In this document: positions 1 through 64,000 of the stretch, one piece after another
Numbering within the stretch: position 1 is the stretch's first letter
Layout: the number at the start of each line of letters is the position of its first letter
Origin: Bdellovibrio bacteriovorus
GTDB lineage: Bacteria > Bdellovibrionota > Bdellovibrionia > Bdellovibrionales > Bdellovibrionaceae
Length of the DNA stretch: 64,000 bases
Assembly: GCF_001592735.1 (NCBI RefSeq)
Contig: NZ_LUKE01000003.1
Coordinates: forward strand, 186,001 to 250,000
Reading direction: 5' to 3'
Made by a program: the position numbers and the translations under genes
Notes under the pieces: model-generated
The model's input: only the letters and a program-made list of their open reading frames with translations
What the model was told of the DNA's origin: nothing
The model's database searches: none

Positions 1-1926
1 AGTCGAGGCAAAATTAATTTTATCAACAATTCAAATCCCAAAGTTTTGTCTTACGTTCGGAAACTTGAGGGCGAGGGCATTGTGTGTGTGGTTAATCTTT
101 CTCGCAATGCGCAGTTTGTGGAATTAAACCTGTCAGAATTTAAAGGCGCAACGCCCACGGAAATTTTTGGACAAACAGAATTTCCAAAGATCGGGGAGGG
201 GGCCTATGTTTTAACCCTGGCCCCTTATTCCTTTTATTGGCTGCAAGTTTCGCAACAAGAAGCCGCTGAAAAAGCAGGATGGAGCACTAAAGAAACTCCT
301 ATAATCTTTGACGAAGATCCTTTGCAGACCTTGCGAGATCGTAAAGTCTGGGCGCCGCTTTCGAAATCAATTAAACACTATCTAATGCGCAGTCGTTGGT
401 ACAGCGGAAAAAACCGACGTATCAGTACGATTGAACTTGTTGAAAGCTTCCCAATCCCTATGCCTGACGAGGTCGGACCCGCACGTCTTGCTATTGTCAG
501 AGTTCATTTTTCTGAAGGTCTTGCAGAAAGTTATCTTTTGGGGCTGGGCCATGCAAAAGGAGCGCGCGCTAAAAAAATGCGCGATGAAAAACCCCAAGTC
601 GTTATCGGGGAAACCTCAAATGGCCATGATGGAGTGGTTTATGATGCCCTGATGGATGCAGACTTCTGTAAAAGCCTTTTAAAAGCCATGCTAACCAAAC
701 AAAATATCGCGGGATCTTTTGGTAAGATCATCTCTGAATTTTATGATATGGAGGACGATCAGGAAATTCCAGAGCCGCAGTTTAAAGGTTTTGATCAAAG
801 CAATTCATCCGTCTTATTTGGTGATAAGTACTATATGAAGTTCTACCGTCGCATCGAAGAAGGTGAAAATCCAGAGGTCGAACTGGGCCGATACTTAGGT
901 GAAAAGAACTTTAAAAGCACTTCGAAATATTTAGGCAATCTTTCTTATTTGCACGGCACCCAAGCTTCTTCGTTAGCGGTGGTGCAAAAAGTTGTCAAAC
1001 ATGAAATTGATGGCTGGAACCTCATCGTAAATCGAGTGGAGCAATTAGGCGAAAGGTTAATCACTGAATCAATGTTGGAAAAGTCTTCGTTGAAGCCGCG
1101 CTTGAAAGTGGAATTGCTGCCCGAAATGAATCCTTCGGTTGGTTATCAAGAAGTGGCTGGTTATTCCTTGATGCTGGCTAAACTTTTAGGCGAAAGAACG
1201 GCCGACATGCATCTCGCACTGGGTTCTGATGATCGTGATCCGGTCTTTATTCCGGAGCCTTTTACACCTTTCCACCAAAGATCCGTATTCCAAAGTTTTA
1301 GAAACTTGACCGACAAAGTTTTAAACCTTTTAGAAAATGCGCTACCTCAACTTGAGGGTCAGACCTTAGAGCTCGCTAAAAAAGTATTGGCCGCGCAAAA
1401 TCTTATCTATGATCGTTTTGCTTATATGAAGCATGTACCTTTAAGTGGATTGCGTACGCGTATCCATGGGGACTACCACCTCGGGCAGGTCCTTTATACG
1501 GGCGAAGATTTCTTGATTATCGACTTTGAAGGAGAGCCCGCACGCGGATTTGGGGAAAGAAAATTAAAGCGCAGTCCGCTAAAAGATGTGGCCGGTATGA
1601 TCAGATCTTTTGCCTACGTCGCCGAGTTTTCAAATCGCAAGTATGTGATCAAAGAACAAGACCGGGCTTCGCTGATGGATCACTTACATACTTGGACCAC
1701 GTGGATGAGTGTCGAATTCCTAAAATCTTACTTAAACAAAATGGCGGGCAGTGAACTTTTGCCAAAAGAAGATCGGCAGATTGAAAGTCTGCTTAAAATG
1801 TTCTTATTAGAAAAAGCCCTGTATGAAGTGGGCTACGAAATCCAAAATCGCCCCGATTGGGTGAATATTCCTTTAACCGGAGTTTTAGAGATTTTAGAAG
1901 ACGGGGACGGAAGTGAAAAACGCTAA
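1..1926 (+). CDS. treS: Trehalose synthase-maltokinase fusion, 5' end cut by the window
   Basis: The reading frame is open to base 1, so this is the 3' part of a larger gene (641 codons visible). The first ~70 residues match the C-terminal beta-domain of trehalose synthase (TreS, maltose/trehalose interconversion), with a typical ANLSR/LDLSEF-like stretch. The rest is a maltokinase, which makes maltose 1-phosphate from maltose and ATP. The kinase-like catalytic loop HGDYHLGQ is at visible residues 489-496 and the metal-binding IIDFEGEP is around 508. Fused TreS-Mak proteins feed the GlgE glucan pathway in other bacteria; glgE itself is not in view and could lie upstream. The 3' end overlaps malQ by 14 bases, so the two are translationally linked. 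The apparent TTG at 46 is internal and not the start. Confidence 0.9.
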   Translation, partial: SRGKINFINNSNPKVLSYVRKLEGEGIVCVVNLSRNAQFVELNLSEFKGATPTEIFGQTEFPKIGEGAYVLTLAPYSFYWLQVSQQEAAEKAGWSTKETPIIFDEDPLQTLRDRKVWAPLSKSIKHYLMRSRWYSGKNRRISTIELVESFPIPMPDEVGPARLAIVRVHFSEGLAESYLLGLGHAKGARAKKMRDEKPQVVIGETSNGHDGVVYDALMDADFCKSLLKAMLTKQNIAGSFGKIISEFYDMEDDQEIPEPQFKGFDQSNSSVLFGDKYYMKFYRRIEEGENPEVELGRYLGEKNFKSTSKYLGNLSYLHGTQASSLAVVQKVVKHEIDGWNLIVNRVEQLGERLITESMLEKSSLKPRLKVELLPEMNPSVGYQEVAGYSLMLAKLLGERTADMHLALGSDDRDPVFIPEPFTPFHQRSVFQSFRNLTDKVLNLLENALPQLEGQTLELAKKVLAAQNLIYDRFAYMKHVPLSGLRTRIHGDYHLGQVLYTGEDFLIIDFEGEPARGFGERKLKRSPLKDVAGMIRSFAYVAEFSNRKYVIKEQDRASLMDHLHTWTTWMSVEFLKSYLNKMAGSELLPKEDRQIESLLKMFLLEKALYEVGYEIQNRPDWVNIPLTGVLEILEDGDGSEKR

Positions 1927-3826
1927 TTTGTGGCGAAAAGCGGCCCGCATGAGCGGGGTGCAGACTGATTTTATCGATGCGAATAAAAAGCTCATAAAAG
2001 TTCCTTTGCCGACTTTAAAGGCCGTGGTTTGTCACTTGAACCAAAAAAAGATCGAACATGCCGACCCCTTAAAAATTATCGAAGAGCGCCGCGAGCGAAA
2101 AATATTTCGTCTGATCAGTCCAGTCCTCCTCGTGCATAAGGATCAGGTGCGCTCTACCGTTTATTTGCCTGAAAACACCGACGTCCGGTTGGTGCAGGTG
2201 ACCTTAAAAAAAGAAAACGGGGAAAGTCATCGGGTTTCCCCCATTTTTGAAAAAAGCCAAAGGATATATAAAACCACTCAAGGGCCGTATCAACGTTGGC
2301 AGTTTTCCATAAAAGAAAATCTTGATGTCGGTTATCATCAAATGTTTTTTCAGATAGGCGCTAGTGAAGTTAAGTGTCTCCTTTTGGTTCCTCCCAAAAA
2401 GCGCAAAATGGTCCCCGATAAGCTGCAGGGCTTATTTGCTCCGTTATATGCCATGCACAGCTCTAAAAGCTGGGGGCTCGGAGATTTGAGAGATCTTAAT
2501 GATCTTCAAGTGAAAGCCCAGTCTTGGGGGGTGGATTTTATTGGGACCTTGCCGCTTTTAGCGAATTTTTACGAAGGCCCGCACAAAGATATCAGTCCTT
2601 ACTCGCCCTGTTCGAAATTATTTTGGAATGAAATCTATCTTTATATTCCTGATTTGCTTCCAGAAGGATTTAAAGATCTTGAACTTCAAAATAAGATTCA
2701 AATCTTAAATGCGACGGCCTGGGTGGATTACGAATCCGTCTTTAGGTTAAAGAAAAACGTTCTTTCCCAATTGGCAGAAGAGTTTTTTAAGAACACCTTG
2801 CCGGAGGACTACCTTCTTTTTTTAAAAGAAAAACCATTGGTGAAAGAGTACGCGCAGTTTCGGTCTCAAGGTCGAGAAACAGAAACACAGTATCATCTTT
2901 ATGTGCAATATCACATGGAACGTCAAATGGCGCTCGTCGGAAAACATCTTTATCTTGATTATCCCGTCGGTGTTCATCCTGAAAGTTTTGATTGTGCCTA
3001 TTTTAGTGATTACTTCTTAAAATCGATGAGTGTGGGGGCTCCGCCAGATATCATGTTTACAGGCGGACAAAACTGGGGATTTAATCCGCTAGACCCGATC
3101 CATTTGCGCGAACTGCATTACGAATACTTTATTCAAACTCTTCGCCATCATATGAAAAAATCTTGTGTGTTGCGCTTAGATCATGTGATGGCCCTGCATC
3201 GTCTTTATGTTATTCCCGCTAATTCTTCTGCCGATTGTGGCGCCTATTTAAGATATAACGGGGATGAGCTTTTTGCGATTGTGGCAATTGAAGCCTATAA
3301 AAACAACGTGCTCGCCGTCGGTGAAAATCTGGGGACAGTGCCAGACATGGTCCAAGAATATCTTTTAAAGTATGAGATCTCTGGTATGTGGCTGATGGTC
3401 TTTGAGGGAGGAAAAAATCCCACCGAAAGCATTAAAAAAATTCCACCTAAAAACCTGGCGGCCTTTAGCACGCATGACATGCTTCCTTTTGCTGGCTTTG
3501 TCAAAAAAGAAAACACCTCGGCTTGGCGTCGAGATTTTTTTGAAAAATCCAACGCCGATTTATTTCCTAAGATGATGACCAAGATGGCTGAAAGTCCGGC
3601 TGAAATTTTATTGATCAATATTGAAGATTTGTGGCTTGAAGATCGACCACAAAATATCCCGGGGCGCTCGTCATTTCCAAACTGGCAAAGAAAACTGAAA
3701 TACAGCCAAGAACAGTGGACGTCCAATCCAGATTTTACAGATTTTATTAAGCGCTTAAAAGAACTCAGAAATACTCGGAGAACTCATGCAGACGATTTTG
3801 AAATCGGAAGACTTATATCTATTTAA
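1913..3826 (+). CDS. malQ: 4-alpha-glucanotransferase (amylomaltase, GH77)
   Basis: Cytoplasmic disproportionating enzyme that transfers maltosyl and longer units between alpha-1,4-glucans. At 637 residues it is of the long bacterial type with an N-terminal beta-rich domain (about residues 60-160) before the GH77 barrel. Visible signatures are [14 protein letters not shown] near 225, the nucleophile region LRLDHV (Asp ~423), the acid/base region GENLGTVP (Glu ~471) and STHDMLPF. The start is GTG at 1913 behind a GGGGACGGA purine run, overlapping the previous gene by 14 bases; the 3' end overlaps glgB by 41 bases. It supplies linear glucan chains to the branching enzyme encoded next. Confidence 0.93.
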
Positions 3827-5678
3827 CGAAGGATCTCACCACCGCTCTTATATGCAGATGGGGGCGCATCCTTCAGCCAAAGAAGGTGTGTGGTTTTCTG
3901 TATGGGCGCCCTCGGCCCAAAAAGTGGCGGTGGCTGGGGATTTCAATGGCTGGAGTCATTCTCAACATCCTTTACATGTTTTAGATAACTCCGGCGTTTG
4001 GTCGGGTTTTGTTCGTGATGCTAAAATAGGTCAGCAGTACAAATTCATTGTCACGACGGCGCAAGGTCAAACACTAGAAAAAGCCGACCCGTATGCTTTT
4101 TATACCGAAGAGCCGCCACGCACGGCCAGTCGCATTTGTTCACTTCAATATGATTGGCAAGATGGCGAATGGATGAAAAATCGGGGGCGCGTGCAAAAAG
4201 CCGATCAGGCCATGTCGATTTATGAAATTCATTTAGGCTCTTGGAAAAGAAATTTAGAAGCCGGGGGGCGCTCGCTCACTTATCGCGAATTGGCTGCGGA
4301 ATTACCTAAGTACATGCAAGAAATGCAATTCACCCATGTCGAAATGATGCCGGTGATGGAGCATCCGTTTTATGGTTCTTGGGGATATCAGACGACGGGC
4401 TATTTTGCACCGACCAGTCGGTACGGGACTCCTCAAGATTTTATGTTTTTGGTGGATGAACTTCATCGACACCGCATTGGTGTCATTTTAGACTGGGTGC
4501 CATCGCATTTTCCCAGCGATCTGTTTTCGCTTTCCAATTTTGATGGGACGGCTCTTTTTGAGCATGAAGATCCTAAGCTTGGTTATCATCCGGACTGGAA
4601 CAGTTTGATTTTTAATTATGGCCGTCATGAGGTGCGCAGCTTTTTAATCTCCAGTGCGCTTTTTTGGTTAGACAAATACCACATTGATGGACTGCGCGTG
4701 GATGCGGTGGCTTCGATGCTGTACCTGGATTATTCACGAAAATCGGGGGAATGGATTCCAAATCGCTATGGCGGCAGAGAAAACTTAGAAGCCATTGAGT
4801 TTTTAAAAGATCTTAATCGCGCCGTGTATGAACATTTTCCCGATGTTCATACGATTGCCGAAGAATCTACCGCTTGGCCCCGAGTTTCAGCCCCCACCTA
4901 TATTGGAGGTTTGGGATTTGGCATGAAGTGGGACATGGGGTGGATGCATGACACCTTAGAATATTTCAGTAAAGATCCGATCCACCGCGGATATCACCAA
5001 AATCAATTAAGCTTTCGTATGATGTATGCCTTTCAAGAAAATTTCGTGATGTCGATTTCTCATGATGAGGTCGTTTACGGTAAAGGTTCCGTTTATAACA
5101 AAATGAGCGGCGATGAATGGCAGAAGCTCGCTAATTTGCGCACGCTGTATGCTTATATGTATGCCATGCCCGGAAAGAAGTTGTTATTTATGGGGTGTGA
5201 GTTCGCGCAAAAATCGGAATGGAATCATGAAAGCAGCTTAGACTGGCATCTTTTGCAAAATCCCGGGCACAAACAAATTCAGGATCTGGTGCGCGACTTA
5301 AATCATATTTATAAAACCGAATCCGCCCTGCACGTGATGGATTTCGAACCCGCCGGATTTGAATGGCTTGATGCCTCGGACAGTCACAACAGTGTTTATA
5401 GTTTCTTCCGTTATGATAAGGACGGTAACATAATTCTTTGTGCCTTTAATATGACTCCGATCCCAAGACATTGTTATCGCTTGGGTGTGCCGCAAAAAGG
5501 AAAGTGGCGAGAAATCTTAAATACGGATTCTTCAAGTTATGGAGGCAGTGGGGTGCAGAACTCGCCGGATCTTTCTTCAGAAGACATCTCCGGTCATGGC
5601 AGACCTCAAAGTTTGTGTGTAACACTGCCCCCGCTGGGAGCTGTATATTTAAAATGGGAGAAGTCTGATGGACACTAA
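3786..5678 (+). CDS. glgB: 1,4-alpha-glucan branching enzyme (GH13)
   Basis: Introduces alpha-1,6 branches into alpha-1,4-glucan (glycogen-like polymer). An N-terminal CBM48 domain (residues ~25-110, with AVAGDFNGW) precedes the GH13 barrel. Catalytic motifs are GLRVDAV (Asp ~306), IAEES (Glu ~359/360) and [12 protein letters not shown] (Asp ~427). The 630-residue length is normal for the family. The start ATG lies five bases after GGAG (3777-3780) inside the end of malQ. The family-conserved LYLFNEG begins near residue 10, which rules out a later start. It overlaps treZ by 11 bases. Confidence 0.95.
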
Positions 5679-7338
5679 GCGCATCGGCGCCCATGTCAGC
5701 GGCAATAATGTCGAGTTTCGGGTTTGGGCCCCGCAAGCAGAAAAAGTGGAAGTTCTTTTGCCCGAAGCTCATTTATTAAGCCCGGAAGAAAAAGGATATT
5801 TTTCTGCCCGTATCCCAGGAATTAAAGCGGGGCAGTTGTACAAATTTCGTCTGAACGGAAAAGAGGAACTGCCGGACCCCGCATCGCGTTTTCAGCCCGA
5901 AGGGGTGCATGGTCCCTCCCAAGTGGTGGACGAGCCGTTTTCCTGGAGTGATCAGAGTTGGAAAGGGGTTCCTTTAGAGGAACTTGTTATCTATGAGCTG
6001 CATGTGGGAACTTTTACTGCTGAAGGAACTTTTTTGGCCGTCAAAAATCACTTGGCGCGATTAAAAGATCTGGGGATTACCGCGATAGAGATCATGCCGG
6101 TTTCTCAATTTCCGGGCAAACGAAACTGGGGCTATGATGGGGTGAGTCCTTTTGCGCCACAAAACTCTTACGGGCAAAAAAACGCACCAGAAGAATTAAA
6201 AAGCTTAGTGAATGAATGTCACAAACACGGCATCGCCGTTATTTTAGATGTCGTTTATAACCACATGGGGCCTGAGGGAAATTATCTGCCGAAGTGGGGG
6301 CCCTACTTTCAAGATAAATACAAAACCCCGTGGGGCGAAGCTTTAAATTTCGATGGCGAACACAGCGATGAAGTTCGCCATTATTTTTTACAGAATGTTC
6401 GCCAATGGATTGAAGAATATCATTTCGATGGGCTTCGTTTAGATGCGATCCACGCGATCTTAGATACGTCCGCCAGACCTTTTTTAGCCGAAGCCACTGA
6501 TCTAGCTCATGACTTGGCAGAAAAATTAGATCGCCATGTTTGGATGATTGCCGAAAGTGATGGCAATGACCCGCGAGTTCTGCAATCCACCCGTGAGGGT
6601 GGTTTAGGATTTGATGCTCAGTGGGCCGATGATCTTCATCATTGCATTCATTCTAACTTAACCAAAGAAAACGAAGGTTATTATTCAGACTACGTGGGCG
6701 AAGAAAAGATTTTAGACGTGTTTAAGCATGGCACTTATTTTCGTGGGCAGTATTCGGATTTTAGAAAACGCCGCCATGGAAGGCCTTACAGCTTAAAAGA
6801 TCGCCATCGCTTGGTAGTCTGCGCACAGAATCATGACCAAATAGGCAACCGCGCTCGCGGGGAAAGATTGGGGTCACTCGTGGATGAAGAAAAGCTAAAA
6901 GCGGCCGCGGCCTTAAATCTTCTATCTGGTGGGATGCCCTTAATCTTTATGGGGGAAGAAATTGGAGAGTCAAATCCCTTTGCCTATTTTGTGGATCATA
7001 CTGATAAAGAATTACGGACCGCCGTGCGCGAAGGCAGAAAAAAAGAGTTTGCTGCCTTCACTTGGAAAGGGGAGATTCCAGATCCCGGTGCTGAAGAAAC
7101 CTTTAATAAATCTAAGCCGCAGTGGTCTGAATTAAATTCGGAAAGAGGGAAAAAATTCACCGCGCTCTATAAGTCCTTAATTAATACATCTAAGGAGTTG
7201 CGTCGCCGGAAAGTTTGGAATCATCCGGATTTAGAAGTGAAGATCGTGAATTCAGTTTTACAGGCTCAGCTTAAAAATCAGTTTAAGCTTTCCATATCGC
7301 TTCAATCTCCGTATACGGCGGAGGTGTCTTATGAATAA
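5668..7338 (+). CDS. treZ: Malto-oligosyltrehalose trehalohydrolase (GH13)
   Basis: Releases trehalose from maltooligosyltrehalose made by TreY. The N-terminal CBM48-like domain opens with [15 protein letters not shown]. The barrel carries GLRLDAIHA (Asp ~259), MIAESDGND (Glu ~296) and [16 protein letters not shown] (Asp ~390); the last motif is the TreZ signature that separates it from glgB and glgX. The length (556 residues) fits the family. ATG at 5668 overlaps the glgB stop and follows a GAGAAG ribosome site. The gene lies two positions before treY with a GH57 gene between them. Confidence 0.94.
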
Positions 7339-9766
7339 ATATCTTTGCTTGCACTTGCATTTTTATCAACCTCCGCGGGAAAACCCATGGTTAGGGGACA
7401 TTGAACTGCAAGAATCTGCTTATCCCTTTCACGATTGGAACGAGCGTATTAATAACGAATGTTATCGACCTAATGGCTTTTCACGCATTTTAAATGCTGA
7501 AGGACACGTCATCGATATTACCAACAACTATGCGACCACCAGTTTTAACTTTGGTCCGACATTACTATCATGGCTTGAAGAAAAAGATCCCGATACCTAT
7601 CAGAAAATTTTAGAAGGCGATCGTTTAAGCCTTAAAAACTTTAACGGTCATGGATCGGCCATTGCGCAAGGGTATAACCATTTAATTATGCCTTTAGCAA
7701 ATCGCCGGGATAAAGAAACCCAAATCATCTGGGGATTAAAGGATTTTGAAAAAAGATTTAAGCGTACTGCTGAATCTTTGTGGTTGCCTGAAACGGCCGT
7801 CGATATTGAATCATTAGAGATTATGGCTGATCACGGTCTGAAATACGTGATCTTGGCCCCAAGGCAAGCCCGTGCGATAAGATCCCTTCATACAAATGAA
7901 GCCTGGAAAGATGTCACCGGCGAGCAGGTGGATCCGTTAAAACCATACTTAGTTCGCTTGCCGTCAGGGCGGAGTATCGCCGCCTTTTTTTACAAGGGGC
8001 CGATCTCTAAGGCCGTGGCTTTTGAAGGTCTGTTACATAATGGTGAAACCTTTGCACATCGTTTGCTTCAAGGCTTTGATCACCACCGCGAAGAGTCTCA
8101 GCTTTTGCATATCGCGACGGATGGGGAAACCTATGGTCATCATCACCGTCACGGCGATATGGCCTTATCTTATGCCCTTTGGTATTTACAGCAGGGACAT
8201 CATGCGCGTATCACTAATTACGGCGAGTATCTGGAACTGCATCCTCCTCAGGACGAAGCGCAAATCTTTGAATCGTCTTCTTGGAGTTGTGAACATGGGG
8301 TGCAGCGCTGGTACCGCGATTGCGGTTGTGCGACCGGGGCTCATCCGGCATGGAATCAAGAGTGGCGCACACCTTTGCGTCAGGGCTTTGATTTTTTAAG
8401 AGATCACACCCTAGCTTCTTATGAAAAATTCATGCACGACCGCAAGGTGGATCCTTGGGCTATTCGCAATGACTATATTGATATTATCTTAAATAACGGC
8501 CTTGGAAATGTGGAAGCATTCTTGGGTCAATGGTTTCCGGAACATCGTTTTGCGGATGATGAGATCACAAAAATTCTTAAAGCCCTTGAAGGACAGAAGT
8601 ATTTGCTCTTTAGTTATACCAGCTGCGCCTGGTTTTTCGATGATATTTCGGGGATTGAAACTGTTCAGAATCTGCAATATGCGTTTAGGGCTATTGAGCT
8701 CTGTGAATCTGTCTTTCACTTAAATTTAAAAGAAGAATTTTTAAAGATCATTGAGCAGGGTGAATCCAATATTGAATCTTTTAAAAACGGCAAAGAGGTT
8801 TTTGAAAGGTTCGCGGAAAAATCCCAAGTCGATTTCTTTAAGATCGGCGTGCATTTTGCCGTGGCTTCGTTATTTAAGAAATTCGCTACGGCCAATGAAA
8901 TCTATAATAGTAAAATAACTTTGATTGACTTTAAGTCTTGGAAATCAGGGAAAACCCACTTGGTCTGCGGGCATGCGCGCATTCGTCTAAGATCTACTTT
9001 AGAACGCCAGCAGGTGGTCTTTGCCGCGCTTCATCTGGGGGACCACAATATCAGTGTGGGAGTCAAAAGATTTGAAAATGCCGATGATTATTTCAGTTTA
9101 GTGAATGAAGTGCGTGAATCTTTTGAGCGCGGGGACTTTTACGGCACCGTTCGCGTGATTGATCGCCTCTTTCCCGAAAACATCTATTCACTTGCAGACC
9201 TTGTTAAAGATGAAAGACTTTGGGTTGTTGATAATATCAAAGAGCAAGCCCTTGCCGAGACCGAGGAAAGTTTAGATCGACTCTACGAGCAACAATTCCC
9301 GTTAATGCGCTATCTTGCTAACGCTCATATGGACTTGCCCCGCGTTTTATTGAATGTGGCCGAATTTATTGAAAATCGCAATTTACGCCAAGAGCTGACG
9401 TCGGATCGGTTGGATATCGCAAAGATCCGTCACTGGTTGCAGGAAGCAGAAATGTGGCATTCGAAAATCGATTGGGACACGCTGGCCTTAGATTTAGAAA
9501 AGCGTGTTTTACAATTAACTAAAGAATTCAACGCAAATCCCAGCCTTTCTGTTCTTCAAAGCATTTTAGCTCTATTAGAACTTAATGAAGAATTTCCTTT
9601 CGGGATGGAAACAGGTCTCGTGCAAAATTGGTTTTTTGCTTGGACCAAAAAACTTTCTTGGCCGATAGAAAAAACCGCCGAATTAAATGCACTCTGTGAA
9701 AGTATTGGACGACGTTTAAAGGTACATATTCATGAAAAAACAACCACTCAACACCTTTCGCACTAG
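7331..9766 (+). CDS. Glycoside hydrolase family 57 protein with DUF3536
   Basis: An 811-residue GH57-type protein. The N terminus CLHLHFYQPPRENPW is the substrate-pocket motif of the family. The predicted nucleophile sits in WLPETA (Glu ~154), and TDGETYGHHH (Asp ~264) is the likely acid motif. The C-terminal half (residues ~400-800) matches the all-helical DUF3536 arrangement. GH57 enzymes act on alpha-1,4/1,6-glucans (amylases, branching enzymes, 4-alpha-glucanotransferases), but the activity of this subgroup is not something I can assign. A strong CGGAGGTG ribosome site (7319-7326) precedes the ATG. Overlaps of 8 bases with treZ and 35 bases with treY place it firmly in the trehalose/glucan operon. 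Confidence 0.85.
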   Translation: MNKYLCLHLHFYQPPRENPWLGDIELQESAYPFHDWNERINNECYRPNGFSRILNAEGHVIDITNNYATTSFNFGPTLLSWLEEKDPDTYQKILEGDRLSLKNFNGHGSAIAQGYNHLIMPLANRRDKETQIIWGLKDFEKRFKRTAESLWLPETAVDIESLEIMADHGLKYVILAPRQARAIRSLHTNEAWKDVTGEQVDPLKPYLVRLPSGRSIAAFFYKGPISKAVAFEGLLHNGETFAHRLLQGFDHHREESQLLHIATDGETYGHHHRHGDMALSYALWYLQQGHHARITNYGEYLELHPPQDEAQIFESSSWSCEHGVQRWYRDCGCATGAHPAWNQEWRTPLRQGFDFLRDHTLASYEKFMHDRKVDPWAIRNDYIDIILNNGLGNVEAFLGQWFPEHRFADDEITKILKALEGQKYLLFSYTSCAWFFDDISGIETVQNLQYAFRAIELCESVFHLNLKEEFLKIIEQGESNIESFKNGKEVFERFAEKSQVDFFKIGVHFAVASLFKKFATANEIYNSKITLIDFKSWKSGKTHLVCGHARIRLRSTLERQQVVFAALHLGDHNISVGVKRFENADDYFSLVNEVRESFERGDFYGTVRVIDRLFPENIYSLADLVKDERLWVVDNIKEQALAETEESLDRLYEQQFPLMRYLANAHMDLPRVLLNVAEFIENRNLRQELTSDRLDIAKIRHWLQEAEMWHSKIDWDTLALDLEKRVLQLTKEFNANPSLSVLQSILALLELNEEFPFGMETGLVQNWFFAWTKKLSWPIEKTAELNALCESIGRRLKVHIHEKTTTQHLSH

Positions 9767-12263
9767 CTACCGTTTACAACTGCATAAAGACTTTCGTTTT
9801 CAGGATGCGAAGGATGTTGTTGCGTATTTGGCAAGATTAGGCGTTTCCCATTTATATCTGTCACCCATTATGGAATCCATGCCCGGCAGTAATCATGGCT
9901 ATGATGGCACGGATCCAGAAAAAATAAGTCTTGAACGAGGCGGCGAGGCGGAGTTCATTAAACTTATTAAAGAGGTGCGAAGTTCTGACTTAGAAGGCCT
10001 CATTTTAGATATTGTTCCCAATCACTTGGCCTGCAATTTAAAAAATCCGTACTGGTATGACGTTCTTAAAAATGGCAAAGCCTCAAAGTACTGGAACACC
10101 TTTGATCTTAAGACCACAGACCCACAAAAAGATCCGATTATTTTACCGGTCTTAGGCAAGTCGCGTTTGGAAGTCCTTAATGACGGGGATATCAAAGTGA
10201 TCAAGCAAGGGCAAGAATGGCAGCTCATGGTCTATGAATCGCTATATCCCTTAAATAAAGCGGCTCAAAATATTTTAGATGCCAAGCGGCCTTCAGCGAA
10301 GGTCTTAAAACAGATTCTTGAATCGCAATATTACTGCTTAGAGGACTGGCGTCAGGGGAGCCGTAAAATCAACTATCGCCGTTTTTTTGATATCAATGAC
10401 CTGATTGGAATTCGGATGGAGGACCCGAAGGTTTTTTCGTGGTTTCATAAAAAGACCTTTGAGCTGATGAATAAACACCCCGAGATTCAAGGTCTGCGCA
10501 TTGATCACGTTGACGGATTGACCTTTCCTCGACAGTATCTGTCACGGCTGCATCGAAAAACCCCCCATATTTGGGTGGAAAAAATCTTGGGCGAAAAAGA
10601 AAGTCTGCCCCATTACTGGTCTGTTCTAGGTTCCACCGGATATGAGTTTTCAAATGTGGCGGCAAGACTTTTTGTCTATGTGCCGGGTTTACTTTATTTG
10701 GACTCTCATTATTTAAAAAATATCGAAGATCGTTGGCACCGATTTCATGACTGTGTGTACGATAGCAAAAGACAGGTGCTGCAATCACATTTTTCTTCAG
10801 AGCTTAAATTCATCACCGCTTTGTTTTATGAACAAGTTCCAAGGCTTTTGAAAAAACGCTTTACAGACCGTCATCTGTCGCAAGTAATTAGCGAGGTGAC
10901 CGCGGCTTTAAGGGTGTATCGAACTTACGCTCAGAAAAAAGAGCCTTTGCAATATCACTGGCTCACCGAAGCCATCGCCGAGGCTGAAGGAAAACACACG
11001 GGCGATCGTCACGCTTTTAAATGGTTTCGGCAAGTTTTAGAAAAAAAAGGGGACTGGCCTGAGGGATTGTTCTTGGCTATTAAACGTTGGGAGCAGTTGT
11101 CAGGTCCCGTGATGGCGAAAGGTTTAGAGGATACGGCCCTTTATCGTTATTGCCCGCTTTTATCACTGAACGGCGTCGGCGGGGAGCCGGACTGGTTGGG
11201 GGACGCGGTGACGGAATACAATTCCTTTCAGCGCCTCAAACACCGGCAGTTTCCCTTGAGCATGAACACTTCTTCCACGCATGATACAAAACGCAGCGAA
11301 GATGTCTTATCCCGGGTGCATGTGCTTTCTGAGCTTTCAGAACAGTGGGCACATCTGTATGAAGAAATCGTGGCTGACAAGTCTTTAAGCAAAGGCCTGG
11401 AAAGAAGAAGTATTTATTTTATCGCGGAAACGGTCTTGGGTGCGTGGCCGATGGACGGTAAAATCACCAAAGACTATGTGAAGCGCATTCAGGCCTATGC
11501 TATTAAAGCTTCTCGGGAAGCCAAGCTTGAAACCAGTTGGTTGGAAGTAAATACCGCTTATGAAAATCGAGTTAAGAATTTCATAGAGCAGATCCTGACC
11601 CCGAACTCTTTAGAGCAACGAGAGCTTTTCAAAAAAATGAAAAAGTTTGCGTCGGTGATTTCTTTTTATGGGGCATTTAATTCTTTAGGATTTTTGGTTC
11701 TTAAAACAACGTCCTTGGGAGTTGCTGATTTCTATCAAGGCTGCGAGATGTGGGATTTAAGCCTTGTGGATCCCGACAATCGCCGTCCGGTGGATTATGA
11801 TGTAAGAAAAGAAGCGCTAGAAAGAATTCAAAAAGAATTCAAGCGCTCTCCATCAAGGCTTTTAATTCGAGTGACGAAAGACTGGCGTTCGGGAGAGATT
11901 AAGTTATTAATGACGTGGCGATTGCTGCAAATGCGGAATCGCTTTGCCAACGTGTTTTTGCACGGGGAGTATATTCCAGTTCCCGTGCGGGGGAAGTACC
12001 AGCAACAGTTTGTTTCTTATTTGCGCCGCTATAAGGATCAATGGTTTTGGGTCGTGCTGCCAAGATTTCTTACTCGCGTAGATCATTCTGAAGAGGCGGT
12101 CCGTCTGGATGTCGATTTCTTTGCAGACACAAAGTTCACTTTGCCGGCACATGCGCCCCGGAAGTGGGAAAACATTTTAACTAAGACCTCTTATGATCGT
12201 GAGACAAACAAGCTAGATAAAATGTTCGCCGGAGGCCCGGTCGCGGTTTTAAGGTCTCTATAG
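9732..12263 (+). CDS. treY: Malto-oligosyltrehalose synthase (GH13)
   Basis: Isomerises the reducing-end glucose of maltodextrins into a trehalose end, which TreZ then cuts off. The N terminus TFRTSYRLQLHKDF and the following LARLGVSHLYLSPI are classic TreY; DIVPNHLA and GLRIDHVDGL (Asp ~258) are GH13 catalytic-core motifs; NTSSTHDTKRSEDVL is the TreY C-terminal signature. The 843-residue length is within the family range. The start ATG overlaps the upstream gene by 35 bases. It is the last gene of the operon; no strong hairpin terminator is visible before the chemoreceptor gene. Confidence 0.94.
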   Translation: MKKQPLNTFRTSYRLQLHKDFRFQDAKDVVAYLARLGVSHLYLSPIMESMPGSNHGYDGTDPEKISLERGGEAEFIKLIKEVRSSDLEGLILDIVPNHLACNLKNPYWYDVLKNGKASKYWNTFDLKTTDPQKDPIILPVLGKSRLEVLNDGDIKVIKQGQEWQLMVYESLYPLNKAAQNILDAKRPSAKVLKQILESQYYCLEDWRQGSRKINYRRFFDINDLIGIRMEDPKVFSWFHKKTFELMNKHPEIQGLRIDHVDGLTFPRQYLSRLHRKTPHIWVEKILGEKESLPHYWSVLGSTGYEFSNVAARLFVYVPGLLYLDSHYLKNIEDRWHRFHDCVYDSKRQVLQSHFSSELKFITALFYEQVPRLLKKRFTDRHLSQVISEVTAALRVYRTYAQKKEPLQYHWLTEAIAEAEGKHTGDRHAFKWFRQVLEKKGDWPEGLFLAIKRWEQLSGPVMAKGLEDTALYRYCPLLSLNGVGGEPDWLGDAVTEYNSFQRLKHRQFPLSMNTSSTHDTKRSEDVLSRVHVLSELSEQWAHLYEEIVADKSLSKGLERRSIYFIAETVLGAWPMDGKITKDYVKRIQAYAIKASREAKLETSWLEVNTAYENRVKNFIEQILTPNSLEQRELFKKMKKFASVISFYGAFNSLGFLVLKTTSLGVADFYQGCEMWDLSLVDPDNRRPVDYDVRKEALERIQKEFKRSPSRLLIRVTKDWRSGEIKLLMTWRLLQMRNRFANVFLHGEYIPVPVRGKYQQQFVSYLRRYKDQWFWVVLPRFLTRVDHSEEAVRLDVDFFADTKFTLPAHAPRKWENILTKTSYDRETNKLDKMFAGGPVAVLRSL

Positions 12264-12370
12264 GCCCTGCCTGTCATGTTTTTCGATGGAAACTACATGA
12301 ATTACTTGAGGGTTAGGGACTCAAGATTTCTTGAAGAGTTGGATGGAATCGATTTTTAGTGTTTTATATT

Positions 12371-12397
12371 TCAAGAAACTCATCACCTTGCCGAAAT
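12371..12397 (+). promoter_or_regulatory. Sigma-28 (FliA-type) promoter of the chemoreceptor gene
   Basis: TCAAGAAA at 12371-12378, an 11-base spacer, then GCCGAAAT at 12390-12397. This closely matches the flagellar sigma-28 consensus (TAAAGTTT / TCAAGTTT, N11, GCCGATAA), including the highly conserved GCCGA core. It lies 31 bases upstream of the chemoreceptor ATG, so the gene is predicted to be co-regulated with late flagellar genes. A perfect 6-2-6 palindrome (TCAAGATTTCTTGA) lies further upstream, around 12320-12336. Confidence 0.8.
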
Positions 12398-12428
12398 ATA
12401 ACCTGGCAAAGTGAGAGGGTCCGAATCT

Positions 12429-13919
12429 ATGTTTTCAAGTTTAAGTCTTTCAAAAAAATTAATCTTAGGATTTCTAGTTATTTCTGTTTTCGTGGTGGCT
12501 ATGGGTGGAATTGGCCTGTATGCCGGCAAAAAGTTAAACTCTTCCATGCGAAATCTCAATGATAACAACCTGATTCCGGTCGCAGATATCGGGAATGCCA
12601 ATATGGCGGCTATTTATCACAACCGAGCTCTGTATGACCTCCTAAGTTCTCGGCCTGAAGAAGTGCCCCCTGTTTTAGAGGGAATCACAAAATACGAAAA
12701 ACGGATGAAGGAGCTTTTAGACAAATACCGTAAAACCTTTCTTACTCAAAAAGAAATCGAGCTCTTAAATAAGTTTGATCAGTCTTGGCCAAAATACGAA
12801 CACGATGCCATGGCCGCGATTGCGTTTTTTAAAGATGGCAAAATCGACGAAGCCAGCAAAATCGTAAATAATGAGGCGACTGAAAGTTTTCAGATTGTGG
12901 ATGATCTGCTTTCAGAGATTTTAGATTTTAACGTCGAGCTGGCGGCGCGCACGAACCAAGAAGGTGAAGATCTTTATTCGGAACTCTCAAAAGTTATGAT
13001 GGGAGGGATGGGTTTGTCGGTCTTTCTCAGTGTGGGGCTGGGGCTATTGATCGCAAGAAATCTTTCTCGAGCTTTAGGTCATGTGGCGGGCGAGTTGACC
13101 ACCGCAGCTGCGCAAACTGCCGCGGCCAGCGAAGAGCTCTCATCCGCAAGCCAGCAGGTCTCTTCAGGTACGACTGAATCGGCAAGTTCATTAGAAGAAA
13201 CTGTCGCGGCGGTGGAAGAGTTATCAAGTGTGGTAAATAATAATGCGAAGAATGCGCGTAATGCCGCCCAGCTTGCAAAAGCGGGTGCGGGTAACGCCGC
13301 CGCTGGCAATGAGGGTATGAAAAAGCTGATCGGCTCCATGACGGAAATCAGTGAGAGTTCCAAAAAAGTCGAAGACATTATCGGTGTGATTGACGATATT
13401 TCATTTCAAATCAACTTGCTAGCCTTAAATGCAGCAGTGGAAGCTGCCCGGGCCGGAGAACACGGAAAGGGATTTGCTGTGGTCGCGGATGCCGTGAGAA
13501 CGTTGGCGCAGAAAAGCGCGACGGCAGCCAAGGACATTTCCCAACTCATCGTAGAAAGTACGGACAAAACAAAAGTAGGCAGCGAGCTGGCGTCGCAAAT
13601 GGCGCAATCGCTTTCTGACCTTGTGCTGTCGATTGAAAAATCAGCCACGATCAATGAGGAAATTGCTCTGGCTAGTGAAGAACAAGCCACCGGTATTTCG
13701 CAAATTAGTAAGGCGATGCAAACCTTAGATGCCTCAACTCAGCAAAATGCAGCCTCGGCGGAGGAAATCGCAGCTTCCGCGGAAGAAATGTCAGCGCAAG
13801 CCCTGACGCTTCAACAGATGGTTGTTAACTTAAAGACCATCGTGGAGGGTAGAAAAGCAGGATCTATAGCAGGACAGACGGTTCATCACTCCGACGAACA
13901 AGCGAAATCCGCGGCTTAA
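12429..13919 (+). CDS. Methyl-accepting chemotaxis protein without an evident HAMP domain
   Basis: Inner-membrane chemoreceptor of 496 residues. The order is: TM1 (~9-30), a short periplasmic four-helix sensor (~31-188, 4HB_MCP-like), TM2 (~190-211), then almost at once the cytoplasmic coiled coil. The signalling hairpin tip (326-352, [20 protein letters not shown]) is fully conserved and would contact CheA/CheW. Between TM2 and the signalling helices only about a dozen residues remain, too few for a normal ~50-residue HAMP. Ala/Ser/Glu-rich methylation helices flank the tip. No C-terminal CheR-docking pentapeptide is seen. ATG 12429 is preferred over GTG 12411 because GAGAGGG (12413-12419) is correctly spaced for it. 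Confidence 0.92.
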
Positions 13920-14059
13920 AAATCTTTTAAAAAATCTCCTTGCTCGCTGCATATGAATATGTAAATAATATGTAAGTCGATGAACCCAAGCAGTGGGTGA
14001 AATTAACACATTTATAGGACTATTTTTAGTAAAGCAAGAAGCTTTATAAAGGGATTTTT

Positions 14060-14386
14060 ATGTCCAAAATTTCAGAGAAGGACCTCTTGTATTTCGCCGA
14101 CGAACTTTACCGTCTGGCGTGGATGCCGAATAAGGCAGACGCAAATCCGTTAAACTCGCAACTTCGTCAACGCGCGCACAACTTGCAGTATGAAAGTTTT
14201 AGTGATCGAGAATCGCTTTTTAAAGCTATTGAGTACGCCGAAGCGGCATCGGGGGATGCTCGTCGCAAGGAACACTGGCTGCGTCAGTTGGATGCAGTCT
14301 GGATTGTGCTTGAAAGCAGATTGATGGAACAGATTGCGAGTGCTAATACTAGAAATGCCGCGCGCGAACTGACGCGCACTGAGTAG
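14060..14386 (+). CDS. Hypothetical small helical protein
   Basis: A 108-residue protein that I do not recognise. It has no signal peptide or membrane segment. It is predicted mainly helical, with Trp/Arg/Leu-rich stretches (ELYRLAW, EHWLRQLDAVWIVLESR). AAAGGG lies 7 bases before the ATG. The 140 bases upstream are AT-rich with repeated ATATG words but no clear terminator or consensus promoter. The next gene follows after 16 bases, so they may be cotranscribed. Confidence 0.6.
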   Translation: MSKISEKDLLYFADELYRLAWMPNKADANPLNSQLRQRAHNLQYESFSDRESLFKAIEYAEAASGDARRKEHWLRQLDAVWIVLESRLMEQIASANTRNAARELTRTE

Positions 14387-14402
14387 TTTTTCAGGAGATA
14401 TT

Positions 14403-14783
14403 ATGCAATTAGATGCTCTGGGTATTGTTTCAAAAAATATTCCCGAATCCATCCGTTTTTATTCTTTATTAGGATTAGAGTTTGAGCATTGTGAAAAAGA
14501 CGCTAAACATGTTGAGGCGGTCAGCACCACGGGGCTGCGTGTGATGCTGGATGATGAAGAGTTGATTAAATCGATAAAACCTCATTGGAAAAAGCCCGAA
14601 ATCAATTCTATTAATATGGCCTTTAAGTGCGACTCTGCTAAAGCCGTGGATGAATGCTTTAAAAAAGTAGTCAGCGCCGGATTTAAGTTCGAAAAAGAGC
14701 CGTGGGATGCTTTCTGGGGGCAAAGGTACGCCGTCGTCCTTGATCCCGATGGAAACTCTGTAGATCTGTTTGCAGGTCTTTAG
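14403..14783 (+). CDS. Glyoxalase / VOC-superfamily protein
   Basis: A 126-residue single VOC module (two beta-alpha-beta-beta-beta units). The N terminus (LDALGIVSKNIPESIRFYSLLG) is the usual first strand and helix of glyoxalase/bleomycin-resistance/dioxygenase proteins. The end (RYAVVLDPDGNSVDLFA) is the usual last strand, where D-P-[DE]-GN is typical. Substrate cannot be inferred; the usual metal ligands of glyoxalase I are not all recognisable. AGGAG precedes the ATG and the next gene starts directly at the following base, so it is the head or a middle member of a three-gene run. Confidence 0.8.
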   Translation: MQLDALGIVSKNIPESIRFYSLLGLEFEHCEKDAKHVEAVSTTGLRVMLDDEELIKSIKPHWKKPEINSINMAFKCDSAKAVDECFKKVVSAGFKFEKEPWDAFWGQRYAVVLDPDGNSVDLFAGL

Positions 14784-15338
14784 ATGATGGTCAGATTGGA
14801 AACCGAAAGATTGATCATTAGAAGATGGAAGCCCGAAGACTTAGATTCCTTTGCCGCCCTTTGTGCTGATCCTGAAGTGATGGAGCATTTTCCGGCAACA
14901 CTTTCGCGACAAGAAACTCAAAGTCTTATTGATCGTATGAATACCAATCATAATAAAGACGGGTACAGTTTTATGGCCTGTGAACTTAAAAGCACGGGCG
15001 ATTTTATTGGCTTTGTCGGTTTATCTTACTTTACGCAGGAAACACATTTTAGTCCTTGTGTGGAGGTCGGGTGGCGACTTCATAAAAGATTCTGGGGTCA
15101 AGGTTATGCGCCGGAAGGGGCTAAGGCAGTAATTAAGTATGCGTTTGAGGTTTTAAAGGTGCCCGAGGTTATTGCAATGACGGCGGTCGGAAATTTGAAT
15201 TCTCGCAGAGTTATGGAAAAAATCGGCATGACCTATAATCCTCAAGATGATTTCGACCATCCTAAAGTAGAAGATGGGCACAGATTAAAACGCCATGTTC
15301 TTTATCGAATTAAGCCCGGACAGTTAAAGAATGAATAA
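14784..15338 (+). CDS. GNAT acetyltransferase, RimJ/RimL type
   Basis: A 184-residue acetyl-CoA-dependent N-acetyltransferase of the Acetyltransf_3 group. It opens with the RLETERLIIRRWKPEDLD pattern and carries the acetyl-CoA pyrophosphate loop region RFWGQGYAPEGAKAVI (R/Q-x-x-G-x-G/A). It closes with NLNSRRVMEKIGM, usual for ribosomal-protein or small-molecule acetylases. Its ATG directly follows the stop codon of the VOC gene, and the frame overlaps the next gene by 8 bases, implying translational coupling. The acceptor substrate is unknown. Confidence 0.85.
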   Translation: MMVRLETERLIIRRWKPEDLDSFAALCADPEVMEHFPATLSRQETQSLIDRMNTNHNKDGYSFMACELKSTGDFIGFVGLSYFTQETHFSPCVEVGWRLHKRFWGQGYAPEGAKAVIKYAFEVLKVPEVIAMTAVGNLNSRRVMEKIGMTYNPQDDFDHPKVEDGHRLKRHVLYRIKPGQLKNE

Positions 15339-16065
15339 TGGTGTAAAAACCGCAGAAAATTCTTGGGGCATTATCGGTTTGGGCTGGTTAGGAAGTTCTC
15401 TGGCTTCTTATCTTGCCCAACAAAATATTTCTTCGTGGGGCACCACCACGAAAGATTTCAAATGGGAAAGTGACCGCTTTCCCAATACCGAATGTGATGT
15501 TCTTTTTTTAAATACTCCGCCTTTAGTGAATCTTTCGCCCGCAGATTTTGTTAATAAAATCCCTGATCACGCCGCACGCAGAATTTTATTTGTCAGTTCT
15601 ATTTCCGTCTATGGTGGCTGTGACGGCGTCGTTAACGAAGATACCTCTGTTCAGCCTCAAACGGCATCCGCACGCTGGCTTGTAGAAGTGGAAGATCGAC
15701 TGCTTAAAAGATTTAAAGATTATATTTCAGTGATTCGCGCCGGTGGCCTTATCGGAGAAGACAGGCATCCTGTTAAAAGCCTGGCGCAAAGTCAAAAGCC
15801 GGTGGCGGGAAAGTCCTTAATAAATCTTATCCATCGCGAGGATTTGGTGCGGATTATTTACGCTGTGTCTAAAATGGAAAATTCCCCGAAGATCTTAAAT
15901 GCCGTTTGTCCCTATCACCCGACAAAGTCTGATTATTATACTGCTTCGGCAAAAAGATGGAAGGTTGCTTTGCCGCTTTTTGAATTGAGTATGACGGAAA
16001 ACAAAGTCGTCGATTCTCTGTATTTAGAGGATCTATACCCCCAATGGATTCACGGAACACTTTAA
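15331..16065 (+). CDS. NAD(P)-binding epimerase-like protein, YeeZ type
   Basis: A 244-residue short Rossmann protein. The nucleotide-binding loop is GLGWLGSSLA (residues ~17-26), and LFVSSISVYG resembles the catalytic Ser segment of extended SDR enzymes. A canonical YxxxK is not obvious. The layout resembles the E. coli YeeZ group of unknown reaction. The ATG overlaps the acetyltransferase gene by 8 bases. The role is not assignable from context. Confidence 0.72.
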   Translation: MNNGVKTAENSWGIIGLGWLGSSLASYLAQQNISSWGTTTKDFKWESDRFPNTECDVLFLNTPPLVNLSPADFVNKIPDHAARRILFVSSISVYGGCDGVVNEDTSVQPQTASARWLVEVEDRLLKRFKDYISVIRAGGLIGEDRHPVKSLAQSQKPVAGKSLINLIHREDLVRIIYAVSKMENSPKILNAVCPYHPTKSDYYTASAKRWKVALPLFELSMTENKVVDSLYLEDLYPQWIHGTL

Positions 16066-16162
16066 TCGTTAGGGCCTCTTTGGCGTCGCGCAGAAAGGTG
16101 TTTTCTTTTGCAGTCTTTTCCAGAGCTGTTAAGGTTTCTGGGACGAAAGCTAAGGAGTTATC

Positions 16163-17005
16163 ATGAAAATAACGTTGTTATTTCTATCCATGGTATTTTT
16201 AAGTTTTAAATCTTGGGCGGGTGCCCCTGTCGAAACTTGCGGGGAAATCACCAGCCCGATTTCCTATAAATACTGCTACACAACCTACAATCGGACGCCG
16301 ACCTCCGCGGTGCTTTACTATCTGCATGGGGGCGGAGGAGACGAGCACGAGTGGACTCAAATCAGCCAGAGTTTGAATAAGTCGTGGGGGCAAGACGCGG
16401 CTGGGGCGCCTGTCGTAGTAAATATCAGTTTCGGTCCTTACTGGCTTTTGGTTCCCGAAAATTCTTCCGCGCAAAGTGGGCTCGTGGAAATCTTTGGAAA
16501 TACGATCATCCCGCAGATGGAAAAGTTGGTCTTGGGTCGGGCGGCCCAAAAGCGCTGGTTGATGGGGTTATCGATGGGTGGATTTAACGGCGCCCAAGTG
16601 ATTGGGAACTTACCCGCAGGAACTTTTCAACGGGCCTTGTTGGCGTGTCCGGCTATCGTGGATCTTTCTCCGTGGGCCTCGGACAATGAGCTTTTAGATT
16701 ACGTAAAAAAACACGGCGCGGATTTAAGAACTTTGAAGGCCATCGCCCAGATTGCCCAACCTTTTGTTCCGGATTCCGCGACCTGGCATGAGGTGATTTC
16801 TCCATTCACCCTGTTGACCCCGATCCGTCAGAATGTCTCATCACTTTTTATTGCGACCAACCAACAGGATCGAACTTTTCAATACGGCGGAAATTTATTT
16901 GCAAAAAAGATCCGGGAACAAAAATCGGACGTGAAGTTTGAAAGCTGGTCAGGTGGTCACTGTCACTTAAATGGCGAAGCCATTAAAAAATACTTCAGCA
17001 ACTAA
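16163..17005 (+). CDS. Secreted esterase, alpha/beta hydrolase (esterase D family)
   Basis: A 280-residue protein with a signal peptide (residues ~1-19, cut after SWAG/SWA), so periplasmic or secreted. The esterase-D-like fold shows YYLHGGGGDEHEW (oxyanion loop), nucleophile elbow GLSMGG, and a C-terminal GGHCHLNG with the probable catalytic His. Substrate is unknown; related enzymes cut feruloyl, acyl or siderophore esters. AAGGAG (16152-16157) is well spaced for the ATG. A hairpin terminator follows. Confidence 0.85.
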   Translation: MKITLLFLSMVFLSFKSWAGAPVETCGEITSPISYKYCYTTYNRTPTSAVLYYLHGGGGDEHEWTQISQSLNKSWGQDAAGAPVVVNISFGPYWLLVPENSSAQSGLVEIFGNTIIPQMEKLVLGRAAQKRWLMGLSMGGFNGAQVIGNLPAGTFQRALLACPAIVDLSPWASDNELLDYVKKHGADLRTLKAIAQIAQPFVPDSATWHEVISPFTLLTPIRQNVSSLFIATNQQDRTFQYGGNLFAKKIREQKSDVKFESWSGGHCHLNGEAIKKYFSN

Positions 17006-17010
17006 AAATG

Positions 17011-17043
17011 GAAAAGGCCCGAAGGTTTACCTTCGAGCCTTTA
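17011..17043. terminator. Bidirectional terminator between the esterase and tRNA-fMet
   Basis: AAAGGC and GAAGGT arms pair with ACCTTC and GCCTTT around a TT loop, with a 2-base internal loop. It is flanked by A-rich sequence on the left and is U-rich when read on the minus strand, where it directly follows the tRNA 3' end. Confidence 0.8.
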
Positions 17044-17045
17044 AA

Positions 17046-17122
<77 letters not shown>

Positions 17123-17143
17123 ACAAAAGTTGCAAGAGACATA

Positions 17144-17172
17144 GATATAGTGATATTGCGCTATGAGGTCAA
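17144..17172 (-). promoter_or_regulatory. Sigma-70-type promoter of tRNA-fMet
   Basis: On the minus strand TTGACC (17172-17167), a 17-base spacer, then TATATC (17149-17144). Transcription would begin about 15 bases before the tRNA 5' end, as expected for a short 5' leader removed by RNase P. Confidence 0.75.
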
Positions 17173-17242
17173 TACCTCATTTCCAAAACTAGTCTTTAAC
17201 GACCTGTATCATGTTAAAGCTCACTCCCAAGAAGGTGTCCCG

Positions 17243-18202
17243 ATGAACTGGAAGAATATCGCAAAAATCCTAGGAATCAGCGTCGCAGTCATTGTGTTGG
17301 TTTTGGCGGGGCTTTTGATCTGGGGACTTTCGAAATTGCCTTCTGCTTTTGAAATTAAACAGTCGCTCACTCCTCCCGCATTAAAAGAACGTCCGCACTC
17401 CGAAAGCTCGCCTCAACCCGAAGCCGAAACTTCGTCGCAAACCAGCGACGCTGAGGGTTTGCCAGAAAAATCAGCAGATCAGTCAAAGCTCAATAAAGAT
17501 GAAGTCCTCAGACAGCAATCCCTCAAAGTGATTCAAGAAGACTTCATGGATGAGCGAAAGCCCTTGGCTGATGCCTGCCGCACGATGGGAAAAGCAAGTG
17601 AAAGTGGTTTTTTAAAAGATCCTAAAAACGCTTCGGCAAGATATTTCTTTAGCACACTGGCCGAAGAAAACAAAGATCCTCTATCAGAAGCCGCGGCGCC
17701 TGCGATGCGCATGATTTTCAGAGCCCCCGGCATGAACGGATTGATGGATATGATTCTAAAAGCCGACGAAGCACAAGACCCGGGCGTCCTAAAAAAGGCC
17801 GAGTTCTATTATGAAATTTACCGCGCTGGCAGTTATTTGAAAACTCATCTGGCAGAGCTAAACACAACCTTGCAGCAAAGCTATAACTTGTATCACGTGA
17901 TGAAAGCTGTGGCCTTAAAGCCAGAGCTCGCCAATTCTCCCCAAGTGATGACGTTCTGTGAAGACTTGCAAAAAAACTTAAACACGCAAAGTGATTTTAA
18001 TGTCGAAGAAGGTGCTAAAGAAATGCAAAACTTCTTAGAGCAAAATGGAATCAAGCCTGCAGAGGTGGGTTTTGATCCCAAGTACCGCTCTAAGGTGGAC
18101 TTAACCGTTTCAAATACTCAGTTGGGTGTGAATGATGCGTGGATCGCACAGATCTTTGCTGAAGACCTTAAAAAAGCGATGAAAGACCGCGAGCAAAAGT
18201 AA
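17243..18202 (+). CDS. Membrane-anchored protein of unknown function
   Basis: A 319-residue protein that I do not recognise. One membrane segment (residues ~8-29) is followed by a Pro/Ser/Glu-rich linker (~35-75) and a helical, charged domain of ~240 residues, probably periplasmic. ATG 17243 is chosen over an upstream in-frame ATG at 17150, because GAAGGTG (17231-17237) precedes it, the membrane segment then sits at the N terminus, and the upstream stretch overlaps the tRNA promoter. A bidirectional terminator follows. Confidence 0.75.
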   Translation: MNWKNIAKILGISVAVIVLVLAGLLIWGLSKLPSAFEIKQSLTPPALKERPHSESSPQPEAETSSQTSDAEGLPEKSADQSKLNKDEVLRQQSLKVIQEDFMDERKPLADACRTMGKASESGFLKDPKNASARYFFSTLAEENKDPLSEAAAPAMRMIFRAPGMNGLMDMILKADEAQDPGVLKKAEFYYEIYRAGSYLKTHLAELNTTLQQSYNLYHVMKAVALKPELANSPQVMTFCEDLQKNLNTQSDFNVEEGAKEMQNFLEQNGIKPAEVGFDPKYRSKVDLTVSNTQLGVNDAWIAQIFAEDLKKAMKDREQK

Positions 18203-18211
18203 TCATATAAT

Positions 18212-18240
18212 AAAGGGGCCTCGCTAAGAAGCCCCTTTTT
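18212..18240. terminator. Bidirectional terminator
   Basis: AAGGGGC (18213-18219) pairs with GCCCCTT (18231-18237), flanked by A-rich and T-rich runs. It lies between convergent genes ending at 18202 and 18244. Confidence 0.85.
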
Positions 18241-18243
18241 GTT

Positions 18244-20496
18244 TTAGTTCTTAATACAATCGACAAAGTAACGTTTCTTTCCGTTCTCATCACGCTCTGC
18301 CACCAGTCCGTGGACGTCGGTTTCAAAGCCTGGGAATTTCAGATTAAACTCGCGCGCGAATTTTAAATAATCCACCACCGTTTTGTTAAATCTTTCCCCA
18401 GGGATCAATAAAGGAATTCCCGGAGGGTAGGGAGTCAACAACACGGCCGTCACGCGATTTTCCAAGTCGTCGATTTCAATGCGCTCGATTTCTTCATGCG
18501 CCATTTTTGCAAAAGCGTCTGAAGGTTTCATGGCCGGCTGCATTTCGGATAAATACATTTCCGTCGTCATGCGCGCGACATTTTTAAACTTATAGGCTTC
18601 GTGAATTTGTTGGCAAAGATCCCTTAAGCCCATGCGCTCATAGCGGGGGTGAGCTGCCACAAACTGCGGCAAGATCTTCCACAGCGGTTGGTTTTTATCA
18701 TAGTCATCTTTAAATTGCTGCAAAGCCGTCAGCAACGTGTTCCAGCGGCCTTTGGTAATGCCGATGGTAAACATAATGAAAAATGAATAAAGACCGCACT
18801 TTTCAACAATGACCCCGTGTTCAGCTAGGTATTTCGTTACCATCGCGGCCGGAATCCCTTGATCAGCAAAGTCGCCATCCACATCCAGTCCCGGCGTGAT
18901 GATGGTCGCTTTGATGGGATCAAGCATGTTAAAGCCTTCAGCTAAGTTTCCAAAGCCGTGCCATTTGTCCTCGGGTTTTAAGACCCAGTTTTCTCGCGAA
19001 CCCACACCTTCTTCGGTGATGTCTTCTGGACCCCAGACTTTAAACCACCAATCCGTGCCCCATTCGTCGTCGACTTTTTTCATCGCGCGACGGAAATCCA
19101 TGGCTTCGGCAATACTTTCTTCCACCAAAGCTGTTCCCCCCGGCGCTTCCATCATCGAAGCCGCCACATCACAAGACGCAATAATGGAATACTGCGGACT
19201 TGTTGAGGTGTGCATCAAGTAGGCTTCATTAAAAATATGATGATTGAGTTTTTTATTTTCCGACTCGCTTACCAAAATTTGTGAAGCTTGCGAAAGACCT
19301 GCTAGTAGCTTGTGTGTAGACTGTGTTGAAAAGATGATAGAGTCTTTGGCGCGCGGGCGGTCCTTGCCGATGGCGTGCATGTCTTTATAAAAATCATGAA
19401 AAGCCGCATGCGGAAGCCACGCTTCATCAAAGTGAAGGGTGTGGATCTTGCCGTCGAGCATTTCTTTGATCGTTTCAACGTTATAAACCACACCGTCGTA
19501 TGTACTTTGGGTGATGGTCAAGATTCTCGGTTTTTTGGTTTTATCCTTAATAAAGGGGTTGGCATCAATTTTTCGTTGAATGCTTTCCATCGAAAATTCT
19601 TGTTTCGGGATCGGACCAATAATGCCGTAATGATTGCGGGTCGGTGTTAGAAACACCGGGATTGCGCCTGTCATCATGATCGCATGCAAGTTCGACTTAT
19701 GACAGTTACGGTCCACAACCACGATATCATCCGGGCCCACAGTGGAATGCCAAACAATCTTATTAGACGTGGAAGTTCCATTGGTCACAAAGAATAAGTG
19801 ATCCGCGTTAAAAATGCGCGCGGCATTTCTTTCTGAAGCAGCCACGGGGCCCGTGTGGTCCAGTAACTGCCCCAACTCATCCACGGCGTTACAGACGTCG
19901 GCGCGCAACATGTTTTCCCCAAAGAACTGATGAAACATTTGACCCACAGGCGACTTTAAGAAAGCCACGCCGCCAGAATGCCCTGGACAGTGCCAAGAGT
20001 AAGATCCATTTTGGGCGTAGTTAAGCAAAGCTCTGAAAAACGGAGGAGCAATCGAGTCTAGATAGGACTTAGCTTCGCGGATAATGTGTTTTGCCACAAA
20101 CTCTGGCGTATCTTCATGCATATGAATAAACCCATGCAGTTCACGCAAGATGTCGTTCGGGATGTGACGAGAGGTGCGTGTTTCGCCATACAGATAAATA
20201 GGAATCTCCGCATTTTTAAAGCGGATTTCCTCAATAAACGCGCGAACGCCTTTGAGGGCTTCAGCAATTTCATTTTGAGATCCTCCACCAAATTCCTCAT
20301 CATCAATAGATAAAAGAAAAGCAGAAGCTCTACTTTGTTGTTGCGCGAAAGCCGTCAGGTCGCCATAGCTGGTGACACCTAAAACTTCCATGCCTTCAGA
20401 TTCGATCGCCGCCGCTAGAGCTCTAATTCCAGAGCCGCTGGCGTTTTCTGATCTAAAGTCTTCATCGATAATAACAACCGGGAATTTAAATTTCAT
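18244..20496 (-). CDS. Orn/Lys/Arg decarboxylase, PLP-dependent (fold type I)
   Basis: A 750-residue inducible-type basic amino acid decarboxylase. The first ~130 residues form the response-regulator-like wing domain. The PLP domain follows, with WHCPGHSGGVAF (residues ~165-176), HFDEAW (PLP-interacting Asp) and STHKLLAGLSQ, whose Lys (~396) should form the Schiff base. The C-terminal domain (~600-750) is typical. Length fits AdiA, CadA and SpeC alike, so the substrate is not fixed by sequence reading. Divergence from argCJBR and nearby homospermidine synthase make ornithine (to putrescine) or arginine (to agmatine) the best candidates. Confidence 0.88.
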   Translation of the reverse strand: MKFKFPVVIIDEDFRSENASGSGIRALAAAIESEGMEVLGVTSYGDLTAFAQQQSRASAFLLSIDDEEFGGGSQNEIAEALKGVRAFIEEIRFKNAEIPIYLYGETRTSRHIPNDILRELHGFIHMHEDTPEFVAKHIIREAKSYLDSIAPPFFRALLNYAQNGSYSWHCPGHSGGVAFLKSPVGQMFHQFFGENMLRADVCNAVDELGQLLDHTGPVAASERNAARIFNADHLFFVTNGTSTSNKIVWHSTVGPDDIVVVDRNCHKSNLHAIMMTGAIPVFLTPTRNHYGIIGPIPKQEFSMESIQRKIDANPFIKDKTKKPRILTITQSTYDGVVYNVETIKEMLDGKIHTLHFDEAWLPHAAFHDFYKDMHAIGKDRPRAKDSIIFSTQSTHKLLAGLSQASQILVSESENKKLNHHIFNEAYLMHTSTSPQYSIIASCDVAASMMEAPGGTALVEESIAEAMDFRRAMKKVDDEWGTDWWFKVWGPEDITEEGVGSRENWVLKPEDKWHGFGNLAEGFNMLDPIKATIITPGLDVDGDFADQGIPAAMVTKYLAEHGVIVEKCGLYSFFIMFTIGITKGRWNTLLTALQQFKDDYDKNQPLWKILPQFVAAHPRYERMGLRDLCQQIHEAYKFKNVARMTTEMYLSEMQPAMKPSDAFAKMAHEEIERIEIDDLENRVTAVLLTPYPPGIPLLIPGERFNKTVVDYLKFAREFNLKFPGFETDVHGLVAERDENGKKRYFVDCIKN

Positions 20497-20573
20497 GTCA
20501 GGATTTCATTCCTTTCTTAAAAAGCTGTTGACGACTATTTATGCATATAATTACCGTAATAAGCAATTAAACA

Positions 20574-20602
20574 TTGACATATAGCTCATTATGCATGAAT
20601 AT
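20574..20602 (+). promoter_or_regulatory. Candidate argC promoter
   Basis: TTGACA at 20574-20579 is a perfect -35 box. Seventeen bases later lies GAATAT (20597-20602), a weak -10. The -10 lies inside the first ArgR-like box, which would let a bound repressor block RNA polymerase. Confidence 0.5.
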
Positions 20603-20627
20603 GCGCATATACGCATAAATATGCATA
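20590..20627 (+). promoter_or_regulatory. Tandem ArgR-like operator (two ARG boxes)
   Basis: Two 18-base, 9+9 palindrome-type boxes separated by 2 bases. The right box (20610-20627, TACGCATAAATATGCATA) agrees with its own reverse complement at 14 of 18 positions. The left box (20590-20607, TATGCATGAATATGCGCA) shares the TATGCATxA left half. Pairs of 18-base AT-rich palindromes 2-3 bases apart are the usual layout of ArgR operators, and argR is encoded in the operon immediately downstream. The half-site differs from the E. coli consensus, so this is an inference. Confidence 0.6.
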
Positions 20628-20715
20628 AGCATGGGAGCGTATAAATGCGACGCAAAAAAAGATTTCTGCGTCTGACTTAACGGTAACTCTTTTCCTAGTG
20701 AGGTGCTTTGAACCG

Positions 20716-21759
20716 ATGAAAAAAATAACTTGCTCCGTCGTTGGTGCTCGCGGCTACTCCGGCATAGAAACAGCTAGACTGCTGCTGCAACATCCGAATG
20801 TGCGTCTTACGCACTGTTTTGCTACCTCCGACTTTGAGCTCGGATCATTTTTTGGTTCTGCTTCTCTTATTGAAAAAGCGAACTCGGTTCAATGCCTGCC
20901 AGATTCTGAAATACTAAAAAATCTGACAGACGTGGTGTTCTTAGCAACCCCTGCGGAAACTTCTTTGAGTCTCGCACCAAAGATTATAGCCGCAGGTAAG
21001 AAAGTCATCGACCTCAGCGGAGCATTCCGTTTGAAAAACAATGACTACAAGAAATGGTATGGCTTTGAACACGACAACAAAGACTTATTAGCCACGGCAG
21101 AGTACGGCTTAAGTCCATGGGCGGGCCCGGCAGGAAAAACCAAGCTTGTGGCCAACCCAGGATGTTATGCGACGGCGATAACAATGGCCTTAGCGCCCTT
21201 GTTAAAAGCCGGCTTGATCGAAGAAAGCTCTGTGGTGGTTGATGCAAAGTCGGGAACATCAGGCGCCGGGAAAAAAGCATCGGAAAATATGCTTTTCACC
21301 GAAGTGGATGGCGAATGTCTGCCTTACAAAGTGGGTAAACATCAGCACTATCCAGAAATTGTTGAGGCGCTTGAAATGTTGACGGGAAAAAAAGTCGACC
21401 TTCATTTAACAACGTCTCTTTTGCCAACTCGTCGCGGAATTATTGCGGGCGTGTATGCAAAAGTAAAAGCGGGCGTAAGTTTAGATAAAGTAGAAAGCGC
21501 ATTTGCGGAAAGTTACCACGGATACGCTTTGGTTCGTCATGGAACTGTAACAAAAAATCCGAATCTATTGTCTTTAAAAAAGGTGGTAGGGACGGGGGAA
21601 ACCCATATCAGTTATGAACTAGAAGGAGGCAGACTTTATGTTTTCTCTTGCATTGATAACTTGCTTAAAGGGGCGGCGAGCCAAGCCGTAGAGAACTTAA
21701 ACCGTATTTTTGATTTCCCTGTTTCCACAGGCTTAACACAGTTGGAGGCACTCACATGA
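20716..21759 (+). CDS. argC: N-acetyl-gamma-glutamyl-phosphate reductase
   Basis: NADPH-dependent third step of arginine synthesis. The Rossmann loop is GARGYSGIE at the N terminus. The active-site Cys is in NPGCYATA (Cys ~150), with the downstream KSGTSGAGK motif. 347 residues from ATG 20716 fits the family; the GTG at 20698 lies within the GTGAGGTG ribosome-binding stretch and is not used. The stop overlaps the argJ start by 4 bases (ATGA). Confidence 0.95.
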   Translation: MKKITCSVVGARGYSGIETARLLLQHPNVRLTHCFATSDFELGSFFGSASLIEKANSVQCLPDSEILKNLTDVVFLATPAETSLSLAPKIIAAGKKVIDLSGAFRLKNNDYKKWYGFEHDNKDLLATAEYGLSPWAGPAGKTKLVANPGCYATAITMALAPLLKAGLIEESSVVVDAKSGTSGAGKKASENMLFTEVDGECLPYKVGKHQHYPEIVEALEMLTGKKVDLHLTTSLLPTRRGIIAGVYAKVKAGVSLDKVESAFAESYHGYALVRHGTVTKNPNLLSLKKVVGTGETHISYELEGGRLYVFSCIDNLLKGAASQAVENLNRIFDFPVSTGLTQLEALT

Positions 21760-22952
21760 CACCTGGACCTGGAGTACATCGCACACCTTTACCTAAAGGA
21801 TTTTTAGCAAGCGGCGTAAACTGCGGAGTTCGTAGATATCGCCCTGACATTGGTTTGCTTATTTCGGAAACGCCGGCCGTAGCGGCAGGTGTCTTTACAT
21901 TGAATGAATGTAAAGCCGCTCCTGTGCGCTACACGCAAAAACTTTTACCCGCGGATAATATTCGCGCGATCCTAACGAACTCGGGGCAAGCTAATGCGGC
22001 GACGGGGGATGAAGGGGTTGAAAAAAACTTGATGATGGTTTCAGCGGCGGCGAAAGCCTTGGGCTGTGATGTCAATCAAGTCTTGGTGGCAAGTACGGGT
22101 GTTATCGGCGTGCAGTTGGATACGGAAAAGATTTTGCCAAGCATGCCTGAACTGGTGGCGCGAGCAAATGATACGGCCGAAAGTTTTGCAACCGCAATCC
22201 TAACGACAGACCTTGTGCCTAAGTCGGTAACGACCGTGGTGGAGTTGTCGGGCGGACCTGTGCGCATCACCGGGATCAGCAAAGGCTCTGGCATGATTCA
22301 TCCGAACATGGCCACCATGCTGGGATATATTTTAACGGATGTGAAGTTAGAAAAAGATCATGCGAAAGACTTGATCAAGAAGGTCGCCGACCAAAGTTTC
22401 AACATGATCAGCGTTGATGGGGATTCATCCACGAATGACTGTTGCTTCTTAATGGCCAACGGCGCTTCAGGGGTGGCTCTTAAAACCGATGAGGACGTTA
22501 AAAAGTTTGAAGCGATTGTCACAGACATAGGAATTTTCCTAGCCAAATCCATCGCGGCGGACGGGGAAGGTGCCACCAAATTGATTGAGGTCGAGATCAA
22601 GGGATCCGACAATCTCGCGTTGGTCAGAAAAGCGGCTCGGGGAATCACTTTGTCGCCGTTAATTAAGACGGCCGTGCACGGTGAGGATCCGAACTGGGGG
22701 CGTATACTCGCTCGTCTTGGAGCTGAGGGCATTCCTGGGGCGCAGCTAGATAAAATGACTCTGCACTTGCAAGGTGTGTTACTATTTGAAAACGGTCAAC
22801 CCGTGAAGTTTGTGAAAGAAGAGGTGAAAGTCCTTCTGAAGCAAGCTCAAGTGAAAGTAGAAGTGGATTTAAAATCGGGACCCTTTGCTGCGACGGCCTG
22901 GGGATGCGATCTGTCTCGCAAATACGTCGATATTAATACGGAGTATTCGTGA
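21756..22952 (+). CDS. argJ: Bifunctional ornithine acetyltransferase / N-acetylglutamate synthase
   Basis: Moves the acetyl group from N-acetylornithine to glutamate (cyclic pathway), releasing ornithine. The self-cleavage site is in HPNMATMLGYI with Thr ~187 as nucleophile of the mature beta chain; KGSGMI just before it is also conserved. VHGEDPNWGRILAR near the C terminus is a family signature. 398 residues is normal. Overlaps argC by 4 bases and abuts argB (TGATG). No separate argA or argE is seen here. Confidence 0.95.
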   Translation: MTPGPGVHRTPLPKGFLASGVNCGVRRYRPDIGLLISETPAVAAGVFTLNECKAAPVRYTQKLLPADNIRAILTNSGQANAATGDEGVEKNLMMVSAAAKALGCDVNQVLVASTGVIGVQLDTEKILPSMPELVARANDTAESFATAILTTDLVPKSVTTVVELSGGPVRITGISKGSGMIHPNMATMLGYILTDVKLEKDHAKDLIKKVADQSFNMISVDGDSSTNDCCFLMANGASGVALKTDEDVKKFEAIVTDIGIFLAKSIAADGEGATKLIEVEIKGSDNLALVRKAARGITLSPLIKTAVHGEDPNWGRILARLGAEGIPGAQLDKMTLHLQGVLLFENGQPVKFVKEEVKVLLKQAQVKVEVDLKSGPFAATAWGCDLSRKYVDINTEYS

Positions 22953-23767
22953 TGAAAAAAAGAATTGTTATTAAACTGGGTGGCTCTTCATTGAGCCACG
23001 CAGAAACTTTAAATCAGCTTTCCGCCTTGGTTCACGGTTATCAAATGCAAGGTTTTGAAGTGGCAGTTGTTCACGGTGGTGGACCGGCGATCAACAATGA
23101 ACTGACGTTACAGGGAATTTCTTGGAAGTTTATCAACGGTCAAAGACAAACCACACCGGAAATGATGACGGTGATTGAAGATGTATTGGCTATTCAAGTG
23201 AACACGAAAATCGTGGATGCACTTAAAGCAAATGGCATCTCGGCGCAAAATCTTTCGGGCGCGAATCATCGCATTTTGTATTGCTCCCAAGCCAGTGAAG
23301 AACTGATGCAGGTGGGAACTATCGACGTGGTCAATATTTCTGCCATCGAATACGTGATGGGAGAAGCTGAAGCCGTACCGGTGATTGCGCCGATTGGTTT
23401 TGATGCGACGGGAAAGCGATACAATATCAATGCGGATTGGGCGGCGGTAAAAATTGCGGTGGCTTTAGAAGCAGAAATGTTGATTTTCCTTACTGATCAG
23501 GATGGAATATTGGATGGGAGCCGAAACTTGGTGCGCCATGCAACGCCCAGCCTGATTCAAGCAATGATTGATGACGGCACTATTTCCGGGGGCATGTACA
23601 CGAAAGTGATGACCATGATGCATGGGCTTAAAGAGGGCATTCAAGAAGTGCGCGTGATTAATGCGCACAAGGCGAGTGTGCTTCTGACAGAACCCGAGTT
23701 GGGGACAAGTTTGGTTTTAAATAATCCTTTGAAGGACGTAAGCCAATGGATACGAAAATTGAACTAA
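22952..23767 (+). CDS. argB: Acetylglutamate kinase
   Basis: Phosphorylates N-acetylglutamate; an amino-acid-kinase fold protein of 271 residues. N-terminal KLGGSS (ATP phosphate-binding), VVHGGGPAIN (substrate-binding glycine loop), NINADWAAVKIA and FLTDQDGIL (nucleotide site) are visible. ATG 22952 overlaps the argJ stop as TGATG and follows ACGGAG; the GTG three bases earlier is less likely. The 3' end overlaps argR by 22 bases. Confidence 0.95.
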   Translation: MKKRIVIKLGGSSLSHAETLNQLSALVHGYQMQGFEVAVVHGGGPAINNELTLQGISWKFINGQRQTTPEMMTVIEDVLAIQVNTKIVDALKANGISAQNLSGANHRILYCSQASEELMQVGTIDVVNISAIEYVMGEAEAVPVIAPIGFDATGKRYNINADWAAVKIAVALEAEMLIFLTDQDGILDGSRNLVRHATPSLIQAMIDDGTISGGMYTKVMTMMHGLKEGIQEVRVINAHKASVLLTEPELGTSLVLNNPLKDVSQWIRKLN

Positions 23768-24222
23768 AAAATGATTCGCAAGCACGTTTAGAGGTTTTGC
23801 AGCAACTCTTGCGTGAGGGCACGGCCAGCACGCAAGACGAGCTGTGCAAAGCTTTAAGACAAAAAAAGTTTCACGTGACGCAAAGTACGATTTCAAGAGA
23901 CCTTCGCCGTATCGGAGCCATGAAGACTTTAAATTCCGACGGCGAAACGGTTTATACTCTTTCGGGGCGGGCGTCGACATTGCCCGCACCGGTCAGTCAT
24001 TCCCTAGGACATTTGCTTTTAGATATTCAAGCCAATGACAGCATGATCGTTCTCCACACGTCGCCTGGATCAGCAAGTTTGGTGGCTCGTCATATTGATT
24101 CGATGCGGGAGCATTTGGGAACTTTGGGAACTATCGCTGGCGATGATACGATTTTCATCGCTCCGGCTTCGACGCGCCAGATTCCGTCGGTGATTAAAAA
24201 AATCAAAGAAGAGCTTTACTAG
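23746..24222 (+). CDS. argR: Arginine repressor ArgR
   Basis: Hexameric transcription factor that binds ARG boxes when arginine is bound. The N-terminal winged helix (residues ~20-75) has VTQSTISRDLRRIGAMK, the recognition-helix motif of the family. The C-terminal domain (~85-158) has TSPGSASLVARHID and GTIAGDDTIFIA, the oligomerisation and arginine-binding segments. 158 residues is typical. As last gene of argCJBR it is probably under its own control through the boxes at 20590-20627. Confidence 0.95.
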   Translation: MDTKIELKNDSQARLEVLQQLLREGTASTQDELCKALRQKKFHVTQSTISRDLRRIGAMKTLNSDGETVYTLSGRASTLPAPVSHSLGHLLLDIQANDSMIVLHTSPGSASLVARHIDSMREHLGTLGTIAGDDTIFIAPASTRQIPSVIKKIKEELY

Positions 24223-24245
24223 ATATCTTAAAATCACTTCTTAAA

Positions 24246-24280
24246 ATAAAAAAGGCGATCAGAATGACCGCCTTTTTTTG
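24246..24280 (+). terminator. Terminator of the argCJBR operon
   Basis: A-rich left flank, AAAAAGGCG arm, short loop, CGCC arm and a run of seven T (24273-24279). The left A-run could also let it work for the minus-strand gene ending at 24302. Confidence 0.8.
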
Positions 24281-24301
24281 TTTTATCTCTTCATTCAAAA
24301 A

Positions 24302-24589
24302 CTAGTGAGTGCAGTGAGCAACACCGTCGATGAAAAGGATTTGCATGGTTGCAGAACCTAGGCTGTAGCTTACGCGTTCAACTGTTTGGCCTTGAGCATT
24401 TTTAGATTCAGCAATATTGCCGATACCTTTGTAAGTCGTGTTGTTAAAGCCTTCAATAGTCACCAAAGGTAAAGCGTCTGCAGAGCGACCGATGGTGTAA
24501 GTCGTGCGACCGCAAGTGTAGCTTCCCGTTGTGAAAGCAAAAGCTGATGAAGAAGCAAGTAGGGCTGCTAAAGAAATCAATAGTTTCAT
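24302..24589 (-). CDS. Small secreted protein of unknown function
   Basis: A 95-residue protein that I do not recognise. A clear signal peptide (MKLLISLAALLASSSAFA) is followed by ~77 residues, beta-rich, with two cysteines (in YTCG and AHCTH) that could form a disulfide. A strong CGGAGGA ribosome site precedes the ATG. It is probably a single-gene unit. Confidence 0.7.
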   Translation of the reverse strand: MKLLISLAALLASSSAFAFTTGSYTCGRTTYTIGRSADALPLVTIEGFNNTTYKGIGNIAESKNAQGQTVERVSYSLGSATMQILFIDGVAHCTH

Positions 24590-24710
24590 AAAATCCTCCG
24601 TTTTAAATTGGCAAAGAAAAAACTAGTCCTACTTTGGTCGTCTGGCCACGACTTTTTTGAAAATGCCCGCTTTGTAAATTATCACGCTGTGTAATAGAGG
24701 TAAAAGATAC

Positions 24711-24739
24711 AAAAAAAAGCCCTCTTATTCAAGAGGGCT
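24711..24739 (-). terminator. Terminator of homospermidine synthase
   Basis: On the minus strand AGCCCTCTT and AAGAGGGCT form a perfect 9-base stem with a 4-base loop, followed by a run of T (complement of the A-run at 24711-24718). It lies 7 bases after the stop codon. Confidence 0.9.
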
Positions 24740-24745
24740 TGGGGG

Positions 24746-26197
24746 TTAACGAACTAATATATTTCTAAACTGCCAAGGATCGCTCTTATCGATGTCCTCG
24801 GGGAATAATCCCGGGCGACCTTCCAGCGGCGTCCAATCCGTGTAGTAACCTTTTACTGGTCCTAAATACGGGGTCTGCCATTTTAAGCAGGCGGCAAAAT
24901 CCATCTCGTCGGCTTCAACAATGCCAGCCTTTGGATTTTCCAAAGCCCAAGCCATTCCTGCAATCACCGCCGAGCTTACTTGTAAGCCCGTGGCATTCTG
25001 ATACGGGGCAATCGCGCGCGTTTCTTCAATGCTTAATTGCGATCCATACCAGTAAGCGTTTTTACCGTGACCGTATAAAAGCACTCCCAGCTCATCAATC
25101 CCGTCGATGACTTCGTTTTCATCTAAAATGTGATGTTCAGGTTGGCGCTCTCCGGCGCGACCAAACATTTCCTCTAATGACAAAACGGCATCGTTGCACG
25201 GGTGGTACGCGTAATGGCACGTCGGACGATATTCAACGTTGTTTCCAGTGCCTACGGTGAAGTAGTCAGCAATCGAAATCGACTCGTTGTGTGTCACTAA
25301 GCGCCCGTACTGTGCCCCTGGGGTTGGACACCAAGAGCGAACTTTGGTGTTAGCACCGGGTTGTTGCAGGTAAATAGCCGCTTGGCATCCAGCTTCATGG
25401 CGACGGCCCGTTTCAGGCATCCATTTTTCATGAGTACCCCAACCAAGTTCAGCGGGCTGCATGCCTTCACTGATAAAGCCTTCCACGGACCAAGTGTTCA
25501 CAAAGTTATTGGCAGGTTTGGCGTGTTTAGAGCGCTGGGTATCGCGTTCAGCAATGTGGATGCCTTTAACACCCACTTTTTGCATAAGGCGGCCCCATTC
25601 TTCACGAGTCTTCGGAGTCTCGTGAGGGATCGCTAAATCTTTTGCCAGGTTTAAAAGTGCTTGTTTTACAAACCAAGACACCATGCCAGGGTTTGCGCCA
25701 CAGCAACTGACCGCCGTGATGCCGCCGGGGCTGTTGCGTTTTTCTTCTAAAAGAGTTTCACGCAAGGCATAGTTGGTGCGCGCATCATTAGACATCTTGG
25801 TATCAAAGTAAAACCCCGCCCAAGGTTCGACGACCGTATCGATATAGTGCGCATCCAAAGAGCGGCACAAAGTCATCACGTCCAGGGAGGACACGTCTAC
25901 AGACAAGTTCACGCAGAACCCGGTGCCCCCTTTTCCGTCGCGCAGAAGGGGTTTTAAGACAGCCTCGTAATTATCATGAGTTAACGCTTGTTTGATTAAG
26001 CGGATACCTCGTTGATCCAAAAGCTCGCGATCTTTTTCGCTAGGGTCGATAACTACCAGACGGTTTTTATCAAACTTAAAATGGCGCTCTAAAAGTGGCA
26101 AAGTGCCTTTTCCGATAGAGCCGAAACCGATCAATACGATGGGTCCGGTGATCTCGCCATAGTGTCCCTTTGGAACAGTATAGGTATTTTTAGTCAT
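24746..26197 (-). CDS. hss: Homospermidine synthase
   Basis: NAD-dependent enzyme that joins two aminobutyl groups to give the polyamine homospermidine, usually from putrescine. A saccharopine-dehydrogenase-like Rossmann fold opens with VLIGFGSIGKGTLPLL. YIDTVVEPWAGFY and SCCGANPGMVSWFVKQAL are typical of bacterial HSS. The 483-residue length matches. It is transcribed alone on the minus strand. Its 5' leader (26198-26280) contains two short palindromes. It complements the decarboxylase at 18244-20496 in a polyamine route. Confidence 0.9.
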   Translation of the reverse strand: MTKNTYTVPKGHYGEITGPIVLIGFGSIGKGTLPLLERHFKFDKNRLVVIDPSEKDRELLDQRGIRLIKQALTHDNYEAVLKPLLRDGKGGTGFCVNLSVDVSSLDVMTLCRSLDAHYIDTVVEPWAGFYFDTKMSNDARTNYALRETLLEEKRNSPGGITAVSCCGANPGMVSWFVKQALLNLAKDLAIPHETPKTREEWGRLMQKVGVKGIHIAERDTQRSKHAKPANNFVNTWSVEGFISEGMQPAELGWGTHEKWMPETGRRHEAGCQAAIYLQQPGANTKVRSWCPTPGAQYGRLVTHNESISIADYFTVGTGNNVEYRPTCHYAYHPCNDAVLSLEEMFGRAGERQPEHHILDENEVIDGIDELGVLLYGHGKNAYWYGSQLSIEETRAIAPYQNATGLQVSSAVIAGMAWALENPKAGIVEADEMDFAACLKWQTPYLGPVKGYYTDWTPLEGRPGLFPEDIDKSDPWQFRNILVR

Positions 26198-26230
26198 GAT
26201 ATAGGGGCCGCCTTTCTTTCCACTAGGTGG

Positions 26231-26277
26231 AGGGTTTTAAAAACCCATTCATTGTTAAAGAGTTTTAAAAAACTCTT
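26231..26277 (-). other. Two palindromes in the hss leader
   Basis: Read on the minus strand, AAGAGTTTT/AAAACTCTT (26277-26258, 9-base stem) is followed by GGGTTTT/AAACCC (26246-26232), about 30 bases before the hss ATG. Both share a GTTTT...AAAAC core. They could be leader hairpins or operator sites; nothing identifies a ligand. Confidence 0.4.
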
Positions 26278-26351
26278 ATGGCGAAATTTAAGCACCTTTT
26301 TGTCTGAATACAAAATTATTTTTTTAGAGCAATAACTAGAGGCGTGTTGCA

Positions 26352-26373
26352 GCAGCGGTGGGAAACCCGCTGC
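26352..26373. repeat. GC-rich inverted repeat
   Basis: GCAGCGG (26352-26358) pairs with CCGCTGC (26367-26373) around an 8-base loop. It lies between trhO (ends 26458) and hss (starts 26197), beside the tandem hairpins at 26401-26450. It may serve as part of the trhO 3' end. Confidence 0.5.
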
Positions 26374-26400
26374 CTGAGCGAGATACATGGGAGGGGAAGC

Positions 26401-26450
26401 ATTACTCCCGCAACGCGGGAGTGGGGATTACTCCGGCAGCGCCGGAGTGG
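26401..26450. repeat. Tandem covarying hairpin repeat
   Basis: Two 24-base units, 26401-26424 and 26427-26450, each ATTACTCC-n-GC..CGC-n-GGAGTGG. In unit 1 the variable pair is C...G (ACTCCCGC/GCGGGAGT); in unit 2 it is G...C (ACTCCGGC/GCCGGAGT). The change is compensatory, so the stem is preserved although the sequence changed. Located just downstream of trhO on the minus strand. Confidence 0.7.
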
Positions 26451-26457
26451 ATAAGGC

Positions 26458-27510
26458 TTACTTGCGATCGACCGTCACGGTGACCGAGTTGCCTTTGTTG
26501 TCGATAGTCACGACTTTTGTTTTAGAGACTCGGATGGTCGGGATTTCTTCTTCGCCGGTCGCTACCATTTTTTCTACTTCAAATGGCACAATTTGTTTTG
26601 CGCCTTTTTTGCCAGGATTTAGTTTGTACTGGTGGGCGCAGTTTTTTGAACACGTGTCTTTTTTAAATTCTAAGTGCGAGCACTCTTCACAGATCAATTC
26701 TTCAGAGTCACAGCGTTTGCATGTGATTTTGATTTCAGAAGGTTGGCCGCAGTGGGGACAAAGACCGTACTTCGTTGAAGGCTGTAGGTTTTGATCTAAA
26801 GCCACGCGGTGGTCGAACACGAAGCATTCGCCCTCGAACTGATCGTTAGGGAATTCCTTCATGTAATTGATAATTCCACCATCAAGTTGAAAGACATTGT
26901 CGTAACCTTGTTTTTGTAATTCCAAGATCCCTTTTTCACAGCGAATTCCGCCCGTGCAAAAGATCAACATCTTTTTGTCTTTAGCGATGCCTTGGCTTTC
27001 AATGTATTGCGGGAAATCAGTGAACTTTTCAATGTTCGGATTTAATGCACCCTTAAAGGTTCCGATTTTATATTCATACCAATTGCGTGTGTCGATCATG
27101 ACAAAATCATCTTCTTCTTTCATCACGCGGTTCCACTCTTCAGGAGTTAAGTGGTGATTTTTCCCTTCCGGCGGCATGATTTCAGGAATTCCGGTGGTCA
27201 CGATCTCTTCACGGATTTTCACTTTAAAACGGCGAAACGGCGCTTTGGGTGAAACCGAATCTTTAAAGAACAACTCCGGAAGTTTAAAGTAGTCACGAAT
27301 AAATTGTTTCCAGGCGGCAAAAGATTCTTCAGAAGGAGCGGCAATGGTGGAGTTAAAACCTTCCGTGCCTAAGATAATTAGGCCTTTGACGTTGAGCTCA
27401 TCGGCCTTGGCTTGAAGATCTTTTTGAACCGCAGGAACATCATTAAGAACTAAGAATTTATAGAAAGTAGTAACGAAATAAGTCGACGTGTTGGTCGCTG
27501 GCGCAGTCAT
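26458..27510 (-). CDS. trhO: tRNA uridine(34) hydroxylase TrhO (rhodanese family, UPF0176)
   Basis: Oxygen-dependent 5-hydroxylation of uridine 34 in tRNA. The protein has an N-terminal alpha/beta domain, then a rhodanese domain with the catalytic-loop Cys in FCTGGIRCEKG (the TrhO signature). A C-terminal Cys-rich tail with four CxxC-like pairs (CPHC, CKRC, CEEC, CSKNC) probably binds zinc. ATG 27510 (350 residues) is chosen over an in-frame GTG six bases earlier because GAGG is then correctly spaced. Translated alone on the minus strand. Confidence 0.9.
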   Translation of the reverse strand: MTAPATNTSTYFVTTFYKFLVLNDVPAVQKDLQAKADELNVKGLIILGTEGFNSTIAAPSEESFAAWKQFIRDYFKLPELFFKDSVSPKAPFRRFKVKIREEIVTTGIPEIMPPEGKNHHLTPEEWNRVMKEEDDFVMIDTRNWYEYKIGTFKGALNPNIEKFTDFPQYIESQGIAKDKKMLIFCTGGIRCEKGILELQKQGYDNVFQLDGGIINYMKEFPNDQFEGECFVFDHRVALDQNLQPSTKYGLCPHCGQPSEIKITCKRCDSEELICEECSHLEFKKDTCSKNCAHQYKLNPGKKGAKQIVPFEVEKMVATGEEEIPTIRVSKTKVVTIDNKGNSVTVTVDRK

Positions 27511-27611
27511 AGACACCTCAATGATCCTTCCAAGGCTCCAAACCTAGGGGAGTTAAAGTTATGTAGGACTGGATATATGACTTTTAAGAAAAAGACGCAA
27601 GAGGCAGAATA

Positions 27612-27650
27612 GAAAAACCCCGAGGTTGCCAATAAATACAACCCCAGGGT
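27612..27650 (-). terminator. Terminator of the iron-binding-protein-like gene
   Basis: On the minus strand ACCCTGGGGTTG pairs with CAACCTCGGGGT (12-base stem with two G-U pairs) around a 10-base loop and is followed by TTTTT, 15 bases after the stop codon. Confidence 0.85.
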
Positions 27651-27664
27651 GGTAAAAAAGCGGA

Positions 27665-28657
27665 CTATTTGTATCCAGCTTGTCCCATAAGGGCTTTAGC
27701 TTTTGGAACGTGAGGCGCAATCAGGCCCAAATTCGTAGAATCTTGTTTGAAAGAACCGAACTCAACCAAGATATCGCTTAAAGAAGCTTCTGGATTTGAA
27801 GGGTATTGGCTAAAGCCAGCAGCCACAACCGTTTGGACTTCTTTAGAAGTAAGGTATTCAAGTAACAAAGTCGCTTCAGCTGTTTTAGCCGTATGTTTTG
27901 TCAAACCAATACCAACACCATTCACATGCGTGCCGATACCGTTTTGGTTCGGGAAGAATGGTTTTACTGGGTATTGAGCATCTGCTTTAACCAGGGGAGC
28001 CAGGTAGTAAGAATTCGCAATACCCACATCGCAAGTTCCTGCCGCCACGGCTTTAATCACATCCGTATCACCTTTGATTGGATCGACGCTTAGGTTTTTC
28101 ACCCATGAAGCAAAAAGGTTCAAAGTTTTCTCTGCTCCCAAGTGTTTGACAAAATAGGCACCCAAAGCTTCGTTATAGCTATTGGCTGAAGTACGAACGC
28201 AAAGGCGGCCTTTCCATTTGTCAGATCCAAGATCTTCGTAAGTGGAAAGTTCTGAAGCAGAAACTTTATTAGAGTTATAAACCATGATACGCGCGCGATA
28301 AAAAATCAAAAGCCAGTTTTTGTTGGCATCAATCAAATGCGCGGGGATTTTTGATTCAATTGTTTTTGAAGAAAACGCTTGGAAAAGATCTAGTTCTTGA
28401 GCTTTGCCAAGATAAACAATGTCTTTATCTAGGTAAAGATCCGCCGGAGTGCTTGCACCTTCAACGCGAAGTTTTTCAATCAGCTCATCACTTTTCCCCA
28501 CGACTACATTCACCGTGATACCCGTGCGATCCGTGAATGGTTTAAAAATGGGTGCTAATCTTTCGGCTTCATAAACCGAATAAACTGTCAGTTCTTTTGC
28601 GGAAGCTTGAGCAAAACCTGCAGCCAAAAGTGCGGCTGCAAAAATCATTTTCTTCAT
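27665..28657 (-). CDS. Periplasmic iron(III)-binding protein of an ABC transporter (FbpA/FutA type)
   Basis: A 330-residue family 1 solute-binding protein. The signal peptide is residues ~1-20 (MKKMIFAAALLAAGFAQASA), then KELTVYSVYEAER. Fe-binding family marks are the paired tyrosines in IANSYYLAPL and FYRARIMVYNSNKV. ATG 28657 is preferred over an ATG nine codons upstream because AGGAG is 8 bases before it and the signal peptide then begins normally. No permease or ATPase gene is adjacent, so it is an orphan here. Its Shine-Dalgarno lies in an inverted repeat (28665-28702). Confidence 0.85.
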   Translation of the reverse strand: MKKMIFAAALLAAGFAQASAKELTVYSVYEAERLAPIFKPFTDRTGITVNVVVGKSDELIEKLRVEGASTPADLYLDKDIVYLGKAQELDLFQAFSSKTIESKIPAHLIDANKNWLLIFYRARIMVYNSNKVSASELSTYEDLGSDKWKGRLCVRTSANSYNEALGAYFVKHLGAEKTLNLFASWVKNLSVDPIKGDTDVIKAVAAGTCDVGIANSYYLAPLVKADAQYPVKPFFPNQNGIGTHVNGVGIGLTKHTAKTAEATLLLEYLTSKEVQTVVAAGFSQYPSNPEASLSDILVEFGSFKQDSTNLGLIAPHVPKAKALMGQAGYK

Positions 28658-28664
28658 TGTTTGA

Positions 28665-28702
28665 ACTCCTTGTTTAAAAGCCAACTAGCTTGTTCAAGGA
28701 GT
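28665..28702 (-). promoter_or_regulatory. Inverted repeat enclosing the ribosome-binding site
   Basis: On the minus strand ACTCCTTG (28702-28695) and CAAGGAGT (28672-28665) are exact complements with 22 bases between. The right arm is the Shine-Dalgarno AAGGAG of the iron-binding-protein gene. If the arms pair, the ribosome site is hidden. Confidence 0.45.
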
Positions 28703-28759
28703 AAAGGTCAAGAAAGGGGCGTTCTCAATTCACTTCATTTTCATTTGGAAAACTATGTT

Positions 28760-29332
28760 TTATTCGGGAGAAGCGGTCGCTCTATAGTGATTCATTTGAA
28801 GCAAGTTAATTCCCAGCCAGAAAATTCCCTTCGGACCATCTTCTTGACCCCAAGGGTTATTGTCTCCATTTGTTCTAGGTTCAAGGGTCAACTTTGAAAA
28901 CAACCCTATTCCATATTGCGCCGAAAGAGGAAATGTTACTCCAAGCTCTAAACCCGGCGAGTAATGAAAAGATCCGCCCTCTTTCCAGTTAAAACTGAGA
29001 AGCTCGGCGCGATAATAAAAACCTAAAGGTGATTCGACCGAAATCGTTGGCTGCTTGCCAAAATTAAATACTCCAAACCGCGTGTATCGCTGTTTTTCTT
29101 TATTTAAAAACCCGAAATCAAAAGACATTCCAAATGGAAGGCCTCGATCACTGAATAGACCAATACGTAAAGCATCAGAGTATTTCGGATCGCTAGAGCC
29201 CTGATTGGGCGAAGTGAGGAAGCTGTATTCAATCCCGCCCATTAATTCCCCTGGCTGTGGTGCGGGCGTCGCAATTGCGAGATTTGAAAAGAACAATAGT
29301 GAGATGAGTGTATGTAAGAAGAAATTCTTCAT
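28760..29332 (-). CDS. Secreted, probably outer-membrane beta-rich protein
   Basis: A 190-residue protein that I do not recognise. A signal peptide (~1-21) is followed by alternating aromatic/glycine beta strands (e.g. GLPFGMSFDFGFL, PLGFYYRAELLSF, GIGLFSKLTLEPR), as in small outer-membrane barrels. It ends ...YRATASPE rather than with the usual aromatic residue, so an OM location is only inferred. It lies upstream of the iron-binding-protein gene on the same strand, 102 bases away. Confidence 0.65.
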   Translation of the reverse strand: MKNFFLHTLISLLFFSNLAIATPAPQPGELMGGIEYSFLTSPNQGSSDPKYSDALRIGLFSDRGLPFGMSFDFGFLNKEKQRYTRFGVFNFGKQPTISVESPLGFYYRAELLSFNWKEGGSFHYSPGLELGVTFPLSAQYGIGLFSKLTLEPRTNGDNNPWGQEDGPKGIFWLGINLLQMNHYRATASPE

Positions 29333-29471
29333 CTATCAAAATTAGACGAAGGACAGCCAGACGGTCACCAAAGAAATCCCTTCTGGATCACTTTAAAATC
29401 AGTATTTAGATGTCTTTCGGAATGTTCCTGGCTAGGTGCAGCAATTCAGCATGGCGCAGGGTTGTTAATGT

Positions 29472-29495
29472 GCTCTTTTCCGAGTAAAAAAGAGC
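29472..29495 (+). other. Leader hairpin before prfC
   Basis: GCTCTTTT (29472-29479) and AAAAGAGC (29488-29495) form a perfect 8-base stem with an 8-base loop, followed by TTTTAG, only 18 bases before the prfC ATG. It looks like a small attenuator or 5' stem-loop. Confidence 0.45.
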
Positions 29496-29512
29496 TTTTA
29501 GCAAGGATCCAC

Positions 29513-31120
29513 ATGCTCTCTACTCCGCAAGTTCAAAAAGAAATCCAGCGCCGTCGTACTTTCGCCATTATCTCGCATCCCGATGCCGGTAAAACCACGC
29601 TGACAGAAAAACTTCTTTATCATGGTGGCGTCATCCATGAAACGGGTGAGGTTAAAGGGAAACAAGGGACGAAAGCCGTCACTTCGGATTGGATGGAGCT
29701 TGAAAGACAGAAAGGGATCTCGATCACGTCATCGGTGATGACTTTTGATTTTGATGGTTTGCGCGTAAACTTACTGGATACGCCCGGCCATAAAGATTTC
29801 TCGGAAGATACTTACCGCGTTTTGATGGCCGTGGAATCAGCGTGCATGTTGATCGACGTTGCCAAAGGCGTCGAGGAACGTACTAAGAAACTTTACGAAG
29901 TTTGTCGCATGCGCAACATCCCGATCTTTACGTTTGTAAATAAATTAGACCGTGAAGGTAAAGATCCTCTGACATTGATTGATGAGGTCGAAAAAACCTT
30001 GAACATGCAATGCTATCCGGTGACGTGGCCGCTGGGTATCGGGCAACGCTTTCGCGGGATTTACAATCGTTTGACCAAAGAAATCTGGATCTATGATCAG
30101 CGCCGCGAAGAGGTCGAAGATTACAAAGTCATTCCTTTTGAAAAAGGCAAAGACGACGCGATTCTTTACGATTACCTAGATAAAGAATCCGCCGACCAAG
30201 TTTTAGAAGAACTTGATTTGATCGAAGGTGCTTTGCCGCCATTTGATGTGAATGAGTTTTTAAACGGCACGATTTCGCCGGTGACTTTCGGGTCTGCCAA
30301 ACAGAACTTCGGCGTGGATACGTTCCTGCAGTTTTTCACGAAATACGCGCCCGGTCCGCAACCTCGTCCCACCAAAACGGGCAACGAGATTGATCCATTA
30401 GATCAAAACTTCACCGGGTTTGTATTTAAGATTCAAGCCAATATGGACAAACGCCATCGTGACCGTATTGCTTTTTTGCGTATTTGTTCTGGTAAGTTTG
30501 AACGCGGCATGAAGGTAAAACATTCCCGTCACTCAAAAGAATTACGCCTTTCTTATTCAAGTCAATTCGTCGCGGCCGATAAGGAAACCGTGGATGAAGC
30601 CTACGCGGGTGATATCGTGGGGGTCGGGGATACCGGAAACTTTGCGATCGGTGATTGTGTGTATGTTTCTGGCAATGTGCAATTTGAAGACATTCCAAAA
30701 TTTGCCCCAGAACTTTTTGGTCGCCTTTCGGTGCGTGATGCTTTAAAGCGCCAAAAAATGCAAGAGGCGTTAAAGCACTTGTCCGAAGAAGGGGCGATCC
30801 AGCTATTTATTGATCCGCTGGTTGGGATGCAAGATCCCATCATTGGGGCGGTCGGTGAACTTCAATTCGAAGTTCTTTTGCACCGTTTGCAGGATGAGTA
30901 CAATTTAGAAGTAAAATTAAATCGCCTTCCTTTCGGAGTGGCTCGTTGGCCAAGAACCGAAGATGGCAAAGCGGTGACCGAACTTAAAGGGGGCGCGAAT
31001 ATGTTCCGCGATCTTCAAGATAATCCGGTGGTTTTGGTCAATCAAGAGTGGGATTTAAACTGGTTGAAACGCGAAAATCCAACCGTTGAGTTTCACACTA
31101 GCATCAGCAGAGCGAGATAG
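29513..31120 (+). CDS. prfC: Peptide chain release factor 3
   Basis: GTPase that removes RF1/RF2 from the ribosome after termination. G1 SHPDAGKTTLTEKLL, G3 DTPGHKDFSEDTYR, G4 NKLDREGKDP; the RF3 C-terminal domain continues to FHTSISRAR. ATG 29513 (535 residues) is chosen over ATG 29462 because AAGGA (29503-29507) precedes it and the family starts at the same place; the earlier stretch is the leader hairpin. The ABC exporter genes follow after two bases and are probably cotranscribed. Confidence 0.95.
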   Translation: MLSTPQVQKEIQRRRTFAIISHPDAGKTTLTEKLLYHGGVIHETGEVKGKQGTKAVTSDWMELERQKGISITSSVMTFDFDGLRVNLLDTPGHKDFSEDTYRVLMAVESACMLIDVAKGVEERTKKLYEVCRMRNIPIFTFVNKLDREGKDPLTLIDEVEKTLNMQCYPVTWPLGIGQRFRGIYNRLTKEIWIYDQRREEVEDYKVIPFEKGKDDAILYDYLDKESADQVLEELDLIEGALPPFDVNEFLNGTISPVTFGSAKQNFGVDTFLQFFTKYAPGPQPRPTKTGNEIDPLDQNFTGFVFKIQANMDKRHRDRIAFLRICSGKFERGMKVKHSRHSKELRLSYSSQFVAADKETVDEAYAGDIVGVGDTGNFAIGDCVYVSGNVQFEDIPKFAPELFGRLSVRDALKRQKMQEALKHLSEEGAIQLFIDPLVGMQDPIIGAVGELQFEVLLHRLQDEYNLEVKLNRLPFGVARWPRTEDGKAVTELKGGANMFRDLQDNPVVLVNQEWDLNWLKRENPTVEFHTSISRAR

Positions 31121-31122
31121 TT

Positions 31123-32046
31123 ATGAATATGCCCTTAGAAATATCCGACCTCCGCAAGCGCTATCAAGGCGCTTCGGTGGAGGCGGTAAAAGGTGTGAGC
31201 TTTGACGTAAAGCCTGGAGAAATTTTTGGATTACTAGGTCCCAACGGCGCCGGTAAAACCACGATTATTTCTTCGATCACGACCTTAGAAAAGCCGACCT
31301 CAGGATCCGTTAAAGTTTTTGGTGTCGAGGTCTCTAAAGACCCGATGTTCACCAAACGCCAAATTGGTGTGGTTCATCAAGAAGTCATAACGTCCGGTTT
31401 TTTTGATGTGGAAGAAATTTTAAATTTTCATTCTGGCTATTACGGACTTCGCAAGAATACCGAGCGCATCCATTTCTTACTGGAAAAACTAGCGCTTTAT
31501 GATCACCGCAAAAAGAAGGTCAAACAGCTTTCCGGCGGGATGAAGCGTCGTTTGATGATCGCTAAAGCCTTGGTCCATAATCCAAAGCTTTTGCTTTTGG
31601 ATGAGCCCACGGCCGGTGTGGATATTCGCTTGCGTGAAGATCTGTGGAAGTTCGTTCAAGAACTTCGCAATGACGGCGTTTCGGTTTTGCTGACCACGCA
31701 TTATTTGGAAGAAGCGGAGCAGTTGTGTGATCGCGTGGGGATTATCAACTTAGGCTCGGTGGTGACCGTGGGGAATACCCGCGAAATCGTCAATCAATAC
31801 ACGCACAAAAAAGTGCGTATTAATCTAACGAAACCTATTGGGATTCATTCGCCATTATTAATTGAAAATGTGGGGAACGATTACGTCTTCGTGATTCCGC
31901 AAAATAAACCTTTGGGTGAATTGATTGCGGAAACCAAGATACCAACCACATTGATTCGCGACGTGCAAATTGAAGAAGGCGATCTGGAAGCCGCCTTCTT
32001 AAAACTAGTCAGCAAAAAAGCCGAAACTCAAGGAAGTGTCCTATGA
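31123..32046 (+). CDS. ABC-2 exporter ATP-binding protein
   Basis: A 307-residue cytoplasmic ATPase. Walker A GPNGAGKTT, signature LSGGMKRRL, Walker B KLLLLDEPTAGVD and switch TTHYLEEAEQ are all present. The ~90-residue C-terminal extension is typical of the YadG/DrrA class of exporters. It starts two bases after prfC and overlaps the permease gene by 4 bases (ATGA). The exported substrate is unknown. Confidence 0.92.
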   Translation: MNMPLEISDLRKRYQGASVEAVKGVSFDVKPGEIFGLLGPNGAGKTTIISSITTLEKPTSGSVKVFGVEVSKDPMFTKRQIGVVHQEVITSGFFDVEEILNFHSGYYGLRKNTERIHFLLEKLALYDHRKKKVKQLSGGMKRRLMIAKALVHNPKLLLLDEPTAGVDIRLREDLWKFVQELRNDGVSVLLTTHYLEEAEQLCDRVGIINLGSVVTVGNTREIVNQYTHKKVRINLTKPIGIHSPLLIENVGNDYVFVIPQNKPLGELIAETKIPTTLIRDVQIEEGDLEAAFLKLVSKKAETQGSVL

Positions 32047-32816
32047 CTGGATTTTTAACCATCTTTCAAAGAGAGATTGCGCGCTTTTGCAAAGTGTTGG
32101 TGCAAACGATCATCACGCCCTTTGTTTCAAGCTTCTTATATCTTTTAATCTTTGGCGTGTCTTTGGGCGGACAAATGGCGCAACACCAAGGGGTGAGCTA
32201 TTTGTCATTCTTGATTCCGGGTCTTATGATGATGAGTTTGATTAATAACTCATTTCAAAATTCGTCTTCTTCGATTGTCTCGTCAAAATTTTCTGGCGAC
32301 TTAGAGGATTTGCGCGTGGCTCCGGTGACCGACAGAGAAATCATCTGGGCCATGAGTCTGGGGTCGGTGGTCCGCGGATCTTTAGTGGCCGTGATCACAT
32401 ATATCGTAGGCTCGTTATTCATGTACTATCAAGATGGCCATCTTTTAGGCATCGCCCATCCCTTAACGACGTTGTTTTTCTTGCTAGTGGCGGGACTGAC
32501 GTTTGGAATGATTGGTATCAGTGTTGCGTTCTGGGCAACGACCTTTGATCAGCTTTCGGCATTTTCGGCCTTTATTTTACTACCGTTAACGTATTTGGGC
32601 GGGGTGTTTCTTTCCATTGAACACTTGCATCCCTTTTGGCAGTCGGTTTCAAAAGTAAATCCGTTATTGTATCTGATTAACGGCCTGCGCTTTGGGATCC
32701 TGGGGGTCAGCGACGTGAACGTCTGGACGGCCGGGATTATATCCCTTATCGGCTTTATCTTTTTTTACGTCCTTGCTCACATCAGTTTGAAAAAAGGATC
32801 TTTCCAGCGTTGGTAG
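32043..32816 (+). CDS. ABC-2 type exporter permease
   Basis: A 257-residue inner-membrane protein with about six membrane segments, of the YadH/ABC2_membrane type. Marks are FVSSFLYLLIFGVSLG near the N terminus, the SKFSGDLEDLRVAPV cytoplasmic coupling region, and LPLTYLGGVFLSIEHLHPFWQ before the last pair of helices. Start codon overlaps the ATPase stop. A terminator follows at 32834. Confidence 0.92.
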   Translation: MTGFLTIFQREIARFCKVLVQTIITPFVSSFLYLLIFGVSLGGQMAQHQGVSYLSFLIPGLMMMSLINNSFQNSSSSIVSSKFSGDLEDLRVAPVTDREIIWAMSLGSVVRGSLVAVITYIVGSLFMYYQDGHLLGIAHPLTTLFFLLVAGLTFGMIGISVAFWATTFDQLSAFSAFILLPLTYLGGVFLSIEHLHPFWQSVSKVNPLLYLINGLRFGILGVSDVNVWTAGIISLIGFIFFYVLAHISLKKGSFQRW

Positions 32817-32833
32817 ATCAGGCTTGCGCTTTC

Positions 32834-32888
32834 AGGTCCCGGTAAGTTTTGCCGTGTTCAGAAGAGCACGATAAAGCGGGGCCTTTTT
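32834..32888 (+). terminator. Terminator of the prfC-ABC exporter unit
   Basis: AGGTCCCG (32834-32841) pairs with CGGGGCCT (32877-32884) with one G-U pair, enclosing a small CGTG/CACG hairpin, and runs into TTTTT. Confidence 0.7.
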
Positions 32889-32986
32889 GTCTCTGAGACA
32901 TCCGTCTTGTTCGGAAAAACCTGTAACAGTTTACGAATTTTCCGGCTAAGATTTCAGTATCCGAACAAAACACATGGAGGATTTTT

Positions 32987-34273
32987 GTGAAGGTACTTGT
33001 TTCAGGCCTATTCGTGAGCCTTGCCGTTTTAGGTTGCACACATTCAAATGTTCAACCCTCAACACCACCACCGCAAGGTGACGTTCATTATCTAAAACCG
33101 GGAGAGCGCCAACCCGCTCAATCTTATGAACTTTTGTGGCATCCGGCGAAGTTTGCCATGGACGTGACTAGGGAGTCTGAAGCTCAAGCCTTTAAAGGAC
33201 AGATTTCCCAAGAAATGGTGTGGAAACAAGTCGTCACCGATTACACCAGCACCTGGGAAGAAAGAGACGTTGAAGTTCCCGGCATGTGTTCTCGCGTAAA
33301 CTGTCCTCCGGCTACGGGCGACAGCGCTTTGTGGCAAGCTTACTTTAGCGCAACGACGAAAGAGAAAAAAGCCGATGCCTTAGCTAAAGCTATTGAAGGT
33401 ATTGGTGAAGTGTCTTCAAAAGCCTTGGTAGAAAAAGGTTATTTCCGCACGAAGCCCCGCAGTTGGACCGAGTTTGAAGCCGAAATAAATCGCGCAGCGC
33501 AAGCGGGCGTGATCCGTAAAAACGTGGCAACAATGGTGACGGACAACTATCAATTAGAGAACGTGAACAAGCTGGGCTATAAAAAAGAAGCCTGTACAAT
33601 GATAAAAAGCCCCTGCACGAAAGTTATTTCTCAACGCGTGGAAAAGCGCACACCGAAAAATAGAACCGTAGAAACTCGCCAAATCGTGCAAAGCATTCCG
33701 GTCGAGTTGCGCGTCAATGTCTTGGATGCAAAGCTTTTACCTTGGGAGCGTGACCAACTGTCTATCGCCGTCGATAATGATATGCGCGCTTCGCTAGACG
33801 TGAATGGATACAACCGTTATCAAATCGTAAAACAAGAGGTGGGCACGGTGGGCGCCACGCGTGTTTTAAATTTGAATCTGCAAGCAGACAGTCGTGAATT
33901 GCGTGATTTACCGGGGAACGTGATTCTTAGCGACCGTTATGAGTTGATTGGTGGTAAAGCGACCTTTACGGTCGAACTAGATCCTAAGTATTTCAACGAA
34001 ATCAAAAATGATCCTAACGCGCAATTTGAAATCGAATACAACGTGAATACTTGTGAATACGGCTGGAGTGGAACTTGCGGTTTTTCTTCATGGAAAAAGA
34101 TCAGTTCAACGGTTGCGGTTTTAAATCAACCTAAGATGACGGTGGTGTTAGATGTTCCGGCTAAGCACAAGTCTTATGTGGGCTATCGCATCGCTCGCCG
34201 AAACAGTGAGTTCTTTAACGCGAAGCCGACTTATGAGCGTTCGAGTGACTCTGTGAAAATGCCTAAGTTTTAA
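32987..34273 (+). CDS. Lipoprotein of unknown function
   Basis: A 428-residue protein that I do not recognise. The lipobox LAVLGC places the lipidated Cys at ~17. A Thr/Pro linker follows, then a mixed domain with paired cysteines (PGMCSRVNCPP, EACTMIKSPCTK, NTCEYGWSGTCG), which suggests three disulfides in the periplasm. The ~130 C-terminal residues are beta-rich (KATFTVELDPKYF, MTVVLDVPAKHKSYVGYRI). The start is GTG behind a strong GGAGG site. Single-gene unit ending in a terminator. Confidence 0.75.
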   Translation: MKVLVSGLFVSLAVLGCTHSNVQPSTPPPQGDVHYLKPGERQPAQSYELLWHPAKFAMDVTRESEAQAFKGQISQEMVWKQVVTDYTSTWEERDVEVPGMCSRVNCPPATGDSALWQAYFSATTKEKKADALAKAIEGIGEVSSKALVEKGYFRTKPRSWTEFEAEINRAAQAGVIRKNVATMVTDNYQLENVNKLGYKKEACTMIKSPCTKVISQRVEKRTPKNRTVETRQIVQSIPVELRVNVLDAKLLPWERDQLSIAVDNDMRASLDVNGYNRYQIVKQEVGTVGATRVLNLNLQADSRELRDLPGNVILSDRYELIGGKATFTVELDPKYFNEIKNDPNAQFEIEYNVNTCEYGWSGTCGFSSWKKISSTVAVLNQPKMTVVLDVPAKHKSYVGYRIARRNSEFFNAKPTYERSSDSVKMPKF

Positions 34274-34293
34274 TTTTTTAAAACAAAGAGCAA

Positions 34294-34326
34294 AAAAAAA
34301 GGACTGCACCAAGCAGTCCTTTTTTA
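34294..34326. terminator. Bidirectional terminator
   Basis: AAAAAGGACTGC and GCAGTCCTTTTT form a long perfect stem around ACCAA, between convergent genes ending at 34273 and 34344. Confidence 0.95.
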
Positions 34327-34343
34327 TTTGTTTTAGGCCCCGG

Positions 34344-34601
34344 TTAGTACGAAGTGTTTGAAGCCGAGTTGCCGTCATTAACAACGCTAAAATTTAATGA
34401 CTCAAAACGTTCGCGACGATTGCGCTCATCACGCAGTCGAGATTCTTCTAACTTTTCTAGGATAGTGCGCTCTGTGCGTGCCTCCATGTCTTTACGCGCG
34501 TCGCGAAGACCGGCCGCAACCGACGCAGAATCCGTGCGCAGCTGCGCATTTGCGATTAAGCCAAAAGCCAGAACTAATGAGATAATTACGAAATTTTTCA
34601 T
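34344..34601 (-). CDS. Small secreted charged helical protein
   Basis: An 85-residue protein that I do not recognise. A signal peptide (~1-19, ends ANA) is followed by one long Arg/Glu-rich helix (about residues 30-70, e.g. EKLEESRLRDERNRRER) and a short polar tail. AAGGGG lies about 8 bases before the ATG. Such proteins can be periplasmic chaperone-like or structural, but nothing here decides. Confidence 0.65.
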   Translation of the reverse strand: MKNFVIISLVLAFGLIANAQLRTDSASVAAGLRDARKDMEARTERTILEKLEESRLRDERNRRERFESLNFSVVNDGNSASNTSY

Positions 34602-34744
34602 CGAAGTGCCCCTTAAAGGCCTTTCTCATACCTAAAAGGACGCATTTTGTATCTCATGATGCGCTGCGCCTAACAATTATACAAAAGCCACTCTTTCGTG
34701 CTAAACAGTCCCTTTGCCCGACTTGATGCCCGATGGAGATTCTC

Positions 34745-36076
34745 ATGTTCGAAAACCTGTCTGATAAAATCACGGCCAGCCTTAAAAAAGTCCGTGGTCA
34801 AAGCAAGATCACCGAATCCAATATCGAAGAAGTGATCAAAGAGATCCGTTTAAGTCTTTTAGAGGCCGACGTGAACTTCAAAGTCGTGAAATCTTTCGTG
34901 GATAAGGTCAAAGCCAAAGCCTTAGGGGCGGAAGTTTTGGCTAACGTGAATCCGGGCCAAATGTTCGTTAAAATCGTGCATGATGAACTGGTGAACGTCC
35001 TTGGCGGCGGAGCTGTGGATATTAATGTCCGTGAAAACCCCAGTGTGATTTTCATGGTGGGCTTGCAAGGGGCAGGGAAGACGACCTCTTCCGCAAAACT
35101 GGCTTTATACATTCGCCAAAAGTTGGGAAAAAAACCAGGCTTGATTCCTGCCGACATTTATCGTCCGGCGGCCGTGGATCAGTTGCAAACTTTGGGTCGC
35201 CAGAACAATATTCCGACCTTCCCGACCCAAGCGGGAATGAAGCCTGAAGAGATCTTAGAAAAAGCCAAACAATGGGCCAAGGACAACTTGGTAGAAGTCG
35301 TGATCGTGGACACTGCAGGTCGCCTGCAAATCGATGATCAGTTGATGGGAGAGTTGGGACGTCTTCGTGAAATCTGGACACCCCAAGAAATTCTTTTAGT
35401 GGCCGATGCGATGCTAGGTCAGCAGTCCGTGAACGTGGCTGAAGGCTTCCATCAGCGTTTGCAGTTAACCGGCTTAGTTCTAACTAAAGTAGACGGGGAT
35501 GCGCGCGGTGGTGCGGCCTTATCTATCAGAGAAGTCACCGGCATCCCCATTAAGTTCCTTGGGGTCGGCGAAAAAGTTGCGGCCTTAGAGGTGTTCCATC
35601 CCGATCGTCTGGCAGGGCGTATCTTGGGAATGGGCGATGTGTTGTCGCTGGTGGAAAAAGCTCAAGAAGTCATCGATGAAAAGTCGGCCATGGCGTCGGC
35701 CAAAAAGATGATGAAAAATGAGTTCACCTTGGAAGACTTTTTAACTCAGATTCAACAGCTTAAAAAAATGGGTGGTTTTGAAACCATCTTGAAATTTTTA
35801 CCGGGCATGGGGGATTTAAGTAAGCAGCTTAAGAATATGACTCCACCCGACAATGAAATTAAAAAAATTGAAGCCATCATTCGTTCCATGACCTTTGAAG
35901 AACGTCATAATCATAAGGTTCTTAACGCTTCGCGCCGCACCCGCATCGCCAATGGCAGTGGGACTCAGGTGCAAGACGTAAACAAGCTTATTAAGCAATT
36001 TGAGGACGCTAAGAAGATGATGAGCGGAATGATGAAGATGGGAATGGGTCGAGGCGGAATGAAGTTCCCATTTTAG
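34745..36076 (+). CDS. ffh: Signal recognition particle GTPase Ffh (SRP54)
   Basis: Cotranslational membrane targeting: binds signal peptides and 4.5S RNA. N domain ~1-90; G domain with GLQGAGKTTSSAKLA, DTAGRLQ and TKVDGDARGGAA; Met-rich M domain ~300-443, ending MMSGMMKMGMGRGGMKF. ATG 34745 (443 residues, MFENLSDKI) is preferred over ATG 34733, since GGAG sits between them and family members start with MFENL. It heads the rpsP-khpA-rimM-trmD-rplS cluster. The 4.5S RNA gene is not in this window as far as I can see. Confidence 0.95.
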   Translation: MFENLSDKITASLKKVRGQSKITESNIEEVIKEIRLSLLEADVNFKVVKSFVDKVKAKALGAEVLANVNPGQMFVKIVHDELVNVLGGGAVDINVRENPSVIFMVGLQGAGKTTSSAKLALYIRQKLGKKPGLIPADIYRPAAVDQLQTLGRQNNIPTFPTQAGMKPEEILEKAKQWAKDNLVEVVIVDTAGRLQIDDQLMGELGRLREIWTPQEILLVADAMLGQQSVNVAEGFHQRLQLTGLVLTKVDGDARGGAALSIREVTGIPIKFLGVGEKVAALEVFHPDRLAGRILGMGDVLSLVEKAQEVIDEKSAMASAKKMMKNEFTLEDFLTQIQQLKKMGGFETILKFLPGMGDLSKQLKNMTPPDNEIKKIEAIIRSMTFEERHNHKVLNASRRTRIANGSGTQVQDVNKLIKQFEDAKKMMSGMMKMGMGRGGMKFPF

Positions 36077-36144
36077 CGCTTGATATTTAATACTTATCAC
36101 AGTACACACTTGGTCTTACTGTTTAAAACAAGAGGTTTATAAAA

Positions 36145-36393
36145 ATGGCAGTTGTTATTCGTTTGGCTCGTATGGGTGCTAAGCACAGTCCTAAATACCG
36201 CGTTACAGTTGCGGATTCTCGTCGTTACGTTACTGGTAAATTCCTTGAAGTTCTTGGAACTTACATTCCTTCTCCAAAAGGTAACGATAAAAAAGTTGAG
36301 TTGGATCTTGCTAAAGTTGATGCTTGGATCAAAAAAGGTGCACAACCTTCTGAGCGTGTAAAACACGTTATTAAATTGGCTCAAGCTAAGTAA
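36145..36393 (+). CDS. rpsP: Ribosomal protein bS16
   Basis: An 82-residue small-subunit protein needed for 30S assembly. VIRLARMGAKHSPKYRVTVAD is the usual N-terminal region with the conserved R-L-x-R-x-G-x-K-x-x-P-x-Y-R pattern; RRYVTGKFLEVLGTY follows. AGAGGT precedes the ATG. It is 68 bases after ffh in the standard ffh-rpsP order. Confidence 0.97.
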   Translation: MAVVIRLARMGAKHSPKYRVTVADSRRYVTGKFLEVLGTYIPSPKGNDKKVELDLAKVDAWIKKGAQPSERVKHVIKLAQAK

Positions 36394-36455
36394 TTAGTGT
36401 TGGAATTCATCCGAAATTTGATAGAATTTCGGGTATTCCATAATTGGGGGTAATA

Positions 36456-36695
36456 ATGGATAGCTTGAAAGACCTCGTTGAGTTTATGGCTAAGTCTCTA
36501 GTAGATAAGCCAGACAACGTAGAAGTAGATGAAATCCCTGGTCAGCAAACCACGCTTTTAGCTTTGAAGGTTGATAAAGAAGACCTTGGTAAAGTGATTG
36601 GTAAGCAGGGTAAGACGGCAGCAGCAATGCGCACGATTATCCGCGCGGCTGGCACGAAGCTGAACAAGCGCTACCACTTAGATATCGTTGAGTAA
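36456..36695 (+). CDS. khpA: KH-domain RNA-binding protein KhpA
   Basis: A 79-residue single KH domain. The GxxG loop is in KVIGKQGKTAAAMRTIIRAAG. The place between rpsP and rimM is the conserved position of khpA. In other bacteria it pairs with KhpB and affects cell division and sRNA; khpB is not in view. ATG 36456 follows a TGGGGGT site; the TTG at 36444 is the ribosome site itself. It ends with a terminator. Confidence 0.92.
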   Translation: MDSLKDLVEFMAKSLVDKPDNVEVDEIPGQQTTLLALKVDKEDLGKVIGKQGKTAAAMRTIIRAAGTKLNKRYHLDIVE

Positions 36696-36718
36696 TACTT
36701 AAAGATTAAAGTGAATTC

Positions 36719-36752
36719 AAAAAGGGTTGTCGTTAAGACAATCCTTTTTTTT
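36719..36752 (+). terminator. Terminator after khpA
   Basis: AAAGGGTTGTC (36721-36731) pairs with GACAATCCTTT (36737-36747) with one G-T pair, followed by a nine-T run. It partly insulates rpsP-khpA from rimM, which would then need read-through or its own promoter. Confidence 0.85.
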
Positions 36753-36811
36753 TGGGTTTTTTATATTCTCTTCACGGGGTCTTGATTAGGCGCAGCAAAA
36801 ATGAGACTGTC

Positions 36812-36872
36812 CGCCGGTAAGCCGGAGCTACGGTTCGGCCAAAGCCGAACGCGGCTCGAAAGCGGCTCTAAA
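36812..36872 (+). repeat. REP-like palindromic repeat, copy A
   Basis: CGGTAAGCCGGAGC, then GGTTCGGCC-aaa-GCCGAAC-GCGGCTC, then GAAAGCGGCTC-TAAAA. It has the same core as the copies at 40771 and 45534. The final AAAGCGGCTC matches the end of the second unit of the 45534 copy, as if this copy were an internally deleted double unit. It abuts the Shine-Dalgarno (AAGGA, 36873-36877) of rimM. Confidence 0.75.
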
Positions 36873-36882
36873 AAGGACATAT

Positions 36883-37398
36883 ATGAAGTTAGTTGGAAAA
36901 GTTCGCGAAGCTCACGGTCTTAAAGGGGATCTTTATGTTTTAGTTTTCTCGGGTGATATCACTTGGGCCAAGCGCATGAAGACTTTCGGTTTAAAGGCCA
37001 AAGACTCTGACGAAATTAAAACTTTCACAGTTGAGCGCACAAAGCCTTTTAAAAAAGGCATCATTGTTAAAGCGGCAGAAGTTTCTGATCGCACGGCGGC
37101 TGAAGGTGTTGAACACTTAGAGTTCTTTGTTGATGAAGAGCTTTTAGTTTCAAAACCAGGTGAGACTATCTATCTTTCTGAGATCAAAAACTTCAAACTT
37201 AAAGATCCGGAACAAACTGTCCTGGGGGAAATCGTTGGATTTTCTTCGAATGGTGTTCAAGATCTTTTGGTTGTTGATGATGGCAGCAAAAAAGTTGAAG
37301 TGCCATTCGTAGACGCATTCATCAAGAAAATCGATTTCAAACACCAAGCGGTGGTGATGGATTTGCCTGAAGGATTGTTCGATCTAGAGAACGCTTAA
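36883..37398 (+). CDS. rimM: Ribosome maturation factor RimM
   Basis: A 30S assembly factor that binds uS19; 171 residues. The N-terminal domain opens [16 protein letters not shown] (G-x-x-x-x-x-H-G-x-x-G signature). The C-terminal PRC barrel (~95-171) has [25 protein letters not shown] is 5 bases before the ATG. The stop overlaps the trmD ATG by one base (TAATG). Confidence 0.95.
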
Positions 37399-38225
37399 TG
37401 TTGAAGGTTGATGTCGTCACACTTTTCCCAGAGATGATCGAGGGCGCCGTTTCTCACGGCGTTTTAGGTCAAGCTCTGAAAGGAAATCTGCTGACGGTCA
37501 AAGCGCACACTCCGCGCACGCAGGCGAACGACAAACATCGCACCGTCGATGACCGACCTTTCGGCGGCGGTGACGGTATGATCATGTTGCCAGAGACTTT
37601 AGAAAAGACTCTTTCTGGATTGAAACATAATACTTCAAAGATCATTTATCTTTCTCCGCAAGGAGAAACCCTCACGGATAATAAAGCCCGAACCTTAGCA
37701 AATGAAAAACATCTGATTCTGATCTGCGGCCGTTACGGAGGCATTGATCAGCGCGTGATTAACTCTTATGTCGATGAAGAGATCTCGATCGGGGACTATG
37801 TCCTTAGTGGCGGAGAGTTGGGAGCCTTGGTTGTTATTGATGCTTTGGCGCGATTCATCCCGGGGGTTTTAGGACATCAGGATTCGGCAAATAAAGACAG
37901 CTTTGCAGATGGATTATTAGAAGAGCCGCACTTCACCAGACCTCGTCAGTATCTGGATCAAGATGTGCCGGAAGTTTTGTTAAGCGGAAATCACAAGCTG
38001 ATTGCGGAATGGAAAAAGAAAGTGGCGGCTCTTGTGACTTTAAAAAAACGCCCCGATTTATTCACAAATTATTTAGATCAAGAGCGTGAAGTCGTCAGAA
38101 ATTTAAAAAAGAAAAAGAAGTCAGACCCGCTTAAAGATTTGCAGGATTTTTTTAAAAATCTATCCGTGGCCGATCGAAAGGTGTTGGGCTTAGACGATAT
38201 CACCGAGGAAGATTTCAATGTCTGA
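37398..38225 (+). CDS. trmD: tRNA (guanine-37-N1)-methyltransferase
   Basis: SPOUT-fold enzyme that makes m1G37 and prevents frameshifting. [25 protein letters not shown] and [20 protein letters not shown] are the knot and cofactor motifs, with a dimer C-terminal domain after [12 protein letters not shown]. The 275 residues include a short Lys-rich extra segment (~245-260). It overlaps the next gene, another SPOUT protein, by 8 bases. Confidence 0.96.
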
Positions 38226-38799
38226 ACATGTTTACGTTCCCCGCATGGCGGTGGGACTTGTTCATTATCCCGTGCGCGATCGCATGCAAAAAACCGTATC
38301 GACGAATATCACGAATTTCGATATTCACGACATCGCTAGGGCTTGTCAGGTTTATGGAGTGGAAAAATATTACATCATTCATCCCATGCAAGAGCAGTTG
38401 ATGTTCGTGGAACGCGTGCTTGATCATTGGAGAGTGGGACAGGGCTCGAAGTTCAATCCCATGCGGAAAACGGCTTTAGGATCGGTCAGAACTGCTTCTA
38501 GCGTGGAGGCGGCGATGGCGGATTGGAACCAGCCCGACGGAATCACCATTGCGACCACGGCTCGGGTCGAATGGGCGAAAAGAAAGTACCAATTTAGCGA
38601 GTTGCGTCACGAAATGCATGTGGAAAAGAAGCCCGTTTTTATGTTATTTGGTACTGGATTCGGTATGACAAAGGAGCTGATAGGCTCTTGTAGTGGGGTT
38701 TTGGAGAGTATCCGGGGTGCTCCGCCGCAAGATTACCGCCATCTTTCTGTAAGATCGGCAGTAAGTATCTGTCTTGACCGCGTTATGGGTCCATGGTAG
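38218..38799 (+). CDS. TrmD-linked SPOUT RNA methyltransferase (Methyltrn_RNA_4 type)
   Basis: A 193-residue protein of the RNA-methyltransferase domain found next to or fused to TrmD in several deltaproteobacterial-type genomes. [30 protein letters not shown] at the N terminus, [14 protein letters not shown] in the knot region and [13 protein letters not shown] at the C terminus fit the SPOUT fold. Its RNA target is unknown. It overlaps trmD by 8 bases and precedes rplS, a place where most genomes have no gene. Confidence 0.85.
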
Positions 38800-38845
38800 A
38801 CCCTTATTTCTCTTTTTTAATTTTGACTGCCAGAAGGATTGTGCA

Positions 38846-39244
38846 ATGGCTAAAACTACAGCTAAAACAGCTACTAAAGAAACTAACATCGTTCGTCGTG
38901 TCAGCGTTAAAGCTGCTAACAAAAATATCCAAGCATTCAGCTCTGGTGATACAGTAAACGTATTCGTTAAAGTTAAAGAAGGCGAAAAAGAACGCGTTCA
39001 GCTTTACAAAGGTATCGTAACTAAGATCCAAGGATCTGGCGCTCAAAAAACTTTCACAGTTCGCAAAATCTCTGCGGGTGTGGGCGTTGAAAGAACTTTC
39101 CCGTTTGCGTCTCCCGCTTTGGATAAAGTGGAACTAGTAAACATCGGTAAAGTACGTCGTTCAAAACTTTACTACCTTCGTGCTCTTGAAGGTAAAGCAG
39201 CGAAAATCGAATCTGAGCTTGTGACTTCATCTAAAGCCGAGTAG
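38846..39244 (+). CDS. rplS: Ribosomal protein bL19
   Basis: Large-subunit protein at the 30S-50S interface. [28 protein letters not shown] and [18 protein letters not shown] are the family signature; [18 protein letters not shown] ends the core. ATG 38846 (132 residues) has AGAAGGA 7 bases upstream; an ATG at 38774 lies inside the previous gene and is rejected. Strong terminator follows. Confidence 0.97.
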
Positions 39245-39285
39245 TCGATCGCTCTTTAATAAGAGTTTAAAATTCGAAAACCACC

Positions 39286-39320
39286 AAAGACCTAATGCGA
39301 AAGTATTAGGTCTTTTTTTT
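39286..39320 (+). terminator. Terminator of the ribosomal block
   Basis: AAAGACCTAAT (39286-39296) pairs with ATTAGGTCTTT (39305-39315) around an 8-base loop, then a run of T. A second short GGCC/GGCC hairpin followed by TTTTT (39322-39339) may back it up. Confidence 0.92.
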
Positions 39321-39411
39321 GGGCCATCAGGGCCTTTTTGTGTTTTGGCTTCGACGCTGTGGTTTGATCTTTGACCGTGTTCGGTTCCGAGGTTAGGGTT
39401 TTGTTGAAATT

Positions 39412-40062
39412 ATGGCGAAGAAAAAAGTGACTAAGAAAAAACTAGTTCTGGATTTACCCGATGTGGCTTGGAGAGAATTTTCTCCATTTCCCGTTATTGG
39501 CGTGGATGAAGTGGGGCGAGGTTGCTTGGCGGGGCCCGTTTACGCCGCGGCCGTGATTTTAAAATCCGAAGTCGGCATTGAACACTTTACGGATTCAAAG
39601 TTGATATCCGAAATTCGTCGTGAAGAACTCGCGTCCTTGATTTTAGCAGAGCACATTGTTGGTATCGGAAGTGCAACGGTTGAGGAGATTGATGAGATCA
39701 ATATCCTGAATGCTTCGTTGTTAGCGATGAAACGCGCGGTCGAGCAATTGAAAGTGAAATCAGGACATGTCGTTGTCGACGGAAATAAAAAAATTCCGAA
39801 TCTTAAAGGTTATGAGCAAACGACAGTGATCAAAGGGGACTTGCGAGTAGCGCCAATTTCGGCGGCCTCTATTGTCGCTAAAGTCACCCGTGATCGATTG
39901 ATGAAAGAACTCGGCGCGAAGTATCCAAAGTATGGTTTTGAAGAACACAAAGGTTACTCCACGCCCATTCACAAAGAACGTATCGTCCTTCACGGGCCGT
40001 GCTTGCACCACCGACGCAGTTTTGCCGGGGTCAAAGAACACCTCGCCTTCCTTAACATCTAA
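39412..40062 (+). CDS. rnhB: Ribonuclease HII
   Basis: Cuts RNA in RNA-DNA hybrids, including single ribonucleotides. [21 protein letters not shown] (acidic D-E pair), VDGNKKIPN (third acid) and [15 protein letters not shown] (fourth region) are present. Lys-rich N-terminal extension ([11 protein letters not shown]). The ribosome site is weak. The 3' end overlaps the YraN-type gene in the usual rnhB-yraN order. Confidence 0.95.
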
Positions 40063-40402
40063 TTCGACGTATTGGGCTCACGATCGGGGGCTACAATCAG
40101 AAAAATACGTCATCGAATTTTATCAAAAACAAGGTTATGCGCTTTTAGCGCAACGAATGAAGACCCCTTTTGCAGAAGTCGATCTGCTTTTTAGAACACC
40201 TGAAAATCATGTGCTTATGGTGGAAGTTAAAACCGCGAACATCGAAGACTTTCAGGCTCATCGAATCACCTTGCGACAAAAAAAGAGACTGATGCGGGCC
40301 CTGCTGTTTTTAGCTGAAAAACTAGAAAGTTTGGTCGAAGTTCACTGGGCCTTCGTCACGAAAGAAGGCGGAGTGACCATCATTGAGAACGTGAGTGGTT
40401 GA
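40022..40402 (+). CDS. YraN / UPF0102 family nuclease-like protein
   Basis: About 126 residues of the restriction-endonuclease-like fold. [28 protein letters not shown] and LMVEVKTA give the E...D...ExK metal-site pattern of the family, whose cellular role is unsettled. The start is uncertain: no ATG or GTG lies upstream of the conserved region in this frame within a sensible distance, and the nearest usable codon is TTG 40022, inside rnhB with a 41-base overlap. Location directly after rnhB is the conserved family context. Confidence 0.8.
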
Positions 40403-40435
40403 CGAAGGGGAGGCCCTATAAGCGACACTTAAAAG

Positions 40436-40768
40436 ATGAAAATCCTCGTCATCACTCTTGTTCTTTTGGTGCAAACTTCCGTGTGTTCGGCCGCGGATTT
40501 AAAATCCTTTCTTAAAACTTGTGCTTGGGGAACCTTAGGTGGAGCGGCGGCCGGAATGGTGAGTATGGCTTTCAGTGATAAGCCTGGGGATTCTTGGAAT
40601 AACGTCGCTAAAGGGGCTTCGCTAGGTTTATATGCCGGAATTGGTTACGGAGTTTACCAAGCCAACAAAAATCCTGAGCCGGTGCCTGCTTATTCTGTAA
40701 TGCCGCAGTTTTCTAAAAAAGGCCAAGTAGAGGGCCTGCAAATGACTAGCACGGTTTACGAGTTTTGA
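40436..40768 (+). CDS. Small secreted glycine-zipper protein
   Basis: A 110-residue protein that I do not recognise. Signal peptide ~1-19 (ends CSA-A). It has two Gly/Ala-rich hydrophobic stretches (WGTLGGAAAGMVSMAF and ASLGLYAGIGYGVY), as in glycine-zipper envelope proteins, and a polar tail. The stop codon is followed directly by REP-like repeat copy B. Confidence 0.68.
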   Translation: MKILVITLVLLVQTSVCSAADLKSFLKTCAWGTLGGAAAGMVSMAFSDKPGDSWNNVAKGASLGLYAGIGYGVYQANKNPEPVPAYSVMPQFSKKGQVEGLQMTSTVYEF

Positions 40769-40770
40769 GT

Positions 40771-40823
40771 CGGCGACGGTAAGCCGGAGCGACGGTTCGG
40801 CCGTGGCCGAACGCGGCTCTAAA
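40771..40823 (+). repeat. REP-like palindromic repeat, copy B
   Basis: CGGTAAGCCGGAGC-GACGGTTCGGCC-gtg-GGCCGAAC-GCGGCTC-TAAAA. The inner stem TTCGGCC/GGCCGAA is perfect; outer GAGC pairs with GCTC. It fills the 50-base gap between the convergent genes ending at 40768 and 40819. Its CTCTAAAA end supplies, on the minus strand, the TAG stop of lptD. Confidence 0.8.
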
Positions 40824-43227
40824 ATCCATATAAATCCAGGGTGCTGGATGGAAGTGGTGGCTTCGGCGATCCGTCGAAGTTGAAATCAAATGAAACGAAA
40901 TAGCGTGTATCACCGCCAGTGACCTTGTCCGTCGCAAGATTGATGATCCAACAATCTCCGGGGGGTTTTAACTGTAAGATCGCTGCCCAAGACTTGACTT
41001 GGTATTCATTCGTGCTGGCATCCTTAGGATTTGCATCATAAGTGATTTTACCCATGGCATTTAAATACCTAGAAATAAATCCGGCAGAGAAGGTGTAGTC
41101 TTCTTGCCGTTTGCTGACGTCGACTTCTTGGCCGGGAGTGATAGGGTATTGTAATGACAGCTGTCCTTCTAAGAATTGACCTTTGTCATTTAAAACACGC
41201 GCACGGGATGAGGTGTTGGTCACATTTTGGTAAGGGTAGTAGTTCGCGATCGTGTAAGTTTGAAAATAGTCTAAGCGCACATCCAAAATCGCTGTTAAGT
41301 CCGACCACTGTTGCGAAGCGCCGGCACCGGTAGCCCCGCCCTCGTTATAGCTTTGTGCTAACTTTAAATAACCGATTTGACGATATTCGGGACGATCCAT
41401 CACCCAGCGTTTTTCAGTCAGTTTGTTTGTCACTGCAAAAGTCACAAGATTGCGATCATAAACGCGATCGGTATAGTCAAATTGCAGGCCATAATCACTG
41501 GCAATATCTAAATCAGAGACATTGTCGCGCGAAGAAAAGGGCGCATTAGCCATGTCGCCTGTTCCGAAAAATGGATGTTGATCTTGAGACAACCAAGGAA
41601 GGCGCGTGTAAGTAATTTCGGGGATGATTTCATGCTTATAGCGTGTGGCCTTTGAGCTTAAGGCATCGCCAAAGACACGACTGATTTTAGAACGCGCCGT
41701 GAGTTCGGTACGCAGATAGCGCCGTGCTAAGTAGGGTTGATCAGGAATGTTGAAGCTATAGTGAGTTTCTCGGTAAGCAAGTTTAGGGACAAAGTCGACC
41801 GTGTTTCCAAGTTGGAATGGATAGGCCAAAGTAGGTCGCAAATCTAAACGCTGACCGGTGCGGATTTGATCGATGTCCGGATCGTATTTGCCATCATACT
41901 GGCGTACACAGCCCGGAGTGTCCTCCCACAGCGGGGCCGCGCAAGAGTTCGTCGGAAATTTATAGTTCGTGCCATTTTGGTTTAGCGCCGTCATATCATC
42001 ATAGGCATTTCCGGCACGGGCAAAGTTCACTAAATCGACATCTAAAGCATAGACGAAATTCGTATCACGAAAACTTTTTTGTGCTTGAGAAAAACGCAGT
42101 TCTGGCAGGCGGTGAACGGCATCGTCATTGTAAGCCAAAGGATCGGCATGGAGTAAGTTTACGTAATAAGACGAATCCACGGAGTAATGCTGGGTTTCGG
42201 TGTTTTTTGTGTAAGAGACACGATTTTCCATCGCCGAGTCACCATGGTTTAAGGTCTCTAGCGGAAAATCTTTGGGGTATTGTAAATCGCTAGCAAGATT
42301 CACTTGGGCGCGATGAACGCCGCCATCTGGCATTTCTTGATAGTGTTCGTATTTTAAAAACCAACGATCTAGCGAGGTGTTTTTTTCTTGAGTCGTGCGG
42401 TATTTATTAAATCGGGAATCTGATGAAATCGCTTTGTCTTTCAAAGAGGCTGCGTTCAATGTTCCATAAGAGGACTCCGTCAGAACGTAGCGATATTCAA
42501 GAAGCCCTTTAAGACCCCGCTTTTGATATTCTTTTAATTCAATGGTCGCATCGCTGCTTTCAGAGATCGCCCAGAAGTACGGAATCCCGATAGAAAAACC
42601 GCTCGCATCAGAAACCTCAAAGATCGGAGTTAAAACCCCTGATTGACGATCACTTTTTAAAGGCACCACTAAGTAGGGGAACCAAAAGACCGGCACATTA
42701 CCTAAACGCAAAATTGCATTTTTAATATAGGCATACCCGCCAAGTTCGGCGCGAACGGTAGAACCCGTAAAACTCCACGTAGCGGGGCAGTTGGTGCAGG
42801 TCGTGTAATCAGCCGAAGTGACCACGTAATCGGAATCACCGGTTTTTTGTAAAACGGAACCCGCAAAAAGAACGGACCCGGATTGCACGTAGCCGTCATA
42901 AATGATTCCCGTGTTGTTGTCATAGTCCAAGTGAACTTGGCGGCCGACGATGGTGTTTTTGGCATCCATGATTTCGACGTTTCCATAAAGTTGTACTTGG
43001 CGAGAGCGTAAAGAAACTTGGGCACGATCAGCGCGAATATGCTGCCCCTGGAAAACGATCTGGACGTTGCCTTCAAGTTCGGCTGTCTGACGTTCGTTAT
43101 CGCGATACATGCTGTCGGCGTTGATCAAGATTCCATGAATACGCGCGGTGGGCTCTGCCGCGAAAGCAGAAGAAAAGCCCAGGAAGGCGGCTATAAATGA
43201 ATACAAGATGATCAATCCGTGATGCAC
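40819..43227 (-). CDS. lptD: LPS-assembly protein LptD
   Basis: Outer-membrane protein that inserts lipopolysaccharide into the outer leaflet with LptE. A signal peptide (~1-23) is followed by the OstA/LptA-like jellyroll (~25-150: ISINADS-type GILINADSMYRDNERQTAELEGNVQ). A large beta-barrel (LptD domain, ~200-802) holds VFWFPYLVVPLKSDRQSGVLTPIF, a very conserved segment; the terminal residue is Phe. CTNC lies at about residue 142. 802 residues is usual. The start is GTG 43227 with no good Shine-Dalgarno; an in-frame TTG four codons on is an alternative. Confidence 0.93.
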   Translation of the reverse strand: MHHGLIILYSFIAAFLGFSSAFAAEPTARIHGILINADSMYRDNERQTAELEGNVQIVFQGQHIRADRAQVSLRSRQVQLYGNVEIMDAKNTIVGRQVHLDYDNNTGIIYDGYVQSGSVLFAGSVLQKTGDSDYVVTSADYTTCTNCPATWSFTGSTVRAELGGYAYIKNAILRLGNVPVFWFPYLVVPLKSDRQSGVLTPIFEVSDASGFSIGIPYFWAISESSDATIELKEYQKRGLKGLLEYRYVLTESSYGTLNAASLKDKAISSDSRFNKYRTTQEKNTSLDRWFLKYEHYQEMPDGGVHRAQVNLASDLQYPKDFPLETLNHGDSAMENRVSYTKNTETQHYSVDSSYYVNLLHADPLAYNDDAVHRLPELRFSQAQKSFRDTNFVYALDVDLVNFARAGNAYDDMTALNQNGTNYKFPTNSCAAPLWEDTPGCVRQYDGKYDPDIDQIRTGQRLDLRPTLAYPFQLGNTVDFVPKLAYRETHYSFNIPDQPYLARRYLRTELTARSKISRVFGDALSSKATRYKHEIIPEITYTRLPWLSQDQHPFFGTGDMANAPFSSRDNVSDLDIASDYGLQFDYTDRVYDRNLVTFAVTNKLTEKRWVMDRPEYRQIGYLKLAQSYNEGGATGAGASQQWSDLTAILDVRLDYFQTYTIANYYPYQNVTNTSSRARVLNDKGQFLEGQLSLQYPITPGQEVDVSKRQEDYTFSAGFISRYLNAMGKITYDANPKDASTNEYQVKSWAAILQLKPPGDCWIINLATDKVTGGDTRYFVSFDFNFDGSPKPPLPSSTLDLYGF

Positions 43228-43365
43228 GAAAAATATTGTAAGAAGGCTCAGGTCGTTTGTCGAGGCAGAATCGGGAGAAGTGTTTCCTAGCCTCTTTTTG
43301 GACTCGAAGGGTCATAAAAGCTCTCCGAAGAGTTTAACGCATAGATTATCTAAATGAGGGTCTTC

Positions 43366-43692
43366 ATGAATATTAAACTCGTGCTCGACGGCGACATTGC
43401 AGTTGTTTCATTGAGCGGTCGTATTGAAATTGAAAAAACACAGTCTTTCAAGAAAGCTTGTTTGCAAAAGTTTTCTGACAAAAAAGTGGTTTTTTGTCTT
43501 AAAAATTTGAACTTCGTGGGATCGTCAGGAATTCAAAACTTCTTTGGTGTGTTGAATGATCTTCACGGAAATAAAAAAATGGCCGTGAAAATCTCAGGTT
43601 TAAGCCCGGACTTTCAGCGCCTTTTCCAATTTTCAGAATGTGGACATTTGGAGCTGCACGACAGTATCGAAAACGCTTTGCAGTCTTTTTAA
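43366..43692 (+). CDS. STAS-domain protein (anti-sigma-factor-antagonist type)
   Basis: A 108-residue single STAS domain like SpoIIAA/RsbV. LVLDGDIAVVSLSGRIE is the first strand pair; FVGSSGIQNFFGVL is the phospho-acceptor loop (Ser ~53/54). No kinase partner is adjacent, so its pathway is open. ATG 43366 follows GAGGG; ATG 43354 would overlap that site and is less likely. Confidence 0.85.
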   Translation: MNIKLVLDGDIAVVSLSGRIEIEKTQSFKKACLQKFSDKKVVFCLKNLNFVGSSGIQNFFGVLNDLHGNKKMAVKISGLSPDFQRLFQFSECGHLELHDSIENALQSF

Positions 43693-43725
43693 GGCCAGCA
43701 GGTGCGAGTCGCGCAGCTGCCGTAG

Positions 43726-44838
43726 CTACGCTTTACGCAATTCATTAAGCTTTTGGCTCAATTCTAAGTTAAGTCGCTCCAGCGCTGCTGCGGCGACTTT
43801 TAGTTTTTCGTGCTCTTCATTTTTGGCCGACCACATATAGCGCAAACTTTCCAACTGTTCTTGCAGCTGGAAGTTGTCGCGCTCTAGTTTTTGAATGCGT
43901 TCTTGGTCTTCCACCACGCGAACTTGTAGATCTGCATGTTCCACGCCCAATTTCTGGTTTTGGCGGGTCAATTCACCCATGCGATCAGATTGCTTGGCGA
44001 GATCTTTTTCTAAGCGAGCTTTCAAGTCCTCTTTGCTGCGGCGAAGAGTGACGATCTCGTTTTCAAGAGTGTCTTGGCGCTCTAAAGCGGTGTGCAGCTT
44101 TAAAGATTTAAGCTCAAGATCTTCTTGAACTGTCTGAAGCTGGGTCAGCTGTTTCGTTAAAGTTTCGATCTGTGATTCATAGTATTGAACCATCTCTTGA
44201 GCTTTTTTCTCTGACGCTTCGACTTGATAGCGAGAGTTTTTAGAGACTTCAATGATTTGATGGCGTAAATCGCGCAACAAAGCTTCGCGAGCTTCCGTTT
44301 GGCTTTCAAGTTGCTGAACTTTAAGTTCTTGGGTGCGAGAGTATTCTTTAAGTTCAGAAATATAAGGTTTTACTTGGGTCTTGATGCGTTCATGGTATTT
44401 CACGTGACGAGTCAGTTCGCTGGTCATCGTCTTCACTTTTTCGTTTAAGACGCGAGCCTTTTCAGCGTGAATTTCTTTTTCTTTTTCTAACTGATCCACC
44501 TTTTGTTTCCAGATCGCATCTTTTTCTTTCCAGATAAGAATTTGATCGGTCACAGAAGATTGCGAAAGACGGGCTTTATTAGTCTCGTCAGAAAGTTTTT
44601 GATTTTCCAGTTCTAAAATCGAAAGACGACGCAGAGATACTTTCAAGCGCGCCATAAGGTCTTCATTTTGGGAAATCAGGTTTTCCACGGTGCTAGATTT
44701 AAGAATGTCTTTGGGCAGATGACTTAAATCTTGCGATCGGGGAAGTTCATCCGGCAAAGGAATTTGACCTACTGACTGATCAGCAGTTTCAAAGTCTAAG
44801 TGTGATAATCGTGCCTGGTGGAAAGAATCGGTTTCCAT
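43726..44838 (-). CDS. Long coiled-coil protein
   Basis: A 370-residue protein, cytoplasmic by lack of signal or membrane segment. Residues ~50-370 are almost unbroken heptad coiled coil (Leu/Lys/Glu/Gln rich). The first ~45 residues are a disordered, Pro-containing head (IPLPDELPRSQD). It may be structural or filament-forming, and a comparison with the intermediate-filament-like Ccrp of Bdellovibrio would be natural; I cannot say it is Ccrp. GGAGGAGG is a very strong ribosome site. A palindrome (44853-44874) lies at the predicted transcription start. Confidence 0.75.
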   Translation of the reverse strand: METDSFHQARLSHLDFETADQSVGQIPLPDELPRSQDLSHLPKDILKSSTVENLISQNEDLMARLKVSLRRLSILELENQKLSDETNKARLSQSSVTDQILIWKEKDAIWKQKVDQLEKEKEIHAEKARVLNEKVKTMTSELTRHVKYHERIKTQVKPYISELKEYSRTQELKVQQLESQTEAREALLRDLRHQIIEVSKNSRYQVEASEKKAQEMVQYYESQIETLTKQLTQLQTVQEDLELKSLKLHTALERQDTLENEIVTLRRSKEDLKARLEKDLAKQSDRMGELTRQNQKLGVEHADLQVRVVEDQERIQKLERDNFQLQEQLESLRYMWSAKNEEHEKLKVAAAALERLNLELSQKLNELRKA

Positions 44839-44852
44839 AGCCCTCCTCCATG

Positions 44853-44874
44853 AAGTCTAGGTCGCCCTAGACTT
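44853..44874 (-). promoter_or_regulatory. Perfect 9-4-9 palindrome at the predicted start of transcription
   Basis: AAGTCTAGG-TCGC-CCTAGACTT. Relative to the promoter at 44876-44904 it spans roughly -5 to +17, so it could be an operator, or a 5'-terminal stem-loop of the mRNA just before the GGAGGAGG ribosome site. Confidence 0.6.
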
Positions 44875-44875
44875 T

Positions 44876-44904
44876 ATAATCTCAAGATGAAACGACCCCG
44901 TCAA
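44876..44904 (-). promoter_or_regulatory. Candidate promoter of the coiled-coil gene
   Basis: Minus strand TTGACG (44904-44899), 17-base spacer, GATTAT (44881-44876). The -35 is near-consensus; the -10 is moderate. Confidence 0.5.
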
Positions 44905-44971
44905 ACCTTGGTCTGTAAGACTGGACCTATGTCTGCTTAAGACTTAGGGCGATCTGCCCGAAAAGAGAGTC

Positions 44972-45532
44972 ATGGCAGTTCCAGCATTGAAAGACGGGAA
45001 GTCTGAACAAATCTTTGATATGAAAATCGACAGCTCTGATTTAGGGCGGCCGGATTCATTGCGCTATAATATTCTCACGTGGGTTTTAGATGAGCGCTAT
45101 GATCGCGCCATCGAAGAGTTGAAAGACTTTCTTGAGAAGCCCTCGGACTATCCTAATTTTAAACCTCGAATCACGCGTTTTGTGAATCATTCCATTGATC
45201 TGATCTATGCAATTAAGGCAAAGCGTTCATTTCCCGGGATCAACTCTTTAACTCGAGCTAAGCAGCAAGAACTTCGCGAAAAGTTCAAAGAGCACTTTAG
45301 GGAGTTAGAGTATGTGCTTAAAACTGTTGAGAAAATTCACGGAGATTTGCGAGTTCAAGACGTGCGTTCAACTATCTATGTAGTACGCGCTTTATGGATT
45401 GCAACGGTGTCTTTGATTGTTTTGGCGTTTGGACTGGAAATCGTCCACGGCTTAGCAAAGACCACGGTTGTGGTCTTTGATGATTCTTTCGGACACTTCG
45501 CCAACTGGCTCGCCGAAGTCATTGGGTTTTGA
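44972..45532 (+). CDS. Hypothetical protein with a C-terminal membrane segment
   Basis: A 186-residue protein that I do not recognise. Residues ~1-125 are soluble and helical with many Lys/Arg/Glu (DERYDRAIEELKDFLEKPSDYP, ELREKFKEHFRELEYVLKTVEKI). One membrane helix (~136-158) follows, then ~25 residues ending at VIGF. This suggests a tail-anchored type protein. Its TGA stop is directly followed by REP-like copy C. Confidence 0.65.
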   Translation: MAVPALKDGKSEQIFDMKIDSSDLGRPDSLRYNILTWVLDERYDRAIEELKDFLEKPSDYPNFKPRITRFVNHSIDLIYAIKAKRSFPGINSLTRAKQQELREKFKEHFRELEYVLKTVEKIHGDLRVQDVRSTIYVVRALWIATVSLIVLAFGLEIVHGLAKTTVVVFDDSFGHFANWLAEVIGF

Positions 45533-45533
45533 G

Positions 45534-45621
45534 CGAGCCGCTTTCGGCTCTCGCCGAAACGAAGCTCCGGATTGCCGAGCCGCGTTCGGCCGGGGCCGAA
45601 CCGTCGCTCCGGACTACCGTC
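45534..45621 (-). repeat. REP-like palindromic repeat, copy C (double unit)
   Basis: On the minus strand: ACGGTAGTCCGGAGC-GACGGTTCGGCC-ccg-GCCGAAC-GCGGCTC, then a second, diverged unit GGCAATCCGGAGC-TTCGTTTCGGC-gaga-GCCGAAA-GCGGCTC. In unit 2 the inner stem is TTTCGGC/GCCGAAA, with changes on both sides that keep pairing. It fills the 91-base gap between convergent genes ending at 45532 and 45624. Confidence 0.8.
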
Positions 45622-45623
45622 CT

Positions 45624-46820
45624 CTATTTTTTCAAACTCTGATAAGCGGCTTCAAGAACCGGAACTAAGTGTCCGCCTTCAAGAAGCTTATTGTTAACGA
45701 AGATCGTCGGTGTGCCGCGGATCTGAGCGGTAGCACCTTCTTTGGCCATCTTGCGAATTGATTCTTGCATTGCGGGATCTTGAACGCATTTTTTTAGTTC
45801 ATCCAAGTTCAAACCCAGCTTTTCAGAAGCCGCTTGAAGATTTTGATCTAAGTTGGGAGTGCGTAACACGGTTTCTTGGGTATCAAAGAAGAAGTCATGG
45901 GTTTCCCAGCCTTTTTTAGACTGCTGTTCAGCACACATAACTGCGGCCGCGATGCCACAAGAAATGCCGTCGCCCCCTTGGATGGCTTGGTTGCACGTGC
46001 CATCCAAAGGGAAAGGTTTAAATTGCAAGCGCACATCGGGGCGGCTTTTTGTGAATGCATGAAGGCCAGGGGCTGCGTGCTTACAATGCGGGCAACGGAA
46101 GTCCGCAAATTCCACGATTGTCATCACAGGTTCGCCGGTTCCTTTTTGTAAAATAAGGCCGGCTGCAGGATCAAAAGTTTGCACGGTCGCGACATTCCAA
46201 TAAGCGATTTTTTCTTCGCTGATTTTAGCAATCTTAGAATAGCCATGACTTTCTAGAAACATAATATTTCCTAAGAACGCAATCACTGGAATCGCTATGG
46301 CAAAACCAAGAACCCAGCGTTCTGTGACGAAGATGTCTTTAAAGTCATTCATTAGATTTGAAACTGAAACCTCATAAGCTCCTAAAAGAACGCAAATAAA
46401 GGTGATCAATGAAAGGACATAGCTGGTAATGCAGAAGATACAAAGGTTCGCCATTTGTGTGGAGATGAGGCCCATCACGATAGATGCGATCAGCGTGATT
46501 CCTGAAAGCATCAAGGTATAGCGAGAGGCTTTTTCTTTGTCCTGGACCAGGTTAAAGCGAGTCACTAAGAGGAAATACAGAAGGACTAAGTTTGTTGCCA
46601 ATCCCCAAAGAGCCATCGGAATGCCGAAAAGGGCCGAAAAGCTGCTGGCAGCAACAGCATCACAGTTCATGACATCGTTGATGTTACACATGGAGCCTTC
46701 CGTGGGGGCTCCAAACTTCAGTTCATAGTAGTGAGTGCTTAGATATCCGAAAACACCCAGCGCTAAAAGAGTCGAAATAAGGGCGACAAGTAAAAAGCTA
46801 TTTTTCGCATTGTTTTTCAT
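45624..46820 (-). CDS. VKOR-DsbA fusion, periplasmic disulfide-forming system
   Basis: A 398-residue inner-membrane protein. The N-terminal vitamin K epoxide reductase domain (four or five membrane segments, ~5-190) has loop cysteines ~45 and ~53 (CNINDVMNC) and the quinone-side CIFC (127/130). A periplasmic thioredoxin-like DsbA domain (~225-398) has active-site CPHC (243/246) and cis-Pro in GTPTIF. It joins the oxidant regenerator (DsbB role) with the thiol oxidase in one chain. ATG 46820 follows GGGGG; a TTG 12 codons upstream is less likely. LptD, encoded nearby, often needs disulfides. Confidence 0.9.
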   Translation of the reverse strand: MKNNAKNSFLLVALISTLLALGVFGYLSTHYYELKFGAPTEGSMCNINDVMNCDAVAASSFSALFGIPMALWGLATNLVLLYFLLVTRFNLVQDKEKASRYTLMLSGITLIASIVMGLISTQMANLCIFCITSYVLSLITFICVLLGAYEVSVSNLMNDFKDIFVTERWVLGFAIAIPVIAFLGNIMFLESHGYSKIAKISEEKIAYWNVATVQTFDPAAGLILQKGTGEPVMTIVEFADFRCPHCKHAAPGLHAFTKSRPDVRLQFKPFPLDGTCNQAIQGGDGISCGIAAAVMCAEQQSKKGWETHDFFFDTQETVLRTPNLDQNLQAASEKLGLNLDELKKCVQDPAMQESIRKMAKEGATAQIRGTPTIFVNNKLLEGGHLVPVLEAAYQSLKK

Positions 46821-46904
46821 GCCCCCATTGAATCGTAGTTTACTGCTTGAAATCAATCAAAATTATGTGAAAGTAAATATTAACTGATCAAGGAAGATAC
46901 AGCA

Positions 46905-48536
46905 TTGAACGACCTGCAAAAATGGATTCGCATCCGCAAAGATCTCTATCTGCAAATGGAACGACAGGTGAGGCATCGTCTAGGCGAAGATACACCAGAA
47001 TTGATGCACTATCGCAAAGCCTATACGCGCGAGTTCTCAAAAAAATGGCAGGTCTCTAGTAAAGAAGCTCTGTGGGAGCAGGTCGATCGATCCAGCGTTA
47101 TCATGATCGGGGATTTTCACGCTCTTCATCAATCACAAAAAGCTCAATTGAGAATACTTCGGCACATTGCTCCTCGTCGCAAAGTGATTTTGGCGGTCGA
47201 GTTTTTTGAGGCCGCGGATCAAGATAAGGTGCATAAGTATCTTGCCGGACAAATGAGCGAAAAGGACTTCTTAAAGGCCATTGATTGGAAAAACGACTGG
47301 GGATTTCCATGGGAGCATTATCGTCCTCTTTTACGTTGGGCCCAAAAGCACAAGGCTCCGGTTTATGGCCTTAATAAGAGCTATAAAAAGAAAAGTGCAT
47401 CGACTTTGCATTCGCGTGACGTCTTTGCTGGAAAAATAATCACCCAGTTGGTGGAACAAAATCCCGAGCATCTTGTTGTTGTGATTTATGGTGATCTGCA
47501 TCTGGCTTCATCACATATTCCGCAAGAAATGGAAAAAGGCCTAGGTAAGGCTTTCTCTAAACGTATTTTGCGCGTCTTTCAAAATTCAGAACCCATTTAC
47601 TTTCAGCTTTTGCAAAAAGAGCTTGAAGGTACGACCGACTTGGTTCGTCTTTCGCAAAATGTTTTTTGTCTGATGAGTGTCCCGCCCTGGGTGAAGTGGC
47701 AGAATTATTTAATGTACCTAGAGCAAGCCTATGATTTGGATCTGGCCGAAGATGACGACGATGAGGATGACGAAGTTTTAGATTACACCGATCATGTCGG
47801 TCGCTATGTGAAAATCATGGCTGAAGAGTTGGGCGTGGATGTGTCCTTATCCGATCTTTCCGTTTACACCGCGCGGGATACCGCCTTTTGGTCGCAGGTG
47901 CGTGAAAATTACGACGCCAAAAAAATCAAATGGATTGAATCCATGATTAGTGAAGAGATGTCTTTTTATTTGCCCGAAATACGTGCGGCTTATCTCGCCC
48001 GGGCAACGGTCAATCATGCGGCCTCTTTAGCGATGCAATATGTGCGGGCTTCGTTAAGTTCGGCTAAAAGGCTTCAGGGGGATATGCCGAAGGATTTTTT
48101 AAGTCTGATATGGTTAGAAGGTATGGCGTATTTCGGCTCTAAGATGATCAACCACAAGCGTAAAACAGACACGTTGGCAGACATCAAAGCAAGTCTTGCC
48201 TCGCGAACGCCGGTGGACTTAGGGAAAGAGGCTTTGCAGTTGGCGTTGACGCAGAAAATGCACGAGCTGATGGTGATCACCGGTGTTTCTCGACACAAGA
48301 TGCAGGCAAGGCCCAGGAAAAAAGAATCCTATCTGATGGCCGCGACATTATTGGGGGGAATGATCGGCGAGAGGCTGTACAGTGGGTATCGTAAAAAGCA
48401 GATCTCTGAAATGACCGTGCGCAAATTCTTAAGTAAGTCCGTTGAAGATGAAAGCTTCAATATTGCATACTATGATCTTATGGAAGTGGTTGAATCTTTA
48501 CCCGCACCTTTTCACAGTAAAAAGGAAAAGTTATGA
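46905..48536 (+). CDS. Large ChaN-domain protein
   Basis: A 543-residue protein. Residues ~60-250 match the ChaN fold (haem-binding uncharacterised lipoprotein family): VIMIGDFHALHQSQKAQL, VEFFEAADQDKV, VVVIYGDLHLASSHIP. Unlike ChaN it has no signal peptide or lipobox, and it continues for nearly 300 residues with a very acidic linker (~278-290, EDDDDEDDEV) and a helical C-terminal domain I do not recognise. Start is TTG 46905, ten bases after AAGGA. The next gene overlaps by 4 bases. Confidence 0.75.
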   Translation: MNDLQKWIRIRKDLYLQMERQVRHRLGEDTPELMHYRKAYTREFSKKWQVSSKEALWEQVDRSSVIMIGDFHALHQSQKAQLRILRHIAPRRKVILAVEFFEAADQDKVHKYLAGQMSEKDFLKAIDWKNDWGFPWEHYRPLLRWAQKHKAPVYGLNKSYKKKSASTLHSRDVFAGKIITQLVEQNPEHLVVVIYGDLHLASSHIPQEMEKGLGKAFSKRILRVFQNSEPIYFQLLQKELEGTTDLVRLSQNVFCLMSVPPWVKWQNYLMYLEQAYDLDLAEDDDDEDDEVLDYTDHVGRYVKIMAEELGVDVSLSDLSVYTARDTAFWSQVRENYDAKKIKWIESMISEEMSFYLPEIRAAYLARATVNHAASLAMQYVRASLSSAKRLQGDMPKDFLSLIWLEGMAYFGSKMINHKRKTDTLADIKASLASRTPVDLGKEALQLALTQKMHELMVITGVSRHKMQARPRKKESYLMAATLLGGMIGERLYSGYRKKQISEMTVRKFLSKSVEDESFNIAYYDLMEVVESLPAPFHSKKEKL

Positions 48537-48949
48537 AATTCAATTCTTGGTATTACAATCGCAACCTGAAGCCTCAGGGGCCGATTTCTACACCCGAGAT
48601 GAGGGAGAAAATCCGAAGTGGGGAGATTGGGCCTCATGACTTGGTTTGTGCTCAAGAAGACGGGCGCTGGATGGCGGCGATAGAATGGGGAGTTTTTGAA
48701 CAGCCCCTTTTTCCTGCAGCTCAAGAATTTATTCTAGGTAGGGATATCGTACCCGACGCTAAAGAGTGGGTTTTATTAGTTCATGATGTCGATAAACGAC
48801 TTTTGCAGGAAGGACCCTTTTCCATTGCCGAGTTGCGGTCGGGATTGCAGCTGAATAAAATTCGCCCTGACCAATTTGTGTGGAAGGCGGGCTTAACGGG
48901 ATGGAGCCGCATTGCGGATCGACCTGAATTCAAAGAGGCTATTAATTAG
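48533..48949 (+). CDS. Tandem GYF_2-like domain protein
   Basis: A 138-residue protein with two repeats of the short GYF_2 (DUF4339) pattern. Repeat 1 is SWYYNRNLKPQGPISTPEM...GEIGPHDLV...WMAA (~5-50). Repeat 2 is EWVLLVHDVDKRLLQEGPFSIAEL...NKIRPDQFVWKAGLTGWSRI (~77-130). Such modules usually bind peptides and often sit on other proteins; here they stand alone. The ATG overlaps the ChaN-like gene stop (ATGA), so the products are made in a linked ratio and may bind each other. Confidence 0.78.
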   Translation: MKFNSWYYNRNLKPQGPISTPEMREKIRSGEIGPHDLVCAQEDGRWMAAIEWGVFEQPLFPAAQEFILGRDIVPDAKEWVLLVHDVDKRLLQEGPFSIAELRSGLQLNKIRPDQFVWKAGLTGWSRIADRPEFKEAIN

Positions 48950-48955
48950 GTGAAT

Positions 48956-49228
48956 TTAGTTCAAGGATTCCTTAAGGTCTTTGCCGGGCTTAAAGCGGGG
49001 CACATAGGACTTAGGGATTTTCACCGCTTCACCTGTTTTAGGATTGCGACCTTGGCGAGGTTTTCTAACGCTTTTTGAAAATGTGCCGAACCCCACAAGC
49101 TTTACCTCGTCGCCTTTTTTAAGAGTGTCTTGAATGACTTTCAAGGTGGCGTCGAGGATGAGTTCAGATTGAGTCTTTGTGGTTTTTGTTTTTTCAGCGA
49201 CAAGTTCTACTAGTTGAGCTTTGTTCAT
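48956..49228 (-). CDS. hup: HU-family DNA-binding protein
   Basis: A 90-residue nucleoid protein. MNKAQLVELVA, VKLVGFGTFSKSVRKPRQGRNPKTGEAVKIPKSYVPRFKPGKDLKE shows the beta-arm with the conserved RxGRNPxTGE and intercalating-Pro region. ATG 49228 is preferred; a TTG six codons earlier overlaps the AAGGA ribosome site. It has its own promoter (49256-49284) and converges with the GYF gene. Confidence 0.95.
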   Translation of the reverse strand: MNKAQLVELVAEKTKTTKTQSELILDATLKVIQDTLKKGDEVKLVGFGTFSKSVRKPRQGRNPKTGEAVKIPKSYVPRFKPGKDLKESLN

Positions 49229-49255
49229 TTGCACAAGATCCTTCAAAGAGAAATC

Positions 49256-49284
49256 AAACTAATTTCGCCCCAAAAAATGGTCAA
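49256..49284 (-). promoter_or_regulatory. Promoter of the HU gene
   Basis: Minus strand TTGACC (49284-49279), 17-base spacer, TAGTTT (49261-49256). It places the transcription start about 20-25 bases before the ATG. Confidence 0.65.
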
Positions 49285-49380
49285 GTTAAAAGGGTGTGCA
49301 AATCTGCAAGCCAGTCCTTAGAAGCGTTGCGGCCTTTATAAAATCCCCCTAGACTTTCGTAAAGTTCTCTGTGTTTCAGG

Positions 49381-50103
49381 ATGAGACAGTCTCAATATCT
49401 ATCGTTTTTTGCCGATAAGAAACACATGAAAAATCAAAATGCGGTTTTCTTAATTTTCAGTCTTTGTTTAACTGTGGGGCTTGTTTCTGCGTACTCTCTT
49501 TTTGTAGGTTATTTTAATGGCCACGAACAGTATGAAGCGCGTTTAGCACAGCTTGAAAAACAAGTGGAAAATGAGCGTTTTGCGAACTCAATGCTGACGT
49601 ATCAGATTAAAGATTTTCAGCAGTCTGTGGCGCAGATTTTACCCGACAATAAAAAACTCCAAGCACACTATGAGATGAAGAACCTTGCGGCGGTGGTGCG
49701 TGCGCCGGCGAGTGATGAAAGCGTGGATTTGTCAGGTGTTTTATTTGCCAAAGGAAAACGTTATTTCAACGGTCAAGAGTACGATAAAGCCATTCGTGAA
49801 TTCAGCCAACTATTACAAAAGTACCCCTTGTCTGCTCATGGAGTAGAAGCTCGATTTTTAATCGCGGAAAGTTATTACTTAAAAAAAGATTTCCGCAGCA
49901 CTTTGTCGGAAATTGACGAAATGGTGACTCAGTTCCCGCAGCATGAATTAACAGGTTTTATTTTGCTGCGCATGGGGCAGATCAGTGAGAGTAATAATCA
50001 AACTGAAGAAGCTTCAGAGATCTATAAGACGGTCGCAAAAAACTTTAAAAACGAAGAGCTTCGCAATCAAGCTCGCAAACTTGCTCAGAGTGTTGAGTAC
50101 TGA
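49381..50103 (+). CDS. Membrane-anchored coiled-coil/TPR protein (CpoB-like layout)
   Basis: A 240-residue protein. One membrane segment (~21-44) is followed by a coiled coil (~50-85, LAQLEKQVENERFANSML) and tetratricopeptide-type repeats (~120-235; ALFAKGKRYFNGQEYDKAIREFSQLLQKYP, RFLIAESYYLKKDF). The order coiled coil then TPR is that of CpoB/YbgF, which links peptidoglycan synthesis with Tol-Pal, but tol-pal genes are not adjacent. An ATG at 49426 is a possible alternative start. The stop overlaps the next ATG by one base. Confidence 0.75.
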   Translation: MRQSQYLSFFADKKHMKNQNAVFLIFSLCLTVGLVSAYSLFVGYFNGHEQYEARLAQLEKQVENERFANSMLTYQIKDFQQSVAQILPDNKKLQAHYEMKNLAAVVRAPASDESVDLSGVLFAKGKRYFNGQEYDKAIREFSQLLQKYPLSAHGVEARFLIAESYYLKKDFRSTLSEIDEMVTQFPQHELTGFILLRMGQISESNNQTEEASEIYKTVAKNFKNEELRNQARKLAQSVEY

Positions 50104-50837
50104 TGAAAAAGTTCGCGAAGGTTTTGCTTTTTATCTTGGCATTCCAGTTGGAGGTTCGGGTTCGAGCTTCTACTGAAACTTTGCAGCAGCCCGAGGCTTG
50201 TTTACAAGGACAGGACACCTGCGCCGTCCAAGTTCTAAAATCAGGCTTTCATCTGACTAATAAAACACAAAGTTTTCATGCAACACCCGGGGCCACGGTG
50301 ATGCGCCTTTCAAGCTCGCAATGGCGTTTGATAAAAGGGGCCGTGTGGGTGGAAAAAGGATCTTTGGAAGTCCAAAGTGCTTATGCGGATATGAAAGCCA
50401 AGCACGGTCAATACTGGGTGATCAGTCAAGAGGACCGAGTGGTGATTCGTAATATGGATGCCGACCTTTCAGTAACCATGAGAGATGGTAAAATCGTGCA
50501 AGTTCCAGAAGGCTTTGAGTTTTGGGTGGCCGGGGTTGATTCTGAAGGTAAAACCGATTACGGCATGATTCGTCCGATCGATATGAAAGAGCATCTTCCG
50601 TTATGGAATTCGCTTTATGTCGGAAGCAAAGAAAACTTCAAAAAAGACGTTGAGCGCTATAAAATCACTTGGGGTGATTTGGCGGTGAAAAGTGCTGCGA
50701 TTTATAAAGAAATCATCAATCGCAAGATCGCCGCGGACGAAGCCTCTCAAAAGGCCCAAGAGCTGCGCGCCAAGCAGAAAGCCGAAGAAGCTAGGCGTCT
50801 GCGCCAGATCTATTGGCAGCGTTCTTTTGAAAGATAG
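50103..50837 (+). CDS. Secreted FecR-like protein
   Basis: A 244-residue protein. A signal peptide (~1-22) is followed by a beta-rich region (~40-170) with GATVMRLSSSQWRLIKGAVWVEKGSLEVQS, reminiscent of FecR/OstA-like jellyroll repeats. An Ala/Lys/Glu/Arg-rich helix (~205-244) ends the protein. Its role is unknown. TGATG coupling to the TPR gene and 97 bases to the long coiled-coil gene suggest one operon. Confidence 0.65.
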   Translation: MKKFAKVLLFILAFQLEVRVRASTETLQQPEACLQGQDTCAVQVLKSGFHLTNKTQSFHATPGATVMRLSSSQWRLIKGAVWVEKGSLEVQSAYADMKAKHGQYWVISQEDRVVIRNMDADLSVTMRDGKIVQVPEGFEFWVAGVDSEGKTDYGMIRPIDMKEHLPLWNSLYVGSKENFKKDVERYKITWGDLAVKSAAIYKEIINRKIAADEASQKAQELRAKQKAEEARRLRQIYWQRSFER

Positions 50838-50934
50838 TTTTAAGCTAGACGCTGGTCCTGATTTTAATTCTTGAAAAGTGTGAAATGACGTTTTGTCCGA
50901 AGGCTCGTGTTAATCTGGAGCCTGGGAGGATAGG

Positions 50935-52611
50935 ATGTCTTCTATTTCATCATCAGATCGCGCGCGCCAGGACGAAAAGATTCGCCAAACTCGGGAAGAG
51001 TATGAGCAGCGGGAAGCCGACAACGCTAAACGTCGCAGTGCGGAACTAAAACGATTAGAACAAAACTATCATGACGAAATCAGTCGGATTTCTGAAAATT
51101 ACGAAGGGCGAATTTCTGAGCTTAAAGATCGTAATAGAGAATCCTTAAGTGAACGTGATTTCAAAAATAATAAAAAAATCGAAGAAGTTCGCCAGACTTA
51201 TCGCGATTCTTTAAAGAATAAAATGGAAGATGCTTACAACTCTCGTGAAGAACAAAAGGCTTCCTATGAAGCGGCTTTACGTAAGCAAGCTCAAGTTAAT
51301 AACTCCCAACGCGAAAACCTGACCAGTCAGCTCAACGGTGAAGTGGCCAACCGCGACCAGCGTTTTAATGAGATGGCTGAACAAACGCGTCTTAAATCTC
51401 AAGAATCTTCTAAAAATACGGCACGTCGCTTAAACGACGCTCATCAAAAAGAAAAGGACGCTTTGATCACCGCCCATGAAGACACTCGTCAGTCCTTGAT
51501 CCGTGGTCAAAATGAAATGCGCCGAACTTATGAAGCAAAACTTCGGGAAAGTGATCGTCGTCGTGAGGCAGACAACTCGCGTTGGTCACAAAAGTACACG
51601 GACACGGTTTTAAATAAATCCGAAGAATACGGGGATAATATCCGTATGAAGCAAGAGATCATGGATCAAGAGCGAAATACGATCCGGGATAAATACGAAA
51701 ATACTTTGGCTAAAAAATCCGAAGCGATGGACGTAAATAACGAAAATTTCCGTGACACGGTTAACGAGCGCGTCAATTCACAAGTGCGCTCTCGGGACAG
51801 TCAGATTCAGCGCCTCAGCGGGAAGCTGAACAACGAAATTTCTAAAAATGAACGCTTACGCGGTATTGAACGTCGTAATTTGACTCAAGCTTATGAAAAG
51901 CGGATGGATTTGTTAGAACAACAGCGTGAAGATGCCGTAGAGCACATGAAAGAGCTTAATGGCGAGCGCATTTCCAATGTTGTGGAGCAAAACCAGAAGC
52001 TCTTGAAAAACACGGATCGGGAATACCGCTCTCAAAGCATGATGACCAATGCGAAGCATCGTATCGAACGCGAAGATATGAAGACGCAGCATCGTGATCA
52101 GATTATTCAGGTGACAAACTCGGCCGAAGATCGCGTTCGCAAGATCACCGACTTGAGCAATAAAAACCAGGCTAATACGGAAAAACTTTATAACGAGTCT
52201 TTGGACGTCGTGAAATCTAATTATTTGGATCGCATGGATGCTTACCGTGAAAAAACCGCGGCCGATCAGGTGACCACTAACAAGGTTATGACGGAGCGCT
52301 TCAGAAATATGGAAGCCAATTTCAATTCTAAGTTAGAGCAGACCATCAAAAAGTATGAGGATCGCTTGGCTCAGATTAAAGAGGGGCAAGATAAAGAGTT
52401 GAAACGTCTAGAGAACCAATTTGCGCAAAGGTCCGATGAGCGGGATAAAGCGACGAAGATGGAAAAAGAAGGTCTGGCGATGAAATATGAGGCACGCATT
52501 GCGCAGCTTAATCAATCGCATCAAGATCAACTTGATAGAATGAATAGACGTCACCAGGAAGATATGCAAAGCTTGTCTGTGAAAATGAGTAATTACAGCA
52601 GGAAGGCATAG
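50935..52611 (+). CDS. Very long charged coiled-coil protein
   Basis: A 558-residue protein, nearly all a highly charged helix from ~10 to ~550 (Arg, Glu, Lys, Asn, Gln). It has no signal peptide or membrane segment. Recurrent words such as YE.KL/R and R..R.I.D suggest a repeat on which a rod could be built. No Cys. GGGAGGATAGG is a strong ribosome site. Pyruvate kinase begins two bases after the stop, so cotranscription is likely. Candidate cytoskeletal or scaffold protein; function not recognised. Confidence 0.75.
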   Translation: MSSISSSDRARQDEKIRQTREEYEQREADNAKRRSAELKRLEQNYHDEISRISENYEGRISELKDRNRESLSERDFKNNKKIEEVRQTYRDSLKNKMEDAYNSREEQKASYEAALRKQAQVNNSQRENLTSQLNGEVANRDQRFNEMAEQTRLKSQESSKNTARRLNDAHQKEKDALITAHEDTRQSLIRGQNEMRRTYEAKLRESDRRREADNSRWSQKYTDTVLNKSEEYGDNIRMKQEIMDQERNTIRDKYENTLAKKSEAMDVNNENFRDTVNERVNSQVRSRDSQIQRLSGKLNNEISKNERLRGIERRNLTQAYEKRMDLLEQQREDAVEHMKELNGERISNVVEQNQKLLKNTDREYRSQSMMTNAKHRIEREDMKTQHRDQIIQVTNSAEDRVRKITDLSNKNQANTEKLYNESLDVVKSNYLDRMDAYREKTAADQVTTNKVMTERFRNMEANFNSKLEQTIKKYEDRLAQIKEGQDKELKRLENQFAQRSDERDKATKMEKEGLAMKYEARIAQLNQSHQDQLDRMNRRHQEDMQSLSVKMSNYSRKA

Positions 52612-52613
52612 AA

Positions 52614-54101
52614 ATGTTAGCAGATCGTCGAGCGAAAATTGTGGCCACAATTGGTCCGGCGACGCGTGAAGAAAAAAATCTAGAAAAAGCAATTAAGGCG
52701 GGCATGAATGTGGCTCGCCTTAACTTTTCTCACGGGTCCCATGAAGATCACCTTAAGGTGATCCACTCTTTAAGAAAACTTTCTTCAGAGCTTCGTGCTC
52801 CGGTTGCGATTTTACAAGATCTGCAAGGCCCCAAAGTTCGTGTCGGTAAATTTGAAAGTGGCTCTATCGAAATCAAGCCCGGTGAGCGCTTGGTCGTTAC
52901 GACAGCGGCAGTGCTTGGTAAGCCAGGACTGATTCCTTCAGACTTTAAAGAATTGCCTTTGGCCTGTGTTCCTGGAACGCGCATTCTTTTGGATGACGGT
53001 TTGATGGAAATCCAGGTTCTTCAAGTTCGGGGCGAAGAGATCGACGTGGAAGTGATCTATGGCGGTATTTTAAAAGATCGCAAAGGAATGAATCTTCCCG
53101 GTGTAAATTTGCCGGTGGACGCGATGACGCCAAAAGATTTTGAAGATTTAGAGTTCGGCTTAGCAAATAAAGTCGACTACGTGGCGTTAAGCTTTGTTCG
53201 TCATGCTCGCGATATTCGTAAATTGCGTGAGATCATTGAATCCAGAAAATCCAATGCTAAAATCGTCGCTAAAATTGAAATGGTTGAAGCGCTTGAAAAT
53301 CTGGAAGAGATTTGTCGTTTGAGTGACGTGGTGATGGTGGCGCGGGGAGATTTGGCCGTGGAAGTCGGTCAAAGCCGTTTACCCGGATTTCAAAAACGCA
53401 TCATTCAAGTTTGTAATCAATTAGGAAAACCCGTTATCACGGCAACGCAAATGCTTGATAGCATGGTTGAAAATCCTCGTCCCACACGTGCGGAAATCAC
53501 AGATGTGGCCAATGCGGTTTTGGATGGTTCTGATGCATTGATGCTTTCAGCAGAATCAGCTAGTGGTAAACATCCATTTAAATGCATCCGTACCATGCAT
53601 GAGATTATCACTGAAGTAGAGCGCAATGAGGAGGAGTACTATAAGCTTTCGCTTGAAAGTGAATACTTAAGCACTCCGGGGGCGATTGCGGCCAGTGCTT
53701 CGCTGACGGCATTAAAGCTGAATGCCACGGCGATCATTTGCCTGACCACTTCGGGTAAGACGGCAAATATCATTTCAAATTTCCGTCCTAAGGCGCGTGT
53801 GATTTCTGTCACTCAGCACATGGATGTTTTAAATTCCATGGAGTTGATGTGGGGGATTCAGACGCTTTTGATCAAGCCTTATAAAACGATGGAAGATATC
53901 CTGACTCAAGTTGATCAGCTTTTAATCACTCATGGCCTGGCTAAGACGGGTGATCGGGTGATTCTGACTTTGGGTCAACCGATCGCTCAAGGTGCGAAAA
54001 CCAATTCAATTTATGTCCACACGGTGAATGGCGATCAGTTGTCTCGCTTGCCGGACGATAAGTTGCCATTGCGCTGCCAGGCTGATCCCGAAATCAATTA
54101 G
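52614..54101 (+). CDS. pyk: Pyruvate kinase
   Basis: Last step of glycolysis, phosphoenolpyruvate to pyruvate with ATP. AKIVATIGPA, VARLNFSHGSHEDH, KIEMVEALENLEEI (catalytic Lys), VMVARGDLAVEVG and TATQMLDSMVENPRPTRAEITDVANAVLDG are all intact. 495 residues is slightly longer than the usual ~470. It starts two bases after the coiled-coil gene and ends at a bidirectional terminator. Confidence 0.96.
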   Translation: MLADRRAKIVATIGPATREEKNLEKAIKAGMNVARLNFSHGSHEDHLKVIHSLRKLSSELRAPVAILQDLQGPKVRVGKFESGSIEIKPGERLVVTTAAVLGKPGLIPSDFKELPLACVPGTRILLDDGLMEIQVLQVRGEEIDVEVIYGGILKDRKGMNLPGVNLPVDAMTPKDFEDLEFGLANKVDYVALSFVRHARDIRKLREIIESRKSNAKIVAKIEMVEALENLEEICRLSDVVMVARGDLAVEVGQSRLPGFQKRIIQVCNQLGKPVITATQMLDSMVENPRPTRAEITDVANAVLDGSDALMLSAESASGKHPFKCIRTMHEIITEVERNEEEYYKLSLESEYLSTPGAIAASASLTALKLNATAIICLTTSGKTANIISNFRPKARVISVTQHMDVLNSMELMWGIQTLLIKPYKTMEDILTQVDQLLITHGLAKTGDRVILTLGQPIAQGAKTNSIYVHTVNGDQLSRLPDDKLPLRCQADPEIN

Positions 54102-54109
54102 TAAAAACC

Positions 54110-54136
54110 AAAAGCCCCTTCTGCAAGGGGCTTTTT
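54110..54136. terminator. Bidirectional terminator
   Basis: AAAAGCCCCTT (54110-54120), loop CTGC, AAGGGGCTTTTT, a perfect stem between convergent genes ending at 54101 and 54139. Confidence 0.95.
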
Positions 54137-54138
54137 AA

Positions 54139-55122
54139 TTAGCGCAGTTTTCGTTTTAAACTGTTGACGATGGTCCAATTGCGCGCCAGATGTTCGACGT
54201 CTTCAAGAGCGACCATCAGGTAGACACCTTTTTCATCCATGATTTTTTCGGTGAGGTATTTTTTCTCGATCAAGGGATTCACGTCATCCACGCGGATGAG
54301 GTTTCCGGTTTCTTTCATGGATTCATTTTGCACGTCATTCAAATTTACTTTGCGGAAACCTTTGTGATTCGGTTCTACACGCTTAGCAAAAAGAATAATG
54401 CCGTTTAAGATTTCAACTTCTTTGTCTGACAATTGCGGTAAGCGGTCTTTTTCTTGTTTGAAAAGCCATTCATTATACCAATCAACAAATGAGAAAAGTT
54501 CTTGGGGACGAAGATTGACGATTTTTTGTGTGCCATCGCCGCGCTCTTCTTGCGTTAAGTAGCCAAGATCGGTCAAAGCATTCACCACACTTTGCATTTT
54601 ATTTGTAGCTTCTTGGAAGATTTGAATCGTGTAATTGCGCAGCAGAACCGAGGTGATTACCAAACCGCCGTCGCCTTCGGGTTTTCCGTATTTGTGCGAC
54701 ACTAAATTCAAAATAGAAATATACTTATTCACGATGTGGGGCGGGAAACGCTCTTCATCGGGATTGGTATTTTCTAAAAGTTTGATTTTTTTATTGGCCT
54801 CACGCATGTTTTCATTGAGCGTTTTCATGATGGCGCGCACCCAGACCGGCAGGGATTCCATCTGCTTTGTCAAAGAGTCGTAAGGCAAAGCCACAACTTC
54901 AGATTCTTTGGTGGCTTTGACGTTGGCACTCCGAGGTTTGTTGTCAAACAAGGCCATTTCGCCGACCATGGCACCGGCATTGATTTCAGCTAGAACGATT
55001 TCGGTGTTACCTTTGGTTTTAGTGATCGCAAAGCTGCCTGATTTAATGATGTACATCGCATCGGGATGATCACCTTCACGGAAAAGATACGTACCTTGAG
55101 CGACTTTTTTGGATTCAGCCAC
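54139..55122 (-). CDS. Cyclic-nucleotide-binding protein with unusual C-terminal region
   Basis: A 327-residue protein. The N-terminal CNB domain (~1-115) has GDHPDAMYIIKSG and the phosphate-binding cassette VGEMALFDNKPRSANVKA, with the Glu and Arg that hold cyclic nucleotide. Instead of a short Crp-type HTH (total ~220 residues) it continues ~200 residues with helical regions, around 150-205 (TNKMQSVVNALTDLGYLTQEE, winged-helix-like) and 240-320. It may be a regulator with two winged helices or a signalling protein; which is not decided. Confidence 0.8.
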   Translation of the reverse strand: MAESKKVAQGTYLFREGDHPDAMYIIKSGSFAITKTKGNTEIVLAEINAGAMVGEMALFDNKPRSANVKATKESEVVALPYDSLTKQMESLPVWVRAIMKTLNENMREANKKIKLLENTNPDEERFPPHIVNKYISILNLVSHKYGKPEGDGGLVITSVLLRNYTIQIFQEATNKMQSVVNALTDLGYLTQEERGDGTQKIVNLRPQELFSFVDWYNEWLFKQEKDRLPQLSDKEVEILNGIILFAKRVEPNHKGFRKVNLNDVQNESMKETGNLIRVDDVNPLIEKKYLTEKIMDEKGVYLMVALEDVEHLARNWTIVNSLKRKLR

Positions 55123-55228
55123 GAATGAACCTCGATTGAAATTTGAGATCTATGAAGCCTATTATCAGGGGAAAATTCAGACGGGGCAACGTTAGGGCTG
55201 GACTGACGTAGGGCTCAAAGGCCCAGAA

Positions 55229-56032
55229 TCAGTTTTTTGTCTGATAATATTTTTCGACTTCTGACGGCGGGAGGTACTTTAAAAGAATTTTTTTAATGCT
55301 TCCATCGGTTCTCATTGATTTGATGGCATTTCGAAATAGGGATTTTTCCGATTCGGACATCCGAGTTTTAGAAAGAAATAGCGCAAGATCCAGCGTGGAT
55401 TTGTCGGCGATGACGCGAGTCTTTTCTTTCAAAGAGTATTTTTGTGCATAAAGATTGTAATAGGTTGGGGAGATAAAGAAGGCTTGAATCTTGCCCTGTT
55501 CAAAAAGCTTAAACATCCCATCGGGAAAAGGATCAAAAGAGATTCTATCCTGCTTTTGTAAGAGTTCGATCTCTTTGTCGGAGGTGAAAAAACGGCCCCC
55601 AGAGATCGCTCCTAAGCGTAGTTTAGGATTTTTAAGATAGTCTTCGGCGCTGGCGCCCTCTTTGTAAAAATCCTTTTTTACGACCAGCAACCTGTTCACG
55701 GAATAAAGGAGCACGGGATCGGAAAACTCTAAAAACTCGGGGATCGAAAAAGCAAATGCATACATATCAATTCGTCGCATGCGTAAGTCTTCAGAAGCGC
55801 GAGTGAAAGAAATATTTCTTTCGTCAAAAGAGCAGGGCACTCTTTTTTTAATCTCAGATAAAAGATCGGCCGAGATTTTTTCCACGCCGACTTTGTCTCT
55901 CGAAACAACCTCGGCATTCAGGCCGATGATAAAGTTTCGATGGCAGTTTTTAGAAGAAGATTTGCTTTGCGCAAAAGACTGCGATGAAAATAAAATCACC
56001 GCAGCTAAAATGGGAATCAGATGTGATGCCAT
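55229..56032 (-). CDS. Periplasmic solute-binding protein, family 3
   Basis: A 267-residue protein with a signal peptide (~1-22) and a PBPb/SBP_bac_3 fold: an early IDMYAFAFS (ligand Asp region), FSDPVLLYS, then LGAISGGRFFTSDKEI and the hinge region PDGMFKLFEQGKIQAFFISP. No transporter genes are next to it, so it could be an orphan sensor or receptor. It is 53 bases from scoB on the same strand with no clear terminator between. Confidence 0.75.
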   Translation of the reverse strand: MASHLIPILAAVILFSSQSFAQSKSSSKNCHRNFIIGLNAEVVSRDKVGVEKISADLLSEIKKRVPCSFDERNISFTRASEDLRMRRIDMYAFAFSIPEFLEFSDPVLLYSVNRLLVVKKDFYKEGASAEDYLKNPKLRLGAISGGRFFTSDKEIELLQKQDRISFDPFPDGMFKLFEQGKIQAFFISPTYYNLYAQKYSLKEKTRVIADKSTLDLALFLSKTRMSESEKSLFRNAIKSMRTDGSIKKILLKYLPPSEVEKYYQTKN

Positions 56033-56085
56033 GCTTTAACTTTAGCTTTTGCTTTGGTTGAAGCAACGACAAAAACGAAAAACTC

Positions 56086-56742
56086 TTAGAATGTCATGGC
56101 TTTGCAGTCAGGGGCAATGATCATTTTGCCCTCAGTGGCTGCTTTTACTTTCTCCGGGGACAGATCTGGAGCGTATTCTTTTAAAACGAAACCTTCAGGC
56201 GTCACTTCGATCACGCCAAAATCACTGACAATTTTTTTAATACAATTCACACCTGTTAACGGCAGCGTGCATTTGGTGCGAAGCTTGGAATTGCCTTCTT
56301 TGTCCGTGTGTTGCATAGCCACGATCACGTTTCTAGCGCCCGCCACTAAGTCCATGGCCCCACCCATGCCTTTGATCATTTTACCCGGCACCATCCAGTT
56401 CGCGATACTGCCAGTCTCATCCACTTCCATCGCGCCAAGCACAGTTAAATCGACATGTCCGCCGCGAATCATCGCGAATGAATCTGCACTTGAAAAAAAA
56501 CTGGCGCCCGGCAAGGCGGTCACCGTTTGTTTTCCGGCGTTGATAAGATCGGCATCAATTTCACTTTCTGTCGGAAAGGGTCCCATGCCTAAAAGGCCAT
56601 TTTCGCTCTGTAACATAACGAATTTATCCTTAGGGATGTAGTTGGCAACCAAAGTGGGAATACCAATACCTAAGTTTACGCAATAGCCGTCTTCGACTTC
56701 TTTAGCGATACGTTGAGCAATTTGTTCTCGAGTTAATGGCAT
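56086..56742 (-). CDS. scoB: 3-oxoacid CoA-transferase subunit B
   Basis: Beta subunit of the enzyme that moves CoA from succinyl-CoA to acetoacetate. SENGLLGMGPFP holds the catalytic Glu (E in SENG). It starts NLGIGIPTLVANYIP; 218 residues is normal. It lies 6 bases after scoA; with the thiolase upstream it forms a ketone-body-type route from acetoacetate to acetyl-CoA. A related butyrate/acetate specificity cannot be ruled out. Confidence 0.9.
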   Translation of the reverse strand: MPLTREQIAQRIAKEVEDGYCVNLGIGIPTLVANYIPKDKFVMLQSENGLLGMGPFPTESEIDADLINAGKQTVTALPGASFFSSADSFAMIRGGHVDLTVLGAMEVDETGSIANWMVPGKMIKGMGGAMDLVAGARNVIVAMQHTDKEGNSKLRTKCTLPLTGVNCIKKIVSDFGVIEVTPEGFVLKEYAPDLSPEKVKAATEGKMIIAPDCKAMTF

Positions 56743-56748
56743 GTTCGA

Positions 56749-57450
56749 CTACTTTCTGATGGTGCGTTGTTCGATGCGTTTTTCATATCCAGAACCCTGG
56801 AAGATTCTTTGGACATACACACCAGGAGTATGAATTTGATCGGGATCTAATTCGCCAATTTCAACCAATTCTTCAACTTCCGCGACGGTGATTTTACCCG
56901 CCGTCGCGGCCATAGGATTAAAGTTGCGCGAAGTTTTACGGAACACAAGGTTTCCGAACTTATCGCCTTTCCAAGCTTTAACGAAAGCAAAGTCACCTTT
57001 GATTCCGCGTTCTAAAACATACTCACGGCCCTCGAATTTTTTAATTTCTTTACCGTCGGCGATCAAGGTTCCAACTCCGGTTGGAGTATAAAAACCTGCA
57101 ATCCCAGCGCCACCGGCACGCATGCGTTCAGCCAAGGTGCCTTGAGGGCAGAATTCGACTTCAAGTTCGCCGCTCATGTAGAGCTTTTCAAAAAGGGCGT
57201 TTTCGCCGACGTAAGAAGAGATCATTTTTTTGATCTGACGATTTTGCAAAAGCAAACCCAATCCGAAATCATCCACACCCGCGTTATTTGAAACGCAAGT
57301 CAGATTTTTCACTCCTGATTTAGCTAAAACCGAAATGCAATTCTCAGGGATTCCGCACAGGCCGAACCCACCTAAGATCAAAGTCATATCATCTTTGATA
57401 CCGGCCAGCGCACTTTGCGCGTCTTTGTAAACCTTTTTGCTTCCGCTCAT
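56749..57450 (-). CDS. scoA: 3-oxoacid CoA-transferase subunit A
   Basis: Alpha subunit, 233 residues. The glycine-rich [16 protein letters not shown] near the N terminus and CSNNAGV / [16 protein letters not shown] are the family motifs. It lies between the thiolase (10-base gap) and scoB (6-base gap), all on the minus strand, so it is one operon. Confidence 0.9.
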
Positions 57451-57459
57451 AATTTTCCC

Positions 57460-58635
57460 TTAAGCCTTTTCAACAATCAAAGCCACAGCTTCACCGCCAC
57501 CGATACACAACGTCGCTAAACCATAGCGTTTGTTGTGGGTGTGTAGAGCATGTACCAGGGTTGCTAGGATGCGCGCACCCGAAGCGCCAATCGGATGACC
57601 AATCGCCACCGCACCACCATGCACGTTGACTTTTTCAGCCGGGATTTCAAGTTCTTTCATTGCCACTTGAGTCACAACGGCAAAGGCTTCGTTGATTTCC
57701 CAAAGATCAATATCACCCACTTTAAGGTTGGCTTTGGCCAAAGCTTTTTTGATCGCGCCTACGGGAGCCGTCGTAAAGTATTTCGGCTCGTGGGCGAAAG
57801 TTCCGTGCGCGACAATTTTTGCTAAAGGTTTTGCGCCACGCTTTTTAGCTTCGCTTTCAGACATCAACACGTGAGCCGCCGCGCCGTCATTGATTTTTGA
57901 AGCATTGGCGGCAGTGATCGTGCCCGCTTTATCAAATGCCGGTTTTAAACCCGGGATCTTTTCAAAATTCGTGTTGTAAGGATCTTCATCTTTTTCAACA
58001 GTGACATTGCCTTTTTTGCCTTCAATCACGACGGGAACGATTTCGTTTTTAAACAGATTCTTTTCCCAAGCGCTTTGGGCTTTTTTGTAAGACTCAATCG
58101 CGAAAGCGTCCTGTTGTTCACGAGTGAAGTTATGTTCTTTTACGCAAATCTCTGCCGCATTTCCCATGTGGAAATTGTTGTACGGGTCCCAAAGACCGTC
58201 TTTCACCATAGAATCTGTCATTTGTGTCGGACCCATGCGGTATCCGGCACGAGAGTTTTCTAAAAGATGCGGTGCCAAGGTCATGTTTTCTTGGCCCCCG
58301 GCGATGGCGATTTTCGTATTTCCTAAAGCAATAGAGTCTGCCGCTAACATCACGGCTTTAAGGCCAGATCCGCACACTTTATTGATGGTCATGCAAGGAG
58401 TGGTGTTTTTAAGTCCTGCATACAATGCGGCTTGACGAGCGGGGGCTTGGCCGACGCCAGCAGTGAGAACTTCACCCATGATGCATTCATCAACTTCGTC
58501 TGTAGAAACATGGGCGCGAGTCAAAGCTTCTTTAATCGCCACGGCACCCAGGCGTGGGGCGGGAAGAGTAGCAAAAGCTCCCTGAAAAGCGGCTACGGGT
58601 GTTCTTACGCTGCTAACAATCACGACATTTTCCAT
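57460..58635 (-). CDS. atoB: Acetyl-CoA acetyltransferase (thiolase)
   Basis: Reversible acetoacetyl-CoA to two acetyl-CoA. The acyl-acceptor Cys is in NKVCGSGLKAV (~Cys 88), the His is in GGAVAIGHPIGASGARI and the second Cys is in LCIGGGEAVALIVE. 391 residues is typical. It is first in the atoB-scoA-scoB operon. Catabolic use of acetoacetate, or of PHB-derived 3-hydroxybutyrate from prey, is an inference. Confidence 0.93.
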   Translation of the reverse strand: MENVVIVSSVRTPVAAFQGAFATLPAPRLGAVAIKEALTRAHVSTDEVDECIMGEVLTAGVGQAPARQAALYAGLKNTTPCMTINKVCGSGLKAVMLAADSIALGNTKIAIAGGQENMTLAPHLLENSRAGYRMGPTQMTDSMVKDGLWDPYNNFHMGNAAEICVKEHNFTREQQDAFAIESYKKAQSAWEKNLFKNEIVPVVIEGKKGNVTVEKDEDPYNTNFEKIPGLKPAFDKAGTITAANASKINDGAAAHVLMSESEAKKRGAKPLAKIVAHGTFAHEPKYFTTAPVGAIKKALAKANLKVGDIDLWEINEAFAVVTQVAMKELEIPAEKVNVHGGAVAIGHPIGASGARILATLVHALHTHNKRYGLATLCIGGGEAVALIVEKA

Positions 58636-58718
58636 ATTGATCCCTTCAGACTAGTTGTCATTCGCTGGATACTTTTTTATATTTTAGATTCAGAGTCAAT
58701 TTTCGAAGGAGTCAACGC

Positions 58719-59696
58719 ATGTCAGCGATCAGTTTCATTCTTCCTTTGTTTGTTTCATCGGCGTTTGCCGGAGTGGTCGAAATCCCCGTCACTAAAGGGG
58801 ATCGTGTGGTCCTGAAAGGCTTTGAAGCGCAAGTCCAAATAGTGGGACAGCCCGGAGCCCCTTTGAAAATTAACGGAGTTGAATCTTCTGCTACAGAGGG
58901 AGTTTACACCGTTTCTAAACGTGACAACGTCATTGAAATCAAAATGAACGAGTTTTCTGGGAAAAAGTCGTGGGCCGAGATATTACCTCGTGCGTCGTCA
59001 CAGTTAAAGCGTATTGAGATTTCCGGCGAGCCCGTGCCAGCTGAAATCCACTTGCGTGGGGGCTCGATCGTGGCGCAAAAATGGACTCGTGATTTAAAAA
59101 TGAGCATGACTCAGGGCCGCGTGAATGTTTCTAATGGCGCGGGAGCTTTAAGCATCACGGTGCAAAAAGGAGATATCACGGTGGCCGACCATAACGGTGC
59201 CGTGATGACGGATTCTTACGCGGGAAATACGGCCCTTCGCAATATCCAAGGCGACGTGAACGCCACTCAGTTTGGGGGGCAATTACAAAGTGAAAAAGTG
59301 CGTGGCGTGATGACTTTAGCAGCGCAGACATCCACCAGTAAAATCAATCAAGGCAGTGGGACTTTGCAGTTTGAAAATGGCAAAGGTGCATTCACTGTCG
59401 TGGGCTTCCAGGGCCGTGTTGAAGGCACGAACCAAGAAGGCGCGGTGAGTGTCAATGTGCCGTTAGAAGGTGAAGTGGATGTGCGTTCCAAATCAGGTCG
59501 TGTTTCCATTCAACTTCCTCCGGCTTCAGGTGCAAGTCTTAACTTGTTAACCACCGAAGGCGAAATCGTGGTTCCTGCAGAGTTAAAGGTCACTCGATTG
59601 AGCTCAGAAAAAAGTGTTCGTGGACGCTTGCGGGGCGATGCGCAAAAAGCCACGGTTTTTGTTCGCAGCCAAGAGGGCACAATTTCCGTAAAATGA
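58719..59696 (+). CDS. Secreted DUF4097-like beta-helix protein
   Basis: A 325-residue protein with a short signal peptide (~1-18, ends AFA). The remainder is regular short beta strands with NGAGALSITVQKGDITVADHNG, MTDSYAGNTALRNIQGDV, GEVDVRSKSGRVSIQLPP, as in the DUF4097 putative-adhesin beta solenoid. Role unknown; surface or periplasmic. GAAGGAG is 9 bases before the ATG. It diverges from the thiolase gene. Confidence 0.75.
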   Translation: MSAISFILPLFVSSAFAGVVEIPVTKGDRVVLKGFEAQVQIVGQPGAPLKINGVESSATEGVYTVSKRDNVIEIKMNEFSGKKSWAEILPRASSQLKRIEISGEPVPAEIHLRGGSIVAQKWTRDLKMSMTQGRVNVSNGAGALSITVQKGDITVADHNGAVMTDSYAGNTALRNIQGDVNATQFGGQLQSEKVRGVMTLAAQTSTSKINQGSGTLQFENGKGAFTVVGFQGRVEGTNQEGAVSVNVPLEGEVDVRSKSGRVSIQLPPASGASLNLLTTEGEIVVPAELKVTRLSSEKSVRGRLRGDAQKATVFVRSQEGTISVK

Positions 59697-59803
59697 TCTG
59701 ACAAATGAGTTGACGGGTCCTTACAAATAATCCAGAGATAATAGGGTTGAAAAAATGCCTGCTTTGCGTAATTCGAAGTGGGAGATAAATCTTAGGTAAA
59801 AAT

Positions 59804-60715
59804 ATGGCAAAAATCGTTAAAAAGAAGCCCGCAGCGAAAGCCGCTGCAAAACCTGCTAAAAAAGCGCCTGCAAAGGCCGCCGCAAAGCCCGCTCCCAAAA
59901 AGGCGGCAGGCAAGGCTGTGGTAAAAAAAGCGGCCGCAAAGCCCGCTCCCAAAGCAGCGCCAAAAAAAGTAGAAGCTAAGAAAAAGCCTGAAGCGAAAGC
60001 TCCGGCAAAGGCTTCTACCAAAGCGGCTAAAGAAACGGTGAAAGAAACCAAAGCTGAAGCGGCTAAGAAAATCGATAAAAAGGCCACGGCCGCTCCAACG
60101 CCCGCACCGGCTGCGGAAAAAGCTCCTAAGAAAGACGCCAAAGCTCCAAAAAAGGGTGCTAAGGCTAAAAAAGAAAAAGAAGAAGATGATTTAGACGATG
60201 ATTTTATCGCTGATGACGATGGTATGGGCGATGAGATCGGGGAATACGCTGATGAGTTGAAAGCCGTTGAAGAGGCTGACGACGAAATCGAAATTACCGA
60301 AGACTGGTCTGGCGAAGAAAAGCCTAAAGAGGATGAAGAAATCATCCTGACAGATGCTGAAGGCCGTCGTTACTGCCGGGCGCGTGACTGTGACCAAGCC
60401 GCGATCGTGGATGCTTACTGTCGTTATCACTATCTTCTTTTCTGGAAGAAGATCCAAGTTCGTAAGAAAATCCTTCAAGATGGAAAATTGGAACGTTACG
60501 TGGAAGAATTGACGTCTCGTTATCCAGATAAGTTCTTAGAAATGATACGTCGCGATCTACGCACTGAAAAAGACTTTTTGGGCGCCATCCAAGAGCTTGA
60601 GATCGACGAATCAGCAGGTGAGAATGAATTTGAAGAGGATACATCCGCGTACATTGAAGAAGTCCGTGGAATGGGGGAAAATTCAAGTTCTGGTGTTGAG
60701 GACGACGAGTACTAG
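59804..60715 (+). CDS. Histone-H1-like Lys/Ala-rich protein with a Cys/His knuckle
   Basis: A 303-residue protein in three parts. Residues ~1-125 are Lys/Ala/Pro repeats (AAKPAKKAPAK type) like the tail of histone H1 or AlgP. Residues ~126-185 are very acidic (EEDDLDDDFIADDDG). Residues ~188-303 are a compact domain starting YCRARDCDQ and YCRYHYLLFW, a C-x4-C-x9-C-x2-H pattern (Cys ~191, 196, 206, His ~209) that could bind zinc. Base composition of the repeat is explained by the codon pattern. It probably binds nucleic acid; the target is unknown. Confidence 0.78.
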   Translation: MAKIVKKKPAAKAAAKPAKKAPAKAAAKPAPKKAAGKAVVKKAAAKPAPKAAPKKVEAKKKPEAKAPAKASTKAAKETVKETKAEAAKKIDKKATAAPTPAPAAEKAPKKDAKAPKKGAKAKKEKEEDDLDDDFIADDDGMGDEIGEYADELKAVEEADDEIEITEDWSGEEKPKEDEEIILTDAEGRRYCRARDCDQAAIVDAYCRYHYLLFWKKIQVRKKILQDGKLERYVEELTSRYPDKFLEMIRRDLRTEKDFLGAIQELEIDESAGENEFEEDTSAYIEEVRGMGENSSSGVEDDEY

Positions 60716-60744
60716 CGCCACGCGAATAATCAGAATTGAGTAAT

Positions 60745-60772
60745 AAAAAAGGCCTCGTAAGAGGCCTTTTTT
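60745..60772. terminator. Bidirectional terminator
   Basis: AAAAAAGGCCTC, loop GTAA, GAGGCCTTTTTT: a perfect 12-base stem between convergent genes ending at 60715 and 60775. Confidence 0.97.
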
Positions 60773-60774
60773 AT

Positions 60775-62283
60775 TTAGAAGCGTTGAACTGAAAGAATTC
60801 GTTCTGTTTGATTGTAAGAGTCTTCGGCGAATCTTATGATGCCATCAGAGCTTAACTGTGACGGTTGGAAGATCATGTAAACCGGCATGGCTTGTGGCAA
60901 CGTGACGTTGGTGTCTTTTGTTAAGACTTGTCCCGGCTGTGCGGTTTGAGTTTCTAAGGCGTAACGATCCCATTTAGTTCCGCGCAAAAGGTGCTCTGCT
61001 AAGTCATAAGGCTTTTCAACGCGCACGCAGCCAGAGCTTAATTGGCGTTCATATTCTTTAAATAATTCGCGTTGATTTGTGTCATGCAAGTAAATCGCAA
61101 AATCATTGGTCATCATGAATTTCAAAACGCCTAAAGCATTGTGCATGCCTGGCTTTTGGCGGATATAAAGATCCGCATCACCATCAAGCCAGCTCCAGTT
61201 GATGGCCGACGGGCTCATGCGACGAGTGAAAGATTTGTTCCAAACTTCATAATGGTATTTGTTGAAGTATCCTTCAACTTGCCATGGCGAAAGACCGCGC
61301 AGATCAGAAAGTTTATCTTCACGGAAGACAGTGGGCGGAACAACCCAGAATGGATTCACTACCACGTAAGTGATTTTATCGACTAACGTTGGTGATTTAC
61401 GAGCCGTGCGACCGTTGATGGTTCTCATCACTTGCACGGTGCCAGCTTCTTTATCCATCAAAGTTAAATACGTCATTGCTAAGTTTACGTAGATATAGCG
61501 ATCGCCGAAATCACGTGGGAACCAGCGCAGCTTTTCCATGTCGACTTTGATTTGCTCAATGCGAGAAGCACAAGAAGTATTTAAATACTTCCAAGTGCGA
61601 CCGTTCGGTGAAATCACGGCGTCGGGACGGTAACGAAGGGTCGCTTGAATGTCGTTAACGGCTGCGACTGTTTGCTGATCGTAAAGTTCATCAATCGTCG
61701 CGATATTATAACCCAATTGACGAAGGCGAGTTTTGATTGCAGGCAGGATGGCGTCTTGAGAACCCAGTTTAAGAGCTTTTTTAGGGTTTGGAACAGCCAT
61801 CCATTCACCCGCCCCGCAGATGTCATTGAGGCGACGAAGAGCCGTTTGCAGGGCGCGATAAGGAGCATTTGTGGGAGCAATACTGTCCACCAAGCTTTGG
61901 GCATTAGAACCTTGAGCAAGCATCATGACGCTAAGTTGTTTGCTATCAACCATCCATTTACGACGGACTTTGAATTCTGCGCCCAGAGTTTCAGGATTCA
62001 CAGCGCCGGAATTAAGGTGCTGTAAGTAACGTAAGAAAGCGACTTTGGTTTTTTCTTTTAATGGCGCACTCAAAGGGCCTGAAATGGAATATTCTGATTC
62101 CATAGAATCAGTCCAATACCATTTTGGTTGTAGACCATGATCACCCGCAGCCAGAAGGGAGGTGCGCATGTCATCTAAGTTTAAAACTTCTAGGGCCGCA
62201 GTATAGTCAGCTTGTTTGGTTTGCGCCCCGGCAGAAAGGGCAAGAAACAAAGCACTCAAAATAATCGAAATAGCTGTTTTCAT
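60775..62283 (-). CDS. L,D-transpeptidase (YcbB/LdtD type)
   Basis: A 502-residue periplasmic enzyme of peptidoglycan. Signal peptide ~1-20 (ends AGA). A scaffold domain with a peptidoglycan-binding module (~175-250: IKTRLRQLGYNIATIDELYDQQ) is followed by the YkuD catalytic domain (~265-470) with IYLHDTN and LSSGCVRVEKPYDLA (nucleophile Cys ~419). The usual S/T-H-G-C is SSGC here, as in YcbB. It makes 3-3 cross-links or exchanges D-amino acids; predators are known to use such enzymes on prey wall, so that role is possible. ATG 62283 follows GGAGG. Confidence 0.9.
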   Translation of the reverse strand: MKTAISIILSALFLALSAGAQTKQADYTAALEVLNLDDMRTSLLAAGDHGLQPKWYWTDSMESEYSISGPLSAPLKEKTKVAFLRYLQHLNSGAVNPETLGAEFKVRRKWMVDSKQLSVMMLAQGSNAQSLVDSIAPTNAPYRALQTALRRLNDICGAGEWMAVPNPKKALKLGSQDAILPAIKTRLRQLGYNIATIDELYDQQTVAAVNDIQATLRYRPDAVISPNGRTWKYLNTSCASRIEQIKVDMEKLRWFPRDFGDRYIYVNLAMTYLTLMDKEAGTVQVMRTINGRTARKSPTLVDKITYVVVNPFWVVPPTVFREDKLSDLRGLSPWQVEGYFNKYHYEVWNKSFTRRMSPSAINWSWLDGDADLYIRQKPGMHNALGVLKFMMTNDFAIYLHDTNQRELFKEYERQLSSGCVRVEKPYDLAEHLLRGTKWDRYALETQTAQPGQVLTKDTNVTLPQAMPVYMIFQPSQLSSDGIIRFAEDSYNQTERILSVQRF

Positions 62284-62353
62284 GGGTGCCTCCAGCACGT
62301 TCAAAAGGAAGTGTTGGAGTAAAATATTTTTAATCTGAAGTCATGGATTCAGA

Positions 62354-62382
62354 GGGAAAAGGGCCGATTTTCGCCCTTCAAA
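62354..62382 (-). terminator. Weak terminator after the 62414-63052 gene
   Basis: On the minus strand AAGGGC...GCCCTT (arms 62378-62373 and 62364-62359) is followed by TTTTCCC. An adjacent perfect palindrome AAATGTAAACATTT (62380-62393) lies just before it. Confidence 0.5.
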
Positions 62383-62413
62383 TGTAAACATTTCAGGTGT
62401 TAATTCCGGAAAT

Positions 62414-63052
62414 TTACTTAGGATCTTCAAGGAACAGAAAGTAGTCGCTGTCCATATACTTGCGCATGAAAAAATACCTCGCACTTTCTTCCTTCATTTT
62501 TCGGCGCACTTCTTGGATTGAAACGACTTTGAGGCATTCTAAATCCAAGCGTTTTTCCTTGATACAAGGTTCGGGGACGGTGATGTCGCGATGAAAAGCA
62601 ATCCAGGAAATTGTAAAGTAAGGCCGGTCTAACGGCTTCAAGCGGGTGTTGATCCAATCGTTACTTTTAAGTTCATTGGCTTGATCTTCAGGAAACAAAA
62701 TCCAACAAGGGCGGGCGCAGGCTTTGACTTCTTCTAGAGTGGCCTTAGGGCCGTTGTAAATAAACTGAACGGGTTGGCGGAGCTCTTTTTCAGCGCGCTC
62801 TTTCATGATCGACAGAGTTTGTTGAACTTCGGCTGAGTTCTGAGAAACACTCCACAGTATGTAATGGCTTTGTTGAATGTCGGGAAACAATCTTAAGAAC
62901 AGCCCTTGGGGTACGTTGGTAAAATCGGGGCTCACGATGGAGGGTTTAATGATCGGGGCCGTACGGATGCTGACGCCGGACCTTAAAAGGTAAACCAAGC
63001 ACACAATAATGATGACAAATCCCAGGCTTAAAAGGCTGATGATGGTTTTCAT
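62414..63052 (-). CDS. Membrane-anchored periplasmic protein of unknown function
   Basis: A 212-residue protein that I do not recognise. One N-terminal membrane segment (~4-24) is followed by a ~185-residue domain with alternating strands and helices (HYILWSVSQNSAEVQQTLSIMKERAEKELRQPVQFIYNGPKATLEEVKAC...) and four cysteines. Some resemblance to periplasmic substrate-binding folds is possible but not convincing. It is upstream of the L,D-transpeptidase on the same strand, 130 bases apart. Confidence 0.65.
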   Translation of the reverse strand: MKTIISLLSLGFVIIIVCLVYLLRSGVSIRTAPIIKPSIVSPDFTNVPQGLFLRLFPDIQQSHYILWSVSQNSAEVQQTLSIMKERAEKELRQPVQFIYNGPKATLEEVKACARPCWILFPEDQANELKSNDWINTRLKPLDRPYFTISWIAFHRDITVPEPCIKEKRLDLECLKVVSIQEVRRKMKEESARYFFMRKYMDSDYFLFLEDPK

Positions 63053-63249
63053 AGGGTTTCGATTGTGACCTAAAAAATCGCTTTTGCCTTCATTGGGGTT
63101 CGTGCGTCATAAATGGAGACGCGTACAAAATACATTGCAAAGGGTCAGGCGCATTGATATTTCGTTCCCAAAGTTACCGAGTATAAGTCGATAATATGGT
63201 TCGACGTTTCTACCTGCCACCAATAATGGCGGTCTATTTGGAGGGGAAT

Positions 63250-63729
63250 ATGTTTAAGGGCGCTGCTCTTTTCGTTTTGGTTTCTGTGGTTTCTTCTTTA
63301 ACTCTGGCTCAAGGCGAGTTTCCGCTGGGACCAGATGCAACACTGACCCCGGGGTCACTTTGCAACAGTGCGGATCAAATCCGTTATCCTGAAAAAATCA
63401 AATACTGCAAACGCGATGTTTCTGGCGGAGAAAAGGCGCAAGTCTTCCGCAAGTACGATAATATCGGTTACCGCACTCGCAGCATGAATCGCCAAGATTT
63501 CAAAATCGATCATTACATCCCACTTTGTGCGGGGGGCGGAAATGACGAAAGAAACTTGTGGCCTCAGCACGTGAGTGTTTACCAAATCACTGACAAATTA
63601 GAAGAACTAGTTTGCATCAAAATGGCTGAAGGCCGTTTAAGTCAAAAAAGAGCGATCGAATACATCCGTCGCGCAAAAAACAACTTAGACGAAGCCCCAG
63701 GTATCGAAGACGAAGTTCGCGGTCTTTAA
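63250..63729 (+). CDS. Secreted HNH-type nuclease
   Basis: A 159-residue protein with a signal peptide (~1-20, ends LAQ-G). The mature part has KIDHYIPLCAGGGNDERNLWPQHVSV (D87-H88 ... N-x3-N ... W-P-Q-H), the beta-beta-alpha metal motif of HNH nucleases, plus cysteines in GSLCNS, KYCKRD, PLCAG and ELVCIK that could form two disulfides. Export suggests it cuts extracellular, periplasmic or prey DNA. ATG 63250 is chosen for GGAGG five bases upstream; an ATG at 63196 would put 18 extra residues before the signal peptide. Confidence 0.82.
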   Translation: MFKGAALFVLVSVVSSLTLAQGEFPLGPDATLTPGSLCNSADQIRYPEKIKYCKRDVSGGEKAQVFRKYDNIGYRTRSMNRQDFKIDHYIPLCAGGGNDERNLWPQHVSVYQITDKLEELVCIKMAEGRLSQKRAIEYIRRAKNNLDEAPGIEDEVRGL

Positions 63730-63730
63730 T

Positions 63731-64000
63731 CTAAGCGATCATCCCCAGGCGGGCTTTCGGGAAACTTAAAACAAAGGTGGTATTGGCCGCCTTTGGTAAG
63801 TAAGAAAGCTCTCCTTGGTTGGCCTTTGCAATACCTTGAGAAATACTTAAACCCAACCCTGTGCCTTGCCCGGTGGGTTTTGTCGTATAAAACGGATCCA
63901 TCATCCGATCTTGCACTTCGCGGGGAATTCCAGAACCGCTGTCGACAAAGAAAATACGCACGGTATTTTCATCACTTGATACCTTCAGTTCGATCCATTT
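63731..64000 (-). CDS. Histidine kinase, C-terminal part (cut by the right edge)
   Basis: The frame is open to base 64000, so the N-terminal part is outside the window; about 89 residues are visible. They cover the end of the HATPase_c ATP-binding domain: G1 box DSGSGIP, F-box region DPFYTTK and G2 box GTGLGLSISQGI, then the last strands. The GTG-like start at 63961 is internal. It converges with the nuclease gene with only one base between. Confidence 0.9.
   Translation of the reverse strand, partial: KWIELKVSSDENTVRIFFVDSGSGIPREVQDRMMDPFYTTKPTGQGTGLGLSISQGIAKANQGELSYLPKAANTTFVLSFPKARLGMIA

Follow-up and report, generated by a model that had tools for sequence, protein, structure and literature searches.

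Based on the gene content, the conservation and the motif observed in this work, we propose that an operator of the arginine repressor ArgR (20530-20627) has been retained over a gene cassette that would lead from glutamate through ornithine to polyamines and that lacks argF, argG and argH, a reading to which we give a probability of about 0.65. Positions refer to the window, namely the whole 64,000-nt stretch that was analysed (contig NZ_LUKE01000003.1, positions 186,001-250,000, forward strand; its genome is labelled G000). What is new here is the survival of the operator and its likely reuse without arginine synthesis, together with a phased third box. The features of the locus are collected in Table 1.

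Table 1. Predicted regulatory elements and genes around the argC operator in the window.
Feature	Position	Strand	Sequence or family match	Remark
Orn/Lys/Arg decarboxylase family gene	18244-20496	-	Pfam OKR_DC_1, _N, _C	750 aa
ArgR box 3 (predicted, weaker)	20530-20547		GACGACTATTTATGCATA	14.1 bits, third in the window; decarboxylase side
-35 of the presumed argC promoter	20574-20579	+	TTGACA	TTGAC also ahead of the pair in most relatives
ArgR box 1 (predicted)	20590-20607		TATGCATGAATATGCGCA	17.9 bits; over the presumed -10 of argC
ArgR box 2 (predicted)	20610-20627		TACGCATAAATATGCATA	22.5 bits, top site of the window
Candidate leader ORF (uncertain)	20645-20680	+	MRRKKRFLRLT	4 Arg in 11 residues
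argC, N-acetyl-gamma-glutamyl-phosphate reductase	20716-21759	+	TIGR01850	322.8 bits, cut-off 233.6
argJ, bifunctional ornithine/glutamate N-acetyltransferase	21756-22952	+	TIGR00120	420.5 bits, cut-off 298
argB, acetylglutamate kinase	22949-23767	+	TIGR00761	188.5 bits, cut-off 151.3
argR, arginine repressor	23746-24222	+	TIGR01529	132.6 bits, cut-off 130.45
Homospermidine synthase	24746-26197	-	4plp and others; Sacchrp_dh domains	800.6 bits over residues 13-483

The two 18-base boxes 2 bases apart that the first-pass annotation had described are present as boxes 1 and 2; argR, as it had also stated, closes the operon argC-argJ-argB-argR, and the decarboxylase gene begins 94 bases away on the other strand (start codon at 20496, box 1 start at 20590). 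That annotation had overlooked box 3 and the absence of the arginine-specific genes. Both boxes are 18-bp imperfect palindromes in tandem, built on the half-site TATGCAT with a 4-bp centre, and the two exact matches of TRYGCATNNNNATGCRYA in the 3.93-Mb genome are box 1 and box 2 themselves. When up to 2 mismatches are allowed, TATGCATNNNNATGCATA is found at eight places of the whole genome, two of them being these boxes, versus five for a reversed-pattern control, so that the loose matches elsewhere are about what background would give; the strict pattern TATGCATAANNNTTATGCATA has no match within the window. Two further genome sites, C1:905878 (17.8 bits) and C1:639587 (15.6 bits), were rejected as operators because they lie inside reading frames, the former in an ORF that we take from its sequence to be DAHP-synthase-like and the latter in ORF 399-1547 of L220.

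For scoring, a symmetric 18-bp matrix with the consensus TATGCATAATTATGCATA was learned from 18 argC loci, leaving out G000 and two further genomes, G004 and G044. In the window it ranked the sites at 20610, 20590 and 20530 first to third, followed by one at 20600 (13.1 bits) that represents the overlap of boxes 1 and 2 in a 10-bp register, and all other sites were lower. In 60 dinucleotide-shuffled versions of the window, 22.4 bits was never reached and 17.9 bits once, and the 14-bit level of the third box came up in 25; the third box therefore rests on conservation rather than on score. In leave-one-out runs, which were seeded with the consensus of all 18 loci and thus carry a mild leak, 17 of the 18 relatives scored above all 100 of their own shuffles. 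The held-out loci of G004 (16.1 bits) and G044 (12.8 bits) fell short of the highest score among 200 shuffles each (16.7 and 13.7 bits).

The argC loci used for comparison were gathered by protein search across the order, where a strong argC (E < 1e-30) occurs in 19 of 78 genomes and the remaining listed matches are weak, and from named records (7 loci, two of which duplicate contigs of G044 and G085). Boxes scoring at least 12 bits precede argC in 21 of the 24 readable regions of the order, L142 being omitted because a contig end cuts its upstream region. Of these 21, 17 carry argR within the locus itself, one has it on a separate contig of its genome (L152/L153), and in three (L138, L151, L016) it lies past the contig end; the three box-less regions (L149, L150 and L022, best sites 6.8, 6.5 and 3.6 bits) hold no argR within the fetched stretch. 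These three are argC-J-B clusters, with argF, argG and argH missing from the fetched stretch along with argR and the boxes. In G000, argR is the only PF01316 match of the genome, and its product has both Pfam domains above their cut-offs (PF01316 57.9, cut-off 27; PF02863 71.3, cut-off 25) and retains QSTISRDL, the stretch of the recognition helix, and GTIAGDDT, as in the relatives. On the grounds of conservation across the order, presence where argR is present and matrix rank, 20590-20627 can be taken, with high probability, as an operator of ArgR whose half-site is TGCAT.

In E. coli, ArgR recognises a TGAAT half-site in paired 18-bp palindromes that lie 2-3 bp apart over arg promoters, and its regulon takes in many such promoters; a TGCAT-containing operator is known in M. 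tuberculosis. The pair reported here resembles the E. coli arrangement in palindrome length, spacing and location over an arg promoter, but carries TGCAT instead of TGAAT and lacks the many arg promoters of that regulon. ArgR-bound fragments of Streptomyces coelicolor also hold TGCAT-type ARG boxes, those of argG (CTTTGCATGGTCATGCGTAA) and argH (TCATGCATGAGTATGCAGAA) among them (PMC5839063, Table 1). The recognition sequence is therefore not new for the family, TGAAT marks the E. coli form and not ArgR as a whole, and the lineage-specific shift that had been suggested along with the operator is not borne out. As far as that source describes them, the S. coelicolor boxes are likewise single or tandem near arg starts, but the tandem ones are 20-mers 0-1 nt apart (one pair 10) within a broad regulon (PMC5839063), in contrast to the 18-mers 2 bp apart here, with their phased third box and single locus.

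Box 1 starts 10 bp past TTGACA, and a -10 element at 15-19 bp spacing would fall within it, the position that the first-pass annotation had given for the argC -10, but the best TATAAT match is 3 of 6, and a consensus promoter scan found no promoter on the + strand. Further downstream, the candidate leader ORF is preceded by GGGAG at 20633-20637, 7 bases ahead of its ATG. Equally Arg-rich short ORFs make up 9 of 518 in the window and the ORF was not seen in G004, and it is possible that it encodes an arginine-sensing leader peptide or that it arose by chance. Attenuation by this ORF was considered; no terminator was found, and the leader fold gave a z of -2.35. The argC frame of G004 and of some relatives starts within or next to an operator box (ATGCATAAA...), at L160 7401, L136 6731 (minus strand) and L019 about 5000; this start, close behind the presumed -10, suggests that argC mRNA is leaderless or near-leaderless there. 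The argC of the window has no start of this kind, its own lying about 90 bases downstream, with a possible alternative GTG at 20698.

Most relatives have, behind TTGAC, two boxes separated by 2-3 bp, and an outer box across TTGAC from this pair, on the side of the divergent gene. Start to start, the outer box lies 42-44, 50-53 or 60-63 bp from the near box and 62-65, 70-73 or 80-84 bp from the far box, so that the distance classes step by about one helical turn. Over all loci the spacing is non-uniform at 10.5 bp (R 0.79 and 0.74; p 1e-5 and 6e-5), and when each genus contributed a single value and the period was left free between 8 and 14 bp, p was 0.0004 and 0.0026. The best-fit periods, four in all, were 9.75, 10.0, 10.25 and 10.5 bp; the box calls came from the matrix trained on most of the same loci. 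The set comprised 17 of the 21 box-bearing loci, since L016, L141 and L147 have no -35 by rule and L020, with no clear -35 and outer box, was dropped by the analyst; within it, the -35 of L019 was assigned by eye because the script's choice was wrong, the pair of L152 is ambiguous and L021 has a single near box. One genus (g18) spans distance classes, with the far box at 62 and at 72-73 bp, which favours phasing over a constant spacing. The boxes may thus be bound on the same helical face, perhaps by one hexamer or by adjoining hexamers.

In the window the third box lies about 34 bp ahead of the decarboxylase start, and the minus strand carries TTGCTT and, 17 bp further, CATAAA inside this box. 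With a possible decarboxylase -10 lying within the third box, one would most simply expect both sides to be repressed. The earlier suggestion that one site could control both directions is plausible in its outcome, but by way of a separate third box and not of one shared site.

The locus order of the relatives is argH<-argG<-|operator|->argC-argJ-argB-argF-argR, and in L136, for instance, ArgF, ArgG and ArgH score above their cut-offs. The window has the same operator and the same argCJB plus argR order, but differs from these loci in that argF, argG and argH are present there and the decarboxylase and homospermidine synthase were not found there; a decarboxylase of the winged type, divergent from argC, takes the place of argG-argH, and the homospermidine synthase gene follows downstream on the other strand. 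ArgR, the decarboxylase and a full-length homospermidine synthase each occur in two of the 24 genus genomes, G000 and G004, where the decarboxylase too is full-length, a third, weak match to the synthase spanning 85 residues; a strong argC was found in G000 alone among the 15 genus genomes of the argC survey, a sample outside which G004 lies. The block recurs in G004 with its orientation unchanged, and of the 18 kb compared, DNA similarity between the two genomes is restricted to 18295-26174 of the window, from the decarboxylase to the homospermidine synthase. In G044, which belongs to another family, a 5-kb contig has the decarboxylase divergent from argC-argJ. In an argC tree the three decarboxylase-linked rows cluster inside the argG-linked rows with 89/87 support, which is below the tool's bar, and the G+C of the cassette (0.43-0.51) is not clearly unlike that of its flanks. 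This picture fits a history in which the decarboxylase replaced argGH once and the block was later transferred, with loss of the block in most of the genus as the alternative to transfer. Separately, L021 (4980-8544, MAG SulCav_GS09) holds argC-J-B-R with a 23-bit box at argC, and without argF, argG, argH or the decarboxylase in the locus; it is perhaps another case of an operator outliving the arginine end of the pathway.

The locus could also be an ordinary arginine operon whose argF, argG and argH went unrecognised and whose operator acts as in E. coli. The presence of argCJBR with a normal ArgR, and of the full gene set in the same locus of relatives, speaks for such an operon, which we nevertheless regard as improbable: the family searches were positive in all 14 control genomes, but in G000 the argG, argF and argH models gave only sub-cut-off matches (20, 90 and 74 bits versus 268, 281 and 280), the argG-like one being MnmA and the argF-like one an aspartate carbamoyltransferase adjoining carA. 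No argF lies in the window locus, and 22 of the 24 genus genomes have no ArgR at all. G000 thus seems, to judge from its genes, unable to make arginine, and with argF, argG and argH gone the operator now stands over the glutamate-to-ornithine branch. For acetylornithine aminotransferase (argD) no match above cut-off was found in G000, the best (149 of 410 bits) being HemL-like, and the same test found no argD in 19 of the 20 genomes examined, most of them with a full arg locus. A class-III aminotransferase gene directly followed by that of an ArgE/DapE-like M20 deacylase, both below the curated cut-offs, lies at 1291-4014 of L216 (G000 contig C1), and this aminotransferase is a candidate for the missing enzyme. 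Less probable still is that the boxes are a palindromic cluster arisen by chance or unrelated to ArgR, or that a different regulator binds there. Short AT-rich palindromes do arise by chance and the third box by itself does not stand out against shuffles, but order-wide conservation, the association with argR, the matrix rank and the restriction of exact sites in the genome to two all stand against this.

A more serious contender, though still an unlikely one, is a catabolic switch, with an AdiA/LdcA-type decarboxylase whose substrate is imported arginine or lysine and whose gene is activated by arginine-loaded ArgR, which at the same time represses argCJB. ArgR/AhrC can act as an activator of catabolic genes in other bacteria, and the decarboxylase matches best, among solved relatives, 6q6i (801 bits), deposited as a biodegradative arginine decarboxylase and, as we take it, P. 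aeruginosa LdcA, and then arginine (551 bits) and lysine (540 bits) enzymes, both groups lying at about 509-551 bits, ahead of ornithine enzymes (368 bits). It is below cut-off in every substrate-specific NCBIfam model listed, whether for ornithine, lysine or arginine. It has been argued that the three decarboxylase activities of this family arose in parallel and that each enzyme remains somewhat active on the substrates of the others (PMC8503589), so that sequence alone does not settle the substrate. Ornithine as the substrate is thus a guess from context, the enzyme being nearer to 6q6i and to the arginine and lysine enzymes than to the ornithine ones. Yet a catabolic switch leaves unexplained both the retention of argCJB without argFGH and the linked homospermidine synthase, and the third box, over the possible decarboxylase -10, has a place that suits repression. 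As no route from ornithine to arginine is evident in G000, the simplest use of ornithine would be decarboxylation to putrescine followed by conversion to homospermidine.

The regulon appears to be confined to the argC locus, because no box of 12 bits was found at any of 17 carA loci, that of G000 included (best 11.9 bits); 30 argD-like loci gave one site of at least 12 bits (12.2 bits, in L218 of G004). Of the other arg genes that the first-pass annotation had named for comparison, argF, argG and argH have no member above the family cut-offs in G000, so that a motif missing there would not count against the operator. The homospermidine synthase gene is transcribed toward argR from beyond 26197, and no strong box lies on its upstream side among the best 15 matrix sites of the window; with an upstream side of its own and no strong box there, it is probably outside ArgR control. 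ArgR over polyamine genes has a precedent, as the putrescine genes speF and potE are described as genome-specific regulon members in single gammaproteobacterial genomes, the core of those regulons being, unlike here, arginine biosynthesis (PMC5343134). In its account of distribution, as far as that source goes, ArgR is absent from the other classes studied and Bdellovibrio is not mentioned (PMC5343134). In the open-access literature searched on Bdellovibrio, ArgR and homospermidine, a scope that took in few subscription papers, no description of the arrangement was found.

We infer the action of ArgR and the metabolic flow as follows. The operator would stem from the order's ancestral argHG<-|operator|->argCJBFR locus. 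In G000 and G004, from which argF, argG and argH are gone, argCJB and argR form a compact cassette with the decarboxylase and the homospermidine synthase, and in it ornithine could be decarboxylated to putrescine and putrescine converted to homospermidine. ArgR with its co-effector, probably arginine from prey, may bind the box pair and block the argC promoter, whose -10 position is covered by box 1; it would thereby repress argCJBR, itself included, and by way of the third box it may act on the decarboxylase as well. When arginine is plentiful, the ornithine and decarboxylase steps would thus be switched down. Bdellovibrio, the genus that the named relatives imply for this organism, is predatory; prey-derived arginine would then be a signal of amino-acid supply for the predator. 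More tentatively, and at somewhat less than even odds, the regulator may have outlived its pathway in the full sense that the three-box operator, its third box held to the same helical face as the pair, controls at this one locus a transferable cassette leading from glutamate through ornithine to homospermidine, with prey-derived arginine (or ornithine) as the signal.

If this is true, a feedback repressor would have been reused after the end of its pathway was lost, and the early half of arginine synthesis together with ArgR would have become a polyamine module. The operator design would be a box pair with a third box placed at whole helical turns, and the predator would have an ArgR regulon of one locus.
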